Assembly: GCA_035532835.1 (NCBI GenBank)
Contig: DATKQG010000008.1
Location: 1-64,000 of the forward strand
Reading direction: 5' to 3'
Length of the DNA: 64,000 nucleotides
Source of the DNA: Candidatus Dormiibacterota bacterium
GTDB taxonomy: Bacteria > Vulcanimicrobiota > Vulcanimicrobiia > Vulcanimicrobiales > Vulcanimicrobiaceae
Every line of letters begins with the position of its first letter. Position 1 is the first letter of the stretch. The notes beneath the pieces are model-generated. The model did not search any database. It saw only the letters and a program-made list of their open reading frames with translations, and had not been told where the DNA came from. The translations under genes were made by a program, and so were the position numbers. Below are positions 1 to 64,000 of this stretch, one piece after another.

Positions 1-52
1 CGTCGTCGCTCCCGCCATCCTGGCTCCGCTCCTCCTTCACAGGCCCCGCCAT
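1..52 (-). CDS. Possible 5' end of a divergent gene running off the left edge
   Basis: On the minus strand an ATG at 52 opens a frame that stays open to the window edge (about 17 codons, charged: Lys, Glu and Asp rich). A second ATG in another frame at 18 lies 5 nt after a GGAG. Either would place a divergent gene head-to-head with flgB. The piece is too short to identify, and random opening is possible in such GC-rich sequence. Confidence 0.2.
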   Translation of the reverse strand, partial: MAGPVKEERSQDGGSDD

Positions 53-101
53 AGTGGTGTCGGCTCCCCAGCCCGCCATCGCCCAAGCGCCGAAGCTGCC
101 G

Positions 102-129
102 TAAAGTATCGCGCCGATTGGGCCGATAT
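102..129 (+). promoter_or_regulatory. Sigma28-type promoter of flgB, probably leaderless
   Basis: TAAA at 102-105, 16 nt, then GCCGATAT at 122-129 closely matches the FliA/sigma28 consensus TAAA-N15-GCCGATAA. The flgB ATG begins at 138, only 8 nt beyond the -10 element, and no Shine-Dalgarno lies between. Transcription would therefore start essentially at the start codon. The same geometry recurs at 12291-12327. Confidence 0.6.
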
Positions 130-137
130 CACAAACG

Positions 138-575
138 ATGGCTGATATTAGCGGCATCTCTTTTGGCCAGCCCGTCGATCTGCTTTCAAATGCGATCGCC
201 GGAGCATCCGACGAGCAGAACCAGATCGCGAATAATATCGCGAATGTGAACACGCCGAATTTTCGGCGCTCCGATGTCTCGTTCAAAGAAGCGCTCGCGG
301 AATCGTTGGGCACGCCCGCGCCTACCGATACGCTGGGGTTGAAGACGGATAGCAGCCGGCAGTTTTCGCTCAATGACGGTAAGCCGCCGATGCCGTTCGA
401 TCCGAAGGCGCAGATCGATACCAGCACGCAGATGCGGGTCGATAAGAGCAACGTCGATATCGATCAAGAGATGGCCCGGCTCTCGGTCAATTCGGGATAC
501 GAGCAGGACATGGCGCAACTGCTGACCTCGCAGTACAAGCGTCTGCGCGAAGCCATTCAGGAGCAACCGACCTAA
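138..575 (+). CDS. flgB: Flagellar basal-body rod protein FlgB
   Basis: FlgB is the proximal rod subunit of the periplasmic drive shaft. The 145-residue product has the family's usual length and shows the N-terminal rod motif (ANNIANVNTPNF, about residues 31-42), which forms the coiled-coil packing region shared by axial proteins. It is the first gene of flgB-flgC-fliE and its stop overlaps the flgC start (TAATG). There is no ribosome-binding site upstream; the ATG lies 8 nt after a sigma28-type -10 element, suggesting a leaderless message. Identity is secure. Confidence 0.95.
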   Translation: MADISGISFGQPVDLLSNAIAGASDEQNQIANNIANVNTPNFRRSDVSFKEALAESLGTPAPTDTLGLKTDSSRQFSLNDGKPPMPFDPKAQIDTSTQMRVDKSNVDIDQEMARLSVNSGYEQDMAQLLTSQYKRLREAIQEQPT

Positions 576-1045
576 TGGGATTTTATAGCTCGATCGAGAT
601 CAGCGCGTCCGGGCTCTCCGCGGAGCGGCTCGCGATGGACGTGATCGCCAACAATATCGCCAATGCGAATACGACGCGCACGCCGCAGGGCGGGGCGTTC
701 AAGCGACAGTTGGTGGTGTTCGCTCAGAAGTCCAACGGCACCAATCCCGACGGTTCGCCGATTCCGGCCGGCGCCGACCCGTTCTCGCCGAATGCCGCAG
801 TAAAGCCAAGCGTCAACGGCGTTCAGGCGGTGGGTATCGTGAACGATCCCAGCCCCGATCGCCTGGTGTTCGATCCCGGCAATCCCGAGGCGGATGCGCG
901 TGGGTACGTGCATTATCCCAACGTGCAGATCGTCAAAGAGATGGTTGATATGATGGCTGCGTCGCGGGCCTACGAGGCCAACGTAGCGGCGATTCAAGAG
1001 GCGCGGAGTATGGGCACCGCCGATCTCGCACTGCTGCGTAGCTAA
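575..1045 (+). CDS. flgC: Flagellar basal-body rod protein FlgC
   Basis: FlgC is a proximal rod subunit that assembles after FlgB. The 156-residue protein has the N-terminal axial motif (VIANNIANANTTRT, from about residue 24) and the family's C-terminal helix with the MAASRAYEANVAA signature. It overlaps the flgB stop by 1 nt, so the two are translationally coupled, and fliE follows after 20 nt. Confidence 0.95.
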   Translation: MGFYSSIEISASGLSAERLAMDVIANNIANANTTRTPQGGAFKRQLVVFAQKSNGTNPDGSPIPAGADPFSPNAAVKPSVNGVQAVGIVNDPSPDRLVFDPGNPEADARGYVHYPNVQIVKEMVDMMAASRAYEANVAAIQEARSMGTADLALLRS

Positions 1046-1065
1046 TCGGAGATTTTTGAAGCCGT

Positions 1066-1413
1066 ATGGACATTAACGCTTACAGCAAGGCCATCAGCGC
1101 GGTGACGCCCGGGACCTTTGTGCCCGATATCGGGACGCAGGCGCCGGCGTCGATCCCGTTGCCTTCCGATCAATCAACGGCCGGGGCGGGCGGCGTCTCG
1201 TTCAAGGATACGGTCAAGTCGCTCCTGGACGACGTGAACTCAAAACAGGTGACGGCCGATCAGAAGTCCATGGCGATCGCGACCGGGCAGTCTCACGACA
1301 TGGAGGGGACGGTCAAGGCGGTTGAAGAGGCCTCGCTCTCGATGCAGATGACCCTGGCGATCAGAAATAAGCTTCTGAGCGCCTATACTGAAATTGGGCG
1401 CATGCAGTTCTAA
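1066..1413 (+). CDS. fliE: Flagellar hook-basal body protein FliE
   Basis: FliE joins the MS ring to the rod. The 115-residue protein has the family's C-terminal half, SFKDTVKSLLDDVN followed by helices ending in AIRNKLLSAYTEIGRMQF, typical of FliE. The Pro/Gly-rich N-terminus is less conserved. It closes the flgBC-fliE unit and is followed by a strong hairpin at 1417-1449 and the structured region before flgF. Confidence 0.93.
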   Translation: MDINAYSKAISAVTPGTFVPDIGTQAPASIPLPSDQSTAGAGGVSFKDTVKSLLDDVNSKQVTADQKSMAIATGQSHDMEGTVKAVEEASLSMQMTLAIRNKLLSAYTEIGRMQF

Positions 1414-1416
1414 GGA

Positions 1417-1449
1417 AAAGGGCTCCGGACTAAACTCCCGGGGCCCTTT
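1417..1449 (+). terminator. Hairpin after fliE, possible terminator
   Basis: Arms at 1417-1428 and 1438-1449 form a 12-bp stem with one G-U pair and a 9-nt loop. Only TTT follows, inside the stem, so the U-tract is weak. It may end or attenuate the flgBC-fliE transcript, or form the first helix of the structured leader ahead of flgF. Confidence 0.45.
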
Positions 1450-1467
1450 GCCGACTATTAAGATGTA

Positions 1468-1570
1468 CGCGGCTGGACAACCTTTGCACGAGGTGGGGCC
1501 GCGGCGGAGCCTGACCGATTGATGGCTCCGCAGGAATACTCGGTGATCTCGTGCGGGGGTTTTTGTTTTG
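1468..1570 (+). promoter_or_regulatory. Structured RNA leader of flgF with possible pseudoknot and U-tract
   Basis: Three perfect complementary pairs are visible: CGCGGC (1468-1473) with GCCGCG (1498-1503); GCGGAGCC (1504-1511) with GGCTCCGC (1524-1531), abutting the first stem; and GCACGAG (1486-1492), inside the first loop, with CTCGTGC (1548-1554). All three can coexist as a pseudoknot. The last arm runs into GGGGG and a T-rich tract (1560-1569) that contains the flgF TTG start, so the helix could both hide the ribosome-binding GGGGG and act as a terminator stem. I do not recognise a known riboswitch family. Confidence 0.5.
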
Positions 1571-2377
1571 GTACGTGGCATCTACACGGCAGCGAGCGGA
1601 GCGCTCGTCGCCCAGAGCATGGTCGATAACGTTGCGAATAATCTCGCCAACGTCAATACGAGCGGCTTCAAGCAGACGCTGATGCAAATCGCGTCCGCGG
1701 GCACGCTCAACATCTATCATCTTCAGACCAATCCCGGCCAGACGCCGAACCGCGCGACGCCCGGCGTTTCGAGCGCGACGTATATCGGCCAGCTTGGGAC
1801 CGGCTCGCAGGTGTACGATACACCGGAAAACTTCTCGCAGGGCGCGCTCCAGCGAACGGGCAATCCGCTCGACGTCGCGCTGGCCGGGCCCAACGCGTTC
1901 TTCGCCGTGCAGACGCCGCAAGGCGTCCGGTATACGCGCGACGGACAGTTTTTGCAAGACGCCAACGGAAACCTAACCACGCAAGACGGCCTCTCCGTGC
2001 TCAACGCGCAGGGACGGCCGATCAACCTGCAACCGCAGGGCGCCGGAGCCGACCAGAGCACGATCGCGATTGCCAGCGACGGCACGATTTCGGAGCAAGG
2101 GCGCGTGATAGATCAACTTGCTGTGGTGCAGTTTAACAATCTCGCGGCACTCCGCCCGCAAGGCGACAATCAGTTCGTCGATACGGGGCAGGCGGGGCCG
2201 GCGGCTTCGACCGTCGGCGTGCAGCAGGGCACGCTCGAGAAGAGCAACGGCAACGTGGTGCGATCGATGGTCGATCTCATTACGGCCGAACGGTGGTTCG
2301 ACGCGAACGAGCGCGTGATCAAGAACGAAGACGACGCGACCAACCTTGCGATCACGCAAGTCGGCAAATCGCAGTAA
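1568..2377 (+). CDS. flgF: Flagellar rod/hook-basal body protein, FlgF (FlgG-like)
   Basis: A distal/proximal rod protein of the FlgF/FlgG/FlgE family. The 269-residue product starts with the diagnostic VRGIYTAASGAL, carries the NNLANVNTSGFK motif near residue 26, and ends with a MVDLITAERWFDANERV helix. As the first of two tandem paralogues it is most likely FlgF, with FlgG following after 21 nt. The only in-frame start is TTG at 1568, embedded in the U-tract that ends a structured leader. GGGGG at 1555-1559 is the only plausible ribosome-binding site. Confidence 0.88.
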   Translation: MVRGIYTAASGALVAQSMVDNVANNLANVNTSGFKQTLMQIASAGTLNIYHLQTNPGQTPNRATPGVSSATYIGQLGTGSQVYDTPENFSQGALQRTGNPLDVALAGPNAFFAVQTPQGVRYTRDGQFLQDANGNLTTQDGLSVLNAQGRPINLQPQGAGADQSTIAIASDGTISEQGRVIDQLAVVQFNNLAALRPQGDNQFVDTGQAGPAASTVGVQQGTLEKSNGNVVRSMVDLITAERWFDANERVIKNEDDATNLAITQVGKSQ

Positions 2378-2398
2378 CGACGAGGAGTAAAAACCGAT

Positions 2399-3193
2399 AT
2401 GATGCGAGCACTCTATACTGCGGCTAGCGGCATGGTCGCCCAGCAGTACAACATGGATACCATCTCCAACAACCTAGCCAACGTCGATACGACCGGCTTT
2501 AAGGGCAACCTCGCGCACTTCCAGGATCTGATATATCAGCAGATTCAGGCGCCGGGCTCTCCGATCGGTGCGAGCATCGTTCCGGTCGGGCAGCAAGTCG
2601 GTTTGGGCGTGAAGGTCGGCTCGTCGGAGAAAGAGTTTACGCAAGGCTCGCTCGTGCAGACGGGTAATTCGCTGGACGTTGCGGTCGAAGGCGACGGCTT
2701 CTTTCAGGTGACGATGCCGGACGGTACGACCGCTTACACGCGCGACGGCTCTTTCAAAGAAGATGCCAACGGCGCGATCGTCACGGCGGACGGAAATTTT
2801 CTGCAACCGCAAATCACGATTCCGCAGAACGCTATCTCGGTCGGCATCGGCCCCGACGGCACGGTTACCGCGCAGGTTCCGGGCAGCAGTCAGCCGCAGC
2901 AGCTCGGGCAGATTACGCTGGCGCGGTTCGTCAATAACGCCGGGCTCTCGCCGGTCGGCGGCAACAATCTGTACACGCAGACGGCCGCCAGCGGACCGCC
3001 GGTGGTGACTCAGCCGGGCCTCAACGGTGCCGGGAGCCTCCAAGGCGGTTACCTCGAGAACTCCAACGTGCAAGTCGTCAACGAGATCGTCAACATGATC
3101 GTCGCGCAACGCGCGTACGAAGCGAATTCGAAGTCGATCGGCGCGGCCGACCAAATGCTCTCAACCGCCGTCAATATGTCGCCGTTCCAATAA
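2399..3193 (+). CDS. flgG: Flagellar distal rod protein FlgG
   Basis: FlgG forms the distal rod crossing the P and L rings. The 264-residue protein has the canonical start (MRALYTAASGMVAQQ), the ISNNLANVDTTGFK motif near residue 23, a central domain around GDGFFQVTMPDG, and the C-terminal IVAQRAYEANSK helix that distinguishes axial proteins. AGGAG lies upstream of the ATG. It sits in the flgF-to-csrA unit. Confidence 0.95.
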   Translation: MMRALYTAASGMVAQQYNMDTISNNLANVDTTGFKGNLAHFQDLIYQQIQAPGSPIGASIVPVGQQVGLGVKVGSSEKEFTQGSLVQTGNSLDVAVEGDGFFQVTMPDGTTAYTRDGSFKEDANGAIVTADGNFLQPQITIPQNAISVGIGPDGTVTAQVPGSSQPQQLGQITLARFVNNAGLSPVGGNNLYTQTAASGPPVVTQPGLNGAGSLQGGYLENSNVQVVNEIVNMIVAQRAYEANSKSIGAADQMLSTAVNMSPFQ

Positions 3194-3199
3194 GATGTC

Positions 3200-3925
3200 A
3201 TGATGAAGCGCTCGACGATCGTTCTCGCAGTCCTCGCGTTGCTCGCTCCCATATGGGGCGGGCTCGGCGTGGCGCGCGCGCAGATCGCCGGGACGCAGCG
3301 GGTCAGCGGTACTCGGTTGGCGGCACTCGCCAATCGCGCCGTGCACGGGATCCGCGTCGGTTCGGATGCGACGATCGTCCCGGCCTTCACGGTCGCCGAT
3401 CAGTTGCTCCAAAACGGCAAACTCTCGCTGGTGGTCGGAAGCGCGCTCGTCAATCCGTCGTATATCAACGTGCCGATCGAGCTGGATGTCAACGGGCACT
3501 TCGTGCGCACGATCTTCGTTGGGTATCGCGTGCAGCGATGGGTCGATACGGCCGTGGCGGCGCGGGACTTGGTCCCCGGAACGCTGCTCACCGCCCGCGA
3601 CCTGCGCGTCGCTCGGGTGCCCTTCGACGGGCAGCAGGTCAACGGTACGCGCGTGCTGGTCGGACGGCGGATCCTTTCCGCGTTTCGCGCCGGTCAGCCG
3701 GTCGCGATCGAGGCAACACAGATCAATCAGATCGTGAAGCCCGGTGCCAGCGTGGTCCTCATCGTGCACGATGGTGGGGTCTCGGTCGTGGCCGACGTCG
3801 TCGCTCGCAACGGCGGCGGGCTCGGCGACCAGATCTCGGTCTTCAACCCGCAAACCAATAAAACGCTCTCCGGAACCATCGTCGGGCCGGACCGTGTCGA
3901 ACTCAACTTGGGAGATACACAGTAA
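3200..3925 (+). CDS. flgA: P-ring assembly chaperone FlgA
   Basis: FlgA is the periplasmic chaperone for FlgI polymerisation. An N-terminal signal peptide of about 30 residues ends near ARAQ. The C-terminal half has the SAF-type region (AARDLVPGTLLTARDLR, then FRAGQPVAIEATQIN) followed by the FlgA C-terminal beta domain. Length (241 aa) is normal. Start may be ATG 3200 or 3203. The stop overlaps the flgH start (TAATG). Confidence 0.9.
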   Translation: MMKRSTIVLAVLALLAPIWGGLGVARAQIAGTQRVSGTRLAALANRAVHGIRVGSDATIVPAFTVADQLLQNGKLSLVVGSALVNPSYINVPIELDVNGHFVRTIFVGYRVQRWVDTAVAARDLVPGTLLTARDLRVARVPFDGQQVNGTRVLVGRRILSAFRAGQPVAIEATQINQIVKPGASVVLIVHDGGVSVVADVVARNGGGLGDQISVFNPQTNKTLSGTIVGPDRVELNLGDTQ

Positions 3926-4515
3926 TGCGTACGCTGGTTGCCATGCTCGTCCTCTTCGCTCTGGCTCCGATCGCAGCGAGCGCGGACACGCTCTACGTTG
4001 CTGCGCCGCCTCCGGCCGGGCCGGGCCACCCATTGCGACTGGGGCCCGATCATCGCGCCCAGCAGATCGGTGATTTGGTCTACGTACAGTTCGATTTCAA
4101 CGACGCCAACGCGCATACCAACAACTACAACAGCGCGAAATCATCGGGTATCAACACCACCGGCGGATTCGGAAATTTCAATATCGCGCTGCTCAAGAAT
4201 ACCAGCGGGATCGGCGGATCCAGCCAGACCCAGACGACCCAAAGCGCCACCGGTGCCGACTCCTTCGTTTCGACCATGATGGCCACCGTCACGAACGTGC
4301 TGCCCAGCGGCACGCTCGAAATTGCCGGCGACCAAGGCGTGGTCATCAACGGTCGTCAACAGACCCTTCATATCACGGGGTACGTTCGTCCCGAGGATAT
4401 CGATAATACCGATGCGATTCTGAGTTCGCGGGTCGCCGACGTTCACGCGACGTTCAAGGGCGACGACCAGAAGAACAAAGGCCTGCTCTCGCGGATCTTG
4501 AGCTGGTTGTTTTAG
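3925..4515 (+). CDS. flgH: Flagellar L-ring protein FlgH
   Basis: FlgH forms the outer-membrane bushing around the rod, so its presence implies a diderm envelope. The 196-residue protein shows the FlgH core: QIGDLVYVQF near residue 44, then the beta segments VLPSGTLEIAGDQGVVING and YVRPEDIDNTDAILSSRVADV. Most FlgH proteins are lipoproteins. Here the signal peptide ends in an ASA-type signal peptidase I site and no lipobox Cys follows it. The gene lies between flgA and flgI. Confidence 0.88.
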   Translation: MRTLVAMLVLFALAPIAASADTLYVAAPPPAGPGHPLRLGPDHRAQQIGDLVYVQFDFNDANAHTNNYNSAKSSGINTTGGFGNFNIALLKNTSGIGGSSQTQTTQSATGADSFVSTMMATVTNVLPSGTLEIAGDQGVVINGRQQTLHITGYVRPEDIDNTDAILSSRVADVHATFKGDDQKNKGLLSRILSWLF

Positions 4516-4537
4516 ATGAGAAGAAGCGGTTGATACG

Positions 4538-5686
4538 ATGAAGCCATTATCGAAGCTCTGGATGTTCCTACGCTCCACGACGGCCCTCGCACTAGCGATC
4601 GCCGTGGTGGGCACGCCTGCTTTTGCGCAGACCACCGGCCAGCGAGTGCTGGTGAAAGATATCGCGCACGTACAAGGCGTCACGGGTAACCAACTCGTCG
4701 GCTACGGGATCGTGGTTGGCCTGCAGGGTACCGGAGATTCGACTTCGGTGATCTTCACGAGTCAGACGATTCAGAACGTCCTGCAATCGTTCGGCCTGTC
4801 GGTTTCGCAGCAGGCGGTGCGCACGCGCGACGTCGCCGCGGTGATCGTTACCGCCACGCTGCCGCCGTTCGCGCACTCCGGGGATAACGTCGACGTGGAT
4901 GTCTCCGCGATGGGCGACGCCTCCAGTCTCCAGGGCGGAACGCTGGTCCTCACCGAGTTGCGCGGCGCGAACAATCTCGTGTACGCAACCGCTCAAGGCC
5001 CCGTATCGGTCGGCGGATTCGTCGCCGGCTTTTCGGGCTCGTCGGTCAACAAAAACTATACGGGAGCCGGGCGTATCCCCAATGGCGCAGTCATCGCGCG
5101 AGATATGGTCACGCCGCTCGAGAACCAGCCCAACGGCTTTAATTACGTGCTGACGACCCCCGATTTCAAGACCGCGGCGAACCTCGCCTCACTGCTCAAC
5201 GGCCACTTCGGAGCGACCACGGCGCGCGCGCTCGATGCCGAGACGATCCACGTCAACTTGCCTCCCAGCTATGCCGGGAATCCGGTGCAATTTCTCGCCG
5301 ACGCCTCCAACCTGAGCGTCAGTCAGGACGAGTTGGCGAAAGTCGTCATGAACGAGCGGACCGGGACGATCGTCTTCGGCGGCAACATCAAACTTGCACC
5401 GTGCGCGATCGCGCACGGCGACTTGACCATTACGATTACCACGAACAATCAGGTGGTTCAGCCGAATCCGTTCACCACCAACGGCGGGACGACGGCATTG
5501 CAGCGTAATTCGACCATCGCGGCAACGGAGAAAGGCAAGCAGCTCACGTTCATCGCGGGAGCCGCCACGCTTGCGTCCGTCGTTCGCGCGCTCAACGCGC
5601 TCGGCGTGTCGCCCCGCGATCTGATCGCCATCGTTCAAGCGCTACGTGAATCCGGCTCCTTGCAGGCCGACTTGGAGATGATCTGA
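4538..5686 (+). CDS. flgI: Flagellar P-ring protein FlgI
   Basis: FlgI builds the periplasmic P ring anchored to peptidoglycan. The 382-residue precursor has a signal peptide (hydrophobic stretch to about residue 31, AFAQ site) and the highly conserved VKDIAHVQGVTGNQLVGYG followed by GLQGTGDST. The C-terminal LRALNALGVSPRDLIAIVQAL motif is also typical. Its stop overlaps flgJ (TGATG). Confidence 0.96.
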   Translation: MKPLSKLWMFLRSTTALALAIAVVGTPAFAQTTGQRVLVKDIAHVQGVTGNQLVGYGIVVGLQGTGDSTSVIFTSQTIQNVLQSFGLSVSQQAVRTRDVAAVIVTATLPPFAHSGDNVDVDVSAMGDASSLQGGTLVLTELRGANNLVYATAQGPVSVGGFVAGFSGSSVNKNYTGAGRIPNGAVIARDMVTPLENQPNGFNYVLTTPDFKTAANLASLLNGHFGATTARALDAETIHVNLPPSYAGNPVQFLADASNLSVSQDELAKVVMNERTGTIVFGGNIKLAPCAIAHGDLTITITTNNQVVQPNPFTTNGGTTALQRNSTIAATEKGKQLTFIAGAATLASVVRALNALGVSPRDLIAIVQALRESGSLQADLEMI

Positions 5687-6048
5687 TGACCGACGTGAAT
5701 AAGGTCGGCGCACCTTCCGCGCCCACCGCTCCCGCCGCTGCGCTGACGCCCGAGCAACAGCAAGCGCTCAAGAACCTGCATCAAGCCGCCACGAAGTTCG
5801 AGGGCGTTTTTCTGCAAATGCTGATGAGCGCGATGAACGACACGGTCTCCAAGGATTCCATCTTCGGTAAAGATTCCGCGTCCGAGCAGACGTGGCAAGG
5901 CATGCTCAGCGACGAACGCGCACAGGCTATGGCCAAGAGCGGCGCTTTTGGCCTAGCGCAGCAACTCGAGCAGCAGCTCCGCTCGCAAGTGCTCGGCGAT
6001 GCCGCGCACGAATCCAAGGCACAAGTCGATCGAGGGAATGACCTATGA
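5686..6048 (+). CDS. flgJ: Rod-binding protein, FlgJ N-terminal domain only
   Basis: This 120-residue protein matches only the rod-scaffold half of enterobacterial FlgJ: a KFEGVFLQMLMSAM segment near residue 38 and a terminal AQQLEQQLRSQ helix. The C-terminal muramidase domain is absent, as in many bacteria where a separate enzyme opens the peptidoglycan. No such enzyme is seen in this window. It is coupled on both sides, overlapping flgI and the next gene by 1-4 nt. Confidence 0.85.
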   Translation: MTDVNKVGAPSAPTAPAAALTPEQQQALKNLHQAATKFEGVFLQMLMSAMNDTVSKDSIFGKDSASEQTWQGMLSDERAQAMAKSGAFGLAQQLEQQLRSQVLGDAAHESKAQVDRGNDL

Positions 6049-6524
6049 ACGATTCCTGGGATAGCTTCGCCGGCGCGCTACAAGAAGAAGCCGATGCGCT
6101 CGGACGGGTCGAGGATGCGGCGTTGCGCTTGACGCAGTCGCTGGTGAACAACGACATCGCGAGCATCACCCTTACCGAGCGCGAACTAGACGGGGCGCGC
6201 AGGGCCTACATTACGGCTTCCGGTAAGCGGCGCGGCATGCAAGTCCGCGGTTTTGGGACGATGACGCTGCGTCAAGTCTGCGCGTACGCGCCGCGGCGCC
6301 TTTCGCCCTCGCTCAATCAACGGCTTTCGGAACTCGCGACCCGCTCGATCGGCCTTGGGATCACCAATAACAATAACAAGGCGCTCATCGCTGCCGGATT
6401 GCAGCGCTTGTTCAAGGTTACGGCGGCGCTTCAGCAAGCTGCGAGCGATCAACCGAAGACCTATAAACGACGCGGCTTCATTCCCCCTCCGACCAACAGC
6501 GTCTTAGTGAGTAGTCAAGCATGA
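6045..6524 (+). CDS. flgN: FlgN-like chaperone for hook-associated proteins
   Basis: The 159-residue, largely helical protein lies directly before flgK and flgL, the FlgN position, and its helical layout fits the FlgN family of cytosolic chaperones that keep FlgK/FlgL export-ready. Sequence motifs are weak, so the call relies on context, size and helix content. It overlaps flgJ and flgK by 4 nt each. Confidence 0.7.
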   Translation: MNDSWDSFAGALQEEADALGRVEDAALRLTQSLVNNDIASITLTERELDGARRAYITASGKRRGMQVRGFGTMTLRQVCAYAPRRLSPSLNQRLSELATRSIGLGITNNNNKALIAAGLQRLFKVTAALQQAASDQPKTYKRRGFIPPPTNSVLVSSQA

Positions 6525-8683
6525 GCTTCTTTCCACAGGGAACGTTCTTCGGCGTCGAGCTCGCGGGCAAGTCCCTCGAAGCCTTTCAGTACGCCGAAAA
6601 CATCACGGCTAACGACATCGCCAACGTCAACACGCCGGGCGCCTCGCGCCAGCAGGTCGTGTTCGCACCGGCTCCGCCGATTGCGGGCTCTCCCGGTTAT
6701 CCGGCCAACGTCGGAGGGACGTCCGGCGACGGCGTGTTGGTGCAGCAAGTGCAGCGCGTCTACTCCGAGTCGTACACCGACCTCTATCGCGGTGCGTCGT
6801 CGTCGCAGAACTTCTACCAAACCGAGCAGCAAGCGCTGCAGGCCGTGCAGTCGAGCCTGGGCGATCCCAATTCCGGCATCAGCGCGCAGTACGCAAATTT
6901 TCAAACGGCGATCAATCAACTCGTCGCCCAATCGAGCACGGGATCGACGCCGACGCTGGCGCGTGGGGTGATTACGCAGGCGCAGGCCCTCGCCTCTTCG
7001 CTCAATAGCGCCGCCACGGCGATCCAAACGCAGCAATCCCAGACGCTCACGCAGGGCGCGGCGATCGTGAGTACCGTCAACGGCGTTCTCGATCAGATCG
7101 CGACGCTCAACGGACAAATCCGAGCTTCGACGGCGGCCGGCGATAGCCCGAATACCTACAAGGATCAGCGCGACAACCTCATCGACAAGCTTTCGACTTA
7201 TATGTCGACCCAGACGTCGGTGCAGGCCGACGGGTCGGTCCTGGTTTCGGTCAACGGCCAAGCGCTGGTGAACGATACGGTGGCGTACCATCTCAATCCG
7301 CCGGTGATCGGCACGGCCGCCGACGGCCAATCGACGTTCAAGATCGACTTCGCGACCAATCCCCCGGCCGCCGGCAGCGCACCGGGCATACCGCTCGGCA
7401 GCGGCCAACTTGCCGGGCTGCAAGACCTCTACAACAACAAGCTCACGCCGTACAGCAATCAGCTCAACAGTTTCGCTTCGTCGCTTGCCAACGAGGTCGA
7501 CCGGATCAGCCAATCGGCTTACGATTCCAACGGCCAGCCGGGCACGCAACTATTCCAGCCGATCGTCGCCAATTTGCCGATTACCGCCGGGAACATCAAA
7601 GCCGGCATCACCGATGCGAGCCAATTGCCCACCGTCCTGGTCTCCACCGCGGCCGGTAGCGCGGTGGTCGGAATGAACTCGGCCAACAATACGGTCGATA
7701 CGTCGGCCAACATTACCGGAGACACCTCGCTCGCCAACCCGCCGGCCGCAACGCTCGCCGGTAATTTGAGCGTGGTCGTCAACGGCGTGACGCAGACGTT
7801 CGCCTACAGTACCGCCGTCGGGCCGCCGGCTGGGAATGCGAACTCGGTCGATAACGTCATCACGAACTTCAATACGGCGCAACTGGGCGTTACCGCTTCG
7901 TTCGACGCGACCGGCCAGCGAATCGTCTTCACGCGCGACCCGTCAAACGAGAGCTTGGCGCTACGCGCGCAGCAAGGCTCGAACAGTTCTACACCGTCGT
8001 TCACGATCTCCGACTCGAACTACGTTGCCGGCACACCCGCCGCATCGCTGATCGGAGCGCTCGGCGCCAATGCCATCAACGGGCAGTCGCAGAACGCGAG
8101 TAACGCCTTCGGCCAAAGCAGCAACGGAGCGGCGAGCGCGATGATCAAACTGTTTTCGACGAACGTGGGCGCTCCGGCGCTACAGTTCAGCAGCGTGGCG
8201 GGCGCGACCGCCGGGACCGCGACGACGGTCACGATTCCGAACTCGTATTTTTCGAATACCGTGCAAGTGGGGCAATTGCTCACCCTCGACGGGGGCACGG
8301 CGAATCAGGAGAACGTCACCGTCTCGGCCGTTTCGATTAGTCCCACGACCGGAGCCGAATCCATCACGTTCACGCCGGCCAAGCCCCACGCCGCGGGGTA
8401 CTCGGTAGCCTCGGCGCAGACGCAGACGCTCGGCCAATACTTCGGCAATTTCGTGACGCAGCTCGGGCTGGACGCGCAGGGAGCGAATACGGGCGTCACC
8501 ACGCAAACGACCCTGGCGAACTCACTCAATCAGCAGCGTCAGAGCATCTCCGGCATCAATATCGACGAGGAAACGCAGAACCTCATCCAATACCAGAACG
8601 CGTACGCCGCCGCGGCTCGAACGCTCAACGTGCTCAATCAAAATCTGCAAACGATCATCAACAACCTTGGGGTTGGAGGCTAA
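6521..8683 (+). CDS. flgK: Flagellar hook-associated protein 1, FlgK
   Basis: FlgK is the first hook-filament junction protein. The 720-residue product has the N-terminal axial signature (ENITANDIANVNTPGASRQQ from about residue 28), a helical D1 region with RDNLIDKLSTYM typical of FlgK, a long variable middle domain, and the C-terminal NIDEETQNLIQYQNAYAAAARTL helix. It is longer than enterobacterial FlgK (about 550 aa) because of the Thr/Ser/Ala-rich surface domain. flgL follows after 3 nt. Confidence 0.94.
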   Translation: MSFFPQGTFFGVELAGKSLEAFQYAENITANDIANVNTPGASRQQVVFAPAPPIAGSPGYPANVGGTSGDGVLVQQVQRVYSESYTDLYRGASSSQNFYQTEQQALQAVQSSLGDPNSGISAQYANFQTAINQLVAQSSTGSTPTLARGVITQAQALASSLNSAATAIQTQQSQTLTQGAAIVSTVNGVLDQIATLNGQIRASTAAGDSPNTYKDQRDNLIDKLSTYMSTQTSVQADGSVLVSVNGQALVNDTVAYHLNPPVIGTAADGQSTFKIDFATNPPAAGSAPGIPLGSGQLAGLQDLYNNKLTPYSNQLNSFASSLANEVDRISQSAYDSNGQPGTQLFQPIVANLPITAGNIKAGITDASQLPTVLVSTAAGSAVVGMNSANNTVDTSANITGDTSLANPPAATLAGNLSVVVNGVTQTFAYSTAVGPPAGNANSVDNVITNFNTAQLGVTASFDATGQRIVFTRDPSNESLALRAQQGSNSSTPSFTISDSNYVAGTPAASLIGALGANAINGQSQNASNAFGQSSNGAASAMIKLFSTNVGAPALQFSSVAGATAGTATTVTIPNSYFSNTVQVGQLLTLDGGTANQENVTVSAVSISPTTGAESITFTPAKPHAAGYSVASAQTQTLGQYFGNFVTQLGLDAQGANTGVTTQTTLANSLNQQRQSISGINIDEETQNLIQYQNAYAAAARTLNVLNQNLQTIINNLGVGG

Positions 8684-8686
8684 CCG

Positions 8687-9988
8687 ATGCGCATTTCGAC
8701 ATCACAAGAGTTCTCTCAACAGACGTACGCGCTCGACACGCTCAATGCCGAGCAGGCGAATTACGCGCAGCAGCTCTCGAGCGGCAAATCGTTGACGTAT
8801 CCATCGGATAATCCGACTCAAATTGCAGAAGATATCTCGTTCCGCACGGATATTACGGTGCAGACGCAGGTCGGGAACAATCTCTCGAGCACCCAGCAGC
8901 AGCTGACCACCGTCGATAGTGCGTTGGCAAACGTTACCGGGGTACTTCAGAGCGCGCGGTCTCTGGCCGTGCAGGGTGCGAGCGATACGCTAACGCCCGC
9001 CCAAGAACAGGCGATCGCAACGCAGGTCGATCAGCTGTTGCAAGAGACGGTCGGCTTTGCGAACACGCAGTATGCCGGGCAGTACGTTTTCGCGGGGACG
9101 GCAGCGCCGACGTCGCTACCCGTGCAAACCGTCGGCTCGCCGATTTCGGCCGTGACGTTCGGCGGCAACGAGGTGCCGCAGACGCAGACCCTTCCGGACG
9201 GCCAAACCCTCACGACGTCGGTGACGATGCGGCAGGCGTTCAACTATGGCTCCGCCGACGGCTCTCCCGATGTTTTCCAGACCCTGATCAACCTGCGCAA
9301 TACGCTGCAGAAGCAACAGGTCGTCGACGCGAGCTCCTCGCAGATCAACCTGGCCGGGCAATCGATCTCGAACGCAACGACCGTATCACAACTCATCGGT
9401 CCGCCGGCGCTGATGCAAACGCCGCTTACCGCCGATAGCACCGGAAACGTTTCGATATCGATCGCCGGAGGCAACTCGCCCAGCGGGGTCGCGGTGACGT
9501 TCCTGCCCGGCGATACGGTCGCGAACGTCGTAACGAAGATCAACGCGCAGACGGCCGCTACGGGCGTCACCGCATCGTTCAATCCGCAAACGGAAAAAAT
9601 ACAACTGACCGGGACCGGGGCGTTCAACGTCACCGACGTGCCGAGCGCCGGCGCGACCAATAGCGGAAACTTTACAACCGCATTCGGCCTCCAGACGACG
9701 GCCACGCTGGTCAATAACCTCTCGCGTCAGATCGGGGATATCGATAAGGTCACGAGCGTTCTGCTCGACGCGCGCGCGAACGTCGGCGCCACGATTCAGC
9801 GCGTCCAGGGCCTTTCCAGCGCAACCTCGACCACGATCACCAACGATACGGCCGTTCAATCGGGCATCGAAGATGCCGATATAGCAAAGGTGACTACGCA
9901 GTTCACGCAGACCCAAACGGCTCTGCAGGCCGCGTACGGGACCACGACCCGGTTAGAACAAAAAACCCTGTTCGATTATGTCCAGTAG
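8687..9988 (+). CDS. flgL: Flagellar hook-associated protein 3, FlgL
   Basis: FlgL is the second hook-filament junction protein and a flagellin relative. N- and C-terminal helices follow the flagellin pattern (MRISTSQEFSQQTY..., then LSSGKSLTYPSDNP near residue 31; C-terminal IEDADIAKVTTQFTQTQTALQAAY). The 433-residue length, larger than classical FlgL, reflects an expanded central beta domain. Its end overlaps the possible upstream start of fliW. Confidence 0.93.
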   Translation: MRISTSQEFSQQTYALDTLNAEQANYAQQLSSGKSLTYPSDNPTQIAEDISFRTDITVQTQVGNNLSSTQQQLTTVDSALANVTGVLQSARSLAVQGASDTLTPAQEQAIATQVDQLLQETVGFANTQYAGQYVFAGTAAPTSLPVQTVGSPISAVTFGGNEVPQTQTLPDGQTLTTSVTMRQAFNYGSADGSPDVFQTLINLRNTLQKQQVVDASSSQINLAGQSISNATTVSQLIGPPALMQTPLTADSTGNVSISIAGGNSPSGVAVTFLPGDTVANVVTKINAQTAATGVTASFNPQTEKIQLTGTGAFNVTDVPSAGATNSGNFTTAFGLQTTATLVNNLSRQIGDIDKVTSVLLDARANVGATIQRVQGLSSATSTTITNDTAVQSGIEDADIAKVTTQFTQTQTALQAAYGTTTRLEQKTLFDYVQ

Positions 9989-9998
9989 GATAGAACAT

Positions 9999-10499
9999 AT
10001 GGTGGATGCGACTTTGATGGAATCGACAGAACACGTAACGGTGAACTTCCCGCGGTTCGGCGAGTTTACATATACGCAGAACGATGTCTTCACGTTCCCG
10101 TGGGGTCTCCCGGGGTTCCCCAATCTGCATCGCTGGATAGCGTTGAACCTGGAGTCGCAATCGACGTACATCTGGTTGCAGAGCCTCGACGACGTCGCGG
10201 TCGCGCTGCCGACCATCGATCCGTGGATGGTGTTTGAGAATTACGATCCCAAGCTGCCGGCGTATGCCGTGGCGGCGCTCGAAATCGCCGATGCCGGCGA
10301 CTTCGCGATGCTCTGCGTGGTCGTCGCTACGGCCGACGCGCAGGAGATGACGATGAACCTCATGGCCCCGATCGTCGTCAACCTTCGGGCCCGTCGCGGG
10401 CGGCAGATCATGCTGGAGAATTCCAGCTATTCGGTACGCGAGCCGATCCCCCGTAAGACCCCAGCCGAGCCGGAGGCCGCGGCTCCTTCGGAGCAGTAG
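9999..10499 (+). CDS. fliW: Flagellar assembly factor FliW
   Basis: FliW binds flagellin and allosterically antagonises CsrA, coupling flagellin translation to export. The 166-residue protein shows the family motif [10 protein letters not shown] and the following WLQSLDD segment. ATG 9999 is chosen because AGGA lies 8 nt before it; an ATG at 9978 inside flgL would add seven residues. The neighbours csrA and flagellin complete the partner-switch set, as in Bacillus and Campylobacter. Confidence 0.93.
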
Positions 10500-10510
10500 G
10501 CCATCGAGCA

Positions 10511-10559
10511 AAGGGAGGAGCGCCTCCCCTTGCAGAAACACCCCTCCTGCCACGGAGGG
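10511..10559 (+). promoter_or_regulatory. Two hairpins before csrA, the second covering its ribosome-binding site
   Basis: Hairpin 1 pairs GGGAGG (10513-10518) with CCTCCC (10523-10528). Hairpin 2 pairs CCCTCC (10542-10547) with GGAGGG (10554-10559) across a 6-nt loop. GGAGGG is the csrA Shine-Dalgarno, 8 nt before the ATG at 10568, so hairpin 2 should limit csrA translation. Several GGA triplets here could also bind CsrA. Confidence 0.5.
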
Positions 10560-10567
10560 CCGTCGGA

Positions 10568-10834
10568 ATGCTCGTACTGAGCCGCAAAGTCAACCAATCG
10601 ATCATTATCGGGGACAACGTCCGGATCGTCGTCGTCTCGGTCGATCGCGATCAAGTCAAGCTGGGTATCGAGGCCCCTCGGGAGGTCTCCGTCCATCGCT
10701 CGGAAATTTACGAGGAAATCCAGCGGAGCAACCGCTCGGCTGCGGACGCTCCCGCGGCACCCCAATCCGCCGCCACGGTCGCCAATAGAGCCCGGCTTTC
10801 CCCTCGTAAAAAAGACCCCCACGATCACCAATAA
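10568..10834 (+). CDS. csrA: Carbon storage / translational regulator CsrA
   Basis: CsrA is a small dimeric RNA-binding protein that represses translation by covering GGA-containing leaders. The sequence begins [16 protein letters not shown] and continues with [15 protein letters not shown], the near-invariant beta strands and RNA-contacting Arg of the family. At 88 residues it has a basic, disordered tail of about 25 residues beyond the usual 60-65. It lies between fliW and flagellin. Confidence 0.95.
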
Positions 10835-10838
10835 ACCC

Positions 10839-10865
10839 TAAAGTGCCGGGTTGCCGGGCCGATAT
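10839..10865 (+). promoter_or_regulatory. Sigma28-type promoter of the flagellin gene
   Basis: TAAA at 10839-10842, exactly 15 nt, then GCCGATAT at 10858-10865 matches the sigma28 consensus except for the last base. It begins just after the csrA stop (10832-10834), so flagellin has its own promoter. The start site is expected near 10872, giving a leader of about 70 nt. Confidence 0.8.
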
Positions 10866-10871
10866 TGATAT

Positions 10872-10937
10872 GGAAGGGGCAGGACGTTCCCTTCCTAGAC
10901 TAGTCTGTATAACGCGCCTTACGCGCATCATGGAGGA
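10872..10937 (+). promoter_or_regulatory. CsrA-binding leader of flagellin mRNA
   Basis: A perfect 7-bp stem (10872-10878 with 10889-10895) presents CAGGACGT in its loop, close to the CsrA SELEX consensus ACARGGAUGU. A second GGA site, GGAGGA at 10932-10937, is the Shine-Dalgarno itself, 3 nt before the ATG. This two-site arrangement matches the hag leader of Bacillus subtilis, where CsrA blocks ribosome entry until FliW removes it. Here csrA and fliW lie immediately upstream. Confidence 0.75.
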
Positions 10938-10940
10938 AAA

Positions 10941-12224
10941 ATGTCTCAGGGTTTGAGTATCGCCAACAACCTGTTGGCCAATCAGGTTCAGCTAAACCTG
11001 AATAACAACCAGAAACAACTGCAAAACACCGTCAATCAGCTCTCGTCCGGTCTGCGTATCAACAGTGCCGCAGATGACCCGTCGGGTCTGGCGATTGCGA
11101 CCAACCTGCAAACGCAGGTCGACGGCTTCAACCAAGCTTCGCAGAACGTTCAGAACGCAAACAACGCGGCCCAGGTCGCGCTCGGTGCGCTCACCACGAC
11201 CACCGACATTCTGCAACGCGTTCGCAGCCTCGCTGTCGAAGCGGCTTCGGATATCAACAGCCAGAACGATCGTGCCAACCTGCAAACGGAAGTTTCGCAG
11301 CTCCTGCTCGAAGTCAACCGTATTTCGCAGAACACGAACTTCAACGGCCAGGCGCTTCTCGACGGCAGCCACGCCGGCTTCCAGGCAGAGCAGGCCGCCT
11401 TCCTGACGGTTTCGTCGAACACCGCGCTTGCCACCAACGGCGGCGTTTCGTCGGCGAACGGCGTCAACTACGGCTTCCTCGCGGCAACCGTTTCGGCTAC
11501 CAGCTCCGACTTCAATACCACATCCGCGTACGCGGTATCGGCGTACAATTCGGCCGGTAGCTACAACACGGTCGACGGTACCATCTCGCTGCAGGTCGTC
11601 AACACCGGCGTCTCGATCGCCGTGCAAGAGACCTTCATCAACAGCTCGTCGGGTGCCATTTCGGTCTCCTCGACGCTGTACGGTGGAACCAGCATATCGT
11701 CCGACTTCGATAACGTGTCGATCACGATCGGCGCTATCTCGACGGCCGATGTCGGCACGACCTCGTACATCAAGGTCTCGCAGAACGTCGCCGCGCTGAC
11801 GAATCCGTCGAACCCGGCGTTCAACTTCCAGTCCGGCGCCAACGAAGGCGACGTGATCCAGGTCGGCATCGAAGCGACCAACACGCAGACGCTTCGCATC
11901 TCGAACATCAACGTCGCGATCTCGTCCTCGAACAACCCGTCGCTGGGTGCGGAAGACGCGATCGGCCAGATCGACAATGCCTTGCAGAACCTGCTCTCGC
12001 AGCAAGCCAAGCTCGGCGCAGTCGTGGTCCGTTTGAACGAAGATCAGGACAGCGATAACACCGCAGCGACCAACCTGCAGGCCTCGGAATCGAACATCCG
12101 CGACCTCAACGTCGGCGCCGCGACCACGCAGTTCACCAGACTGCAGATCCTCGTGCAAGTCGGCACGTCGGTCCTCTCGCAGTCGAATGCCAACGCTCAA
12201 TCGGTCCTCTCGCTCTTCCGATAA
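10941..12224 (+). CDS. fliC: Flagellin
   Basis: The filament subunit. The 427-residue protein has the D0/D1 N-terminal signature (NQLSSGLRINSAADDPSGLAI around residue 32; LQRVRSLAVEAAS near 88) and the C-terminal D1/D0 helices ending QSNANAQSVLSLFR. The central region (about 150-320) is very rich in Ser, Thr and Asn with few charged residues, as expected of a surface domain that could be O-glycosylated. It has its own sigma28 promoter, a CsrA leader and a strong terminator, so it is a single-gene transcript. Confidence 0.96.
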   Translation: MSQGLSIANNLLANQVQLNLNNNQKQLQNTVNQLSSGLRINSAADDPSGLAIATNLQTQVDGFNQASQNVQNANNAAQVALGALTTTTDILQRVRSLAVEAASDINSQNDRANLQTEVSQLLLEVNRISQNTNFNGQALLDGSHAGFQAEQAAFLTVSSNTALATNGGVSSANGVNYGFLAATVSATSSDFNTTSAYAVSAYNSAGSYNTVDGTISLQVVNTGVSIAVQETFINSSSGAISVSSTLYGGTSISSDFDNVSITIGAISTADVGTTSYIKVSQNVAALTNPSNPAFNFQSGANEGDVIQVGIEATNTQTLRISNINVAISSSNNPSLGAEDAIGQIDNALQNLLSQQAKLGAVVVRLNEDQDSDNTAATNLQASESNIRDLNVGAATTQFTRLQILVQVGTSVLSQSNANAQSVLSLFR

Positions 12225-12255
12225 GTCGGTAGCTCGAGACCTGGTCGGCCCTAGA

Positions 12256-12287
12256 GCGAGGGCCCGCTTCGGCGGGCCCTCGCTTTT
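12256..12287 (+). terminator. Rho-independent terminator of flagellin gene
   Basis: Perfect 12-bp GC-rich stem, 12256-12267 with 12272-12283, capped by a TTCG tetraloop and followed by TTTT. It lies 31 nt after the flagellin stop and separates it from the next transcription unit. Confidence 0.93.
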
Positions 12288-12290
12288 ATC

Positions 12291-12318
12291 TAACGCCGTC
12301 GCGCGCTGGTGCCGATTA
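12291..12318 (+). promoter_or_regulatory. Sigma28-type promoter of the glycosyltransferase genes, leaderless geometry
   Basis: TAAC at 12291-12294, 16 nt, then GCCGATTA at 12311-12318. The downstream ATG at 12327 is 8 nt past the -10 element with no Shine-Dalgarno, exactly as at flgB. It places the three glycosyltransferase-type genes in the late flagellar regulon. Confidence 0.55.
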
Positions 12319-12326
12319 CATAACAG

Positions 12327-14405
12327 ATGCCGATACGGGTTACGTCTAAACGCCCAGCCTCAGCGCCGCTTTCGTCGAGCGCCGCTCTTCCGTTTGGCCT
12401 GCCGGCCCCGCCGCCGGGACACGAGCAGAAACCCCCGGGCATCAGCCTGTGCATGATCGTCAAAAACGAGGAGCGGTTCCTCGCGCAGTGCCTGCGCAGC
12501 GTGGCCGATGCCGTCGACGAAATCATCGTGGTCGATACCGGTTCTACGGACAAGACCATAGAAATCGCGAAGAGTTTTGGGGCCACCGTGATCGAGCGGG
12601 AGTGGCGGAACGACTTCTCGTGGGCGCGTAACGAGTCGATCGCGCCGGCTACGAAACGCTGGATCCTGTTTCTCGACGCGGACGAGGAGCTGGTTCCGGA
12701 GTCGAAAGCTGCACTCGCCGAACTTCGCACGGCGCCGGCGTATCGCGATGCCGTTTGGGTCCGCTGTTTCAACAAGGCCGATGACTATTTAGGAACGGGC
12801 GATATGTCGCACGCCCTCATTCGCATCTTTCCAAACGATGCCGAGATTCGCTTTCGCGGGCTCATTCACGAGTTTCCGAGTTGTGCCGATAGCCCCACCG
12901 GGTTGCACGCGGTGATCGCGCCCATTTCGATCGTGCACCACGGGTATCTCAAAGATGTCGTTGCCGAGCGCAATAAGGGGCAGCGAAATTTGGACATCGT
13001 TCAGGCTGCGGCCGAACGGGAACCTGAGGATCCGTTTCATTGGTTTAATTTGGGCAATACGGCGTTTCTCATGGGGGATTTTGAGCGGGCGCGCGATGCG
13101 TTGGAGGAGATGTTCCGGCGCAACGGCACGGCTCGACGCGGATTCATTCCAAACGGTTACGCCGTTCTGGCCGAAACCTATACGGACAAGTTAGGTAACC
13201 CGATCCGCGGGGAGCAAGTCGCGCGCGAGGCGTTGCTGGTTGCCCCGCACTATGCCAACGCGCACTTCCAGTTGGGCAAGGCCCTGGTCGCACAGGGGCG
13301 GCTGGACGAGGCGCGAGGCGCGTATCGCGAGGCGATCGCGGACGGTGCCTACGCGCATTTACAGTTCGTGATCGACGACCAAGTCTATATTTGGAAGGCG
13401 CAGTGCGAGATCGGTTCGACGTTCGTTATGCAGTCCGACGATGGCCAAGCGGTCGAGTGGTTTAAGAAGGCGCACGCAGCGGCCCCGAACGTTCAGCCCG
13501 TCCAAATCAATCTTGCCCGCGCGCTCCTGCGCTTGGAGCGCTTCGACGAAGCGCTCGAGGTTCTCCGGGCAGCGTACGAGATGCATCGCGACGACATGTC
13601 CACCATCGACTACGTGAACGCGCTCCTGAAGACGGGCCAAGGAATGCGCGCGCTGGAGATCATCTCCGCCTCTCACGAGCGATTGAGCGACGGCGCTGCG
13701 AGCGCGGTTCTCGTCGCCGGGTACCAAATCGCTCAAAAGAATGCCGTGGAGGCGCCCGAGCGTTATCTGAGCGCGGCCGCTAAACGAGCTCCGGGAAGCG
13801 CCGATATCTTGAATCCCCTTGAGGCGGCGCTACGTCATCGAGGCGACGATAGCGCCGTCCGGGAGCTGCTCGCGCAAGAAGCGCAGACGCAACCGCAAAC
13901 CGCCTCCGACTTTCTGCGCCGTTCGTTTCAAGCGATCGCGCAGAGTCGTTTCGCGGATGCATTGACGCTGGCGCAGGCCGGGATCGTGTTGGCTCCGAGC
14001 GACGCGCTCTTGCACTACAACGCGGCGATCGCAGCGGTGAATCTCGATAACAAGGATTTGGCGCTCGAGCACCTTGAGTTCGTTGATGCCAGTCACGAAG
14101 AGGCCTATCAACGTTCGGAACTGTTGCGTGCCGTCATTCTACGCGAACTCGACCGATCGAGCGAAGCCAAAGCCGCGCTCGACCGGCTGCTGGCCGTGGC
14201 GCCGGAACAAATCGATGCGATCCTGGCCCGCGCCTCGCTATTGGAGAAGATGTCGGACGCGGCGGCCGCCGAGGGATCGTTGATCGCCGCTTTCGAAATC
14301 GATCCCGCGCGGGTCGGCATCGAGCTCGCGGGCTTTTACATGCGCGCCGAACGCTACGCGGACGCCGCGGCGATCGCCGAGCGCGCGTTAGCAAGCCGGT
14401 CGTAA
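12327..14405 (+). CDS. Family 2 glycosyltransferase with C-terminal TPR array
   Basis: The 692-residue protein has a Pro/Ala-rich leader, then a GT2 catalytic domain (about 38-240) with ISLCMIVKNEERFL, the nucleotide-binding VDTGSTDKT and a DADEE metal-binding motif. The rest is a long run of TPR-like helices (for example AHFQLGKALVAQGRLDEA). GT2-TPR fusions are known from glycan cassettes, including protein glycosylation. Its place just after flagellin, under a sigma28-type promoter, suggests flagellin or hook-protein modification. Acceptor and sugar are unknown. Confidence 0.82.
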   Translation: MPIRVTSKRPASAPLSSSAALPFGLPAPPPGHEQKPPGISLCMIVKNEERFLAQCLRSVADAVDEIIVVDTGSTDKTIEIAKSFGATVIEREWRNDFSWARNESIAPATKRWILFLDADEELVPESKAALAELRTAPAYRDAVWVRCFNKADDYLGTGDMSHALIRIFPNDAEIRFRGLIHEFPSCADSPTGLHAVIAPISIVHHGYLKDVVAERNKGQRNLDIVQAAAEREPEDPFHWFNLGNTAFLMGDFERARDALEEMFRRNGTARRGFIPNGYAVLAETYTDKLGNPIRGEQVAREALLVAPHYANAHFQLGKALVAQGRLDEARGAYREAIADGAYAHLQFVIDDQVYIWKAQCEIGSTFVMQSDDGQAVEWFKKAHAAAPNVQPVQINLARALLRLERFDEALEVLRAAYEMHRDDMSTIDYVNALLKTGQGMRALEIISASHERLSDGAASAVLVAGYQIAQKNAVEAPERYLSAAAKRAPGSADILNPLEAALRHRGDDSAVRELLAQEAQTQPQTASDFLRRSFQAIAQSRFADALTLAQAGIVLAPSDALLHYNAAIAAVNLDNKDLALEHLEFVDASHEEAYQRSELLRAVILRELDRSSEAKAALDRLLAVAPEQIDAILARASLLEKMSDAAAAEGSLIAAFEIDPARVGIELAGFYMRAERYADAAAIAERALASRS

Positions 14406-14415
14406 TTCCGGATTT

Positions 14416-17034
14416 GTGAAGTACTCCATCATCATCCCGGTCTTTAACAAGGCCGCGTTCACCCGGCAATGTCTCGACACGCTTCGCCCGACGTTAGAGG
14501 GAGCGGGCGAAGGCGAGATCATCGTCGTCGACAATGCTTCGAGCGACGAGACCCAAGAACTGCTTGCCGGATACCCGTGGATCAGGATGATCCGTAACGA
14601 AGTGAACGCCGGGTTCGCCGGTGCAAATAACCAAGCGGCTCGCGTCGCGCGCGGTGAGTATCTCGTGCTGCTCAACAACGATACGAAGGCGTTTTCCGGC
14701 TGGTTGCGCGCGATGTTGGCTACGGCAGAGGATCCCAATGTCGGAGCGGTCGGCGCACGGCTCATTTTTCCGAACGACACGATTCAACACGCCGGCGTCG
14801 TGGTTGCGCAGAGCCTTCTGAGCCGCCAGAGTATTTCGCCGTTCCATCACAATTTTATGGTTCCGCGGGACGAGCCGGACGTTCTGATTCGGCGTGATTT
14901 CCAGATCGTGACCGGTGCGTGTTTGCTCACGCCCCGGCTGCTGTACGGCGAGCTTGGCGGTTTGGACGAACGTTACTGGAACGGGTACGAGGATGTCGAT
15001 TACTGCCTGAAGGTCCGCGCTCGCGGCCTTCGTGTCGTGTACGAGCCGGATGCCGTGCTCTATCATTACGAATCGCAGTCGGGCGTCCAGCGCTTCCGCA
15101 AGGCTTCGTGGAATACGGAGCTTTTAGACGAGCGTTGGCGAGGAAAGGTCGCGTTCGATGCCGGCGTGACGAACCTGTCGCGTGGGCTCGTGCGGCGTGT
15201 TACCCGCGAGCCGCGTGGAGGGATGATCTGGAATGTGTTCCCGATTCCCGCTACCACGGTGGTCGTTCACGGAACTGAGCCCATCGCCGGTCGGGCCGCC
15301 TTCGAAGGTACGTTGCGAGCTTCGTCTGTGCCCATTCATCGGATCCTGTGGGCTTTCGGTGACGATGTCGTTGACGTTGCTCGCGATGCGATGGAATTGC
15401 GTGGACACCGCTACATCGTGTTCGTGCACGGAGGTGCCGCGCTCGCCCCCGGGTGGCTCGACGAGCTTTCGAGCCAGGTTGAAGGCAGCGTCGATGCGCT
15501 CGCGGCCACATATGCGCCGGAGTTACCCATCGGGACGAACGTCGCACCTATAGGGGTCGACGCGCGTTGTACGCTGCTGGCGTTGCACCGTTTACCGCAG
15601 CACGTGCGGCTAGGTCGCTTCCCGACGCTTGACGGCGCATTGGCCGACCTCTCGCTGCGTGCTCTCGATTTGGAGCTTGGCACCCGCGGCGTATCCCGGC
15701 CGATCGCCGCGCTCGGAGGCCCCGTCCGCGATAGCTCTTTCGAGGCGGCCTACGGGTTTGCCGTATCGGATATCCTGCGGGACGACCGCGGGGCCATAGA
15801 GCAGCGTCTCGAGCATCGAAAGAAACCGGCTCGCGGATTAATCTCGATCGTCACGTTAAGCTGGAATGCGCTGGAGTTTACGAAGTTGGCGCTCGACTCG
15901 ATCCAAAAATACACCAGCGAGCCATACGAAGTCGTTGTCGTCGATAACGGCTCGCGGCCGGACGCCGTGGCCTATCTACAGTCGATCGAGGATCCGCACG
16001 TTCGCGTCGTCTACAACGAGCGTAATCTCGGCTACGGTCTCGGGAATAACGTCGGTATGGCGCACGCGCGCGGCGACTACATCGTCCTGCTCAACAATGA
16101 CGTGATCGTCACCGAAGGTTGGCTCGACGGCTTGCTGGATGCCTTCGCGCGAATTCCGGGGTTGGGAGTCTCCGCCCCTCGCAGCAATCGCGTGGCCGGC
16201 TCGCAAGTCGTCGGCGATGCGTCCTACGCAGACACCGACGGCATTCAACGATACGCTCGCGAACGGCACAAGCGCTGGCATCGGAGCGGCTACATCACAG
16301 AACGCGCCATCGGCTTGTGCCTCTGTATCGACCGTCGAGTGATCGACGAAGTTGGTGGCTTCGACGACCGGTTCGGGATGGGCAATTTCGAGGATGACGA
16401 CCTCTGCATTCGTATTCGAGCGGCCGGGTACCAGATTTACGTCTGTGACGACGTCTTTATCCATCACTTCGGGAGCCGCTCGTTTGTGGCGAACGAAGTG
16501 GATTATTCGAAAAGCATGCAGGAGAACTGGACGAAATTTGCGCGCAAATGGGGCTATGCGATGCCGACCCCGGAGCACGGATACGATCCGCGTTCTGCAA
16601 ACATGGGGGGGTTCGTGCGCGAGCGCGACTACGTCGCGCTACCCGCAATCTGTCTAAGGACCGATGCCGCCGGACCGCGCGCCGTTAACGCTGCCATGCG
16701 CTTCTATTGTGTTGTGAATGACGAGGGTCAATGGCCTCCGGTTGCCCAGTTTGTGCGCCGGTTCGTACGGGCATTCTCTGCGGAGGATCCCGTCGTGCTG
16801 GCGATCGGCGCCACCGGTCCCTTGGTAGCGCAAACCATCGGTGGCCGGATCGAGTCCTTATTGAATCGCCTCGGTATCGATCCGGCCCGCGCGCCGCATC
16901 TCGAGGTGAGCGACGAGGACGGCGTCGATGTATGGGTCGGGGCCTTTGAGGAGGACCACATCGTTGAGGCTATCTCCATCGCGGACCCCAGCCCCAGCGG
17001 GCTCCGTAGGCTGATGAGGGAGATACGGACGTGA
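14416..17034 (+). CDS. Tandem family 2 glycosyltransferase (two GT2 domains)
   Basis: The 872-residue protein contains two rhamnosyltransferase-like GT2 modules. The first (about 1-250) has YSIIIPVFNKAAF and LLNNDTKAFSGW; the second (about 470-720) has ISIVTLSWNALEF and LLNNDVIVTEGW, each with the NND metal site. The last 150 residues are unassigned. A bifunctional enzyme adding two sugars is plausible. GTG start, 10 nt after the previous stop; its own stop overlaps the next GTG. Confidence 0.85.
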   Translation: MKYSIIIPVFNKAAFTRQCLDTLRPTLEGAGEGEIIVVDNASSDETQELLAGYPWIRMIRNEVNAGFAGANNQAARVARGEYLVLLNNDTKAFSGWLRAMLATAEDPNVGAVGARLIFPNDTIQHAGVVVAQSLLSRQSISPFHHNFMVPRDEPDVLIRRDFQIVTGACLLTPRLLYGELGGLDERYWNGYEDVDYCLKVRARGLRVVYEPDAVLYHYESQSGVQRFRKASWNTELLDERWRGKVAFDAGVTNLSRGLVRRVTREPRGGMIWNVFPIPATTVVVHGTEPIAGRAAFEGTLRASSVPIHRILWAFGDDVVDVARDAMELRGHRYIVFVHGGAALAPGWLDELSSQVEGSVDALAATYAPELPIGTNVAPIGVDARCTLLALHRLPQHVRLGRFPTLDGALADLSLRALDLELGTRGVSRPIAALGGPVRDSSFEAAYGFAVSDILRDDRGAIEQRLEHRKKPARGLISIVTLSWNALEFTKLALDSIQKYTSEPYEVVVVDNGSRPDAVAYLQSIEDPHVRVVYNERNLGYGLGNNVGMAHARGDYIVLLNNDVIVTEGWLDGLLDAFARIPGLGVSAPRSNRVAGSQVVGDASYADTDGIQRYARERHKRWHRSGYITERAIGLCLCIDRRVIDEVGGFDDRFGMGNFEDDDLCIRIRAAGYQIYVCDDVFIHHFGSRSFVANEVDYSKSMQENWTKFARKWGYAMPTPEHGYDPRSANMGGFVRERDYVALPAICLRTDAAGPRAVNAAMRFYCVVNDEGQWPPVAQFVRRFVRAFSAEDPVVLAIGATGPLVAQTIGGRIESLLNRLGIDPARAPHLEVSDEDGVDVWVGAFEEDHIVEAISIADPSPSGLRRLMREIRT

Positions 17035-19016
17035 GAACGCACGGAGCGTTCTCCACATTCGATCTGCGCTTGGATGCCGCTGCTGCCAAAAAGCTGCTTT
17101 CGCCCGATCGTCTCGTCGCCGCACGTTTGGAACCGACGCTATCGGTACGCTACGAGGGGCTCTTGGACCTGACGTTCGAGCGAGGCGGCCGGTTCTTGAC
17201 GGTTCCGCTATTGAAAGTGGAAGCTCCGATGCTGGTTGCTCGCGAGAGCGACCCGTTGATCTGGCCGCGTTGGGTTCGCGATCTTCTTGAAAGCGACGTC
17301 GCGGATCATATCCAGGAGTTGATTTTTCCGTGGTTGCGGGCCAGAGTACTCGCGCGTTTTGAAAATGACGAATCGATCCATATGTTCTCGGAAAGCGATG
17401 CGACGCGGAGCGACTTCGAGCGAGCTCGATCGCTAGGGCTCCTGGGCGCGGCCCCGTTTCCCGACGTGGTTCGTTCCGCCGCCGCGGCAATGTACGCGCG
17501 ACGGCTCACGCGCGGACGAAGCGCCGGCGTGTACGATCCGGACGGCGGTAATGGAGCGGCGTTCCTGATCGGACGAGCGGCGTCGGTGTATTTTGATTCG
17601 GGGAATGCGGACCAGAATGCGTTCGTTCAGCGTTGGTTTTCGACGCTCTCGTTTGCACCGTCGCAGGCTGCCGCGGTCGACGTCGCCGTGGGCTTACGCG
17701 AACGGCTGCCGGACGGTGCCGAGCTTGTGATTCGCGGCGCGGCACTCGCGAACGAGCATCCCGTTATCGTTGCGCGCCCGCTGCCGTTAACGGTCATGCT
17801 GTCCTTCGACCCCGAGGATTCCGTTGCGGATGGATCTTTCGCAGTTGCGGTTCGATCGCGGGCCGCAGAGCGCGCTTCGGCGCTTGCGGAACCTATCGCC
17901 GTGGGCGGCTCGGCTGGAAACGTCGCAATCGTAGTCCGCGAGGATCTGTGGAGCAATCCCGATGCCGACACCGACGCCGTTCGGGTGTTGGCGCGCCGGC
18001 TGCAAGCCGAGGGGTTCACGCCTTCGGTGAGCATCGCAAGCAGGCCGCTTCACTCCGACGCCGTCGATATCGTCCACGTTGTCGGGCATCGCCATGCGTC
18101 CGCCATTCTCGCCAATCTCCAATCGCTCAAAGAGCGCGGGATACCGATCGTGGTGATGCCCTACCTGGACGATCCGGGCGGCCTGGCCGCATGGGGAACA
18201 TCCACGACCCTGGGAGCGCTTCGCGCGATTCCGGATGACGCGTTCTATGAAGAGTATCTCGGTGCGATCGCCATGAAGCGGCTGGTTTGGGAAGTTCCGG
18301 TCCCCCTTGCGGCACCGGCTCCCGATCCGGATGTCCGCGCGCTGTTCGAATTCGCATCATCCATCATCGTGGTCTCGGAGGAAGAGGAGCAGCGCGCCAG
18401 AGCGGGATTCGGATATCGCGGGCCTGCCGTGAACGTCCCGGCGCTCTTCGATACGGCGCTCCCCGCCGGCGTCGATGCCCTTGTCGGACACGACGACTTC
18501 GTACTCGTCCATACCTCCATCGAGCCCCGCAGCGGCGCAATCTTTGCGGCGCTGGCCGCCTCGAAGGCGGGCTTCGCCGCGGTGGTCACCGGCCCGATCG
18601 GCAATAGCGAGTACTACACCTATCTGCAGATGCTGGCGGGCGATCGCGTGATTTTTCTTCCCGAGCGCTGGCTCGATGCAGGCCGGCTGGCGGGCCTCTA
18701 CGGACGAGCCCGTGTCTTTCTGGATGCATCGTGGACGGGGCATGGATTGCACCGCTTGGCCCGGGCAGGGGCCGCCGGCGCCGCTCTAGTTGCGTCCTCG
18801 ACGGGTCTGGCATCCTCGGTATTTGGGGCATCGGTCGAGCTTGTGGACCCGGCGGGAGTCGATGCCATCGGCGAAGGCCTCCGGCGGGCCTGGGAAGCGG
18901 CGCCGGTACGCGGGGAGACGCTCGCGCTCGACGCGGCTCGTACCTTCGACCAACAACTGGCTCTTGTCGGCGTCGTTCGCGCGTACCAGCAAGCAAGTTC
19001 GGGGGCGACTCCTTAA
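17031..19016 (+). CDS. Large protein with glycosyltransferase-B-like C-terminal half
   Basis: The 661-residue product is not confidently recognised. The C-terminal half (from about residue 340) resembles a GT4-type fold: HVVGHRHASAILANL, VSEEEEQRARAGFGY, then a YLQMLAGDRVIFLPERWLDAGRLAGLYGRARVFLDAS segment that looks like the donor-site region of GT-B enzymes. The N-terminal 330 residues match nothing I know. It is coupled to the tandem GT2 gene by a GTGA overlap, so a joint role in one glycan is likely. Confidence 0.55.
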   Translation: MRTHGAFSTFDLRLDAAAAKKLLSPDRLVAARLEPTLSVRYEGLLDLTFERGGRFLTVPLLKVEAPMLVARESDPLIWPRWVRDLLESDVADHIQELIFPWLRARVLARFENDESIHMFSESDATRSDFERARSLGLLGAAPFPDVVRSAAAAMYARRLTRGRSAGVYDPDGGNGAAFLIGRAASVYFDSGNADQNAFVQRWFSTLSFAPSQAAAVDVAVGLRERLPDGAELVIRGAALANEHPVIVARPLPLTVMLSFDPEDSVADGSFAVAVRSRAAERASALAEPIAVGGSAGNVAIVVREDLWSNPDADTDAVRVLARRLQAEGFTPSVSIASRPLHSDAVDIVHVVGHRHASAILANLQSLKERGIPIVVMPYLDDPGGLAAWGTSTTLGALRAIPDDAFYEEYLGAIAMKRLVWEVPVPLAAPAPDPDVRALFEFASSIIVVSEEEEQRARAGFGYRGPAVNVPALFDTALPAGVDALVGHDDFVLVHTSIEPRSGAIFAALAASKAGFAAVVTGPIGNSEYYTYLQMLAGDRVIFLPERWLDAGRLAGLYGRARVFLDASWTGHGLHRLARAGAAGAALVASSTGLASSVFGASVELVDPAGVDAIGEGLRRAWEAAPVRGETLALDAARTFDQQLALVGVVRAYQQASSGATP

Positions 19017-19027
19017 CGCAGGACGCC

Positions 19028-19055
19028 TAAATTACGCCTCTTCAAGAGCCGATTA
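19028..19055 (+). promoter_or_regulatory. Sigma28-type promoter of flaG-fliD-fliS
   Basis: TAAA at 19028-19031, 16 nt, then GCCGATTA at 19048-19055. A normal leader with a good GGAG-type ribosome-binding site precedes the ATG at 19089. It should drive flaG-fliD-fliS and the following FliT-like gene. Confidence 0.65.
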
Positions 19056-19088
19056 TAGAAGATAGGACGTGAAGGAGACGAGAGGCAC

Positions 19089-19469
19089 ATGGATGTTCCG
19101 CCGCCCCCCGCGCCAGGGGCAAATATCATAACGGCAGCGCCGGCGAGCCCGCAAGCCACGGGTTCCTCCTCGGCGACGCCTGCGAGCGGCCCCTCGGGCC
19201 CCGCGACCACCACTACCGCAGCCGTGCCCGGGCAATCAAATGCCGGCCTCGCTCCGGCGATCGCGAAGATTTTTAGCGCGCGCGGGATCCCGCTTCCACT
19301 GAGCCTGAACGTCTCGTACCGCGTGGTAAAGGATCCGAACGAAATCGTCACGGTCTTCACCGACCCGAGCACCGGCAAAGAAATTGCGCAGTTCCCGGCC
19401 GAGATCATGATCGGTCTAGCCGAGTTTTTCGACCAGCAGCAAGGCGCTACGCTCGACCGTAGCGCGTAA
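19089..19469 (+). CDS. flaG: FlaG family protein
   Basis: FlaG proteins influence filament length and lie beside fliD in many flagellar clusters. The 126-residue product has a disordered Pro/Ala/Thr-rich N-terminal half and the family core at the C-terminus: VSYRVVKDPNEIVTVF then PSTGKEIAQFPAE, matching the usual ...V.V.D..TGEVIRQIP pattern. fliD starts 18 nt downstream. Confidence 0.85.
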   Translation: MDVPPPPAPGANIITAAPASPQATGSSSATPASGPSGPATTTTAAVPGQSNAGLAPAIAKIFSARGIPLPLSLNVSYRVVKDPNEIVTVFTDPSTGKEIAQFPAEIMIGLAEFFDQQQGATLDRSA

Positions 19470-19487
19470 CGAGAAGAGGTTTACAGC

Positions 19488-21527
19488 GTGTCTTCAAGTT
19501 CGGTCCCTGGGACCAACGTCGCCCCGATTACGTTCCCGGGAATCGTTTCGGGTATCGATTACAACTCGATCATCACCAAGCTGACCTCGCTCACGCTTGC
19601 GCCGACGAATGCGCTAAACGCGCAACTCGCGACACTCAATAACGCGAATCTCGAGTTGATCAAGATCAACAACATGCTCGAGTCGGTGCAGAATGCGATA
19701 GCCAACCTCTCCAATCCATCGCTGTATAGTTCGTACGATGCCACGTCGAGCAATACGGCATTAGCGACGGCCAAGGGCATTGCGGGCCAAGTTGCGACCC
19801 CTGGTACCTATGTGATCGAGAGCGCAAGCGTCGCCACCTCGACGGTCATTACGAATTCGACGTCGGTCGGGCACAAAGAAACGGATCTTATTACATCAGG
19901 TACGTATGCCGGCCTGGCGTCTGACACGGTTCCTCTCGTGGACTCGTACGCGGCGGTTCAACCGAATAACGGCACCTCCTCGACCGGCCAGGGTCAAATC
20001 ACTGTCGATGGAGTTCAAATACAGTATAACGTCAACTCTCAGTCGATTGATCAAATATTCACCAACATCAACAACGCGGTACACTCCGCCGGTGTCGACG
20101 CCAGTTTCAATATTGGATTCCAGTCCGGCACCGACGTGGTCGCGGTTACCGGCACTCAGCCGATTACACTCGGTAGCGCTTCCGATACCGGAAACCTGTT
20201 AAGTGTTTTAAAGCTCGATCAAGCGCAGAATAATACGACGAGCGTTACGGGAACCTCGGGCGTCGGAGGCTTGAGTGAAACCGCGTCACTCGATACCGGC
20301 AATGACGCCAACCTTATCACACCGATTAGCTCCGGCACCTTTACGATCAACGGCGTGCAACTTTCGGTGGACGCTACCGGCGACAATATCGCGTCCGTTC
20401 TCGCAAAGATCAACGCGAGCAGTGCCGGCGTCACCGCATCATACGACGCCGCTACCAATCATATTGCGCTGGTGAACAATGCGACCGGAACGCAGAGCAT
20501 CGTCCTGGGCTCGAGTAGCGATACGAGTAATTTTCTTTCTGCCGTCGGTCTGACTACGGGAAGTGGCGCCACAACTGCGGTCGGGAAGCAATCCGTTTTA
20601 ACCATACAGAACGCCAGTGGCGTACTTTCGACGGTATATAGCGGGTCTAATGCCATAACAACGGCGATTCCCGGGATAGAAATCGATCTAACCAGCGCCA
20701 TTAGCTCGCCGGTATCGATTACGGTTGCTAAGGATACGACCAATCTCGTTAACGCACTGAACACCTTTGTGTCGGCATATAATGCGGCCATCGGTGAAAT
20801 CAACAGCGCGTCGGCGCCGCCGATCGTCTCCGCAGTGCAGCCGGGGACTCTCTCTACCGGCAGTTCGCAAAGTTTCGGTGGTGGCGTGTTGTACGGTAAC
20901 TCCGACGTGCAGTCGCTACGCTATCAACTCACCAATATCGTGGGCGGCATGTTTGGCGGTGCATCGGATGCAGGGTACAATTCGCTCGCAAAAATCGGCT
21001 TAACGCTAGACGATAGTTTCTCCACGGTGACGACCGGCAACAACGGTCAGTTATCGAACGGTGGAACCGCGTCTCCCGGCAGTACCAGCGGCGGTACGAT
21101 TCAAAACACGACGTATCAAGGTACGGATGGACAGCTCCAGCCGCTGAATACCACCACCCTGCTGGCCGCACTCCAGGCCAATCCCAACGCCGTGAGCGAT
21201 GTCCTTAATGGGGCCAACGGCCTCACGCAGCAACTCGGGACGTACCTGACCGGTGTTACCGGGGCGCCAACGCTGCTTAATAGCGGCCCGGCCGGGAATA
21301 TTCCAACGGTGTCGCTGCTGCAAAATTTCGAAAACAACAATACGAACACCATTCAGGATCTTCAACAGCAGATAAAACAGATCACCAGCAATGCCAACCA
21401 GCAGGCCAACAATCTGCGAAGCCAATTCGTTGCAAGCGAAACCTTGATCTCGGGGCTGCAATCCGAGCAGCAGCAGCTTGCGGCCGCTCTGGGCTTTACC
21501 GTATCCTCATCGAGCTCGTCGTCATAG
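19488..21527 (+). CDS. fliD: Flagellar filament capping protein FliD
   Basis: FliD (HAP2) caps the growing filament and guides flagellin insertion. The 679-residue protein opens with the FliD motif FPGIVSGIDYNSIITKLTSL and an adjacent coiled coil, has repeated flagellin_IN-type segments (INGVQLSVDATGDNIASVLAKIN), and ends in a long C-terminal coiled coil. It is larger than most FliD proteins (450-500 aa) because of extra Ser/Thr-rich surface domains. GTG start preceded by AGAAGAGG. The fliS gene follows after 10 nt. Confidence 0.93.
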   Translation: MSSSSVPGTNVAPITFPGIVSGIDYNSIITKLTSLTLAPTNALNAQLATLNNANLELIKINNMLESVQNAIANLSNPSLYSSYDATSSNTALATAKGIAGQVATPGTYVIESASVATSTVITNSTSVGHKETDLITSGTYAGLASDTVPLVDSYAAVQPNNGTSSTGQGQITVDGVQIQYNVNSQSIDQIFTNINNAVHSAGVDASFNIGFQSGTDVVAVTGTQPITLGSASDTGNLLSVLKLDQAQNNTTSVTGTSGVGGLSETASLDTGNDANLITPISSGTFTINGVQLSVDATGDNIASVLAKINASSAGVTASYDAATNHIALVNNATGTQSIVLGSSSDTSNFLSAVGLTTGSGATTAVGKQSVLTIQNASGVLSTVYSGSNAITTAIPGIEIDLTSAISSPVSITVAKDTTNLVNALNTFVSAYNAAIGEINSASAPPIVSAVQPGTLSTGSSQSFGGGVLYGNSDVQSLRYQLTNIVGGMFGGASDAGYNSLAKIGLTLDDSFSTVTTGNNGQLSNGGTASPGSTSGGTIQNTTYQGTDGQLQPLNTTTLLAALQANPNAVSDVLNGANGLTQQLGTYLTGVTGAPTLLNSGPAGNIPTVSLLQNFENNNTNTIQDLQQQIKQITSNANQQANNLRSQFVASETLISGLQSEQQQLAAALGFTVSSSSSSS

Positions 21528-21537
21528 TAAGGCGAAC

Positions 21538-21975
21538 GTGAAGAATCTTTCAGCCGAACAGAAATATCTAGAGACGTCGATAGCGACCGCGTCAAAAGAA
21601 GACCTTATCGTCAAGATTTTCGACGTGTTGATCATCGCTGCGCAACAGGGGCACGAGCGTCTCGTGGGCGATCGCAACGACATCGAGGGCATTCACAACG
21701 CGTTGCTTCGCGCGCAGCGGGCTTGCTGTTTACTCATGGGCTCGCTCAATATGGAAATCGGCGGAGAGCTTTCAAAAAATCTGTTCCGCGTGTACGAATT
21801 CTGGCACCACGAACTCGTCATGGCGAACATGCAGAAGGACCCGGTACGCGTCGAGCGGCTCATTCCCGATTTTAAGGACTATCGCCAAACCTGGAATACG
21901 GCCGTCGCGCAGTTTAAAGCGATGCAGCGCGCTTCCGCCTCGGGTGAGTCGGCGAGTTTTGCCAGCGTCGGATAG
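21538..21975 (+). CDS. fliS: Flagellin export chaperone FliS
   Basis: FliS binds the C-terminus of flagellin and prevents premature polymerisation. The 145-residue helical protein matches FliS in length and pattern: YLETSIATASKEDLIVKIFDVLI at the start and NLFRVYEFWHHELVMANMQKD in the third helix. GTG at 21538 is chosen because an upstream frame opening lies entirely inside fliD. Its 3' end overlaps the next gene by 32 nt. Confidence 0.9.
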   Translation: MKNLSAEQKYLETSIATASKEDLIVKIFDVLIIAAQQGHERLVGDRNDIEGIHNALLRAQRACCLLMGSLNMEIGGELSKNLFRVYEFWHHELVMANMQKDPVRVERLIPDFKDYRQTWNTAVAQFKAMQRASASGESASFASVG

Positions 21976-22351
21976 GCCAGCGGAGATCGAAACGATCGTA
22001 CGCGAGGTCGGCGACCTCGAGCGCCTCTGCGGCGAGCTTGAAAAGGGCATAGCGGCGACCGATTGGGAGAACTGCGATGAGCTTTTAGCACAGATGCGAC
22101 GCGCCACGCATGCGCTACGTAACGCGCTACAAACCACGCAGGGGCAAAGAGATGAAGCGTTCGAGGAGCAGCTGCGGGCCCGCATCCAGCGGATCATGCA
22201 AGTTCGCGACGGACAGATCGAGCGGCTGCGCGCCTTTCACGACGGCGTAGGCGAACGCCTACGAACCCTCTCGAATTGGAAGGTTTACGCGCGTTCGGTT
22301 GGCGCTAAGGATGCCCCCCGACGCTCGGCCGGGCTAGACAGGCAGACGTAA
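21944..22351 (+). CDS. FliT-like flagellar chaperone
   Basis: A 135-residue, highly charged helical protein directly after fliS, in the usual FliT position (chaperone for FliD). Two long amphipathic helices are seen (ETIVREVGDLERLCGELEKG and a later EEQLRARIQRIMQVRDGQIERL), but no strong FliT signature. The GTG at 21944 overlaps fliS; a TTG at 21959 is an alternative. It ends the plus-strand flagellar block and converges on the minus-strand gene ending at 22364. Confidence 0.6.
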   Translation: MSRRVLPASDRPAEIETIVREVGDLERLCGELEKGIAATDWENCDELLAQMRRATHALRNALQTTQGQRDEAFEEQLRARIQRIMQVRDGQIERLRAFHDGVGERLRTLSNWKVYARSVGAKDAPRRSAGLDRQT

Positions 22352-22363
22352 GCGAGCGCGGTT

Positions 22364-23824
22364 CTACCGCAGGAGGGTTTCGAACGCGGCCAGCAGACTG
22401 CGCGCGGCCGCATCCAGGCTCGGCTCCGGAGCAAACAGGATCCCGGTCGTCCGATCGAGGCGAATCCTAACGAAGAGTCGTTGCAGCGCGGTCATGGACG
22501 TTTGCGCGTAGGCGCGAAGCGCATTTTCGAGGGCGGCCGACGCGCCCGGGTCGGTGACGTGCGCGGCGCCTTGCGCCTGGAGCGCAAGCGTGAGTTGCCG
22601 CGCTCGCACGAAATCCCAGCGTTCGCGTTCGTCGGCAATGCGGCGCACCACTTGCATCGTCGGCGCGGAGAGCTCGGTCGCGAGCACGACCGCATCGTCT
22701 TGTTTGTCGACATCGAGCACGGGATGCGGCACGAGGGCTTCGAGGCGGGCCAGCAGATCGCCGGTATAGTCGCCGATGGGCTCGCGTTTCCCCAACTTTT
22801 CGTGTAGGACGACGCGGTGCAGCACCTGCGATTGCGCGTCCAAATGTTGTTTGATACCGCTGGCGTCGGCGCGGTTACCATCGACCGAACAGGCGAGCGC
22901 GCTGGCAAAGATGCAATGTTGCAGCATGGTCGGCGGCTTGGAACCGTTGAAGGTACGAGCGAAGAATGCGAGCGTCGTACGATCGAAGCGGCCGTAAAGC
23001 ACGATCGCTTCGCGTGGCGGCTCGGGTACCGCCGCCGCGACCGGTTGAGGCTCCGGCTCGGGTTTCGGTTGCGGCGCCACGACCGCGGGAACGATTTCGG
23101 CCGGCGGCTCTACCGCCGAAGAGAGCGCTGCATTTGCGGCTTCGTAGACGAGTTGCTCTTCTTCGTCGAGTTCGTAGATGGGGAGTTCGTCCGCGGGAAT
23201 GTCGACGGGAATGAGCGGCCTCGGATCGTAGAACGATGCGTCGGCGCGCGCGAGGTCGGCAGAGAAAGCGCTGACGCTCTGGCCTTTGCGCGAGATGGAG
23301 ATGGGCTTGGCGCCGACGACCGCCGCACCTTGAGCCCGTACTTGCGGCGCCAGAATCAACGGCTGCGAGCCGAGCTTCACGCCGAGCTTCCAGAGCAGCG
23401 TTACTCGGCCCCCCCGTGGAATGCTTTCGATCGTCAGGCCCGGGCCGAAGAGCGATTCGGCAAAACGATCGTCGCTCGGACGCCCGTCGCGCTCGAAGCT
23501 CCCGCCCCGGTAGGATGACGCTCCCGGGATGGGGACGCTGATTTCGATCGCACGGGCGGCATGGGCGCCTTCATTCGCGAGGCTTACGCCGACCGAAACG
23601 ACCGCTCCCGGAATCACGCCGCGCGCGGGTGAAGCGGAGATTTCGACGACGATTACCGCGCCTTGAGGCGCCGGCTGATCGGGCTCATCCAGGCCGAGTG
23701 CGGGTTCGGAGGAGAGCCGGCTTTGCCAACTCGCGCGGTCCGGTATCGCGAGCCCGAGGGCCGAACGCTGGAGTTCGATCAGCCGCATATCGGCGCTGGC
23801 GTCGAAATCGGGCTCTCGGTTCAT
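22364..23824 (-). CDS. Unrecognised protein with DUF11/CARDB-like domain
   Basis: The 486-residue product is not recognised as a whole. Residues about 55-185 look like a DUF11/CARDB-type beta-sandwich (AVIVVEISASPARGVIPGAVVSV, VSLANEGAHAARAIEI). A Pro/Glu-rich linker (PQPKPEPEPQP) follows, then an alpha-helical C-terminal domain (about 280-486). No signal peptide is evident, so it may be cytosolic despite the adhesion-like domain. Its start overlaps the end of the ATPase gene by 4 nt, implying joint function. Confidence 0.5.
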   Translation of the reverse strand: MNREPDFDASADMRLIELQRSALGLAIPDRASWQSRLSSEPALGLDEPDQPAPQGAVIVVEISASPARGVIPGAVVSVGVSLANEGAHAARAIEISVPIPGASSYRGGSFERDGRPSDDRFAESLFGPGLTIESIPRGGRVTLLWKLGVKLGSQPLILAPQVRAQGAAVVGAKPISISRKGQSVSAFSADLARADASFYDPRPLIPVDIPADELPIYELDEEEQLVYEAANAALSSAVEPPAEIVPAVVAPQPKPEPEPQPVAAAVPEPPREAIVLYGRFDRTTLAFFARTFNGSKPPTMLQHCIFASALACSVDGNRADASGIKQHLDAQSQVLHRVVLHEKLGKREPIGDYTGDLLARLEALVPHPVLDVDKQDDAVVLATELSAPTMQVVRRIADERERWDFVRARQLTLALQAQGAAHVTDPGASAALENALRAYAQTSMTALQRLFVRIRLDRTTGILFAPEPSLDAAARSLLAAFETLLR

Positions 23825-24750
23825 TTCTCCGCGCGCCGCGGGAAGAGGCGGCTCAGGAAGCCCGAGCGGGGCGCATTCACGGCCGGTGCCGTGATTTCAA
23901 ACGCCGCTGGAGGGATCGGTTGCGGTAGGATTTCGATGCCGCGCGAAATGAGAGCGGTGCGGACGTGATCCTCCGCGACCAGCGTGCTGGCGCGGTCGGC
24001 GGCTTCTTGCATCGAGAGATGGCCCAGCATCGTAAGCCGGCGCGGAAGGCCTTGCGCTCCATCGAGAAGCAACGCGCGGGCGTCCGGGCTGAAGACCGCC
24101 TGCCCGGGCGATAACCCGGCTCTGGAGAGCCGAAAATCCAGGACCGCGCCGGCCATCGTTTCGTCGAGCCGAGCCAGGCGAATCCAACTATCCACGCGAT
24201 CGGCAAAGTTCCCTTTGGCGTGAATGCGCGCCTCAAGCTCGCTCTGCCCGAACAGCAAGATGTTCAATAGCTTGCGTTGCGGCACATGGTAATTCAGGAG
24301 CAACCGCAAAGCTTCGAGGTTCTCGTCGCTCAAATTTTGCGCTTCGTCGATCGCCAGGACCAGCGTCCGCTTCTCCAGGATGGCCGTTTCGAAGAAGAAG
24401 TTCTTTAGGGCGTTCTTGAGCGCCGCGCTGGACCGCGGCGGAAGCGCTAGCCCGAACACGCGCCCGATGCCGATGAGGAATTCGGTTTCGGTGGCGAAGG
24501 TCGGGTCGAGGATCTTCCCGAGGACGACGCGATCGTCGGCAAGCAGATCTTGCTCGAGTGCCCCGCTCAAGCTGGTCTTGCCGGTTCCGGGCTCCCCGAT
24601 GACCACGGTGAGCCCGCGCGAAGCATCGACCGACTCCGTGAGGCGTTCCTTGGCCTTACGCAAGGCGCCCAGTTCGCAATAAAAATAGGGATCCGCGGTG
24701 TCTAAGAACGGGTCGCGTTCAAGCCCAAAGAACCGGTAGTAATGCGCCAT
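23821..24750 (-). CDS. ExeA/GspA-like AAA ATPase
   Basis: The 309-residue protein starts MAHYYRFFGLERDPF, the hallmark opening of ExeA/GspA-type ATPases, with Walker A GEPGTGKTSL (about 53-61), Walker B LVLAIDEAQNL, and a winged-helix-like C-terminal region. Start 24750 is chosen because it forms TGATG with the stop of the upstream glycosyltransferase; a longer frame would run 67 residues into that gene. Classical ExeA adds a transmembrane and a peptidoglycan-binding domain, both absent. No type II secretion gene is nearby. Confidence 0.85.
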   Translation of the reverse strand: MAHYYRFFGLERDPFLDTADPYFYCELGALRKAKERLTESVDASRGLTVVIGEPGTGKTSLSGALEQDLLADDRVVLGKILDPTFATETEFLIGIGRVFGLALPPRSSAALKNALKNFFFETAILEKRTLVLAIDEAQNLSDENLEALRLLLNYHVPQRKLLNILLFGQSELEARIHAKGNFADRVDSWIRLARLDETMAGAVLDFRLSRAGLSPGQAVFSPDARALLLDGAQGLPRRLTMLGHLSMQEAADRASTLVAEDHVRTALISRGIEILPQPIPPAAFEITAPAVNAPRSGFLSRLFPRRAEK

Positions 24751-27692
24751 CAATTGCCGAGCATTCTCGTTTGAGCGATTGATGCCCCGCCGGAGGCGAG
24801 GCGTGCGAGAGACGTTCGGCGTAAGAGATCGAGCGTGCGCTCCTTGAAGACGGTCGGATCGACCTCCCGGCGTACGCGCTCGAGCGCCCCTTCGCGGAGT
24901 GATTGCCAGAGCGTAGCGTCGCCGTTTAGACGACGCACGGCTGCGATCCATTCCGGGGCGGAATCGGCAACGAGCATGTCGCGCTCGTTTTCCCAGCCCA
25001 ATTGCCTCGCAAGCAGCGTCGTCCCGATGACGGGCAGGCCATTGGCGGCCGCTTCATAGACTTTCTGCGGCAGGCCGGCGGCAAAGCGGGTCGGCGCGAT
25101 AAATATTCGCGCGTTTCCGTACACCTCTCGCAGATCGGGCACGACCCCGAGGAAGTCGATGCTGGATCGACGCTCGGCAAGCTGCGGTGAAACGACCACA
25201 CCGGCGTGACGCGTGCGCGTTCCAAGCTCCAGTTCCACCTCGGCAGCGACGTTATCGGTGAACCACAACAGCGCGTCCTCATTCGGACTCCCGGCTTCAA
25301 TCGCGCCCACGAACAGCAAACCGCCGCGCTCCGAAAACGGCTTCGGCGTTGGAGCCGGCGCGATCGAAAACGACAGCACTTCGATAGGCCCCGAAAAACG
25401 CTGGGCGATAAGCTCGCGTTCGCCCGCGGAAACGGCCACCACGGCATCGCAACCGTCGGTTAGCGAGAGTTCGTGCTCGAGTTTTCTCGCGTATTCGTTG
25501 GGTTCCAGTGGAGCGGCGCTTAAGGCCGCCTCTGCAGCCTCGCGAACGGCGTAGACGGCCTCCGCGTCGTAGATGCACGCCCAGGAACGCGTGGGTGGGA
25601 GCGGCCCGAGGGCGGCTTTCACGTCGGCCATATTATGCGGCCGGCTTACCCAGAGAGTGTCGATCTCGGGCAACATCTCGGAGAGGGTGGCCGCCAAAAG
25701 CTCTCTACCGCGTCCATAGAGTATTTCGACGCCGTCGATTCCGCCCGCAAGTGGTGGCTCGTCGTACAACGAAAGCATCGGGTAGAACGTTACGTCATGT
25801 CCCGCATCGCGCAGATCTTCTACGATTTTTCGCGCGCGCGGGTAACCGCGGCCGAGTGCGTTGTACGGCACCCGATCGTCGATAACGAGCACTCTTTGGC
25901 GTTTCCGCGGTTCGCGGCTCTTTTCCGGTAACGGGCCGCGTGCGGTAAAAGCAAAAGCCAAGGCGGAACCGGGGGTTCGCAACTTGGCCGCTCGTACGAG
26001 ATCGGCATGCACGCGAGCAATATGCGCCTCCCTGAGCGCCGCGAGGGGCGCATCTGCGGGGCGCGCGCGATAAAGGGCTTGTAGCGTCGCGATGTAGGCG
26101 TTCGGATCGTCGAATGCCGGATGCGATTCATCCCACCGACGGTGAATGTGGATCGGGAGCCGATCGTCCACGGCGATTCGTCCCGTGGCTAGGAGCCGCT
26201 GCACGAAGTCGATATCGGCGAGCACCGGCAGGCGCTCTTCGAATACACCGATCGTATCGAGCAGAATGCGGCGATGGGCGACGGCGTGTAACGGGATACC
26301 CTCTCCGACATGAATGGTGGTCGGCGCTACCGGCGTACCCGCGAACCCCTTAAAATGGGCTATTTCCGTCAATTCCGACGCGTTGGTATTGCGGCGCTCG
26401 ACGATGAGATCCCCGGGAACGATCAGCACGTCCACCGGTTGCTCGGCGATGAGCTTTGAGATCCGATCTAAATGGCCGTCGGGCCAGCGTACGTGAGGCG
26501 CGAGATACGCGACGATTTCGCCGCTTGTCAAACGGAGGCCGTCGTTATGCCGGGCCGCTTCGCTCAACGGACGCGCGCTATGAAGTGCCTTTACGTTTAG
26601 CGAGCGCGCTCGATCGAGTAAGAGCGGGAGGGTATCCTCGGGTGAGCCCGAGACGAGAACTAACTCAAGATTCTCATACCGTTGGGCTGCGACCATGTCG
26701 ATGGCGTCCAGCGCTTGCTGCGTCTGGTTCCCGCACACGAGTACGACACTTATTGCGGCCTTGAGTGTCTTCGGGCGAGAGCGCGGCTGGGTACGCGCGC
26801 GATTGAGCCGCGCCACGACATCTTCGATGCGCGGCTGGGCATCGGGGAGGATCTCCGCTGCGACCTTGGGGTAGGCCCGGAGGTTATTGATCTTGGCCTC
26901 CAGTAATCGCGCGATTCCTCGTTCTCGTCCCGTGACGAGCGGTTCGTTAGCGTCGTTCAGATATTGTTCGAGCAAAAAGATGTGATCGAGCAGCTGTCGT
27001 CCCGTGGCGACGTAGCGTTCCTCCCCCGTGATTTCTAAGGCGTGGAGCCGAACGGCCACGCCGGCGGTATCGAGGAACGCAAAACGGGAGCCGCGAGACG
27101 CAAGCCTCAGGTACGTGTCGAGGTCGCCGGCCGTGAGCTCGGTACGAAATCCGCCATGCTCCAGCAATTCTTCGCGTCGAAACAGCGTCGTCGGAAAACA
27201 CATGTAGCAGTCGTAGGTGAGCAAGTCGGCAAATTCGTTGCGGCCACCAAAATACGAGCTTCGTAAGTGGCCGGGGTGGCCAAAAAACTGCACGAAGCGT
27301 TCGCGCTCGTCGACTTTCACGTAGGACGTGAAAATGTAGTCGATCTCGGGGTGCTCCCGGTGGGCGGAAACCAGGCGCGCGACGTGGCCGGGCAACAGAT
27401 AATCGTCGGCCGAGAGAAAGAGCACGCGTTTGCCGCGAGCGTGTTCCAATGCGCGAACGTGATTTCCGATCATGCCGAGATTGCGCTCATTTCGAAACGC
27501 GCGGATGCGGGCGTCGCGAGCCGCAGCATGCTCGATGATCCGCCACGAGTCGTCCTCCGATGCATTATCGACGACGACGATTTCCATACCCGGGACCGAT
27601 TGATGCATCGCGCTCTCGAGGGCGCGCGGAAGGTACGTCGCATAGTTGAACGACGTAACGATGATGCTGACGGATACGTGCGCCTCGTCCAT
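24750..27692 (-). CDS. Multidomain glycosyltransferase (GT2 - GT2-like - GT4)
   Basis: The 980-residue protein has an N-terminal GT2 domain (VSIIVTSFNYATYL, VVVDNASEDDS, a SADDYLL metal motif, about 5-230), a second degenerate GT2-like domain (AISVVLVCGNQTQQALD, about 310-540), and a GT4-type GT-B domain at the C-terminus (from about 605: VLVIDDRVPYNALGRGYPRARK; donor site FIAPTRFAAGLPQKVYEAAANGLPVIGT). It likely adds more than one sugar. It heads a minus-strand operon with the ExeA-like ATPase and is divergent from rfbG. Confidence 0.85.
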   Translation of the reverse strand: MDEAHVSVSIIVTSFNYATYLPRALESAMHQSVPGMEIVVVDNASEDDSWRIIEHAAARDARIRAFRNERNLGMIGNHVRALEHARGKRVLFLSADDYLLPGHVARLVSAHREHPEIDYIFTSYVKVDERERFVQFFGHPGHLRSSYFGGRNEFADLLTYDCYMCFPTTLFRREELLEHGGFRTELTAGDLDTYLRLASRGSRFAFLDTAGVAVRLHALEITGEERYVATGRQLLDHIFLLEQYLNDANEPLVTGRERGIARLLEAKINNLRAYPKVAAEILPDAQPRIEDVVARLNRARTQPRSRPKTLKAAISVVLVCGNQTQQALDAIDMVAAQRYENLELVLVSGSPEDTLPLLLDRARSLNVKALHSARPLSEAARHNDGLRLTSGEIVAYLAPHVRWPDGHLDRISKLIAEQPVDVLIVPGDLIVERRNTNASELTEIAHFKGFAGTPVAPTTIHVGEGIPLHAVAHRRILLDTIGVFEERLPVLADIDFVQRLLATGRIAVDDRLPIHIHRRWDESHPAFDDPNAYIATLQALYRARPADAPLAALREAHIARVHADLVRAAKLRTPGSALAFAFTARGPLPEKSREPRKRQRVLVIDDRVPYNALGRGYPRARKIVEDLRDAGHDVTFYPMLSLYDEPPLAGGIDGVEILYGRGRELLAATLSEMLPEIDTLWVSRPHNMADVKAALGPLPPTRSWACIYDAEAVYAVREAAEAALSAAPLEPNEYARKLEHELSLTDGCDAVVAVSAGERELIAQRFSGPIEVLSFSIAPAPTPKPFSERGGLLFVGAIEAGSPNEDALLWFTDNVAAEVELELGTRTRHAGVVVSPQLAERRSSIDFLGVVPDLREVYGNARIFIAPTRFAAGLPQKVYEAAANGLPVIGTTLLARQLGWENERDMLVADSAPEWIAAVRRLNGDATLWQSLREGALERVRREVDPTVFKERTLDLLRRTSLARLASGGASIAQTRMLGN

Positions 27693-27739
27693 GACGGTCG
27701 ATTCGGTCTTAGAAAGGGCTTATCCGCCCCTGCGTGGGA

Positions 27740-28804
27740 ATGATCGGCGTGACCATAGACGCGCAGTTTTGGCGGGGCCGACGTGTACTGATAACTGGGC
27801 ACACGGGCTTTAAGGGGGCTTGGTTAAGCGCCGTTCTATTGGAGGCGGGGGCGCGCGTCACCGGCTTTGCGTTGGAGCCGGCAACGGAGCCGAATCTTTT
27901 TACGCTGCTTGGGCTGGAACGAGAAATCGATTCTCACGTTGGGGACGTTCGAGACCTTGAGGCTTTACGTAGGGTCGTCCGCACCGCGGAGCCGGAATAC
28001 CTATTTCATCTCGCGGCACAAGCATTGGTGGCCGACGGTTATGCGGATCCGGTGGGGACCTACGCAACGAACGTCATGGGAACCGTCAATGTGCTCGAAG
28101 CCGTCAGGGCGATCGATCCGTTGCGCGCGGCGGTGGTGGTCAGTAGCGATAAGTGCTACGAGAACCGCGAATGGGTTTGGGGCTATCGCGAAATCGAACG
28201 CATGGGCGGAAACGACCCCTACAGCAGCAGCAAGGGCGCCGCGGAACTGGTCGTTCACGCGTACCGTCGTTCGTTTTTTTCGTCGGGGCCTGCGATCGCC
28301 TCGGCTCGCGCCGGTAACGTGATCGGCGGCGGCGATTGGTCGAAAAAGCGCCTGGTCCCCGATGTCGTAAGGGCGGTCCTGCGCGGCAGCGAGCTTGAAT
28401 TGAGAAATCCAACCGCGGTTCGGCCATGGCAGCATGTCTTAGAACCGCTCTCGGGATACCTACTACTTGCTAGGCGCGCGGCCGAGGATCCTCGGGCTTT
28501 TGCGGAGGCTTGGAATTTCGGGCCCGCGGGGATGCAGCAGATAACCGTTGCAGAGATGGCCGCGCGGCTCTTAACGGAAATGGGCTCTCATACAAAGGTG
28601 AAGGTTGTCGATCGCCACGAGCCGCACGAGGCGCATCTTTTGTTGCTGGACTCCGCCAAGTCGCGAGACCGGCTGGGCTGGCGCAATCGGATGAGCGACG
28701 AGCAGGCAATCCGCCGAACTGCCGAATGGTATCGCGAATGGGATGAGGGGGCCGATGTGCGGGACCTGACGCTCCGGCAGATTCGGGAGTACTTCGACGC
28801 ATGA
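27740..28804 (+). CDS. rfbG: CDP-glucose 4,6-dehydratase
   Basis: Converts CDP-glucose to CDP-4-keto-6-deoxyglucose, the entry step of CDP-deoxysugar synthesis. Extended SDR features: GHTGFKGAWL NAD-binding motif near residue 20 (the FKG variant is typical of RfbG), the catalytic Tyr/Lys in YSSSKGAAEL, and the RAGNVIGGGDW motif. The partner cytidylyltransferase rfbF lies at 33146-33919. ATG 27740 is preferred; an in-frame GTG is at 27734. The stop overlaps the methyltransferase start (ATGA). Confidence 0.9.
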   Translation: MIGVTIDAQFWRGRRVLITGHTGFKGAWLSAVLLEAGARVTGFALEPATEPNLFTLLGLEREIDSHVGDVRDLEALRRVVRTAEPEYLFHLAAQALVADGYADPVGTYATNVMGTVNVLEAVRAIDPLRAAVVVSSDKCYENREWVWGYREIERMGGNDPYSSSKGAAELVVHAYRRSFFSSGPAIASARAGNVIGGGDWSKKRLVPDVVRAVLRGSELELRNPTAVRPWQHVLEPLSGYLLLARRAAEDPRAFAEAWNFGPAGMQQITVAEMAARLLTEMGSHTKVKVVDRHEPHEAHLLLLDSAKSRDRLGWRNRMSDEQAIRRTAEWYREWDEGADVRDLTLRQIREYFDA

Positions 28805-30030
28805 ACGGCGAGTTATGCTGCCGCTCGTGCGGCGCCCCGCTCTCGGTGACGTTCGCCGACCTCGGTTCGTCCCCGCTCTCGAATTCCTACATTCCCGGCG
28901 ATCGCTCCCGCGCGATGGAACCGACCTACCCGCTTCATGCATACGTGTGCGAGCGATGCTTTCTCGTACAATTGGAAGTGGTCCAGTCGCGCGAGCACAT
29001 CTTCTCCGAATATGCCTATTTCTCGTCGTATTCGGACTCGTGGCTGGCGCACAGCCGGAACTACGCCGGGATGGCCATCGATCGCTTGGGTTTGACGGCG
29101 CAGTCGCTGGTGATAGAGGCTGCCAGCAACGACGGCTATCTCTTGCAATATTTTGTGTATGCCGGCGTTCGCGTCCTCGGCGTCGAGCCGGCCAGGAACG
29201 TAGCCGCGGTCGCCCTCGATCGCGGCATCGCGACCGAAAACGTTTTTCTGGGCGAAGCGAGTGGGGGCGAACTGCGTCGGCGTTATGGTGCGGCAGACCT
29301 ACTGATAGCTAACAACGTGATCGCGCACGTACCGGACGTCCACGATTTCTTCGGTGGGCTCGCTGCGCTTCTGGCCGAGCGGGGATCCCTGACGGTCGAG
29401 TTCCCCCACCTCATGCGGCTGATCGAAGGCGTGGAGTTCGATACCATCTATCACGAGCATTTTTCCTACTACTCCCTGCATTCGTTAGAGGGCGTACTCG
29501 AAGCGCACAACTTAGCCGCGTACGACGTCGAAGAACTCTCGACTCACGGTGGATCGCTGCGCGTTTGGATCGGCCACAAAGGAGCGTTCGAGGAGTCTGC
29601 GTCCCTCGGAAATTTCAGGCGACGAGAGCGCGATTTCGGCATTACGTCGATCGGCGTGTACCGCGATTTCTCGGCCAAGATCGCATTGCGCAAGCGCCAG
29701 GTCCTTCGGTTCTTGCTGGACGCGGCAGAGCAGAAGAAAAGCGTCGTCGGTTACGGCGCGCCCGCCAAGGGTAATACGCTACTGAACTATTGCGGAGTCG
29801 GCACGGATCTCTTACAGTACACGGTGGATCGCAATCCGGCCAAGGTGGGAACGCTCCTGCCCGGATCGCGCATCCCGGTTTTCGAAACGGACCGCTACAA
29901 ACAGACGAAGCCGGATTACATCTTCATCCTTCCGTGGAATCTGCGGGACGAGGTGGTCGCTCAAAATGCGTTCGCGCGCGAATGGGGAGCTCGATTCGTC
30001 GTCGCGATGCCGGAACTAGAGATATTTTGA
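28801..30030 (+). CDS. SAM-dependent sugar C-methyltransferase (TylCIII/NovU type)
   Basis: The 409-residue protein has the three parts of nucleotide-sugar C-methyltransferases: an N-terminal zinc site (CRSC, then CERC), a SAM-binding domain with EAASNDGYLL near residue 106 and the catalytic-region motif YHEHFSYYS, and a C-terminal Rossmann-like domain with GYGAPAKGNTLLNY. The family methylates C3 of keto-deoxysugars. Coupled to rfbG upstream and to the epimerase downstream, it suggests a branched 6-deoxysugar. Confidence 0.88.
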   Translation: MNGELCCRSCGAPLSVTFADLGSSPLSNSYIPGDRSRAMEPTYPLHAYVCERCFLVQLEVVQSREHIFSEYAYFSSYSDSWLAHSRNYAGMAIDRLGLTAQSLVIEAASNDGYLLQYFVYAGVRVLGVEPARNVAAVALDRGIATENVFLGEASGGELRRRYGAADLLIANNVIAHVPDVHDFFGGLAALLAERGSLTVEFPHLMRLIEGVEFDTIYHEHFSYYSLHSLEGVLEAHNLAAYDVEELSTHGGSLRVWIGHKGAFEESASLGNFRRRERDFGITSIGVYRDFSAKIALRKRQVLRFLLDAAEQKKSVVGYGAPAKGNTLLNYCGVGTDLLQYTVDRNPAKVGTLLPGSRIPVFETDRYKQTKPDYIFILPWNLRDEVVAQNAFAREWGARFVVAMPELEIF

Positions 30031-30569
30031 AGTTTGCGCCGACCGCGCTTGCCGGCGTATTTATCGTCGAACCCGAAATGCACCACGACGCGCGCGGTTT
30101 TTTTGCTAGAACGTTCGACGCGCAGGCGTTTGGTGCCCAGGGTCTCGCGGATAGGTTCGATCAGCAAAGCATAGCGTACAACGCCCGTGCGGGTACGATT
30201 CGCGGTCTGCACTACCAAGTTCGACCGCACGGCGAATCGAAGCTCGTCCGCGCTACGCGCGGTGCTCTGTACGACGTCGCCGTGGATCTGCGCGCCGATA
30301 GCCCAACGTTCGGGCGCTGGGTTGGCGTTCGGCTCGACGATGAGAATCGCTTGGCCCTGTACATCCCACAGGGATTGGCGCACGGCTATCAGACGCTCCA
30401 AGATGATACGGAAGCGCTCTACCTTATCGCCGGGGCTTACGCTCCACAGTCGGCCCGAGGCGTTCGGTTCGACGACCCGGCGCTCGGCATAGCGTGGCCG
30501 CGCGAAGTGACCGCGCTATCGAACGCCGATAGTGCGTGGCCGACGCTGGATGAAGCCACGCTGCCCTAG
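30027..30569 (+). CDS. rfbC: dTDP-4-keto-6-deoxysugar 3,5-epimerase family (RmlC-like)
   Basis: A cupin epimerase acting on 4-keto-6-deoxyhexoses. The 180-residue product shows RGFFARTFD, RGLHYQ with the catalytic His, and YIPQGLAHGYQTL, all family hallmarks. The start is TTG 30027, overlapping the methyltransferase stop by 3 nt; a longer upstream frame is a shadow of the methyltransferase gene. Because C-methyltransferase and CDP-sugar genes surround it, the true substrate may be a CDP- or dTDP-linked branched sugar rather than the rhamnose precursor. Confidence 0.87.
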   Translation: MKFAPTALAGVFIVEPEMHHDARGFFARTFDAQAFGAQGLADRFDQQSIAYNARAGTIRGLHYQVRPHGESKLVRATRGALYDVAVDLRADSPTFGRWVGVRLDDENRLALYIPQGLAHGYQTLQDDTEALYLIAGAYAPQSARGVRFDDPALGIAWPREVTALSNADSAWPTLDEATLP

Positions 30570-30570
30570 C

Positions 30571-31233
30571 CTATGGCGCAACCGAATCCCAATACTGCTC
30601 CATGAAATTCCGTCGCCGGGCTTTGATCAGCAATTCGGGGGATCGGCCGATGGCGATATGGTCGGCCGGGACGGTGTCGTCGATCACCGTCGAGTTTGCG
30701 GAAACGACCGATCCGCTACCAAGGCTCGTCCCGCCGAGGATCATCGAGCCGCCGTAAATGACCACGCCGTCTCCAATGGCCGGTTGGCGCCCGGACTCCG
30801 TTCCGACCGTGACGTTTTGGTAAGCCACGAAATTGGAACCGTACGACGCCTTGCCGAGCACCGTCCCGACCGTGTGGATGAGCAAAAAAACGTCCGGAAG
30901 CGCGGTATCGTACATGCAAACGAGGCCGTTCTGCATCTTGTTGAACAGAAAGAAGAGCGACGCAAGCTCTAGGAGCCCCGATCGGTAGGCGCTATTGGCG
31001 CAGAAATAGTAGAAACTCGCGTTCTGATCTGCGTGGAGATGATTGAAAAACGGTTCGCCGTTTTTTCTGTATCCTGGGAGAACGACGTCTCGAAAACATA
31101 CGGCGAGTCGACGTAAAGCCTCATCGACAACCTCGTCGAAGCCTGCAAAAGCACCGTCCGCGACGGGGAAATGAAATCGCAGTTGCGTGCGAAGGTACGA
31201 TTTTAGGTCCGATGCCTCAAGCGAAAGCCGCAC
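30571..31233 (-). CDS. Serine acetyltransferase-like hexapeptide acyltransferase
   Basis: The 220-residue protein has a helical N-terminal half and a left-handed beta-helix C-terminal half with hexapeptide repeats (NVTVGTESGRQPAIGDGVVI, then SLGSGSVVSANS). Serine acetyltransferases have this architecture, but in a sugar cluster the acceptor is more likely an amino or hydroxy group of a nucleotide sugar. GTG 31233 lies 2 nt after the aminotransferase stop, so the two form an operon. It converges on rfbC with a 1-nt gap. Confidence 0.75.
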   Translation of the reverse strand: MRLSLEASDLKSYLRTQLRFHFPVADGAFAGFDEVVDEALRRLAVCFRDVVLPGYRKNGEPFFNHLHADQNASFYYFCANSAYRSGLLELASLFFLFNKMQNGLVCMYDTALPDVFLLIHTVGTVLGKASYGSNFVAYQNVTVGTESGRQPAIGDGVVIYGGSMILGGTSLGSGSVVSANSTVIDDTVPADHIAIGRSPELLIKARRRNFMEQYWDSVAP

Positions 31234-31235
31234 GT

Positions 31236-32393
31236 TTAACCGAAAAAGCTGACGACGCCGTCGATGACGCGGTCCACAAATGCGGGCTTCATATTCGAAT
31301 GCAGCGGCAGCGTAACCACCTCCGACGCGACGCGATTGGTGACGCTCATGTCGTCGCGACGGCAATGCGAGAAGTACGAGTGATCGTGAACGGGCATGAA
31401 GTGTATGCCGGCGGCGATGCCGCGTTCCTTCAGGTGCTCGATGAGCTGTGTGCGTCGGTTCCCGAGCACTCGCAGGCTATAGATGAACGGGCTCACGTCT
31501 GCGTAGTCGCGCCGCAGCACGCGCGCGCCGTCTAATGACGAAAACACTTGGCTGTAGCGTTCGCAGACGACCCGACGGCTGGCAATAAATTCTTCGATCC
31601 GTTTGATTTGTGAAACGCCCACGCTGGCCATAATGTTGGTGAGGTGGTAGCGATAGCCCTGATCGACGACGTCGTATTCCCACGCCCGCGCGTTCTTGTA
31701 TCGTTCGGTCGTGTCTTTGTCTACGCCGAGCAGTCGAAGGTGCTGCAGTTTGCTTAGCTCCTCCTCGCTGTTGACGACGACGCAGCCACCGTCGATGGAC
31801 GTGATGATTTTAACCGGGTCGAAACTAAAACACGCGATATCGCCGTCGCTGCCGATTTTCGCTCCGTCGATCGTGCTGCCCAGAGCGTGGCATGCATCTT
31901 CGATCACTCGAAGCCCGAACTCGCGCGCGAGGGCGTACGTGCCTTTGCGGTCGCACGGGATCCCGGCGAAATGCAAGGGTATCAACGCTTTCGTTCGGCT
32001 GGTTACGAGCCGGCGGGCTTTCTCAACGTCGATGCCGAGATTATCGTCGCGTATGTCGCACATAACGACGTCTGCGCCGGTATACCGGATCGCCTGGTGG
32101 TCGGCAACGTAGTTGAAAGATGGGACGATAACTTCGTCGCCAGGTCCAACGCCGGCGGCGAGGAGGGCGATATGGAGCGCCGAGGTCCCGGTATTGGTGG
32201 CAACGACGTGTCGCCCGTCTAACTTGAGATATGCTGCGATGCGTTCCTCGAAGTCTTTCGTCGTGGCTCCCATCCCAAGCCAACCGACGTCCAGGGCATC
32301 CGTCAGATGTTTGAGCGTGTCGACGCCGATGTGCGGAGCGAACACCGGGATGTGTTCGAGGGTCTCACCGACGCCCTGCCGGATTGCCTGCAT
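31236..32393 (-). CDS. DegT/DnrJ/EryC1/StrS sugar aminotransferase
   Basis: A PLP-dependent aminotransferase that installs an amino group on a keto sugar. The 385-residue protein shows the family pattern: TNTGTSALHIALLAAGVGPGDEV, VIEDACHALGS, and the PLP-lysine motif SFDPVKIITSIDGG. A strong AAAAAGGAG ribosome-binding site precedes the ATG. The downstream acyltransferase probably acylates the amino sugar formed here. Confidence 0.9.
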   Translation of the reverse strand: MQAIRQGVGETLEHIPVFAPHIGVDTLKHLTDALDVGWLGMGATTKDFEERIAAYLKLDGRHVVATNTGTSALHIALLAAGVGPGDEVIVPSFNYVADHQAIRYTGADVVMCDIRDDNLGIDVEKARRLVTSRTKALIPLHFAGIPCDRKGTYALAREFGLRVIEDACHALGSTIDGAKIGSDGDIACFSFDPVKIITSIDGGCVVVNSEEELSKLQHLRLLGVDKDTTERYKNARAWEYDVVDQGYRYHLTNIMASVGVSQIKRIEEFIASRRVVCERYSQVFSSLDGARVLRRDYADVSPFIYSLRVLGNRRTQLIEHLKERGIAAGIHFMPVHDHSYFSHCRRDDMSVTNRVASEVVTLPLHSNMKPAFVDRVIDGVVSFFG

Positions 32394-32507
32394 GGAGCTC
32401 CTTTTTCGTGATATCTGCGGATGTTGAATGGCTCAACTTCAATCATCGGCTATCAGAATGGGCGCATTGAGCGGAGGACACGTTGTACGGAAGGCCAATC
32501 GGCGTGC
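32394..32507. promoter_or_regulatory. Divergent intergenic region between aminotransferase and acyltransferase genes
   Basis: A 114-bp region between divergent starts. Read on the minus strand it contains TTGAGC, 17 nt, then TATCAC, an acceptable sigma70-like promoter for the aminotransferase. It overlaps a small inverted repeat (GTTGA 32423-32427, TCAAC 32433-32437) that could be an operator. Nothing convincing was seen for the plus-strand gene. Confidence 0.3.
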
Positions 32508-33149
32508 ATGCGGATCGTGCTGTGGGGGTCCACCGGCCAAGCGATCGTCCTCGCCGAGCTCTACGAGCGCCTGGGCGTGCCCATCGAGGCGCTCTTCGAC
32601 AACGACCCGCTCGCGACTTCGGTGCTACACGGCGTCCCGCTGTACCTCGGTGGCGAGGGCTTCCAGCGGTGGCTCGAGCGGCGCGATCCTGGCCCGGTCA
32701 TGGGGCTCGCGGCGATCGGCGGTGCGCGCGGCCCGGATCGGATTGACGTTCAAGCGGCTTTCGAGCGCAAGGGTATAGCCGTTGCTACGGCGGTGCATCC
32801 GGCGGCGTATGTGGCCTCCAACGCCGTGGTCGGTAAGGGGAGCCAGATGCTTGCGGGGTCCGTGGTGGCGGCTCGCGCGCGAATAGGCGAGGCTTGCATC
32901 GTGAACACTCGCGCGAGCGTCGATCACGAGTGCGAGCTTGAGGCGGGCGTTCACATCGGGCCGGGCGCGACCTTAGCCGGTTGCGTTACGGTCGGCAGAA
33001 ACGCATTCGTTGGAAGCGGAGCGGTCGTGCTTCCGCGTGTGACCATCGGCGCTGGCAGTATCGTCGGCGCAGGTAGCGTGGTGACGAGGAACGTCGAAGC
33101 GGGAGTCGTCGTCGTTGGGAACCCCGCGCGCGTGCTCCGGGCTCGCTAA
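32508..33149 (+). CDS. NeuD/PglD-type sugar O/N-acyltransferase
   Basis: The 213-residue protein begins MRIVLWGSTGQAIVLAEL, the Rossmann-like N-terminal domain of the PglD/NeuD family, followed by a left-handed beta-helix (VASNAVVGKGSQML... ending GVVVVGNPARVLRAR). These enzymes acetylate UDP- or CMP-linked amino sugars. The start is set at ATG 32508 because the family motif begins there; the upstream 29 codons are unlikely coding. Its 3' end overlaps rfbF convergently by 4 nt. Confidence 0.82.
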   Translation: MRIVLWGSTGQAIVLAELYERLGVPIEALFDNDPLATSVLHGVPLYLGGEGFQRWLERRDPGPVMGLAAIGGARGPDRIDVQAAFERKGIAVATAVHPAAYVASNAVVGKGSQMLAGSVVAARARIGEACIVNTRASVDHECELEAGVHIGPGATLAGCVTVGRNAFVGSGAVVLPRVTIGAGSIVGAGSVVTRNVEAGVVVVGNPARVLRAR

Positions 33150-33919
33150 TCCCAGACTTTCCACGGAGGGCTGCCACCCGCCCAAAGGCTTTCGAGGAGC
33201 GTCTTGTCGCGCATGGTGTCCATCGGCTGCCAAAAGCCGCTGTGTTTATATGCGGCGAGATTGTGCTCGAGCGCGAGGCGCTCCATCGGCTCTCGCTCCC
33301 AAATAGTCTCGTCTCCTTCGATGTAATCTATGACGTCGGGATGCAGCACGAAGTACCCGCCGTTGATCCATACCCCATCACCCGGGGGCTTTTCACGGAA
33401 CGAGGTAATGCGATGCTCCGAGAGTTCGATCTGCCCGAACCGTCCGGGCGGTTGAACTGCCGTGAGGGTGGCTAGCGCACCTTGGGAGCGATGAAATGCG
33501 ATCGTGTCGGCGACGTTGACGTCGCTCAGGCCGTCGCCGTACGTGAAGCAGAAGAGCTCGTTAGGCTCAAGGTAGCGGCGCACCCGTTTGAGGCGGCCGC
33601 CCGTCGCAGTTGCCTCTCCCGTATCGACTAGCGTGATCTTCCATGGCTCGACGTCGCTGCGATGCACGGTCAACGCATCTTCCCGCAGGTCGATCGTCAC
33701 GTCGGACATGTGCAAGGCGTAGTTGTGAAAATACTCCTTGATCATGTAGCCGCGGTAGCCGCAGCACACGATAAAGTCGTTGATGCCCCAATGCGAATAC
33801 GTCTTCATCACGTGCCAAAGAACCGGCTTGCCGCCAAGATCGATCATGGGTTTTGGGCGAAGCAGCGTCTCCTCGCTGATGCGAGTCCCGAGCCCTCCCG
33901 CAAGAATAACCGCTTTCAT
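33146..33919 (-). CDS. rfbF: Glucose-1-phosphate cytidylyltransferase
   Basis: Makes CDP-glucose from CTP and glucose-1-phosphate. The 257-residue protein shows ILAGGLGTRISEETLLRPKP (about 4-23) with the RISEE variant typical of RfbF rather than RmlA, plus GDGLSDVNV and INGGYFVLHP. It supplies rfbG (27740). ATG 33919 is preferred, since 15 upstream codons in the same frame look non-coding. It lies downstream of rmlA on the same strand. Confidence 0.92.
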   Translation of the reverse strand: MKAVILAGGLGTRISEETLLRPKPMIDLGGKPVLWHVMKTYSHWGINDFIVCCGYRGYMIKEYFHNYALHMSDVTIDLREDALTVHRSDVEPWKITLVDTGEATATGGRLKRVRRYLEPNELFCFTYGDGLSDVNVADTIAFHRSQGALATLTAVQPPGRFGQIELSEHRITSFREKPPGDGVWINGGYFVLHPDVIDYIEGDETIWEREPMERLALEHNLAAYKHSGFWQPMDTMRDKTLLESLWAGGSPPWKVWD

Positions 33920-33960
33920 CTCGATGTTACGTCCCCCAGAATGCGCGGATGCATCTTCGA

Positions 33961-34683
33961 TCAAAGCCCGTGTTGCGTCGCTACGAGCTGCGTGGCGCGA
34001 TAGAGCGATTCAAATTGCCCGGCGTCGGTCCACCATCCGTCGAGCACGTCGTAGTGCATGTCGCCTTCCCGGATGTACGCGTTGTTGACATCGGTGATTT
34101 CCAGTTCACCGCGATCCGAGGGCTTGAGCTTGCGGCAGAAATCGAAGACGCGGCGATCGTACATGTAAATGCCGGTCACGGCGTAGTTGCTCTTCGGGTG
34201 CTCGGGCTTCTCTTCGATCCGCACGATCCGGTCGCCGTCCAGTTCCGGAACGCCGAAGCGCTCCGGATCGTCGACCTGCTTGAGCAGGATGCGCGCGCCC
34301 GAATCCTGTTGTTCGAACTTACGAACGTACGGCGAAATGTCGTCTTGTACGATGTTATCGCCCAAAATGACCGCGATGCGCTGGCCTTCGGCGAAATGCT
34401 CGCAGAGCTTGAGGGCGTCGGCGATGCCGCCTTCGCCTTCTTGGTAGGTGTAGTAGATGTCTTTCAGTCCGAAGTCGCGACCGTTGCCGAGCAAACGCAG
34501 AAAGTCGCCGGCGGAATTGCCGCCCGTCACGATCATGATGTCCTGGATGCCGGCTTTGCACAGCGTCTCGATCGGATAGTAGATCATCGGCTTGTCGTAG
34601 ATCGGCAGCAGATGCTTGTTCGTAACTTTGGTAAGCGGACGCAGGCGCGAGCCTAAGCCGCCGGCGAGAATGATGCCCTTCAT
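33961..34683 (-). CDS. rmlA: Glucose-1-phosphate thymidylyltransferase
   Basis: Makes dTDP-glucose. The 240-residue protein carries GGLGSRLRPLTKVTNKHLLP, the sugar-nucleotidyltransferase signature, with YDKPMIYYP and GDNI metal motifs. It is shorter than enterobacterial RmlA (about 290 aa), matching the short form. It sits 17 nt after rmlB, so the dTDP pair is co-transcribed. GTAGGAA serves as ribosome-binding site. Confidence 0.92.
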   Translation of the reverse strand: MKGIILAGGLGSRLRPLTKVTNKHLLPIYDKPMIYYPIETLCKAGIQDIMIVTGGNSAGDFLRLLGNGRDFGLKDIYYTYQEGEGGIADALKLCEHFAEGQRIAVILGDNIVQDDISPYVRKFEQQDSGARILLKQVDDPERFGVPELDGDRIVRIEEKPEHPKSNYAVTGIYMYDRRVFDFCRKLKPSDRGELEITDVNNAYIREGDMHYDVLDGWWTDAGQFESLYRATQLVATQHGL

Positions 34684-34700
34684 GCGGTTCCTACTTTAGA

Positions 34701-35705
34701 TTAGCGGTGCGCGTACTGGCGCTTGTAGTAATCGAGAAATTCGCCTGATTTGAGCGGTCGCCACCAGGCTTCGTTGGCCTGATACCAAGCGATCGTGGCG
34801 CGCAGCCCGTCCTCGAACGGCACCACGGGCGCCCATCCGATCGCTCGGGCCTTGGCGGTATCGATCGCGTAGCGCCGGTCGTGTCCGGCGCGGTCTTCAA
34901 CGTGACGCACGTGCGCGTCCATCGAGCGTCCGCAGCCGCCCACGAGCAGTTGCGTGATCTCCATGTTCGTGCGCGGGTTGCCGCCTCCGACGTTGTAGAT
35001 TTCACCCAATGCGCCGTGCTCGAGGACGTGTAGGATACCGCGTGCGTGATCGTCCACGTGGAGCCAATCGCGAATCTGCAGTCCGTCGCCGTACACCGGC
35101 ACCGGTTGATCGTCGATGAGATTGCTCACGAACAGCGGGATCAGCTTCTCGGGATATTGATACGGCCCGTAGGTGTTGCTGCCGCGCGTGACGAGCACCG
35201 GCGTTCCAAAAGTCGTCCGGTACGCGAGCACCTGCATGTCGCCGCCGGCCTTGCTGGCGGAGTACGGGCTGCGCGGGCGGAGCGGGTCGTCCTCGCGCGA
35301 TTCGCCTTCGCTCACGTCGCCGTAGACTTCGTCGGTCGAGACTTGCAGATAGCGCGCGATGTCGTGCTTGCGCACCGCTTCCAGCAAGACGTGCGTGCCG
35401 AGAATATCGGTCCGCAGAAAGGCTTCGGGGTCGAGAATCGAGCGGTCGACGTGGGTTTCGGCCGCGAAGTTTACGATCGCATCGACGCCGTCGCCGATGG
35501 CCGAATCGACCGCGACCGGATCGCCGATGTCGCCCTTGACGAACCGGTAGCGCGGACTGGTTTCGACGTCGCGGAGATTCGCGGGGTTTCCCGCATACGT
35601 CATCGCATCGAGGTTAACGATTGAAAGCTCGGGCCGTTCGCGCAACGCCAAACGGATAAAGTTCGATCCGATGAAGCCGAGCCCACCGGTGACTAACCAA
35701 CGCAT
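34701..35705 (-). CDS. rmlB: dTDP-glucose 4,6-dehydratase
   Basis: Converts dTDP-glucose to dTDP-4-keto-6-deoxyglucose. An SDR with the GGLGFIGSNFI NAD motif at the N-terminus, STDEVYGD, and the catalytic YSASKAGGD. At 334 residues its length is normal. ATG 35705 is chosen over an in-frame TTG at 35711, which would overlap the upstream stop. No rmlD reductase is seen in this cluster, so the intermediate may feed the aminotransferase instead of rhamnose. Confidence 0.93.
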   Translation of the reverse strand: MRWLVTGGLGFIGSNFIRLALRERPELSIVNLDAMTYAGNPANLRDVETSPRYRFVKGDIGDPVAVDSAIGDGVDAIVNFAAETHVDRSILDPEAFLRTDILGTHVLLEAVRKHDIARYLQVSTDEVYGDVSEGESREDDPLRPRSPYSASKAGGDMQVLAYRTTFGTPVLVTRGSNTYGPYQYPEKLIPLFVSNLIDDQPVPVYGDGLQIRDWLHVDDHARGILHVLEHGALGEIYNVGGGNPRTNMEITQLLVGGCGRSMDAHVRHVEDRAGHDRRYAIDTAKARAIGWAPVVPFEDGLRATIAWYQANEAWWRPLKSGEFLDYYKRQYAHR

Positions 35706-35707
35706 GC

Positions 35708-37171
35708 TCAATGCTTTCGGCCGGACGCCTGCGAAACCTTATTGCGGAGCATCGCCCCGACGGCATCGAAGACGCGCTCGATCGGCCCGCGACGATAATC
35801 CCAACGGGCGTCGCGCTGGGGCGGCACCAACACCATCGTCGCGTTGGCTTCGAAGACCACCACGCTTCCGTTCGCCCCGATCGTGAAATCGACGCCGCCG
35901 TAGTCGAGCCCGAGGGCCTCCGATACCGATCGCAAGGCGCGGATCGCCTCGGCTCCGATCGCCGCGGGCATATCCGCCAAGAACGCCTCGTCCTCGGCAC
36001 GGTGAGCGGCGTTCTCCGCCATGTCGGCGCTGAAGTAGTGCACCTTCCACAGCGGCGAGATCGCCATGTGGACGGGGTACAGCTCGCCCCCGACGAGCAT
36101 GGCGCGGTACTTGCGGTAGAGGCCGTCCGCATTGCGCGTATCGAGGAATGCGATGGCGAGGAGCTCGTCGCCGGGCAGCGCGGAGGCCGCCGCGCCGAGC
36201 TCGCCCGGGCTATCGACGCGAACGAAGTGCTGCCCGGTGTGATAGCCGGGCGAACGGAGCAAGAGCGGAAAGCCGTGGCCGTGCCCCTCGAGGATCGTCG
36301 ACCCGGCCGGCCCGCAGAGGACCGCTCGCGGGAGCAGGGTGGTTCGGGCCGTGACGACGCCCGGAAGCGAACCCAAACGCGCCGCATTGGCCGCCCGCCC
36401 GGTCGGGCTAATGCGCTCCGGCGGATTGACGAGCGGCGCCTTCGAGCCGGCGAGGATCCCGCCGGCATCTTCGAGGGCGGCCACGCAGCTCTCGGCGTCG
36501 CCGATCGCGTTGAAGGCCAACTGGTGGTGCGGCAGGGGCTGGGACCGGTTGTAGTACTCAACCACCAGCTTGGTCGTCTCAAAGACCCGGTCGTCGATCA
36601 GGCGCTCGGTGGAGATGTTCCCGGAACCGGCGGAGACGAGCAGCAAGAGCGGGATGGGGCGGCCGCTGCCCCGGTAGGGCAACACCGTCATCGCCGGCCC
36701 GGCTCCGGCCTCCCGCAGCTCGGAAACGGCCGTCGCCTCCCCGAGCTGGGTAAGCACGGCCATGAGCCCCCGTTGGGCCTCCGTATTCGTGGGGTCCAGC
36801 CGCAGGGCGATCTCGTAGTGGTCGCGAGCCCGAGCCGGCTCCTGAGCTTTCAGGAACATGAAGGCCAGGTTGGCGTGGGCGACCGGGTTATCGGGGTGCC
36901 GGTCCACGGCTTCCGCATAGAGCTTGAGGGCATCGCCCCGGCTCCCCGTCCGGTAAAGCAGCATGGCCAGGTCGTTGATCGCGCCGAAGTGTCCGGGCGA
37001 GCGGCCCAAAACCGCGAGGTACGCCTTCTGGGCCGCGTCGGTCCGCTCGAGCTTGTCCAGCAGCCGCGCGCGCTCGAAGGCGAGTTCGGTGTTCCCCGGA
37101 AGCCGCCGCAAGCGAGCGTCGACGTCCTTGAGCTTGGCTTCTAGGGAGCGCTTGGGGCTAGTGGGGGCCAT
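35708..37171 (-). CDS. TPR protein with ATP-grasp-like C-terminal domain
   Basis: The 487-residue protein has about four TPR units (30-160; for example NPVAHANLAFMFLKAQEPARARDHYEIAL) followed by a domain resembling RimK-like ATP-grasp ligases: a central QHFVRVDSP segment, YRAMLVGGELYPVHMAIS, and the terminal LDYGGVDFTIGANGSVVVFEANATM with the Glu/Asn metal ligands. The likely reaction is ATP-dependent peptide-type bond formation, but the substrate is unknown. It lies immediately upstream of rmlB (2-nt gap) and is divergent from rpsB. Confidence 0.7.
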   Translation of the reverse strand: MAPTSPKRSLEAKLKDVDARLRRLPGNTELAFERARLLDKLERTDAAQKAYLAVLGRSPGHFGAINDLAMLLYRTGSRGDALKLYAEAVDRHPDNPVAHANLAFMFLKAQEPARARDHYEIALRLDPTNTEAQRGLMAVLTQLGEATAVSELREAGAGPAMTVLPYRGSGRPIPLLLLVSAGSGNISTERLIDDRVFETTKLVVEYYNRSQPLPHHQLAFNAIGDAESCVAALEDAGGILAGSKAPLVNPPERISPTGRAANAARLGSLPGVVTARTTLLPRAVLCGPAGSTILEGHGHGFPLLLRSPGYHTGQHFVRVDSPGELGAAASALPGDELLAIAFLDTRNADGLYRKYRAMLVGGELYPVHMAISPLWKVHYFSADMAENAAHRAEDEAFLADMPAAIGAEAIRALRSVSEALGLDYGGVDFTIGANGSVVVFEANATMVLVPPQRDARWDYRRGPIERVFDAVGAMLRNKVSQASGRKH

Positions 37172-37213
37172 GGGGCCGCAGAGTTCGCGCCCGGCACCGA
37201 AGACCTTTGCCTG

Positions 37214-37242
37214 TGGACCCGGGCGTGCGACCGTGTTATACT
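37214..37242 (+). promoter_or_regulatory. Sigma70-type promoter of the rpsB operon
   Basis: TGGACC (37214-37219), 17 nt, TATACT (37237-37242): four of six -35 and five of six -10 matches. A leader of about 105 nt follows, with a hairpin pairing CACCCC (37263-37268) and GGGGTG (37279-37284), before the GGAG site and GTG start of rpsB. The leader could carry S2 autoregulation, but that is inference. Confidence 0.6.
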
Positions 37243-37354
37243 CTGGCGGTTGTCACTCACTACACCCCGCATGGATGGGGGGTGCGTATGGCTCTCGATA
37301 ATGGTCCGCACGCCAGGACGGCACGCGACCTGAGGCCAGAATGGAGACCCTATC

Positions 37355-38140
37355 GTGTCGGTTATTACCATGCGCGAATTACTGGAAGCCGGCGTTCACT
37401 TCGGGCATCAGACCCGTCGTTGGAACCCCAAGATGAAGCCGTTCATCTTCCAGGAGCGTAACGGCATCTACATCATCGATTTGTCGCAGACCGTCCAGCG
37501 GATGCGTGCGACGTACGCGGCCGTCAAGCAGATGGCCCACGAAAAGAAAGTCATCCTGTTCGTCGGCACCAAGAAGCAGGCGCAGGAAGTCGTCAAGGAA
37601 GAGGCCGAGCGCGCCGGTACCTACTTCATCAACCAGCGCTGGCTCGGTGGAACGCTGACCAACTTCTCGACGATCCAAAAGCGCATCGCTCGCCTGCGCG
37701 AGCTCGAAGGCATGAAGGCTCAGGGCGATTTCGATCGGCTTCCTAAGAAAGAAGTCGCGAAGCTGCAGGATGAGATGAACAAGCTCGAGCGATTCTTGGG
37801 CGGCATCAAGGATATGCATCGCTTGCCGGACGCGATCTTCATCGTCGATCCGAAGAAGGAGCGTATCGCGGTCCTCGAAGCCAAGAAGCTCAAGATTCCG
37901 ATCATCGCCGTCATCGACACCAACTGCGATCCCGACGAGATCGACTATCCGATTCCGGGCAACGACGACGCTATTCGGGCCGTCAAGCTCATGGTGAGCA
38001 AGATTGCCGATGCGATCATCGAGGGCCGTACCGAAGTCGAGAGTTCGATCGACGAAGAGACCGATTACGCGCAGAGCTACGCCCCGGAAGAAGAAGCTCC
38101 GGTCACCTTGGCCGAAGCTGAAGCTGCCGCCGCCCTCTAA
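37355..38140 (+). CDS. rpsB: 30S ribosomal protein S2
   Basis: S2 binds the head-body junction of the small subunit. The 261-residue product has the diagnostic [22 protein letters not shown] start, the [17 protein letters not shown] motif and [24 protein letters not shown] near the end. A Glu/Ala-rich tail extends it slightly. GTG start with GGAG 8 nt upstream. First gene of rpsB-tsf-pyrH-frr, the standard bacterial order. Confidence 0.98.
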
Positions 38141-38170
38141 AATCGCCGCCGCAACTACTGGAGAACATTG

Positions 38171-38782
38171 GTGTCTACCTCAACCTCTTACTCGCCTAAA
38201 GCCGACGAAATCAAATCGCTTCGGGAGCAAACCGCCGCGCCCATGATGGACTGCCGCAAGGCGCTCATCGAGGCGGCGGGTGATTTCGAGAAGGCCAAGA
38301 CCGTGCTGATCGAACGCGGTGCGGCTCAAGCCCAGAAAAAAGCCGAGCGCTCGGCCAACGAGGGCCTCGTGAGCAGCTACATTCACGCCGGCGGCAAGAT
38401 CGGCGTGCTGGTCGAAGTCAATTCCGAGACCGATTTCGTAGCGCGCAGCCCGAAATTCGCCGAACTCACGCGCGACATCGCGCTGCACATCGCCGGGATG
38501 GCTCCGCAGTACGTCGATCGCGCGGCGGTTCCCCAGAGCGTCGTCGACGAAGCGAAGAACGAATTTCGCGAGTCGGCGCCGGCCGGCAAGCCCCCCGAGG
38601 TGCTCGAGAAGATCGTGGAGGGCAAGCTTAACAAGTGGTTCGAGGAGCGCGTGCTGCTCGATCAGCCGTTCGTGAAGGACGATTCGCTCAGCGTGGGCGA
38701 TATGATCAACGCGGCCATCGGCTCGCTTGGCGAGAACATCCGGGTGCGCCGTTTTACGCGCTTCGCTCTTGGAGAAAATTAA
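38171..38782 (+). CDS. tsf: Translation elongation factor Ts
   Basis: EF-Ts recycles EF-Tu by expelling GDP. The 203-residue protein includes the UBA-like N-terminal domain (SLREQTAAPMMDCRKAL) and the essential NSETDFVAR motif contacting EF-Tu. It is the short form lacking part of the second core subdomain, as in Thermus and cyanobacteria. GTG 38171 is preferred over TTG 38168 because GGAG lies 7 nt before it. Confidence 0.96.
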   Translation: MSTSTSYSPKADEIKSLREQTAAPMMDCRKALIEAAGDFEKAKTVLIERGAAQAQKKAERSANEGLVSSYIHAGGKIGVLVEVNSETDFVARSPKFAELTRDIALHIAGMAPQYVDRAAVPQSVVDEAKNEFRESAPAGKPPEVLEKIVEGKLNKWFEERVLLDQPFVKDDSLSVGDMINAAIGSLGENIRVRRFTRFALGEN

Positions 38783-38788
38783 GCTCGC

Positions 38789-39532
38789 TTGGAACCCAAC
38801 GGTCGTAGCCCCCGGTTCGCCCGCGTCCTCCTAAAGATCTCCGGCGAAGCGTTCGCGGGGAATGATGCCGGTGTTGACGTTCACACCACGCGCGGAATGG
38901 CCGAGCAGATCGCCGAGGTCAGTCGCGCGGGCGTGAGCGTTTCGGTCGTCGTCGGCGGGGGCAATATCTGGCGCGGTAAGATCCACGAAGAAGCGGGCAT
39001 GGATCGTGCGACCGCCGATTACATGGGAATGCTCGCAACGGTCATCAACGCGCTGGCACTGCAGGACGCGCTCGAGCGCATGGGCGTGCCTTCGCGCGTG
39101 CAGACGGCGATCGCGATGCATCAGATCGCCGAGCCGTACATCCGTCGCAAAGCAATGCGCCATTTGGAAAAAGGGCGCGTCGTGATCTTCGCAGCCGGCA
39201 CCGGGAACCCGTACTTCACCACCGATACGACGGCGGCGTTGCGAGCGGTGGAGATGAATGCCGAAGCGATCCTCAAAGCCACGAAGGTCGACGGCATCTA
39301 TTCGGCCGATCCAAAGAAAGATCCGACCGCGACGCGCTTCGATCGGCTCGATTACATGGACGTGCTGCAGCGCGGCCTCGAAGTGATGGATTCCACCGCG
39401 ATGGCGCTCTGCATGGATAACAATCTACCGATCATCGTCTTCGACATGGCCGCGCCCGGAAATATTCGACGCGTCATCTGGGGCGAACGGATCGGCACCT
39501 ATGTCGGTAGAGAGACCCCCTCGCTCGTATAA
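38789..39532 (+). CDS. pyrH: Uridylate kinase
   Basis: Phosphorylates UMP to UDP in pyrimidine synthesis; an amino-acid-kinase fold hexamer. Visible motifs: [38 protein letters not shown] and [17 protein letters not shown], all standard for PyrH. The TTG start at 38789 lies 6 nt after tsf. Length (247 aa) is normal. Confidence 0.97.
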
Positions 39533-39556
39533 CCCTCGCTCGGGAGAACGTTGACC

Positions 39557-40111
39557 ATGTCGGAGTATTTCAAAGATGTCGAGTCGCGCATGACCAAATG
39601 CGTCGACGCCACCCAGGCGGATTTCGCCGCGATCCGTACCGGGCGTGCGACGCCCGCACTGCTCGATCGCTTGCACGTCGAAGCCTACGGGCAAGCCGTT
39701 CCGCTCAATCAGGTTGCCGGCGTCTCCACTCCCGATTCGCGCACCCTCGTGATCAGCGCTTGGGATAAAAGCACGGTAGCCGAGATCCGCAAGGCCATCG
39801 AGAAAAGCGATCTTGGGCTCACCCCGAACATCGACGGCACGACGATTCGTCTGATCATTCCGCCGCTCAACGAAGAGCGTCGCAAAGATCTCGTCAAGGT
39901 GATGAAAAAGAAGGCCGAAGACGGCAAAATCGCCGTGCGCAACGTGCGGCACAAAGCGCACGACGAGCTGAAAGCACAGCTCAAGAACGGCGAGATCACC
40001 GAAGACGATAATAAGCGCATGCAGGATCAACTGCAGAAGCTCACGGATCGATTCATCAAGGATATCGATTCATTGGTCACCTCCAAAGAAAAAGAAATCA
40101 TGGAAGTCTAA
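39557..40111 (+). CDS. frr: Ribosome recycling factor
   Basis: RRF splits post-termination ribosomes together with EF-G. The 184-residue protein shows IRTGRATPALLDRLHVEAYG, the IPPLNEERRKDLVKVMKK segment and the long three-helix domain ending in FIKDIDSLVTSKEKEIMEV. ATG 39557 is preferred over an in-frame TTG six bases upstream. Confidence 0.97.
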   Translation: MSEYFKDVESRMTKCVDATQADFAAIRTGRATPALLDRLHVEAYGQAVPLNQVAGVSTPDSRTLVISAWDKSTVAEIRKAIEKSDLGLTPNIDGTTIRLIIPPLNEERRKDLVKVMKKKAEDGKIAVRNVRHKAHDELKAQLKNGEITEDDNKRMQDQLQKLTDRFIKDIDSLVTSKEKEIMEV

Positions 40112-40119
40112 GGACGACC

Positions 40120-40350
40120 GTGTTACCCGAAAGCAACGATCTCGTTCTCATGCCGGAAGTGCAGGTGCGTCGTCTCCTGCGCGGCCGGCGTTTGCATCTG
40201 CGCGTGCTCGCTCCGGTTGGATCGTGGGTGGGATGCGGCGTGTTGCGCGTTCTGCACTTGCGGCCGCGTGAAGACGATGCGGTCGACGTCATCGCCGGAT
40301 ACGAATCGTACGAATCGCTCGAACCCGCACGCGGGCGCGCGAGCGCGTGA
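40120..40350 (+). CDS. Small hypothetical protein between frr and uppS
   Basis: A 76-residue, Arg/Leu-rich ORF that I do not recognise. It begins with GTG 8 nt after frr, and its TGA overlaps the uppS GTG (GTGA), the coupling used by its neighbours, which argues that it is translated. Predicted beta strands (VQVRRLLRGRRLHLRVLAPVGSW and a VLRVLHLRPREDDAVDVI segment) suggest a small beta-barrel-like fold. The function is unknown. Confidence 0.55.
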   Translation: MLPESNDLVLMPEVQVRRLLRGRRLHLRVLAPVGSWVGCGVLRVLHLRPREDDAVDVIAGYESYESLEPARGRASA

Positions 40351-41093
40351 GCGTCTCGCACAACGCGGCGCCTTCCCCGCCGCAACTCGATCCGCAAACG
40401 ATCCCGCAGCATATCGCCATCATCATGGACGGCAATCGTCGTTGGGCCAAAGCTCGCGGGCTCCCGGCGATCGAAGGCCATCGCCGCGGCATCATCGCGC
40501 TGCGCGCGGTAACGCGAGCCGCCAGCGATATCGGCGTTCGAGCCGTGACGGTCTACGGGTTCTCAACGGAGAATTGGACGCGCGAAGTCAGCGAGATTTC
40601 GCTGCTCTTCGATCTGTGCGTCCACTTCGCAAAACACGAGCTTGCCGAACTCAATCGCAATAACGTGCGGGTGCGGATTATCGGCGATTGGGAGGCGTTG
40701 CCTCCACGCTCGCGCGAAGCGTTGCGCGGCTTGCAGGCGCAGACGGCTTCCAACGACGGGCTCATCCTCAACATTGCGGTGAACTATAGTTCGCGGGCGG
40801 AGTTGCGGCGCGCCGTGCGTGCCATTGCGGCCGACGTCGCCGCCGGGACGCTCCAACCCGACGCGATCGACGACGCACGTATCGCCGCCGCGCTCTATAC
40901 GGCGGACGTGCCGGATCCCGACCTCTTGATTCGCCCCGGTGGCGAGCAGCGGCTCTCGAACTTTCTGCTCTACCAGTTGGCGTACACAGAATTGGTCATG
41001 ACGCAGACGCTATGGCCCGATTTCACGGGCGACGAACTCGTTCGCGCGGTTGCGCAATTTCAAGCGCGCCAACGGCGGTTTGGCGGCGCGTGA
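40347..41093 (+). CDS. uppS: Undecaprenyl diphosphate synthase
   Basis: The cis-prenyltransferase that makes the C55 lipid carrier for peptidoglycan and surface glycans. Hallmarks: HIAIIMDGNRRWAKARG with the catalytic Asp, GVRAVTVYGFSTENWTR, and the C-terminal DLLIRPGGEQRLSNFLLYQLAYTE motif. GTG start overlapping the preceding small ORF. It supplies carrier lipid for the glycosyltransferases nearby. Confidence 0.97.
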   Translation: MSVSHNAAPSPPQLDPQTIPQHIAIIMDGNRRWAKARGLPAIEGHRRGIIALRAVTRAASDIGVRAVTVYGFSTENWTREVSEISLLFDLCVHFAKHELAELNRNNVRVRIIGDWEALPPRSREALRGLQAQTASNDGLILNIAVNYSSRAELRRAVRAIAADVAAGTLQPDAIDDARIAAALYTADVPDPDLLIRPGGEQRLSNFLLYQLAYTELVMTQTLWPDFTGDELVRAVAQFQARQRRFGGA

Positions 41094-41887
41094 CCCGGCG
41101 CATCGTCGTTGGCGCGATCGTTGCGGCGATAGGCCTGGGATGCGTGAGCTACGCGTGGTGTTTCTACCTGCTGTTGCTCGTCATCGGTCTGGCAAGCATC
41201 TACGAACTCAATTATCTCTGTGAAATCAAGGGCCAGCCGCTGGAGTATCCGGTTGCCGTGTTCGGCGTGTCGGCGTACCTTTTGCTCTCCGTGACCGACC
41301 TTCTGCGAAAGTGGGAGGGCGCGCTCCTTGCCGGTATCGTGATCGCGACGTTCTGGATCGGCATGTACGGCGAGCAGAAAGGCTACTTCGCCCGCACGGC
41401 CTACACGCTGCTCGCGGTGCTGTACATCGGTAAATTGCTCACCTACTTCGTGCTGATTCGCGAGGTTCCGGTGGTCGGTATGTGGTGGACGTTCGACGTG
41501 ATCGTCCTGATCGCATTAACCGATATTTTCGGCATGTTTATCGGCACGCTGATCGGGCGCCATCAGCTCACCAAGATTTCGCCGAAGAAGACGGTCGAAG
41601 GATCGGCCGGTGCGATCGTGGTCGTGACGCTGGTCTCGATTGCCGCGACGCAGTTACCGCAATTGCAGCTTTTGTGGTGGCAGGGCGCGATCCTCGGCAT
41701 TCTCACCTCGGTCGCCGCGCAGGCCGGCGACTTGGCGGAGTCGGCCCTCAAGCGCGACGCCGGCGTGAAGGATGCGGGGTCGATGATTGCCGGGCACGGC
41801 GGCGTGCTCGACCGATTCGATTCGTATCTCTTCGGCGGCATGGCCTTTTTCGGCACGCTGCATCTTATGGGTATCTTGCAACTATGA
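41090..41887 (+). CDS. cdsA: Phosphatidate cytidylyltransferase
   Basis: Forms CDP-diacylglycerol for phospholipid synthesis. The 265-residue integral membrane protein has several hydrophobic helices from the start and the CdsA signature near the C-terminus (SALKRDAGVKDAGSMIAGHGGVLDRFDS). GTG 41090 overlaps the uppS stop (GTGA); its own stop overlaps dxr (ATGA). Confidence 0.95.
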   Translation: MTRRIVVGAIVAAIGLGCVSYAWCFYLLLLVIGLASIYELNYLCEIKGQPLEYPVAVFGVSAYLLLSVTDLLRKWEGALLAGIVIATFWIGMYGEQKGYFARTAYTLLAVLYIGKLLTYFVLIREVPVVGMWWTFDVIVLIALTDIFGMFIGTLIGRHQLTKISPKKTVEGSAGAIVVVTLVSIAATQLPQLQLLWWQGAILGILTSVAAQAGDLAESALKRDAGVKDAGSMIAGHGGVLDRFDSYLFGGMAFFGTLHLMGILQL

Positions 41888-43038
41888 GCGGGCGTCGCAA
41901 GGTCGCGATTCTAGGCAGCACGGGTTCCATCGGCACGCAGGCCCTGGACGTTCTCGAACGGCATCGCGATCGGTTCGAAGTCGTGGGCTTGGCCGCAGGG
42001 CGCAACGAGCGCCTGCTACGCGAACAAGTCGAACGATTCGCCCCCCGCATCGCTACCGTGGCTTCGGACGGCGCGGATGCGCTGCGACGCGTAGCGGTGG
42101 AGAGCGAGCCCGATATCGTTCTGGCCGCAACCGATGGCGCCGTCGCGTTCGATGCGGTCTTCGCCGCGGTCGCGCGCGGAACCGATATAGCCGTTGCCAA
42201 CAAAGAGCTGATCGTCGCGGCGGGCGAACTCTTGATGGATGCCGCAGCTCGCAGCGGCGCCCGGATCCTGCCCGTCGATAGCGAGCATAGCGCGATCTTC
42301 CAATGCCTTGTGGGAGAAGATCCCGCCCGGGTCGCCGGGATCATCTTAACCGCTTCCGGAGGGCCATTCTGGCGGACCCCGGCCGGCGAGATGGCCGACG
42401 CAACCCTCGACCGGGCGCTCGCCCACCCGACCTGGCAGATGGGTACCAAAAACACGATCGACTCGGCGACGATGATGAACAAGGGCTTGGAAGCGATCGA
42501 GGCCAGCCGCTTGTTTTCCGTACCGGGCGAGCGCGTTCACGTGGTCGTCCACCCGCAGTCGATCGCCCACGGCTTCGTGCTGTTCGCCGACGGCAGCGTG
42601 AAGGGCCAACTCTGCGCCCCGGATATGCGCCTGCCGATCGGTTATGCGCTCGCCTTCCCGGACCGGATCGTCGGGGCGCAGCCCGCCCGTTTCGACGTGC
42701 TCGAGGCACTCGGGGCCAAACCCCAGGAGCCCGCGTTACGTTACGAATTCGAACGCCCGGATCTGGAGCGGTTCCCCTGTTTGCGGCTGGCCTACCAAGC
42801 GCTCGAGGCCGGGGGCACGCTTCCGGCCGTGCTCTCAGCCGCAAACGAAATCGCGGTGGAAGCGTTCGTAGAAGGTATAATGCGATTTGGGCGGATCCAT
42901 GCGGTGATCGAAGCTACGATGCAGGCTGTGCCACAGCACGAAGCATCGATCGACGCAATTCGTCTTGCAGATCGTCAAGCGCGCGAGGTGGCGCGCGGTT
43001 TCGTCGCATCGCTCGCCGAACCCATCGTACGTCCGTAA
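41884..43038 (+). CDS. dxr: 1-deoxy-D-xylulose 5-phosphate reductoisomerase
   Basis: Second enzyme of the MEP isoprenoid pathway, making MEP with NADPH. Motifs: ILGSTGSIGTQALDVLE, NKELIVAAGELL, PVDSEHSAIFQCL, and NTIDSATMMNKGLE. 384 residues, normal. ATG 41884 overlaps the cdsA stop; a much longer open frame beginning inside cdsA is not the gene. ispG of the same pathway is two genes downstream. Confidence 0.97.
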   Translation: MSGRRKVAILGSTGSIGTQALDVLERHRDRFEVVGLAAGRNERLLREQVERFAPRIATVASDGADALRRVAVESEPDIVLAATDGAVAFDAVFAAVARGTDIAVANKELIVAAGELLMDAAARSGARILPVDSEHSAIFQCLVGEDPARVAGIILTASGGPFWRTPAGEMADATLDRALAHPTWQMGTKNTIDSATMMNKGLEAIEASRLFSVPGERVHVVVHPQSIAHGFVLFADGSVKGQLCAPDMRLPIGYALAFPDRIVGAQPARFDVLEALGAKPQEPALRYEFERPDLERFPCLRLAYQALEAGGTLPAVLSAANEIAVEAFVEGIMRFGRIHAVIEATMQAVPQHEASIDAIRLADRQAREVARGFVASLAEPIVRP

Positions 43039-43057
43039 GGAAGAGAGTCTAACGCCC

Positions 43058-44206
43058 GTGTTGTTTGCCCTCATCACGCTCGCATCGCTCGGAAAAATCA
43101 TCACGTTCCTCTTCATGCTCTCGGTGCTCGTCGTGCTGCACGAGTACGGGCACTTTCTGGTTGCGCGGCGCAACGGCGTCCGCGTCAACGAGTTTGCCGT
43201 CGGAATGGGGCCGAAGCTGTTCGGTTGGACGAGCAAACGGAGTGGGACGCTCTACTCGATTCGGGCGCTGCCGATCGGCGGCTACTGCGCCATGGAGGGC
43301 GAGGACGGCAAAACCAGCGAGGCCGAGCAGCAGCGCGAGTTTCGCGATCGCCTCGACGCGCCGAGCACCGCGGTAGCCGCCCCGAGCGCCGTCAACTTTC
43401 AGGGCAAGACGCCTTGGCAGCGGCTGGCGATCGTGTTGGCCGGCCCGGTCGCGAATTTCATCCTGTGCTACGTGATTCTGGTGGTCGGCGCGTTCTCGTT
43501 CGGCGTGATGGGCAATACGCCGACCGCTGTGGTCGGCGAAGTCAAGGCCGGCTACCCGGCAAGCGCCATCGGGCTACACGTCGGGGATAAGATCGTCGCG
43601 ATCGGCGGGACGCAGATTCGCGACGGTAACCAGGTGGTCTCGATCATGCACGCTTCCAAAGGCAAGCGCCTCGATCTCGTCTACGACCGTTCCGGCGAAC
43701 GCCGCGAAACGTTCGTTACGCCCGTTCCCTGCTTGCCCGGGTCGAAGCTCGGATGTATCGGCATTATTCCGGCCTCGCAGTTTACGCATGTGGCGCCGTT
43801 GGCCGCGCTGACGATCAGCGGCCAAGAATTCCTGGGCATCGCGGATCAAACGTTCAGCAGCCTGGGGCTGCTCGTGACGCATTTCACGCAGTACGCCAGC
43901 CAAGTCTCGGGCCCGATCGGCATGGGTCAAGCGGCCGGCGTCGTGCAAGATTTCGGCTGGGGCCCTTACCTGATGCTCGCGGCGACGATTTCTTTCGCGC
44001 TCGGGCTCTTCAACTTGCTGCCTATTCCGGCGCTGGACGGCGGGCGCGCGGCATTCATCATCGCGGAATTGCTGCGCGGCAAGCCGGTCGACCCCGATAA
44101 AGAGGCGATGGTGCATATCGGCGGCTTCGCGGTGCTGATCGCGCTCATGCTGCTCGTAGCCGCGCACGACATCGCGCGCATCGTGGCCGGAAAGGGAGTC
44201 TTCTAG
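43058..44206 (+). CDS. rseP: Site-2 protease RseP (zinc metalloprotease)
   Basis: An intramembrane protease that cleaves anti-sigma factors and signal-peptide remnants. HEYGH in the first transmembrane helix (about residue 28) is the zinc motif, a PDZ domain follows (AGYPASAIGLHVGDKIVAIGG), and NLLPIPALDGGR supplies the third ligand. GTG 43058 with AAGGAAGAGAG upstream; a longer frame reaching into dxr is not used. Confidence 0.94.
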   Translation: MLFALITLASLGKIITFLFMLSVLVVLHEYGHFLVARRNGVRVNEFAVGMGPKLFGWTSKRSGTLYSIRALPIGGYCAMEGEDGKTSEAEQQREFRDRLDAPSTAVAAPSAVNFQGKTPWQRLAIVLAGPVANFILCYVILVVGAFSFGVMGNTPTAVVGEVKAGYPASAIGLHVGDKIVAIGGTQIRDGNQVVSIMHASKGKRLDLVYDRSGERRETFVTPVPCLPGSKLGCIGIIPASQFTHVAPLAALTISGQEFLGIADQTFSSLGLLVTHFTQYASQVSGPIGMGQAAGVVQDFGWGPYLMLAATISFALGLFNLLPIPALDGGRAAFIIAELLRGKPVDPDKEAMVHIGGFAVLIALMLLVAAHDIARIVAGKGVF

Positions 44207-45349
44207 GTGATTCACCTGCGGCGCAAAAGCAATCCGATCTTCCTGCAAAATAAAACCGGCAAGAGCGATGCGAAGAGCGTGTGGATCGGCGGCGACCATC
44301 CGGTTGCGGTGCAGTCGATGACCACGACGGATACGGCCGATGCCGAGGCAACGCTCGAACAGATCTACGGCCTGGCGATGGAAGGCTGCGAGATCGTTCG
44401 CGTTACCGTCAAAGATCCGCCGGATGCGGCTGGTCTCCCCGCGATCGTGCATCGCTCGCCCGTGCCGATCGTTGCGGATATCCATTTCGATCATAAGATG
44501 GCCCTGGCGGCGATCGAAGCGGGCGTTGCGAAATTGCGCCTTAATCCGGGGAACATTCGGGATCCCAAGAAAGTCGCCGAAGTCGTCAGCGCCGCCAAGA
44601 CGCGCGGCATTCCGATTCGCGTCGGCGTGAACATGGGCTCGCTCGCACCGGACCTTGAGAAAGCGTTCGGCCTTACCGCGCAGGCCATGGTGGAATCGGC
44701 GCTGCGTCACGTGGCGATCCTGGAAGAACACGGCCACACCGACATCGCGATCTCGCTCAAGGCGCACGACGTTCTAACGACCGTGGCGGCGTATCGCTTG
44801 ATGGATCGGCGCTTAGCGGAGCGCAACACGCCGTACGCGCTGCACTTGGGCATCACCGAAGCGGGGCTGCTCCGCGACGGCACGATCAAATCGTCGATCG
44901 GTCTGGGCATCCTATTGTTCGAGGGGATCGGCGATACGATCCGCGTCTCTCTCGCGGCCGATCCGATTGAAGAAGTGCCGGTTTGCTGGGGCATCCTCAA
45001 ATCGCTCGGTCTGCGCGAGAAGGGCTTTGAGATTACCGCCTGCCCGTCGTGCGGTCGCGCGGAGATTTCCGTGCTGGAACTGGGGCGTTCGGTCGAGGCG
45101 ATTGCCAAACAGTATACCGCGCCCGTGAAGGTTGCGGTGATGGGCTGCGTCGTCAACGGACCGGGCGAATCGAAGATGGCCGACGTCGGCGTCGCCGGCG
45201 GTAAAGGCAAGGGCGCGATCTATCGAGCCGGGGAGTTGGTGGGAACCTACCCGGAAGACGAGTTACTCGGGATGTTGCGGCTCGAGATCGAGAAGGTCAT
45301 CGCCGAGAAATATCCGGATTACGCGCACGAGATCGGCATTCACGCATGA
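44207..45349 (+). CDS. ispG: 4-hydroxy-3-methylbut-2-enyl diphosphate synthase
   Basis: The iron-sulfur enzyme of the MEP pathway that converts MEcPP to HMBPP. The 380-residue protein shows GGDHPVAVQSMTTTDTADAEATLEQI, the KLRLNPGNI segment, and the cluster ligands CPSCGR and MGCVVNGPGE. GTG start directly after the rseP stop with no gap. Confidence 0.97.
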   Translation: MIHLRRKSNPIFLQNKTGKSDAKSVWIGGDHPVAVQSMTTTDTADAEATLEQIYGLAMEGCEIVRVTVKDPPDAAGLPAIVHRSPVPIVADIHFDHKMALAAIEAGVAKLRLNPGNIRDPKKVAEVVSAAKTRGIPIRVGVNMGSLAPDLEKAFGLTAQAMVESALRHVAILEEHGHTDIAISLKAHDVLTTVAAYRLMDRRLAERNTPYALHLGITEAGLLRDGTIKSSIGLGILLFEGIGDTIRVSLAADPIEEVPVCWGILKSLGLREKGFEITACPSCGRAEISVLELGRSVEAIAKQYTAPVKVAVMGCVVNGPGESKMADVGVAGGKGKGAIYRAGELVGTYPEDELLGMLRLEIEKVIAEKYPDYAHEIGIHA

Positions 45350-45819
45350 CGTATGCCCGGCCGGCCATCCAGACGCTGATCCTTACGGGCGTCGTGGCGT
45401 TGGTTGCGTCGGCTATGCTGGCGTTATCCCATCCGGCCCAGTTGCGCATCGACGGTCAACGCGTCGAGAGCGACGTTCCTCCCATCACCACGGCCGCGCA
45501 ACGCGTGTTCGTTCCGTTACGGGCGGTTGCCGACGCGTTGGGAGCCCAGACGCTCGTCCAAGGGAATAACATCTACATCATTCGCGGTAAGCAATCGTTG
45601 CGACTGCGCGTCGGCGATCGCCATGCGACGCTCAACGGAATGCCGCTCACGCTGGAGCGCGCGCCGTTTCGCGTGCGCGGTCGTGTGATGATCGGTATCA
45701 AGGCGCTGGCCCTCGCGCTCAACGTGCACGTCGACTACGATCCGCGCACCGCCCGCATCAACGTGCTCACGCCCGGGATCGGCCAAGCCGATGCATCCTC
45801 GGTTCCCGCGACGCAGTAG
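45346..45819 (+). CDS. Secreted stalk-domain (copper amine oxidase N-terminal-like) protein
   Basis: A 157-residue protein with an N-terminal hydrophobic segment (about 8-27, signal or anchor), then the beta-alpha repeats of the 'stalk domain' family (RVFVPLRAVADALGAQTLV, VMIGIKALALALNVHVDYDPRTARINV). Such domains bind cell-wall or surface partners and carry no catalysis. The ATG overlaps the ispG stop (ATGA), so it belongs to the housekeeping operon. Confidence 0.78.
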   Translation: MTYARPAIQTLILTGVVALVASAMLALSHPAQLRIDGQRVESDVPPITTAAQRVFVPLRAVADALGAQTLVQGNNIYIIRGKQSLRLRVGDRHATLNGMPLTLERAPFRVRGRVMIGIKALALALNVHVDYDPRTARINVLTPGIGQADASSVPATQ

Positions 45820-45909
45820 GTCGCGCGAGGAGCGTGCCCGCAGAATGTAAAAGTGTCACAGGCGGGTTCACTCTTGTTGCAGGAAAGCGATTCGTCGCGC
45901 TATGAGTGC

Positions 45910-47004
45910 ATGAGCTTTCTGATTTATATCGACCGCGCCGGCGACGTACATGCGCCCGATGTGGAATACGGGGTCGTGGCACCTGGACAGACGATCGTGA
46001 TTTCAGGGTGGCTTGCGGACCCCGAAAATGCGCGCGTCGCGCGCAAGGTGACCGGTCTCGTCGACGGCTTCTTTCCCGTCGAAGCTACGGTGGTATCGCG
46101 TCCCGATATCGCCAAGCACTTCGGGCACGATGCGCTGGAACGATGCGGCTTCGCCTTTGAGATTCCGAGCAAAGCATGCGGAATCGGCGAGCATGAGTTT
46201 ACGTTTAGGTTCTTCGACGAAGCCGGAGAGGTGTACGACGCGAAGCCCCTGCCCATCCGCGTCGTCGCGTATACCGGAGGCCTCGCGTCGCGGATCCTCG
46301 TCGCGGCGGCCCCGAAAAGCGGATCTACGTACACGTCGATGATTCTACAAAAGTATTTCGAACTCGACGAGCCGCACGTCGCAGGTATGCATTGGCAATG
46401 GGAACACAACCTGGATGCCAACGTCGTCGATCGACTGCGCGGCCGGTCGTACGTACTGCAGCGGCACATGCGCCCATACGCTCCAAATCTCGCCGCGATC
46501 CGAAACGAACGTATCTCGGTCGTCGTGACGTGGCGTAATCTTGCGGACACGATTGTGTCGCTGGACGATCACGTTCGCAGAGAAGGCGTCGCTCAACATT
46601 TCCTGATGTATTCGGTCGACGCCGCTTACCTCGCGATGCCGGATCAACGCCGCTATCAATTTTTGATCCGTTATGCCGCGCCGTGGTATGTCAGTTTCTA
46701 TCTCGGCTGGAAGGAGCAAGGGATTCCGATCGCTCGTTACGAGTTGCTCGCAAGCGATCCGCTGGCCTATTTTACGGAGACGATCGCGACCATCGCCGGG
46801 AGCGTCGATCGCGCGCGCCTGTCTGCAGTCCTGGATTCGAATGCGATGTCGGGCAGAACTCGCGGCAACGTCGGTACGAACGGGAGGGCGCTCGAAGCTT
46901 TCTCGCAAGAGACTCGAGATCTCTTAGAGGATCTTCTGCGCGCTCACTTCGTTCCGCTGGACGAACTGATCGGCGAATTACCATGGCATAGCGCAACCGT
47001 TTAG
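45910..47004 (+). CDS. Sulfotransferase with N-terminal beta domain
   Basis: The C-terminal two thirds is a PAPS-dependent sulfotransferase fold: AAPKSGSTYTSMIL is the 5'-phosphosulfate loop and VVVTWRNLADTIVSLDDHV fits the 3'-phosphate site. The first 110 residues form a beta-rich domain (VVAPGQTIVISGWLADP). It probably sulfates a surface glycan or lipid. ATG 45910 is chosen; an in-frame GTG at 45853 would add 19 residues and neither has a strong ribosome-binding site. It overlaps the convergent permease gene by 4 nt. Confidence 0.8.
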   Translation: MSFLIYIDRAGDVHAPDVEYGVVAPGQTIVISGWLADPENARVARKVTGLVDGFFPVEATVVSRPDIAKHFGHDALERCGFAFEIPSKACGIGEHEFTFRFFDEAGEVYDAKPLPIRVVAYTGGLASRILVAAAPKSGSTYTSMILQKYFELDEPHVAGMHWQWEHNLDANVVDRLRGRSYVLQRHMRPYAPNLAAIRNERISVVVTWRNLADTIVSLDDHVRREGVAQHFLMYSVDAAYLAMPDQRRYQFLIRYAAPWYVSFYLGWKEQGIPIARYELLASDPLAYFTETIATIAGSVDRARLSAVLDSNAMSGRTRGNVGTNGRALEAFSQETRDLLEDLLRAHFVPLDELIGELPWHSATV

Positions 47005-48548
47005 GGAGCGAATTCGCTGATGCCTTCGGGCTCTTCGACCGGGACGACGTCGTCGGGATTGGATTTGTGAAAGCCGTAGCTAAAGAAGAAGATCAGGCCG
47101 ATGACCAGCGCGATCAGGAACCACACCCAGGTCGTGCGCGAGAGGCCGAATACCGCTAGGAAGAGCGAAAATACGATGCCCAAGATCGGGAAGAGCGGCA
47201 CGAACGGAACCCGAAACGTTCGCGGAATATTCGGCTTGCGTTTGCGTAAATACAGCACGCCGGCGCACACGACCGTGAACGCGATCAGCGTCCCGATGTT
47301 CACTAGGTTCAGCAGGCTGTTGAGCGGCACGATGAGCGTGAGGATCGCGACGACGACGCCAGTGGACATGGTGGTCACGATCGGCGTTTGATACTTGGGG
47401 TGGATGATCGCCACCACCGGAGGCAGCATCTTATCGCGCGCCATCACGTAGAAAATACGCGATTGTCCGAGTAACGAACTCAGCGCGACGCTGGTCGTCC
47501 CCGCCAATACGCCCATGGTGATGACCCAATTGAGAATCGGCATGTGGAGAGGGGCGAGCGCGTAGACCAGGGGATTTTTGATCGGGACCTGGCTCCAAGG
47601 CAGCGCGCCGATGAGCACGAGCGCAGTCGCGCAATAAATCACCGTGCCGATCGCGAGCGCGCCGATGACGCCCATGGGAACGTCGCGCTGTGGGTTTTTA
47701 CACTCTTCGGCGGTGGTCGTTGCCGTGTCGAAGCCGATGTAGCTGAAAAAGACGTACGCGCCGATTGCTACGATGCCGTATGGCTGCGCCGATTCAACCG
47801 CACCGCCGAACGGCTTGAGCGCGCCCCAGCCATGTGGAGAGAGTTGGTTCCACCACGTTTGCGGCGGGCCGCTCACGAAATGAGCCGCCTTAAAGAGCCA
47901 AAGGCCGGCGATGACGAACACGATCAACGCCGATATTTTGAGCACGACGAAGATGTTGTTGGTCGTAGCGGATTCGCGAATGCCCACCGATAGCAATGCT
48001 GAGAGCCCGAGAACGAACAACGCTCCGACGACGTCGTACTGCGAGTGCAGCAGGTCCCAGCTGCCGAGTTGCCACCACGGGCCGTGGATAATCAAGTTCG
48101 ATTGCTGCGCCCACGCCGGTAACGACACGCCGATCGATTTGAACACGTCTTGGATGGCGGCCGAAAACTGCTGCGCTACCGGCGCGGCGCTGATGCCGTA
48201 TTCGAAAATCAGCGCGAAGCCGATGATCCAGGCAAACAGCTTGCCCATCGTCGCGTACGCATAGGTGTAGGCGCTGCCGGCGACGGGAACCATCGCACCG
48301 AGTTCCGCATAGCAGAGCGCCGCAAAGAACGACGTGAGGCCGGCGAGCAGGTACGAGATGATGACCGCCGGCCCCGCGCCTTTGACGCCGGTACCGATGG
48401 TGGTGAAGATTCCGCCGCCGATCATCGTGCCCAGGCCGATTGCAATCAGATCCTTGGCCGTGAGCGCGCGCTTGAGGATGCGTCGAGAGCCGAGCTCGCG
48501 TAGCTTATCGACATTCGTTGTAGCGAACAGTTGGGAGACGAACGACAT
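47001..48548 (-). CDS. APC-family amino acid permease
   Basis: A twelve-helix importer of the APC superfamily, closest to cationic amino acid transporters. The first helix has GLGTMIGGGIFTTIGTG, the substrate-binding glycine motif. FSYIGFDTATTTAEE in helix 6 and a helix 8 region ending SSLLGQSRIFYVMARDKMLPP are also typical. The start at ATG 48548 (MSFVSQLFATTN) is preferred over an upstream ATG at 48602, which would overlap the divergent NUDIX gene. Confidence 0.88.
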   Translation of the reverse strand: MSFVSQLFATTNVDKLRELGSRRILKRALTAKDLIAIGLGTMIGGGIFTTIGTGVKGAGPAVIISYLLAGLTSFFAALCYAELGAMVPVAGSAYTYAYATMGKLFAWIIGFALIFEYGISAAPVAQQFSAAIQDVFKSIGVSLPAWAQQSNLIIHGPWWQLGSWDLLHSQYDVVGALFVLGLSALLSVGIRESATTNNIFVVLKISALIVFVIAGLWLFKAAHFVSGPPQTWWNQLSPHGWGALKPFGGAVESAQPYGIVAIGAYVFFSYIGFDTATTTAEECKNPQRDVPMGVIGALAIGTVIYCATALVLIGALPWSQVPIKNPLVYALAPLHMPILNWVITMGVLAGTTSVALSSLLGQSRIFYVMARDKMLPPVVAIIHPKYQTPIVTTMSTGVVVAILTLIVPLNSLLNLVNIGTLIAFTVVCAGVLYLRKRKPNIPRTFRVPFVPLFPILGIVFSLFLAVFGLSRTTWVWFLIALVIGLIFFFSYGFHKSNPDDVVPVEEPEGISEFAP

Positions 48549-48600
48549 TCCGCGACCGTTCGCAAGGATGGGCGGCCCGTCCCCCCGGAACCTCGCAGGC

Positions 48601-49143
48601 ATGGATGCTTACCGTCGCCTGCGTTCGCGCGAGGCCTATCGCAATCGCTGGATCAGTGTGGAGGTGCACGAGATCGTGCATCCGAGCGGCGTGGCGGGGG
48701 AGCACGTTGCGATCGTCACGCCCGCGGCGAGCGCGGTGGTGGTCCTGGACGGCGAGGAGCTGGTCTTTGCCCGGCAGCCGCGCTTCGCCGCCCAAAAAAC
48801 GACCGTTGAGATCGTCAAAGGCGGTGCCGAAGCGGGCGAATCGGCGCTGGCGTGCGCGCGGCGAGAATTGCGCGAAGAGCTCGGGCTGCAGGGCGGTATC
48901 TGGGAGTCGCTCGGCGAGGTGTACGAACTCCCGTCGATCGTCGCGCATCCGGTCGCGCTGTTCGTCGCGCGCGATCTCTCGGCGTGCTCGGGGGCACAGG
49001 AAGACGTGGAATCGATCTCGCCCGTGCGGATGAGCCGCGCCGCCGCGTTCGATCGCGCCCTGCGCGGCGACATTTCCGATGCGGTCACGCTCGCGGCGCT
49101 GCTGCGCTTCGGCTTGCGCAGCGGGGCGTTACTGCTTTCCTAA
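48601..49143 (+). CDS. NUDIX hydrolase (ADP-ribose pyrophosphatase-like)
   Basis: The 180-residue protein has a complete Nudix box (GGAEAGESALACARRELREELGL, in pieces GG..E and REL.EELGL, near residue 78). The substrate-side region resembles ADP-ribose pyrophosphatases, which hydrolyse ADP-ribose to AMP and ribose-5-phosphate. It is divergent from the permease and overlaps the convergent cobalamin gene by 4 nt. Confidence 0.88.
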   Translation: MDAYRRLRSREAYRNRWISVEVHEIVHPSGVAGEHVAIVTPAASAVVVLDGEELVFARQPRFAAQKTTVEIVKGGAEAGESALACARRELREELGLQGGIWESLGEVYELPSIVAHPVALFVARDLSACSGAQEDVESISPVRMSRAAAFDRALRGDISDAVTLAALLRFGLRSGALLLS

Positions 49144-49748
49144 CCCAGCGCGGCCGGCGGCGCCGTGGCGGCGTTCCAGAGATACTCCGGTTCGCGCAAC
49201 TCCGCATTGATCCAGCGCGACCAGACAAAGAGCGCATCCGAGAGGCGATTCAGGTACTCAAGCGTGGTGACCGATACGCCGTCGTCGTGTTCCATCAGCG
49301 TCACGAGCAGTCGCTCCGCCCGTCGCGCGATCGTTCGCGCGAGGTGGAGAAAGGCTCCGGTGGGTGAGCCGCCCGGATGGATGAAGTTCGCCAGCGGTTC
49401 GAGATCGATCTGCGCTTCGTCGATCGCGCGTTCGAGCGCCTGGACGTCCTGCCGCTCGACCAGCGGCATACCCTCCCAGCGATCTTTCGGCATTGTGGCA
49501 AGATCGCTCCCGAGGTTGAAGAGCATGTCTTGCGTCCAGGCCAGCCAAGCATCGAGCCGCTGGGCGCGGCGATGGGTGGCAAGCAGGGGGCGCATCTGCG
49601 TGCGAGCCAGGCCGATCGCGCTCGAGAGCTCGTCGACCGTTCCATAGGTTTCGATGCGAAGCGCGTTCTTTTTAACGCGCTGGCCGCCGACCAAGCCGGT
49701 GGTGCCGTTATCGCCGGTACGCGTGTAGATTCGGGTGAGCTTGGGCAT
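49140..49748 (-). CDS. Cob(I)alamin adenosyltransferase, PduO type
   Basis: Transfers the adenosyl group of ATP to cob(I)alamin to make coenzyme B12. The 202-residue protein begins MPKLTRIYTRTGDNGTTGL, the ATP-binding N-terminal motif, continues with YGTVDELSSAIGLAR, and has the IHPGGSPTGAFLHLARTIARRAERL motif at the C-terminal helices. No other B12 gene lies in the window. Confidence 0.93.
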   Translation of the reverse strand: MPKLTRIYTRTGDNGTTGLVGGQRVKKNALRIETYGTVDELSSAIGLARTQMRPLLATHRRAQRLDAWLAWTQDMLFNLGSDLATMPKDRWEGMPLVERQDVQALERAIDEAQIDLEPLANFIHPGGSPTGAFLHLARTIARRAERLLVTLMEHDDGVSVTTLEYLNRLSDALFVWSRWINAELREPEYLWNAATAPPAALG

Positions 49749-49792
49749 ACCGGCGAGGTTTCGCCGGTACCGCGCGAGAACCCGGGCGGGTC

Positions 49793-51256
49793 ATGTCCCA
49801 GGGATCAGAACTTCAACCCGTCGTGAAAGAGATTCCGCCTAAAGCCGCGGATCTCTCCGCTTGGTATACGGCGGTCTGCCTCAAAGCGCAGCTCACATCG
49901 TACTCGCCGGTGCGCGGCTGCGTGGTATTGCGTCCGTACGGCTACGGACTGTGGGAGAACCTGCAGAAGGATCTCGACGCGCGCTTTAAAGCGACCGGCC
50001 ACGAGAACGCCTACTTCCCGCTGCTGATTCCCGAAAGCTTGTTGATGAAGGAAGCCGACCACGTTGAGGGGTTTGCCCCCGAGGTCGCTTGGGTTACACA
50101 TGGCGGAACGGAAAAGCTCACCGAACGGCTGGCGATTCGCCCCACCTCCGAGGTGATTATCGGGGTGATGTACGCGCAGTGGATCGAGTCGTACCGCGAT
50201 CTGCCGATCCTCATCAATCAATGGGCCAACGTGCTGCGCTGGGAGAAGGCCACGCGTCCGTTCCTGCGCACGATGGAGTTCTTGTGGCAAGAGGGCCACA
50301 CCGCGCATGCGACCGCCCAAGAGGCGCGCGAAGAGACGCTGCGCATGCTCGACGTCTACACGCAATTCGCTCGCGAGGTTGTCGCAGTGCCGGTGTACCC
50401 GGGCGTTAAGAGCGCGAACGAACGCTTTCCGGGTGCGGTCGAGACGTATTCGATCGAGGCGCTGATGCCCGACGGCAAGGCGCTGCAATCGGCGACCTCG
50501 CACGATCTCGGACAGAATTTTGCCAAGGCCTACGACATCACGTTCTCCGATGCCGATCAACAGATCAAGCACGTCTATACCACCTCGTGGGGCATGTCGT
50601 GGCGGATGCTCGGGGCGATGATCATGACGCACGGCGACGATCGCGGTTTGCGGATTCCGCCGAAAATGGCTCCCATCGAGGCGGTCCTGGTACCGATCGT
50701 GCGCTCGGGCGACGACCGCGCGGTAGCGGCCGCCCACGCGACCGCGAAAACCTTGACGCAGGCCGGATTCCGCGTTCGCGTCGACGACCGCGATCAGCAG
50801 CCCGGTTGGAAGTATGCCGAATGGGACGTTCGCGGCGTGCCGGTGCGGATTGAGATCGGCCCGCGCGACGTCGACGGCGGCAGCGTTATGCTGGTGCGAC
50901 GGGATCGCAACAAAGGCGATGCCGATCATAAGCAGAGCGTGATGCTCGACGCGCTGGCGCCGCAACTGCGCGCGCTGCTCGAAGACATCCAGCGCTCGCT
51001 CTACGACCAGGCCAGCGCATTTCTTACCGGCCACACCTTCGTCGTCGATGACGGTGCGGAGTTTTTCGCGAAGTGCCGCTCGCGCGCCGGCATGATCGAT
51101 ATCGCATGGTGCGCACGTGCGGCATGCGAAGAGTACGTCAAGGCTGAGACGGGTGCGACCAGCCGGAACACGCGGCCCCTCGAGGGCGGACCCACCGCAT
51201 GCGTTGCGTGCGGCGAACCAGCAAAGGTACGAGCGTATTTTGCCCAGTCGTATTAA
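49793..51256 (+). CDS. proS: Prolyl-tRNA synthetase, archaeal/eukaryotic type
   Basis: Charges tRNA-Pro. The class II core is clear: motif 2 LRWEKATRPFLRTMEFLWQEGHTAH, ATSHDLGQNFAKAYDI, and motif 3 MSWRMLGAMIMTHGDDRGLRIPP. At 487 residues it lacks the editing insertion of E. coli-type ProRS. It has the extra C-terminal domain with Cys residues and ends in a conserved Tyr (FAQSY), marking the archaeal/eukaryotic-like form found in some bacteria. The next gene starts inside its last codons. Confidence 0.95.
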   Translation: MSQGSELQPVVKEIPPKAADLSAWYTAVCLKAQLTSYSPVRGCVVLRPYGYGLWENLQKDLDARFKATGHENAYFPLLIPESLLMKEADHVEGFAPEVAWVTHGGTEKLTERLAIRPTSEVIIGVMYAQWIESYRDLPILINQWANVLRWEKATRPFLRTMEFLWQEGHTAHATAQEAREETLRMLDVYTQFAREVVAVPVYPGVKSANERFPGAVETYSIEALMPDGKALQSATSHDLGQNFAKAYDITFSDADQQIKHVYTTSWGMSWRMLGAMIMTHGDDRGLRIPPKMAPIEAVLVPIVRSGDDRAVAAAHATAKTLTQAGFRVRVDDRDQQPGWKYAEWDVRGVPVRIEIGPRDVDGGSVMLVRRDRNKGDADHKQSVMLDALAPQLRALLEDIQRSLYDQASAFLTGHTFVVDDGAEFFAKCRSRAGMIDIAWCARAACEEYVKAETGATSRNTRPLEGGPTACVACGEPAKVRAYFAQSY

Positions 51257-51797
51257 TCGTATTAAACAGATCGTCGCGTTCCTCGGCGTGCTCGCGATGA
51301 CCGCAACGGTCGCGCGCGCGCAGATGCCCTCGGTGGCCGATCTGGATGCCCACTCGCGAGCGAGCGGCAATCGGATCGACCTCGCGCAGCGCGTCGGCGA
51401 CTCAATCTTTCGGACCACGTGGAACGCGCAGGTTATCCACGTTTCGGCAAATTCGGCCGACGGCCACACGGTGATCGGTTTGGCGCTCTCAGGCGTCAAG
51501 TTTCACGCGGCCATCACGCGGGCGCAGTTCGTCGCGGAGATCGTCGATTTGGTCCGGCGTTCGTTTGCGGCCGCGCCGCAGGCCGGCGAAGTCGATCTCT
51601 GGGCCGACGTGCCGATACCGGTCTTCAAAGGCGAGATCGTGAGCGGCGATCTGGCTAAACCCGCTTGGCGGAACGTGTTCACCATTTCGGCCAGACGCGG
51701 TGAGAGTACGGCCAAGCTCGTGCAGCGAATCGATCGGGGTGACGGCGTGTTCTGGGACCAGGAATGGGCCAAGACCGCTTTCAAACAGGGGACATAA
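51240..51797 (+). CDS. Hypothetical exported protein
   Basis: A 185-residue protein with a signal peptide (Arg/Lys-rich start, hydrophobic core to about residue 26, ARAQ cleavage site) and no recognised domain. Predicted beta strands dominate (FRTTWNAQVIHVSANS, EVDLWADVPIPVFKG). The TTG at 51240 overlaps the last codons of proS, and its stop overlaps the M16 peptidase ATG (TAATG). A wider frame inside proS is unlikely. Probably periplasmic. Confidence 0.65.
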   Translation: MPSRINRIKQIVAFLGVLAMTATVARAQMPSVADLDAHSRASGNRIDLAQRVGDSIFRTTWNAQVIHVSANSADGHTVIGLALSGVKFHAAITRAQFVAEIVDLVRRSFAAAPQAGEVDLWADVPIPVFKGEIVSGDLAKPAWRNVFTISARRGESTAKLVQRIDRGDGVFWDQEWAKTAFKQGT

Positions 51798-53053
51798 TGT
51801 ATCGGAAAACGACCCTGCCGTCGGGTCTTCGCATCATTACGGAAGCCATGCCTGCGGTGCGCTCGGCGAGTATCGGCATTTGGGCCGACGTCGGCTCGTC
51901 GAGCGAATCGCGGGAACAGCGCGGCATCTCGCACCTGATCGAACACATGCTCTTTAAGGGCACCGATACGCGCAGCGCGCGCGAGATCGCCGAAGCGATG
52001 GACGGCGTGGGCGGTAATCTCAACGCCTTCACCGATAAAGAGACGACCTGTTACTACGCGAAGGTTATGGATCGTCACGTACCGCTCGCGGTCGACGTCC
52101 TCTCCGATATGTTTTTGCACTCCACCTTCGATCCGCAGGAACTCGCCAAAGAGCAGAAGGTCGTGCTCGAAGAGATCAAGATGTACGACGACTCGCCCGA
52201 TGAGTTGATCCACGATCTCTTCCTGCAGACGATGTGGGGCGGCTCGGATCTGGGCGATCCGACGATCGGCTTCGCGTCCACGGTTACCGCGGCCACCTCC
52301 GGTGATTTACGCGAACACATGCGCCTTCGCTACGCTCCCAATTCGGTGATTGTGGCCGCGGCCGGCAATATCGACCACGATGCGTTCGTCGATATGGTGA
52401 ACCGGCAGTTCACCGGATTCGCCGGAGCGTGCGAGCTGCCGCGGGCCGACGCGCCGATCGCTCGCCCCTCGAAACTCGTCCGGCACAAAGAGAGCGAACA
52501 AGCCTACGTCGTCGTGGGAGCGCAGGGATTGAGCGTACGCGACGATCGCCGGTACGTGCTCTCGGTATTGGATACGATCTTGGGCGGCGGGATGTCGAGC
52601 CGGCTCTTCCAGGAGATTCGCGAGAAGCGCGGCTTGGTCTACACGGTGTACACGTTCCAAGCCGGCTACCGCGCCGCGGGACTCTTCGGCGTCTATGCGG
52701 GAACCTCGCCGGAGAACGTGCAGCCGTGCGTCGATGTCATCGCCGAGCAGTTCGCGTTGCTCCGTGACGTCCGCGTGAGCGACGGCGAGCTCCGGCTTGC
52801 AAAAGAGCACATCAAAGGGAGCCTGACGCTCTCGCTCGAGTCGACCTCGAGCCGGATGTTGCGCTTGGGCCGAAACGATTTCGTACTCGGCCGGCAAGTA
52901 ACGCCGGAGGAGATCGAGGAGCGCGTTGAAGCGGTGCAAGCCGAAGAGATTCAAGCCCTCGCGGCCGAGCTGCTGACCGACGACAAGCTCGGATTGTGCA
53001 TCTTGGGTCCCGTGGACGAATCGGCGATTGCATGGAATCGTGACGCCGCCTAG
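51797..53053 (+). CDS. M16 family zinc peptidase (processing-peptidase-like)
   Basis: A 418-residue M16B peptidase with the inverted zinc motif HLIEH (about residue 46) and the distal Glu in VVLEEIKMYDDSP. The C-terminal half has GGGMSSRLFQEIREKRGLVYTVY, the conserved Arg/Tyr region. No signal peptide, so it is probably cytosolic. ATG 51797 overlaps the previous stop. Its 3' end overlaps the flippase gene by 14 nt. Confidence 0.93.
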   Translation: MYRKTTLPSGLRIITEAMPAVRSASIGIWADVGSSSESREQRGISHLIEHMLFKGTDTRSAREIAEAMDGVGGNLNAFTDKETTCYYAKVMDRHVPLAVDVLSDMFLHSTFDPQELAKEQKVVLEEIKMYDDSPDELIHDLFLQTMWGGSDLGDPTIGFASTVTAATSGDLREHMRLRYAPNSVIVAAAGNIDHDAFVDMVNRQFTGFAGACELPRADAPIARPSKLVRHKESEQAYVVVGAQGLSVRDDRRYVLSVLDTILGGGMSSRLFQEIREKRGLVYTVYTFQAGYRAAGLFGVYAGTSPENVQPCVDVIAEQFALLRDVRVSDGELRLAKEHIKGSLTLSLESTSSRMLRLGRNDFVLGRQVTPEEIEERVEAVQAEEIQALAAELLTDDKLGLCILGPVDESAIAWNRDAA

Positions 53054-53936
53054 CCCCGACCCGCACGCGCTGGCCCCGGTCCTATGGTCCGGGCGACTGA
53101 TCGGCGCCATGGCCATCACGTTCATCGTCCAAGGCCTCACCATCGGCGCCTATGCGGCTCGACTGGCGGGCGTCCAGACGAAACGGATCGCAACGTCGAT
53201 CTCGCTCTTCAATCTGTTCGTCACGACCTCACGGCTCGCGAACCTGTTCATGGTGTTTTTCATCGGGCCGCTTTCGGACGCGGCCGGGAACGCGGTCGTG
53301 AAGTTCCAGAGCGACCCCGCTCTCTCGGCGGCCTGGCAGCACACGTTCGAAGTGCAACTGCGATTGATCGTGCTTGCCGGCACGCTCGGCATGCTCTTCT
53401 CGGCGCTGTTGTTGCCGATGTTTACCTATCTGTTCCGGCGCGGCGTCCACTCGTTCGAAGCTCGCGGCTCGGTGCCGCACGCGCTCGCGCAACTCTTCAA
53501 GCCTTCGAACTTGCGGGACGTGTTTCGCTCGCAGCGGCTTCCGTCGCTCGCGCAAATCCGGTCTTTCTCGTGGCGCATCCTCCCGCGCCGCCTGCTGATC
53601 TTCAATACCCTGGTGATGGGCGTCTATGCGATCGGCGTGCAGGCGTCGTTCCTGGCGTCGGTCTTGGACATCCACGTCGCGCGGACGGCCATCAGCCTCT
53701 CGGGCGTCATTAACGGGATCGGCACTATCTGTTTCACGCTCTTCGTCGACCCCACGTCTTCGATGATTACCGACCAGGCTATCCACGGTAAGCGAACCAT
53801 CGAGGAGGTTCGGTCCATGGTGTTCTATCTTGCGGTGACGGCCATCGTCGGGTCGCTGCTCTCGCAGTTGATCTTCTATCCGGCGGCCGTCGTCATCGAA
53901 TACGTCGCACGGTTTGCGGGGCATGTACATCTTTAA
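53040..53936 (+). CDS. amj: Amj-family lipid II flippase
   Basis: A roughly 299-residue polytopic membrane protein with the family's opening block: TFIVQGLTIGAYAARLAGVQTKRIATSISLFNLFVTTSRLANL. Amj (YdaH) flips lipid II in Bacillus as an alternative to MurJ. The GTG at 53040 lies inside the 3' end of the peptidase gene; a TTG at 53028 is possible. Its 3' end overlaps the lipoprotein gene. Confidence 0.8.
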   Translation: MTPPSPDPHALAPVLWSGRLIGAMAITFIVQGLTIGAYAARLAGVQTKRIATSISLFNLFVTTSRLANLFMVFFIGPLSDAAGNAVVKFQSDPALSAAWQHTFEVQLRLIVLAGTLGMLFSALLLPMFTYLFRRGVHSFEARGSVPHALAQLFKPSNLRDVFRSQRLPSLAQIRSFSWRILPRRLLIFNTLVMGVYAIGVQASFLASVLDIHVARTAISLSGVINGIGTICFTLFVDPTSSMITDQAIHGKRTIEEVRSMVFYLAVTAIVGSLLSQLIFYPAAVVIEYVARFAGHVHL

Positions 53937-54588
53937 ATTTCGGCCGCTTGCCATTCTTGGGCTTCTCGGGACGCTGGCTTTGACCGGCTGCGCGGGACCG
54001 ATCGAGCGTTGGATCGTGCAGACGCGCGTCCACCAGGGCGACGTCGCGCTCGAACGCGGAAACCTTGCCGATGCCGAGCTTTCGTATCGCCTGGCGCTAC
54101 GCGTCGATCCGGCCGACGAAGCCGCCCGCACCGGGTTCGTGCAAGCCGCCGGCGACTACGCCCAGGCCGAGTATGCCAAAGGCCAATTCGATACCGCGCT
54201 GACCATCATCAACGAAGGGCTCAAGAGCGATCCGTCGTCGGTGCGCCTTTCGGCTTTGCGCACCTCGATCGATCAAGCCAAGCTCAAGCGCGAGATCGTG
54301 ATTTCGAATTATCCGACCTATCGCGAAGCCGGGCTCCAACTGCAGCGCGCGTACGCCGAGATCGACGTTTCGAATAAGGCGATCATGGCGAGCCTGCGCA
54401 GTTTCAGCTACACCTACGATGCGGAGCAACTCACCAAAGCGATCAAGCAGAGCTACGAGTTGCAACTCGATGTGGCCAAAGACACGAACCGTCTGATCGT
54501 CTACCGTCAGTTAGTCGAATCGGGTGTTCCGGAGTCGGCGCATGCGACCAGCTCTGCAAGCGGCGCATCGTTGCTACCACTCCCGTAA
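53923..54588 (+). CDS. TPR-like lipoprotein
   Basis: The 221-residue protein has a lipoprotein signal peptide with an LTGC lipobox (Cys about residue 23), then helical repeats resembling TPRs (VHQGDVALERGNLADAELSYRLALRVDPADEAAR; QAEYAKGQFDTALTIINEGL). The C-terminal helices are less regular. It should be anchored to a membrane facing the periplasm. ATG 53923 is used; it overlaps the end of amj by 14 nt. Confidence 0.75.
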   Translation: MYIFKFRPLAILGLLGTLALTGCAGPIERWIVQTRVHQGDVALERGNLADAELSYRLALRVDPADEAARTGFVQAAGDYAQAEYAKGQFDTALTIINEGLKSDPSSVRLSALRTSIDQAKLKREIVISNYPTYREAGLQLQRAYAEIDVSNKAIMASLRSFSYTYDAEQLTKAIKQSYELQLDVAKDTNRLIVYRQLVESGVPESAHATSSASGASLLPLP

Positions 54589-54592
54589 GCGC

Positions 54593-55474
54593 ATGGATGT
54601 AGGCGGGATGGTTGCATGGCATCCGGTTCTAGGAGGCCTGCTCATCGTCGGGGGCGCGGTCGCGTTAGCCCTCCTCGCGGCCGAAGTGGTGCGCCGCTAT
54701 GTGAACCGCGACGTCCTGCTCGCACACAACGAGCTAGCCGGCTTTATTCTCGCCGTCATCGGCGTGGTGTATGCGGTGTTGTTGGGCTTCGTCGCCATCG
54801 GCGTGTGGGAGCGTTTCGATCAAGCTGAGGTGCGTACGTATAGCGAAGCGGGGCAGCTCGCGACGATCTACCGCGATGCCGACGCGTTCTCGGCGGGGCC
54901 GCACCTGCGCGACCAGTTGCGCAGCTATATCGAGACCGTCGTTAACGGCGAATGGCCGCTGATGCAGCACGGTTCCGAGAGCGCCCTGGCGGATCGCCAG
55001 ATCGAACGAATCGATGCGACGGTGCGGCATCTTCCGGTGCGAAACGGCCTTCAGCAGAACGCTCAGGCGCAGATGCTCGCCTCCGCGGAAGCGGCCCTCG
55101 CGGACCGCGATCAGCGGATATTCATGGATGCGAGCGGCCTGCGCCCGGTCATGTGGTGGACGCTGATGCTGGGTGGCGTGGTGACGGTTGGATTCGCACT
55201 CCTCTTCGGCTTTAGCAGCGCGCTGATGCAGCGCCTGATGATCGCCGCCCTGGCCGCAATCATCGGCCTAGTGCTCTATCTCACCCTGAGTTTGGATTTT
55301 CCGTACCGGGGCGTGGTTAGTGTGAAGTCGGAAGCGTTTTCGCAAGCGCTGGAGACGTTTGCACACATCGATGCCGAGCGTTCAGAAATGCCCGCCCCGC
55401 TCCCCGCGCGCTCGCCGTACGGTATGCCCGCCAAAATGCCTCGCCCCCCGGCAACTCTTTCGCCGGGTCGGTAA
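54593..55474 (+). CDS. DUF4239-like membrane protein ending in a dispersed repeat
   Basis: The 293-residue protein has two N-terminal hydrophobic helices, a soluble helical middle (about 75-185) and two C-terminal helices, the DUF4239/bestrophin-like layout. The last 30 residues (after about residue 263) are encoded by the 94-bp repeat at 55384-55477 and are Pro-rich, unlike the rest. The original C-terminus may have been replaced or extended by the repeat. ATG 54593 or 54608 could be the start. Confidence 0.6.
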   Translation: MDVGGMVAWHPVLGGLLIVGGAVALALLAAEVVRRYVNRDVLLAHNELAGFILAVIGVVYAVLLGFVAIGVWERFDQAEVRTYSEAGQLATIYRDADAFSAGPHLRDQLRSYIETVVNGEWPLMQHGSESALADRQIERIDATVRHLPVRNGLQQNAQAQMLASAEAALADRDQRIFMDASGLRPVMWWTLMLGGVVTVGFALLFGFSSALMQRLMIAALAAIIGLVLYLTLSLDFPYRGVVSVKSEAFSQALETFAHIDAERSEMPAPLPARSPYGMPAKMPRPPATLSPGR

Positions 55475-55477
55475 CGT
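55384..55477. repeat. 94-bp direct repeat, copy A
   Basis: Identical base for base to 57425-57518 in the same orientation. Weaker similarity extends about 20 bases to the left. It ends in a CCCGGC/GCCGGG hairpin. Here it encodes the C-terminus of the DUF4239-like protein. With copy B it brackets two DsrE-like genes. Confidence 0.95.
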
Positions 55478-55742
55478 CTTGTAAATCCTTCGGTCGTAGC
55501 ACGGAGCGTCATCGAAATACTCGATAGGAAATATCGAAATTCGTATATTTCGGTTTGCGCTCGTCGAGCGCGCAAGCGGGAAGGAAGCAGGCAAGACTAG
55601 CGTAATCCGACCGCCTACTTGCCTCGCTCTTCAAACTCATCGAACGATGACGATCGTAGTTGCCGAAGTGCTTGGAAGAGCGGTTTACGGTCAATGAACG
55701 AGGCATAGCATATTCCACACGGGCTAAATAGGAGAGAGCACG
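55478..55742. other. Intergenic region with inverted repeats before the Tat-exported DsrE-like gene
   Basis: Visibly more AT-rich than surrounding DNA. It holds an inverted repeat GAAATAT (55528-55534) / ATATTTC (55545-55551) and a longer imperfect one, AGCAGGCAAG (55586-55595) / CTTGCCTCGCT (55618-55628). No convincing sigma70 promoter was found. AGGAGAG upstream of 55743 is the ribosome-binding site. The repeats could be operators or transcript hairpins. Confidence 0.5.
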
Positions 55743-56549
55743 ATGGAAAATCGCCTTTTTACAAGACGTAGTATTATTCATGGCGCAGCGTTGGCTGGGG
55801 TTGCCGGCCTTGCGGTTCGCGGCACGGGTGCAGCGAAAGCTGCCGGCGCGAGCGGCGAGCCTGCGACGCTGTTACCGACGGGGGCTGCCACCCTTGCGAC
55901 CCTGAGCGAAAAATTAGCTAAGGCACCGCGACGGCGCGATTTTAAGACCGTTCCGATGATCTTAACCAACCCGGATCAATGGGATAACCAAGCCCTGCAA
56001 GAAGTCCTGAATTATTCAGGCGGTCCAAAACAGGTCTGGGACAATACCGATCTGTCTGGGCCGTGGCTCAATCTTATGCGGCTTTCGCTCAACTCCCAAA
56101 TTTGGTCGTTCAAGCACCCTCATTTTCTCATTGTGTCGGTCACCCATGGTCCGGCCGGCCTTGCGCTGTTCGATCAATCGATCTGGGCAAAATATGACTT
56201 TTCCAAGTTGACCAAAGGGAAATTTAAGACCAATACGTTCATCGACATTCCGGCGGCCGCCCACGCCGATCCCGCCGACTACCAAAACCCGGTCGGGGCC
56301 TTTTCGGGGAAAGCTAATAGCGTCACAGTTCTGCAGAAACGCGGCGTCGTATTCATGGCATGTCACGACGGCATCTGGGAATTAAGCATGCACCTGCGCG
56401 AAAAAGGGCACAACCCCGACAAGCTGTCGCAGGAAGAGCTGGCCGCCGAACTTACCGATCATCTGATTCCCGGCGTGATCCTCACCAGCGATGTTGTCGG
56501 CGAGTTGGTTGCGCTGCAGCAAGCCGGATTCACTTACGCTCGGAGCTAG
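55743..56549 (+). CDS. Tat-exported DsrE-like protein
   Basis: The 268-residue protein starts with a twin-arginine signal (TRRSIIHGAALAGVAGL, about 7-23). The C-terminal region matches the DsrE/DsrF-like pattern: VVFMACHDG with a single Cys207 and LIPGVILTSDVVGELVALQQAGFTYAR. DsrE proteins handle persulfide sulfur on a conserved Cys, but most are cytosolic, so export is odd. Residues 60-180 contain an extra segment of unknown role. It lies in the repeat-bracketed cassette, 187 nt before a second DsrE-like gene. Confidence 0.72.
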   Translation: MENRLFTRRSIIHGAALAGVAGLAVRGTGAAKAAGASGEPATLLPTGAATLATLSEKLAKAPRRRDFKTVPMILTNPDQWDNQALQEVLNYSGGPKQVWDNTDLSGPWLNLMRLSLNSQIWSFKHPHFLIVSVTHGPAGLALFDQSIWAKYDFSKLTKGKFKTNTFIDIPAAAHADPADYQNPVGAFSGKANSVTVLQKRGVVFMACHDGIWELSMHLREKGHNPDKLSQEELAAELTDHLIPGVILTSDVVGELVALQQAGFTYARS

Positions 56550-56735
56550 CGCTCACTCCCCTTACCGGCATTTCATCATTCCGCGGCTCCCGATCGGTTC
56601 GTCTAGGCGATCGGGCTGCCCCGGGATACCTACGACCGAACCGGCCCAATGAACGCCGGTCTGTTGGCTTGGGACATCGCCTCCCCTTCTTGGACGCACC
56701 TCTACAATCCACTGCAGTTTTGAGAGGACATATTT

Positions 56736-57254
56736 GTGAAAAAAAGTGTTATCGCGGTCGCGCTTTTGTTTTTGCTATCCTGGCAATCGAGCCTCGCGGA
56801 TGGCGTTACTTTCCCAAACGTACCGAATATCCCGATTAAACCGGGGCTGTCTTACGGGGGCTACTTTAAGGAACACCAACCCGTCAAGATCCTCTTTGCC
56901 GTCGGCCAACCCGGGCCGCAACTCAAGGAATCGCTAATCAATGCGGCGTTGGTGATTAAGTATCTTAAATCAAAGGGCTATAGCTATAAAGTACATTTCG
57001 TTTTTTATAGCAAGGCCGTATGGGTTGCGAGTGCCTTCAATCAGAAATACGGCGGTTGGGCGCCGCTATTGAGTGCTCTACACGAGCAAGGCGTAACGTT
57101 CTCGGTATGTCACAATGCCATGGTGTTATTTCACGTCAAATCGGCAGAGGTCTACCCATACATGAAAGTTATCCCGGCGGGGATTCTCTCGATTGTCGAA
57201 TATGAAATGAAGGGGTATTCCCCGATATTTAACGCCAACTCTGAGACAGAATAG
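56736..57254 (+). CDS. Secreted DsrE-like protein
   Basis: The 172-residue protein has a Sec signal peptide (Lys-rich start, hydrophobic core, ADG site near residue 22) and a DsrE-like fold: VKILFAVGQPGPQLKESLINAALVIKYL, FSVCHNAMVLF with Cys125, and VIPAGILSIVEYEMKGYSPI. The GTG start has GAGAGGA 7 nt upstream. Base composition is clearly lower in G+C than flanking genes. Together with the preceding gene it may form an extracytoplasmic sulfur-binding pair. Confidence 0.75.
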   Translation: MKKSVIAVALLFLLSWQSSLADGVTFPNVPNIPIKPGLSYGGYFKEHQPVKILFAVGQPGPQLKESLINAALVIKYLKSKGYSYKVHFVFYSKAVWVASAFNQKYGGWAPLLSALHEQGVTFSVCHNAMVLFHVKSAEVYPYMKVIPAGILSIVEYEMKGYSPIFNANSETE

Positions 57255-57424
57255 GCTCGTGCCTAATTTGACGAAAAGCGTGGTCAGCGCGCGCCGCCTT
57301 TAACGGCGGCTTACGAGTAACCACTCACCGTTAACCGGAGGAGACTTCGGACGCATGTGAAGATGCCGGCGCCAAGAGCGGCGGGCATCTTCACATGCGT
57401 GTCATGCAACGATGGTGAGCGGTG
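57255..57424. other. Hairpin-rich spacer with 17-bp perfect inverted repeat
   Basis: Contains GCCGCC (57293-57298) / GGCGGC (57305-57310), a possible weak terminator for the DsrE-like gene, and a perfect 17-bp inverted repeat, 57351-57367 with 57384-57400, separated by 16 nt. The latter lies beside repeat copy B and overlaps the end of the minus-strand glycosyltransferase gene. No T-tract follows either. Confidence 0.7.
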
Positions 57425-59004
57425 AGAAATGCCCGCCCCGCTCCCCGCGCGCTCGCCGTACGGTATGCCCGCCAAAATGCCTCGCCCCCCGGCAACTCTT
57501 TCGCCGGGTCGGTAACGTAGACGGGCCACGTCGCCGTGGTCTGCAATAGGGGAAAGCGCTGTAACCACGCGCAGAGATCGGCATTCGCGCGCAGGCGGTG
57601 GTCCTCGACCGAGATAAAGTAGCGCGCGCCTTTACGGATGGCGCTTTCTTCATCGAACGGCGTCCAGAGCGCCGGGTCTTCCTCCCAGCCGTAGCGGTCG
57701 ATGTAGTAGAGCACGTCGGGCCCGTAATGCCCCATCACGACCAACGCCTTCGGAGCGAGCGCCTTGCTCAGGATCACGGCATTGTGGTAAGCCGGCGCGC
57801 TGTAACGATAGTAGGGCGCGACGGCGGCGCGGCCTTGCACGAGCGAAGCGAGCGCGGCGACCGGCACCAGCGCCGCGGCTGCGTAGCGCGGCAGCCGCTC
57901 CATCGAAACGTTGCGGAGAGCGTCGAGAAAGCCCGAGAGCGCACCGCCGATGACGAGCGCGCACAGCGGGAGCAAGAGATACATGTAGTAATCGACGCGC
58001 TCGACCGTTACCACGACGTAGGTGTACGCGAGGCCGCCGACGAGCCAGCCCCACAGCAGCGCCTTGCTGCGTGCCTGCAACCACGGCAGCGCGATGAAGC
58101 CCGCAATCGTCAGTAAAAACGCAACCGATCCCAACATCGTATCGCGCAGCATCCCGATGACGGTGACGAACTGCGACCACTTCAGCGCAAAACCGCTGCC
58201 GGTGGTCAGCGTGGCTTTGAGCGCCGGAATCACGTGGAGCGTGGTGATGGCGCTGGCCCAATGCCATTCCGCATGCGCGTTCACGCGCTGCGTGTAAAGC
58301 GCGAGGATGATCAGCGGTACGACCAAGAGTACGAGCAGTGCGGTCGGGCGGGTCGGTTTCCCCAAACGCAACCGCTCCCACGTAACGCCCAGGATCGGCA
58401 CGATGCCTGCCACCGAGACGGGCTTGGCGAGGTAGGCAAAGACGACCAGGGCCGCCGCGCGGGCCAGCGGCCGGGGTGCGAGCGTCTCGTCCTCGAGCAG
58501 TAATCGGCTCGTCGCATAGAGTGCGGCCGTGAGGAAGAAGACCATCGTCGTATCGGGCGTGAACGTGCGCCCGTAATAAACGCTTCCTGGAAAGACGGCA
58601 AAGAAGAATGCGGCAATCAATCCGGCAAGCGAGCTGCGAAAGAGCCAGCGCGCGAACAGGCCGACGACGGCGACGCACCCCACGCTGAATGCGAGGCTGA
58701 TCAGCCGCCCGAAGATCGCGTGGACGCCGAAGATTTTATAGAGTGAGGCCGCGAGAAACGGAACGATCTGCAGCTCCAGCTCCACGTAGTTGGGCGGCGG
58801 ACCGTCGTAATTCGTCTGCGGATAGAGAATATTGTAATTGAGCCGGGCGAAATTGCGCGCGATGCTGGCCGTGTCGCCCTGCCGCCAATTCGGGTGGTCG
58901 AGAATGGGGTTGTGGATGCCGTGGAGCCGCAGTCCGATCGCCAACAGGACGATCGCAAAGAGGCCCAGGCTCCACCACCTTAGCTCGCGTGTTTGAACGT
59001 CCAA
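57391..59004 (-). CDS. ArnT/PMT-type membrane glycosyltransferase
   Basis: A 537-residue polytopic protein of the GT39/GT83 (PMT_2) type that transfers sugars from polyprenyl-phosphate donors outside the membrane. The first periplasmic loop has HPNWRQGDTASIARNFA with the acidic catalytic region, then about ten hydrophobic helices and a soluble C-terminal domain. The last 40 or so residues come from repeat copy B and the adjoining hairpin, so the native end has probably been replaced. TTG start; the gene overlaps gtrA by 25 nt. Confidence 0.8.
   Translation of the reverse strand: MDVQTRELRWWSLGLFAIVLLAIGLRLHGIHNPILDHPNWRQGDTASIARNFARLNYNILYPQTNYDGPPPNYVELELQIVPFLAASLYKIFGVHAIFGRLISLAFSVGCVAVVGLFARWLFRSSLAGLIAAFFFAVFPGSVYYGRTFTPDTTMVFFLTAALYATSRLLLEDETLAPRPLARAAALVVFAYLAKPVSVAGIVPILGVTWERLRLGKPTRPTALLVLLVVPLIILALYTQRVNAHAEWHWASAITTLHVIPALKATLTTGSGFALKWSQFVTVIGMLRDTMLGSVAFLLTIAGFIALPWLQARSKALLWGWLVGGLAYTYVVVTVERVDYYMYLLLPLCALVIGGALSGFLDALRNVSMERLPRYAAAALVPVAALASLVQGRAAVAPYYRYSAPAYHNAVILSKALAPKALVVMGHYGPDVLYYIDRYGWEEDPALWTPFDEESAIRKGARYFISVEDHRLRANADLCAWLQRFPLLQTTATWPVYVTDPAKELPGGEAFWRAYRTASARGAGRAFLTAHHRCMTRM
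57425..57518. repeat. 94-bp direct repeat, copy B
   Basis: Exact copy of 55384-55477. On the minus strand it encodes about 31 residues near the C-terminus of the following membrane glycosyltransferase (PAKELPGGEAFWRAYR and onward), a different strand and frame from copy A. The two copies lie 1947 bp apart. Confidence 0.95.
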
Positions 59005-59423
59005 AATTTATTCAGGAAGAAGTTGACGAAAATGCCGGCGACCGTCGCGATAAACCACGTTCTGTGCCCGTGCCCGAGGTAGGGCCCCACTAGGGCCGAT
59101 ACCAGCAGGCCGACGACCAGCGCGATGAGCGAAACGCTCATGAACTGCGCTCCCTCGCGCACCGCGTGGCCGGTCGATCGGAACGTCCAGATGCGGTTGA
59201 GGAAATAGTTGGAAACGCCGCCGGCGAGGAACGCGATCGAGTAGATCACGTTGTATTGTAAGGCTTGATCGTGGTTCGGCACGACCCGCTGCAACAGCGT
59301 GAAAGCGATCAAATTGACGATGAACCCGGACGCGCCGACGATCCCGAATTTGACGAACTGGCGAACGCCGCGCCGTTGCGCGATCGCCGTTAAACCGTTA
59401 TGCAACCCAGTACCAATCTGCAA
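58980..59423 (-). CDS. GtrA-family membrane protein
   Basis: A 147-residue protein with four hydrophobic helices and the GtrA motifs FVKFGIVGASGFIVNL near the start and FVNFFLNKFWTF at the end. GtrA proteins are proposed to flip undecaprenyl-phosphate-linked sugars. It overlaps both neighbouring glycosyltransferase genes, consistent with one lipid-linked glycosylation unit. Confidence 0.87.
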   Translation of the reverse strand: MQIGTGLHNGLTAIAQRRGVRQFVKFGIVGASGFIVNLIAFTLLQRVVPNHDQALQYNVIYSIAFLAGGVSNYFLNRIWTFRSTGHAVREGAQFMSVSLIALVVGLLVSALVGPYLGHGHRTWFIATVAGIFVNFFLNKFWTFKHAS

Positions 59424-60912
59424 AGAGGACGGTGAAAAGCCCTAAGAGCGGGAGCGAGAACGCGACGATGAGGTTGTTGATCCAAGGTTTGTCGCCCCAG
59501 CGTGCAAGGATCGCGAACATCGGGAAAAGCACCAGCGCGAAGCGCGGCATGCTCATAAGGCTCGACGTCGACATCGGAATGAGGATCGAAAGCCCCATAT
59601 ACGCGATATACGACGGGCGCAGCCGGCGCCAGCCGCCGACGAGCACGGCGATCATCAAGACCGTGAAGGCGATCTCGAGCGCTTGATTGGCGACGGTCTG
59701 GGCCTGCGTCGCGGTGAGAATCTGATGGATGGAGTTGTAGAAGCTCACCCAGGGCGGCGCGAAGTGCCGGTTCCAATGGATCTGCACGTGGGAGAAGTAG
59801 AGCGGATCGGCGCGCAACACCCACAGATACGCCATGTACACAAAGAGGCCCAGGGGCACCAACCCCACGGCGTAGAGATTCTTGAGGCCGCGAGCGTAGT
59901 CGCCTTTGAACGTCGAGAGCCACTCGATGAAGAACGGTACGACCAGGAGCACGCCTTCGACGCGGGTCATCGCGGCAAAGAACCCGACCGCCCCGCCGAT
60001 CCACCAACGATGCGAGCGCAAATAGTAGAACGACGCGACCGTGAGCATGAAGAACAGCGACTCGGTATAGACGGCCGAGAAGAAGATCGCTGAGGGAAAG
60101 ATCGAGACGTAAAAGATGGCGCGGCGCGCTACCGGCCGGTCGTACTCGTGCTCGAGCAGCTTGTAGAGAAAGAGTAAGCCGAAGAAGAGCGACGCGTTGG
60201 AGATGAGCAGCCCGGCTATGAGATGGTTGCCGACCAGCGAACCCAGGAGCTTGATGAGCAACGGGTAGAGCGGGAAGAAGGCCATGTCGGTGCCTTGGTA
60301 GCCGTGGGTCGCGATATCGAGATAGTGCACCGCATCCCACCGGCCCCACACCGCGAGCAGGATGTGCGAAGATTCTTCCACGTGCGTGCCGGCACGCTGT
60401 CCGATAATGACGGCCGCAAGTTCGGCGATGACGATGATGGCGATACGGGTGGCGACGAAATCGAGCAGCACCTCGCGCACCGTCTGATTGAAGCGCGCGG
60501 CGATCGCGACCTTACCCAAACAGAAAAGCGCTACGCAAACGACGAACAGTCGGCTGCCGTGCGTCTGCTCCGGTTGCAGAATGAAGCTCAGCCATAGCAG
60601 GACGAACGGCACCCACGTGAGCGCGTCGTAGCGAAGCGAGCGCGCGAACGTCGAACCGGCCCGTCGCGAAAAATACTGCGCGTACGCGAACCAGAGCCAC
60701 GCCGCGATTGCGGCGCCCCCGAGCGTGCAGACGAACAAGCCGAGCTCCGAAATGATCGCGTCGTGGTGGGGAACTAGGAGTGTATACCACGCGAAGAAGC
60801 CGATCGTGAATCCCGCGATGAGGACGGCGACGAGCGGGGTGGGGCCACCTGCGAGAAAATCGCCGATGGTGACTGGGCGCGCGCGAGGAGGCGCGTGAAC
60901 GTGAGCGGACAC
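59398..60912 (-). CDS. PIG-V-like mannosyltransferase family membrane protein
   Basis: A polytopic protein of about 504 residues resembling PIG-V/GT39-clan enzymes: WGRWDAVHYLDIATHGYQGTDMAFFPLYPLLIKLLG is a clear family block with the DxH-type acidic site, followed by many hydrophobic helices. It probably uses a polyprenyl-linked sugar donor. GTG 60912 is preferred; an ATG at 60975 would extend it toward the divergent glpX. First gene of the minus-strand trio. Confidence 0.78.
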   Translation of the reverse strand: MSAHVHAPPRARPVTIGDFLAGGPTPLVAVLIAGFTIGFFAWYTLLVPHHDAIISELGLFVCTLGGAAIAAWLWFAYAQYFSRRAGSTFARSLRYDALTWVPFVLLWLSFILQPEQTHGSRLFVVCVALFCLGKVAIAARFNQTVREVLLDFVATRIAIIVIAELAAVIIGQRAGTHVEESSHILLAVWGRWDAVHYLDIATHGYQGTDMAFFPLYPLLIKLLGSLVGNHLIAGLLISNASLFFGLLFLYKLLEHEYDRPVARRAIFYVSIFPSAIFFSAVYTESLFFMLTVASFYYLRSHRWWIGGAVGFFAAMTRVEGVLLVVPFFIEWLSTFKGDYARGLKNLYAVGLVPLGLFVYMAYLWVLRADPLYFSHVQIHWNRHFAPPWVSFYNSIHQILTATQAQTVANQALEIAFTVLMIAVLVGGWRRLRPSYIAYMGLSILIPMSTSSLMSMPRFALVLFPMFAILARWGDKPWINNLIVAFSLPLLGLFTVLFADWYWVA

Positions 60913-61001
60913 GGCCGCAAAACTTATACGGGGCGTTGCACGACTCCCGTACCGCAAGCGAGGCTTGCCCTGCAAGGAAAAGCGCCGCTTGCCTTGTAGC
61001 C

Positions 61002-61952
61002 ATGGTGACCATGGTCAATAGTCTCGATTTTGTCACCGTAACCGAGAGCGCCGCGCTGGCCGCTTCGCGCTGGATGGGGCGCGGCGAGCGCGATGCCGCC
61101 GATGGCGCCGCCGTCGAAAAAATGCGCGAAGCGCTCGGGCAGATGGATATCGCCGGGCGCATCGTGATCGGCGAAGGCGAGCGCGACGAGGCGCCGATGC
61201 TCTTCATCGGCGAGGAGCTTGGGCGGGGCGGGACGCCGGTCGATATCGCGGTCGATCCGGTCGAGGGCACGAATTTGGTCGCCAACGGCCTGCCGAACTC
61301 GATCGCGGTGATGGCCATCGCCGAGCGCGGGGGGCTGCTCCATGCGCCCGATTCCTATATGAAGAAGCTCGCCGTAGGCCCCAAGGCGGCCCCGTACGTG
61401 CACCTCGATGCCTCCGTGCGCGAGAACCTCGATGCCGTGGCGAACGCCCTCGAAAAACCCATCAGCGACGTCTGCGTCGTGATTCTGGACCGTCCGCGCC
61501 ACGCTGACCTCATCCGCGAGGTGCGCGAGGCGGGCGCCCGGATTAAGCTGATCTCGGACGGCGATGTGGACGCCTGCATTGCGACGGCCATCGAATCGAC
61601 CGGCATTCACGTGGCGATGGGCACCGGCGGAGCGCCCGAAGGCGTCCTTGCGGCCGCCGCCATCAAGTGCTTGGGCGGCAATTTCATGGGTCGCTTGCAG
61701 CCGCGCCACCAAGAGGAGGCCGATCGGGCGACCGCGATGGGCTTCGGCGATTTGAACCGCTTGCTGCTCATCGACGATCTGGTGAAGAGCGATAACGTGA
61801 TCTTCTGCGCGAGCGGCATCACGGACGGCGATTTGGTGCGTGGGGTACGCTTTTTCGGCAATCACGCGCGGACGCACTCGATTTTGGTCCACTCGAATGG
61901 AACCGTTCGCTTCATTGAGTCGGTTCATCGGCTTGGGGCTCGGCCGCGCTAG
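61002..61952 (+). CDS. glpX: Fructose-1,6-bisphosphatase class II
   Basis: Hydrolyses fructose 1,6-bisphosphate in gluconeogenesis. Hallmarks: TESAALAASRWMGRGERDAADGAAVEKMR, GRIVIGEGERDEAPML, and VDPVEGTNLVANG with the metal-binding Asp/Glu. 316 residues, normal. ATG 61002 is chosen by alignment to the family start; an upstream ATG at 60936 is unlikely. No obvious Shine-Dalgarno. Confidence 0.94.
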   Translation: MVTMVNSLDFVTVTESAALAASRWMGRGERDAADGAAVEKMREALGQMDIAGRIVIGEGERDEAPMLFIGEELGRGGTPVDIAVDPVEGTNLVANGLPNSIAVMAIAERGGLLHAPDSYMKKLAVGPKAAPYVHLDASVRENLDAVANALEKPISDVCVVILDRPRHADLIREVREAGARIKLISDGDVDACIATAIESTGIHVAMGTGGAPEGVLAAAAIKCLGGNFMGRLQPRHQEEADRATAMGFGDLNRLLLIDDLVKSDNVIFCASGITDGDLVRGVRFFGNHARTHSILVHSNGTVRFIESVHRLGARPR

Positions 61953-61990
61953 CATCGGCTGCGCCGGCCGCTCTCCTCGAAAAGAAATAC

Positions 61991-63424
61991 ATGGAACGAC
62001 ATCGGTACGACCTGGTTATCGTCGGAGCCGGCTCCGGCGGGTACGCGGCCGCTCGGACGGCGCGCGATCTCGGCGCGAGCGTCGCGCTGGTTGACGAAGG
62101 CCCGCTCGGCGGGCTGTGCATCCTGCGCGGATGCATGCCCAGCAAAGCGCTTCTCGCGTCCAGCGATGCCGCCCACGACGCGCGGGAGGCGGCGGGCCTG
62201 GGCGTACACGTCGGCAGCTTGCGGCTCGATATGCGGTTCGTCGCACAGCGCAAGCGCGCGCTGGTCAAAGACTTCGCCGAGTATCGCATCGAGGGTATTA
62301 ACACGTTTCCGCTGCACGTGGGGCGGGCGCGCTTTCATTCGGCGCACGAATTGCACGTCGGCGACGATATCGTGCTGGAAGCAACGAGTTTCATCGTCGC
62401 GACCGGTAGCAGCGTCTCTCCCGCGGTGATTCCGGGCTTGCGCGAAACGGGCTATCTGGATTCGGATGCCGTCCTCGAGCTCGAGCGTATTCCCAAATCG
62501 GCGATCGTGCTCGGCGGCGGGTACACCGCCTGCGAACTCGGGCAGTTTCTCGCGCGAATGGGCGCCAAGACGACGATGGTGATTCGCAGCGGGCATCTGC
62601 TCACCGATCAGGACGACGATGTCGGCAACGCGCTCACGCTGTACTATCGTGACGAAGGCATCACCGTGGTCGACCACGCGCGCGTCATGCGGGTCGAGCG
62701 GCGCGACGGCAGCAAGGTGGTGCATATCGAAGCCGACGGCGTCGCCGCCGAAGTGGCCGCCGAGGAGATTTTTTACGCGCTGGGGCGGGTTCCGAACGTC
62801 GAGGGCCTAGGGCTCGAACTGGCCGACGTCAACTACCATCCGATTACCGGCATCGACGTGGACGCAACGCTGCGCACCAGCAATCCGTCGATCTTCGCCG
62901 TCGGCGATGTAACCGGCGACTATCCGCTCGTCCACGTGGCGATCTATCAAGGCGAGATTGCGGCGCGTAACGCCATCGGCAACCACAGCGAAGCGGCGGA
63001 CTACTCGGTCGTCGCCGCCCATACCATCTTTAGCGATCCGCAAATCGGCGTTGTGGGCATGAACGAAAAACGCCTCAAACGCGACGGCATTCCGTACGTC
63101 GCCGGGCGCTACGATTTCGCCGAACACGGCAAAGCGCAGTGTCTGAACAAGACGCACGGGTTCGTGAAGATGATGGCCGATCCGCAGAGCGGCCGTATCT
63201 TGGGCGCGGCCGTGATCGGCCCGCAGGGCTCCGAATTGATTCACGAAGTGATCGTCGCGATGAGCTTCAATGCCACCGTGCAACAGTTCATGCGCATTCC
63301 CCACCTGCATCCGACGCTCGCCGAGATTTGGACCTACCCGGCCGAAGAGTGCGCCGCGCGGATCGGCGCCGCGCAAGCCGGCGAGGTGGACCCGGAGGTA
63401 GCCGTTAGTGGAACCGCCGGTTAG
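61991..63424 (+). CDS. Dihydrolipoyl dehydrogenase-like flavoprotein disulfide reductase
   Basis: The 477-residue protein has the FAD motif VIVGAGSGGYAAA, the redox disulfide C-x4-C in GGLCILRGCMPSKAL, the NAD-binding GGGYTACELGQFLARMG, and the C-terminal catalytic HPTLAE. It belongs with lipoamide dehydrogenase and mercuric reductase. The CILRGC spacer is an uncommon variant of the usual CLNVGC. No 2-oxoacid dehydrogenase genes are adjacent, so the substrate is uncertain. Confidence 0.88.
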   Translation: MERHRYDLVIVGAGSGGYAAARTARDLGASVALVDEGPLGGLCILRGCMPSKALLASSDAAHDAREAAGLGVHVGSLRLDMRFVAQRKRALVKDFAEYRIEGINTFPLHVGRARFHSAHELHVGDDIVLEATSFIVATGSSVSPAVIPGLRETGYLDSDAVLELERIPKSAIVLGGGYTACELGQFLARMGAKTTMVIRSGHLLTDQDDDVGNALTLYYRDEGITVVDHARVMRVERRDGSKVVHIEADGVAAEVAAEEIFYALGRVPNVEGLGLELADVNYHPITGIDVDATLRTSNPSIFAVGDVTGDYPLVHVAIYQGEIAARNAIGNHSEAADYSVVAAHTIFSDPQIGVVGMNEKRLKRDGIPYVAGRYDFAEHGKAQCLNKTHGFVKMMADPQSGRILGAAVIGPQGSELIHEVIVAMSFNATVQQFMRIPHLHPTLAEIWTYPAEECAARIGAAQAGEVDPEVAVSGTAG

Positions 63425-64000
63425 CATCGCAGCCGACGCGCCGCAGTTGCGCGTTGCCATTCTCCAAACCAAGCCGCTCAAAGGCCGTTACGAGCAAAAC
63501 CTCGCCGCCGTCGTTGAAGCCTTCTCCCAATTAGTCGGCGATCCACCCGAGCTGATCGTGCTGCCGGAAGCCGCCTGCACCGGATACTTTCTCGAAGGCG
63601 CCGTGTACGATCTCGCGCTGACCTCGCAACGATTTGCGAGCGATCTCGCGGGTGCTTGGCGCAAAGCGGGCGGTACGACCGCCGTCGATATCGCGAGCGG
63701 GTTCTTTGAGAACGACGCCGGGACGTTTTACAATAGCGCGTTGTACGTGCGGGTGGAACCGCAGAGCGAGCGCATCCTCCACGTGCATCGCAAGATGTTC
63801 TTGCCCACGTACGGCGTCTTCGACGAGCAGCGGTTCCTTTCGCGCGGGCGACGCATGCAGACGTTCGAGACCGGTTTTGCGCGGACGGCGATGCTGATTT
63901 GCGAAGACATCTGGCATTCGTTGGTGCCGACCGTCGCCGCCCTCAAGGGCGCGCGCGTGTTGATCGTTCCGAGTGCGGCGCCGGGTCGCGGCATCGAGGG
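63408..64000 (+). CDS. Carbon-nitrogen hydrolase (nitrilase) domain protein, 3' truncated by window edge
   Basis: An open frame from GTG 63408, preceded by GGAGG at 63394-63398 and overlapping the previous gene by 17 nt, runs off the right end (about 197 codons visible). It shows the nitrilase triad: Glu in LPEAACTGY, Lys in HRKMFLPTYGVFDE and Cys in LICEDIWHS. It could be the glutaminase domain of a glutamine-dependent NAD synthetase (NadE) or a stand-alone amidase; the missing part would decide. Confidence 0.85.
   Translation, partial: MEPPVSIAADAPQLRVAILQTKPLKGRYEQNLAAVVEAFSQLVGDPPELIVLPEAACTGYFLEGAVYDLALTSQRFASDLAGAWRKAGGTTAVDIASGFFENDAGTFYNSALYVRVEPQSERILHVHRKMFLPTYGVFDEQRFLSRGRRMQTFETGFARTAMLICEDIWHSLVPTVAALKGARVLIVPSAAPGRGIE

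Follow-up and report, generated by a model that had tools for sequence, protein, structure and literature searches.

Recent gain of genes for a probable thiosulfate dehydrogenase and a DsrE-family protein at the junction of two convergent genes

The locus, its repeats, and the inserted segment

The window, i.e. the whole 64-kb stretch of DNA that was analyzed (64,000 nucleotides), contains a locus in which two genes converge on each other, one encoding a Bestrophin-like (DUF4239) membrane protein and the other a PMT-like glycosyltransferase, together with a low-GC segment that carries two further genes, referred to here as gene 1 and gene 2 (Table 1). An earlier note, made from the sequence of the window, had described this segment as a cassette bracketed by perfect direct repeats. 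Sequence comparison reproduced the repeats, which are 94 bp long, lie in the same orientation, and show no mismatches. Leftward of this core, similarity continues for a further 18 bp at 14 of 18 positions, giving 112 bp at 96% identity overall. The note had placed the repeats between the converging genes; the genes do converge, but the repeats are not intergenic, as copy 1 forms the end of the Bestrophin-like gene and copy 2 lies wholly within the PMT-like gene, which runs on the minus strand and ends at 57391. The source genome assembly is fragmented into 120 contigs, and when all 2.89 Mb of it were searched, the repeat was found in just these two places, with no third copy; a chance origin is therefore excluded. 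No further 25-mers were repeated on the plus strand of the window, and no 40-mers in the window had an inverted copy.

Table 1. Features of the locus, with positions counted along the window
Feature	Position	Strand	Basis or remark
Bestrophin-like (DUF4239) membrane protein gene	54602..55474	+	Pfam PF14023, E = 1.5e-54; stop codon 55472-55474 inside repeat copy 1
Fossil of the original PMT-like 3′ end, GRAFLNARHRCVQTSPALAKTLPTSH*	55317..55477	-	Reading frame; start of the tail in G001; tblastn match
Imperfect left extension of repeat copy 1	55366..55383		14/18 identical to 57407-57424
Repeat copy 1	55384..55477		94 bp; includes last codons and stop of the Bestrophin-like gene
Inserted low-GC segment	55478..57424		1947 bp; absent from all class genomes searched
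Gene 1, probable thiosulfate dehydrogenase of the Acidithiobacillus AFE_0042 kind	55743..56549	+	NF052225; Tat-type leader; DsrE-like fold; Cys207-His208
Gene 2, DsrE-family protein with apparent signal peptide	56736..57254	+	Pfam PF02635, E = 2.2e-6; Cys125-His126; alignment
Strong hairpin	57351..57400		20-bp arms, 95%; lies where the DsrE gene and the PMT-like gene converge; contains the PMT stop codon
PMT-like glycosyltransferase gene, intact	57391..59004	-	Pfam PF13231/PF02366; relatives; C-termini; last codons from the inserted segment
Right end of the insert	57407..57424	-	PMT C-terminal codons LTAHHRC, against LNARHRC in copy 1 and G001
Repeat copy 2	57425..57518		94 bp; coding sequence of the PMT C-terminus

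Read on its other strand, copy 1 is also PMT-like C-terminal coding sequence, in a frame that stays open to a stop near 55317. This fossil tail starts with LNARHRC, as in the sister genome G001 described below, and was matched to PMT residues 497-534 by tblastn. Judging from the frames, the Bestrophin-like and PMT-like genes would have overlapped by about 158 bp before the insertion, and the duplicated stretch would consist of 94 bp of the gene-end overlap, plus 3 bp past the Bestrophin-like stop. After the insertion each of the two genes has a complete 3′ end and an intact reading frame. The 94-bp repeat is native to the host: it is the duplicated 3′ overlap of both flanking genes, not a foreign terminal sequence.

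The 1947 bp between the repeats were reported to differ in base composition, and this was evident by two measures. At 0.537, the GC content of the insert falls below that of all 580 stretches of the same size sampled along the window (minimum 0.548, median 0.617), and third-position GC is 0.62 in gene 1 and 0.58 in gene 2, compared with 0.75-0.83 in the ten neighboring genes that were checked. Several inverted repeats had also been noted in the segment, of which only the strong hairpin near its right end stands out. It is not a canonical intrinsic terminator because it has no T tract. Promoter and terminator scanning gave signals at the level of shuffled sequence, and an Rfam search of 54500-58500 returned no match. 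The observation that the cassette lacks a visible transposase or integrase holds for its gene content: no transposase was found among the open reading frames of the insert and no recombinase among its genes, nor do its two boundaries carry matched inverted ends.

The two ends of the insert differ. The left end shows no likeness to the host flank that it displaced, and the right end matches PMT codons at 14 of 18 positions, with the donor not found. The four changes in this 18-bp extension keep the PMT motif FL.A(H/R)..C, and the PMT C-termini of other family members have comparable motifs in which a cysteine is nearly invariant (e.g. AAHHRC in G018). An origin of the 18-bp divergence by template switching in the hairpin on the right was weighed, and the evidence is indecisive: of the four changes, two strengthen pairing with 57318-57335.

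The two genes of the insert

Both genes had been described as encoding exported DsrE-like proteins. This description holds for gene 2 by its PF02635 domain and for gene 1 by its fold, the latter being more precisely assigned as a thiosulfate dehydrogenase. Gene 1 scored 386.9 bits against the NCBIfam model NF052225, for which the equivalog cut-off is 300 bits, with residues 8-267 aligned to model positions 1-259 of 259. An enzyme of this AFE_0042 type was identified in Acidithiobacillus ferrooxidans as a protein of about 25 kDa with activity at low pH (PMC6335251). Gene 1 resembles that group (NF052225; PMC6335251) in its full-length match and its Tat-type leader. The A. ferrooxidans neighbors doxDA, sbp, and rhd are absent here, and gene 1 is instead paired with an exported DsrE protein. 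Gene 1 has the conserved positions of the family, among them the Cys207-His208 pair, which were invariant in an alignment of 29 homologues. No Pfam family matched gene 1, the gathering score of PF02635 included, and a sequence search of the PDB gave nothing useful. The structure model (pLDDT 85), however, has a DsrE-like fold, with 2pd2 (ST0148; TM 0.72 by target length) as the sole PDB match at E < 0.001, followed by the DsrE entries 3pnx and 3mc3. Taken on its sequence and modeled fold, gene 1 encodes a probable thiosulfate-oxidizing enzyme.

Homologues of gene 1 are spread over several phyla and occur on 24 plasmid records. Among 60 relatives, a close homologue was found in just one other genome, G027, in which the protein is 61% identical and its gene lies at a different locus, beside a c-type cytochrome gene; no other part of the insert was matched there. 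In the phylogenetic tree, gene 1 groups with two betaproteobacterial proteins (support 100/100), and the G027 member of the family falls elsewhere.

Gene 2 scored 28.2 bits against PF02635, for which the gathering score is 22.7. No close match was present in the 99 family genomes, where G000 and G001 each had a single weak paralogue, and searches of phages, plasmids, and viral contigs yielded no relatives of gene 2. The structure model of the gene 2 product had a pLDDT of 50 and was unusable. A gene-2-like protein is encoded directly upstream of a gene 1 homologue on contig L114 (Acidobacteria) and 2.4 kb downstream of one on contig L104 (deltaproteobacterial), and these neighbors hint at a working partnership between the two genes. 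Gene-2-like neighbors of any sort were present at 3 of 57 loci related to gene 1. As predicted from sequence, the pair likely acts outside the cytoplasm, where thiosulfate would be oxidized to tetrathionate and the DsrE protein would use its conserved cysteine to handle a sulfane or thiosulfonate intermediate.

The locus in related genomes

The corresponding locus was found on contig L033 of G001, a genome of the same genus and a different species, in which the left flank of copy 1 leads through a single copy of the repeat into the right flank of copy 2. This contig aligns to 55329-55477 (87%) and to 57406-57569 (89%) of the window through the same bases, and an aligned stretch upstream is 93% identical. 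The G001 locus thereby reads as a natural empty site that retains the uninterrupted ancestral order. It answers to the empty site that the earlier note had envisaged between the DUF4239-like and PMT-like genes, with one copy of the repeat, except that the Bestrophin-like gene itself is deleted in G001. That deletion spans approximately 54592-55328, and its ends share a short near-identical sequence.

Five other family members (G009, G012, G013, G030, and G036) carry the TPR, Bestrophin-like, and PMT genes in this order, the last two convergent, with no insert; in 15 more relatives the TPR gene lies near PMT and the Bestrophin-like gene is missing. The cassette was at the locus in none of these 20 further relatives, a search with gene 1 among 60 relatives revealed no insert at this locus, and the inserted segment as DNA was found in none of 117 class genomes, which also yielded no donor. 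The insertion proposed by the earlier note is borne out by the single-copy locus in G001 and by the absence of the cassette from relatives. The same junction holds other variable genes in two relatives, a Uma2-like endonuclease gene in G018 and another open reading frame in G011. No repeats flank the former, and those around the latter are short and imperfect.

The two repeat copies differ from each other at 0 of 94 positions, whereas each differs from the G001 copy at 9 of 94. The 1947 bp and one copy of the repeat were inserted in the lineage of the window, and by this comparison recently: the duplication, or its last homogenization, is much younger than the split between the species of the window and that of G001.

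Origin of the insertion

The aberrant GC and GC3 of the segment and the position of gene 1 nearest to betaproteobacterial homologues point to a foreign origin. The reading preferred here, to which a probability of roughly 0.7 is given, is that foreign DNA was taken in by homology-assisted illegitimate or end-joining recombination, with duplication of the target. About 1.95 kb of foreign DNA with both genes would have been joined in, in the lineage of this genome, where the convergent 3′ ends overlapped; the joining would have duplicated 94 bp of the overlap, so that the Bestrophin-like and PMT-like genes both kept a complete 3′ end. One possible route of entry is homology-assisted illegitimate recombination involving sister chromosomes, with the right end of the DNA guided by PMT homology; the alternative is end joining at a break whose strands were staggered by 94 bases. 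Either route would yield two identical host-derived copies without a transposase, and an insertion with such a duplication would have survived through selection against breaking either flanking gene. Ku and a DNA-uptake channel of the ComEC type are encoded in the genome; this permissive evidence makes both routes possible and proves neither. Sister-chromosome or end-joining recombination is favored because the 94-bp copies are identical and are host sequence, unlike the 18 bp beside them; integration of a circle or an att reaction would predict donor differences inside one copy.

The right end of the insert seems either to have brought in PMT C-terminal codons of another lineage or to be an older duplicate kept under selection on PMT. 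In the latter case the insertion would be older, and its 94 bp would have been homogenized later by gene conversion. An old insertion with a longer duplication of this kind would account for similarity that runs 18 bp past the identical core with four changes and the PMT motif kept; it needs two events, the base composition is not ameliorated, and the cassette is missing from G001 and the rest of the family, which leaves it a doubtful reading.

Integrative elements that restore the 3′ end of the gene they target are familiar, as are cis-mobilizable elements without an integrase. The present locus is like these in that the direct repeats derive from a gene 3′ end and the target gene is intact, and PMT retains a complete alternative C-terminus. 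The cassette could on this basis be a non-autonomous element, with the 94 bp serving as attL and attR, a tyrosine recombinase acting in trans, and the target 3′ end rebuilt. The genome contains four integrase-family matches above the cut-off, all of them on other contigs, and nothing ties these to the 94-bp repeat. Such an element is nonetheless considered improbable: the insert holds no recombinase, no second att-like sequence was found in the genome itself or in viral contigs (the 30-bp core of the repeat was not found in the latter), the variable genes that G018 and G011 carry at this junction have no comparable flanking repeats, and a diverged 14/18 tail next to a perfect 94 bp is awkward for it. 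The suggestion in the earlier note that the cassette is mobile or excisable is unsupported, the repeat being host-native and absent elsewhere in the genome, its core being absent from viral contigs, and other genes occupying the junction in relatives without comparable repeats.

Equally improbable is Campbell-type integration, a single crossover of a small circular DNA carrying a copy of the PMT 3′ end, although this would generate direct repeats by construction and would suit the PMT-like codons at the right end of the insert. Barring later gene conversion, the 94 bp of the circle must have equaled those of the host while the next 18 bp differed at four sites, and no such circle was seen among plasmids or viral contigs when these were searched by gene 2. 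An assembly artefact, in which the cassette of another molecule was threaded through a shared 94-bp node, is the least likely account. Short repeats in a 120-contig assembly are a typical place for such errors, but a single-copy locus exists exactly where the flanks meet, both flanking genes are in frame, the similarity passes the identical core with coding-like changes that k-mer overlap would not give, and no third copy of the repeat occurs among the contigs.

The locus is a clear and recent gene gain, not shown to be a mobile element with its own machinery. With foreign DNA joined in by illegitimate or end-joining recombination as the preferred reading, the cassette could be lost again by recombination between the two 94-bp copies, which would return the locus exactly to its ancestral allele; loss by RecA through the repeats is plausible and would proceed at the usual frequency of RecA events, without a dedicated enzyme. 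The locus offers a well-dated case of a chromosome gaining a function without a mobile element, with an empty site in the sister species, an identical repeat, and undamaged neighbors, and through the insert a thiosulfate dehydrogenase of the Acidithiobacillus type was gained by a lineage in which just one other of 60 relatives has a close homologue. It is a speculative extension, for which the odds are low, that overlapping convergent 3′ ends are recurrent capture sites at which duplication of the overlap yields compact, precisely reversible, recombinase-free cassettes with host-derived repeats. If they were such sites in general, duplicated gene ends, and not integrases, could serve as the signal in searches for gene gains.

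Homology-facilitated illegitimate recombination has been described in Acinetobacter, Pseudomonas stutzeri, and Streptococcus pneumoniae (cited in PMC2884548). The preferred reading shares with it the trapping of foreign DNA beside a homology with no recombinase, an illegitimate joint closing the other side; it departs from it in that host DNA is usually exchanged or deleted, whereas here it was duplicated; for the present organism, moreover, natural transformation is putative. Interchromatid integration during transformation produces duplications (PMC3784515), and there too an unequal joining of sister chromatids duplicates host sequence with ordinary recombination sufficing. The known cases, however, span about 100-900 kb between existing repeats, compared with 94 bp plus a foreign insert here. 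In three species, direct repeats flank 10-18% of variable segments, and many of the segments have been ascribed to illegitimate recombination (PMC2884548). Those repeats are mostly shorter than 30 bp, unlike the 94 bp at this locus, which is gene-end sequence of both neighbors.

Exported DsrE proteins and thiosulfate dehydrogenases

In two other phyla, an AFE_0042-type thiosulfate dehydrogenase has an exported DsrE protein resembling that of gene 2 adjoining it or nearby, and this neighbourhood suggests that the two proteins are functional partners. No description of such a partnership was found in the literature searched. Elsewhere in their genomes, the two species of the genus have in common a distant exported DsrE paralogue, ~32% identical across the aligned portion. 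The thiosulfate dehydrogenase of another member of this bacterial family, G027, is phylogenetically separate from gene 1 and was probably acquired independently.

Locations of features in the window and in related or distant genomes (G, genomes of the same family; C, contigs; L, loci)
Feature	Location	Remark
Thiosulfate dehydrogenase, G027	G027:C3:384741-385526 (L165 7739-8551)	beside c-type cytochrome gene
Distant exported DsrE paralogue	G000:C17:33275-33454 (L096 1168-1689); G001:C16 (L095)	
Gene 2-like protein, Acidobacteria	L114 4357-4920	
Gene 2-like protein, deltaproteobacterial	L104 8033-8686	
Bestrophin-like gene deletion, G001	L033 (G001:C14) ~3464-3471 vs window 54583-54591 and 55329	
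Putative Uma2-like endonuclease gene, G018	L039 859-1437	in Bestrophin-like gene's position
Unrelated ORF, G011	L043 3098-4159	in Bestrophin-like gene's position
Hairpin	window 57351-57400	20-bp arms; PMT stop codon inside

The TPR–PMT junction

The content of the TPR–PMT junction varies across the family; the putative names of the G018 and G011 junction genes were assigned by eye from translation. The sister species G001 has lost the entire Bestrophin-like gene, such that the PMT 3′ end directly abuts the TPR gene; a short, nearly identical sequence, CGTAAACG, is present at both ends of this deletion.

The hairpin at the PMT stop codon

The hairpin has no T tract and no second copy elsewhere in the genome. 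The 170-nt region containing it folds 7.4 standard deviations better than shuffled sequences.
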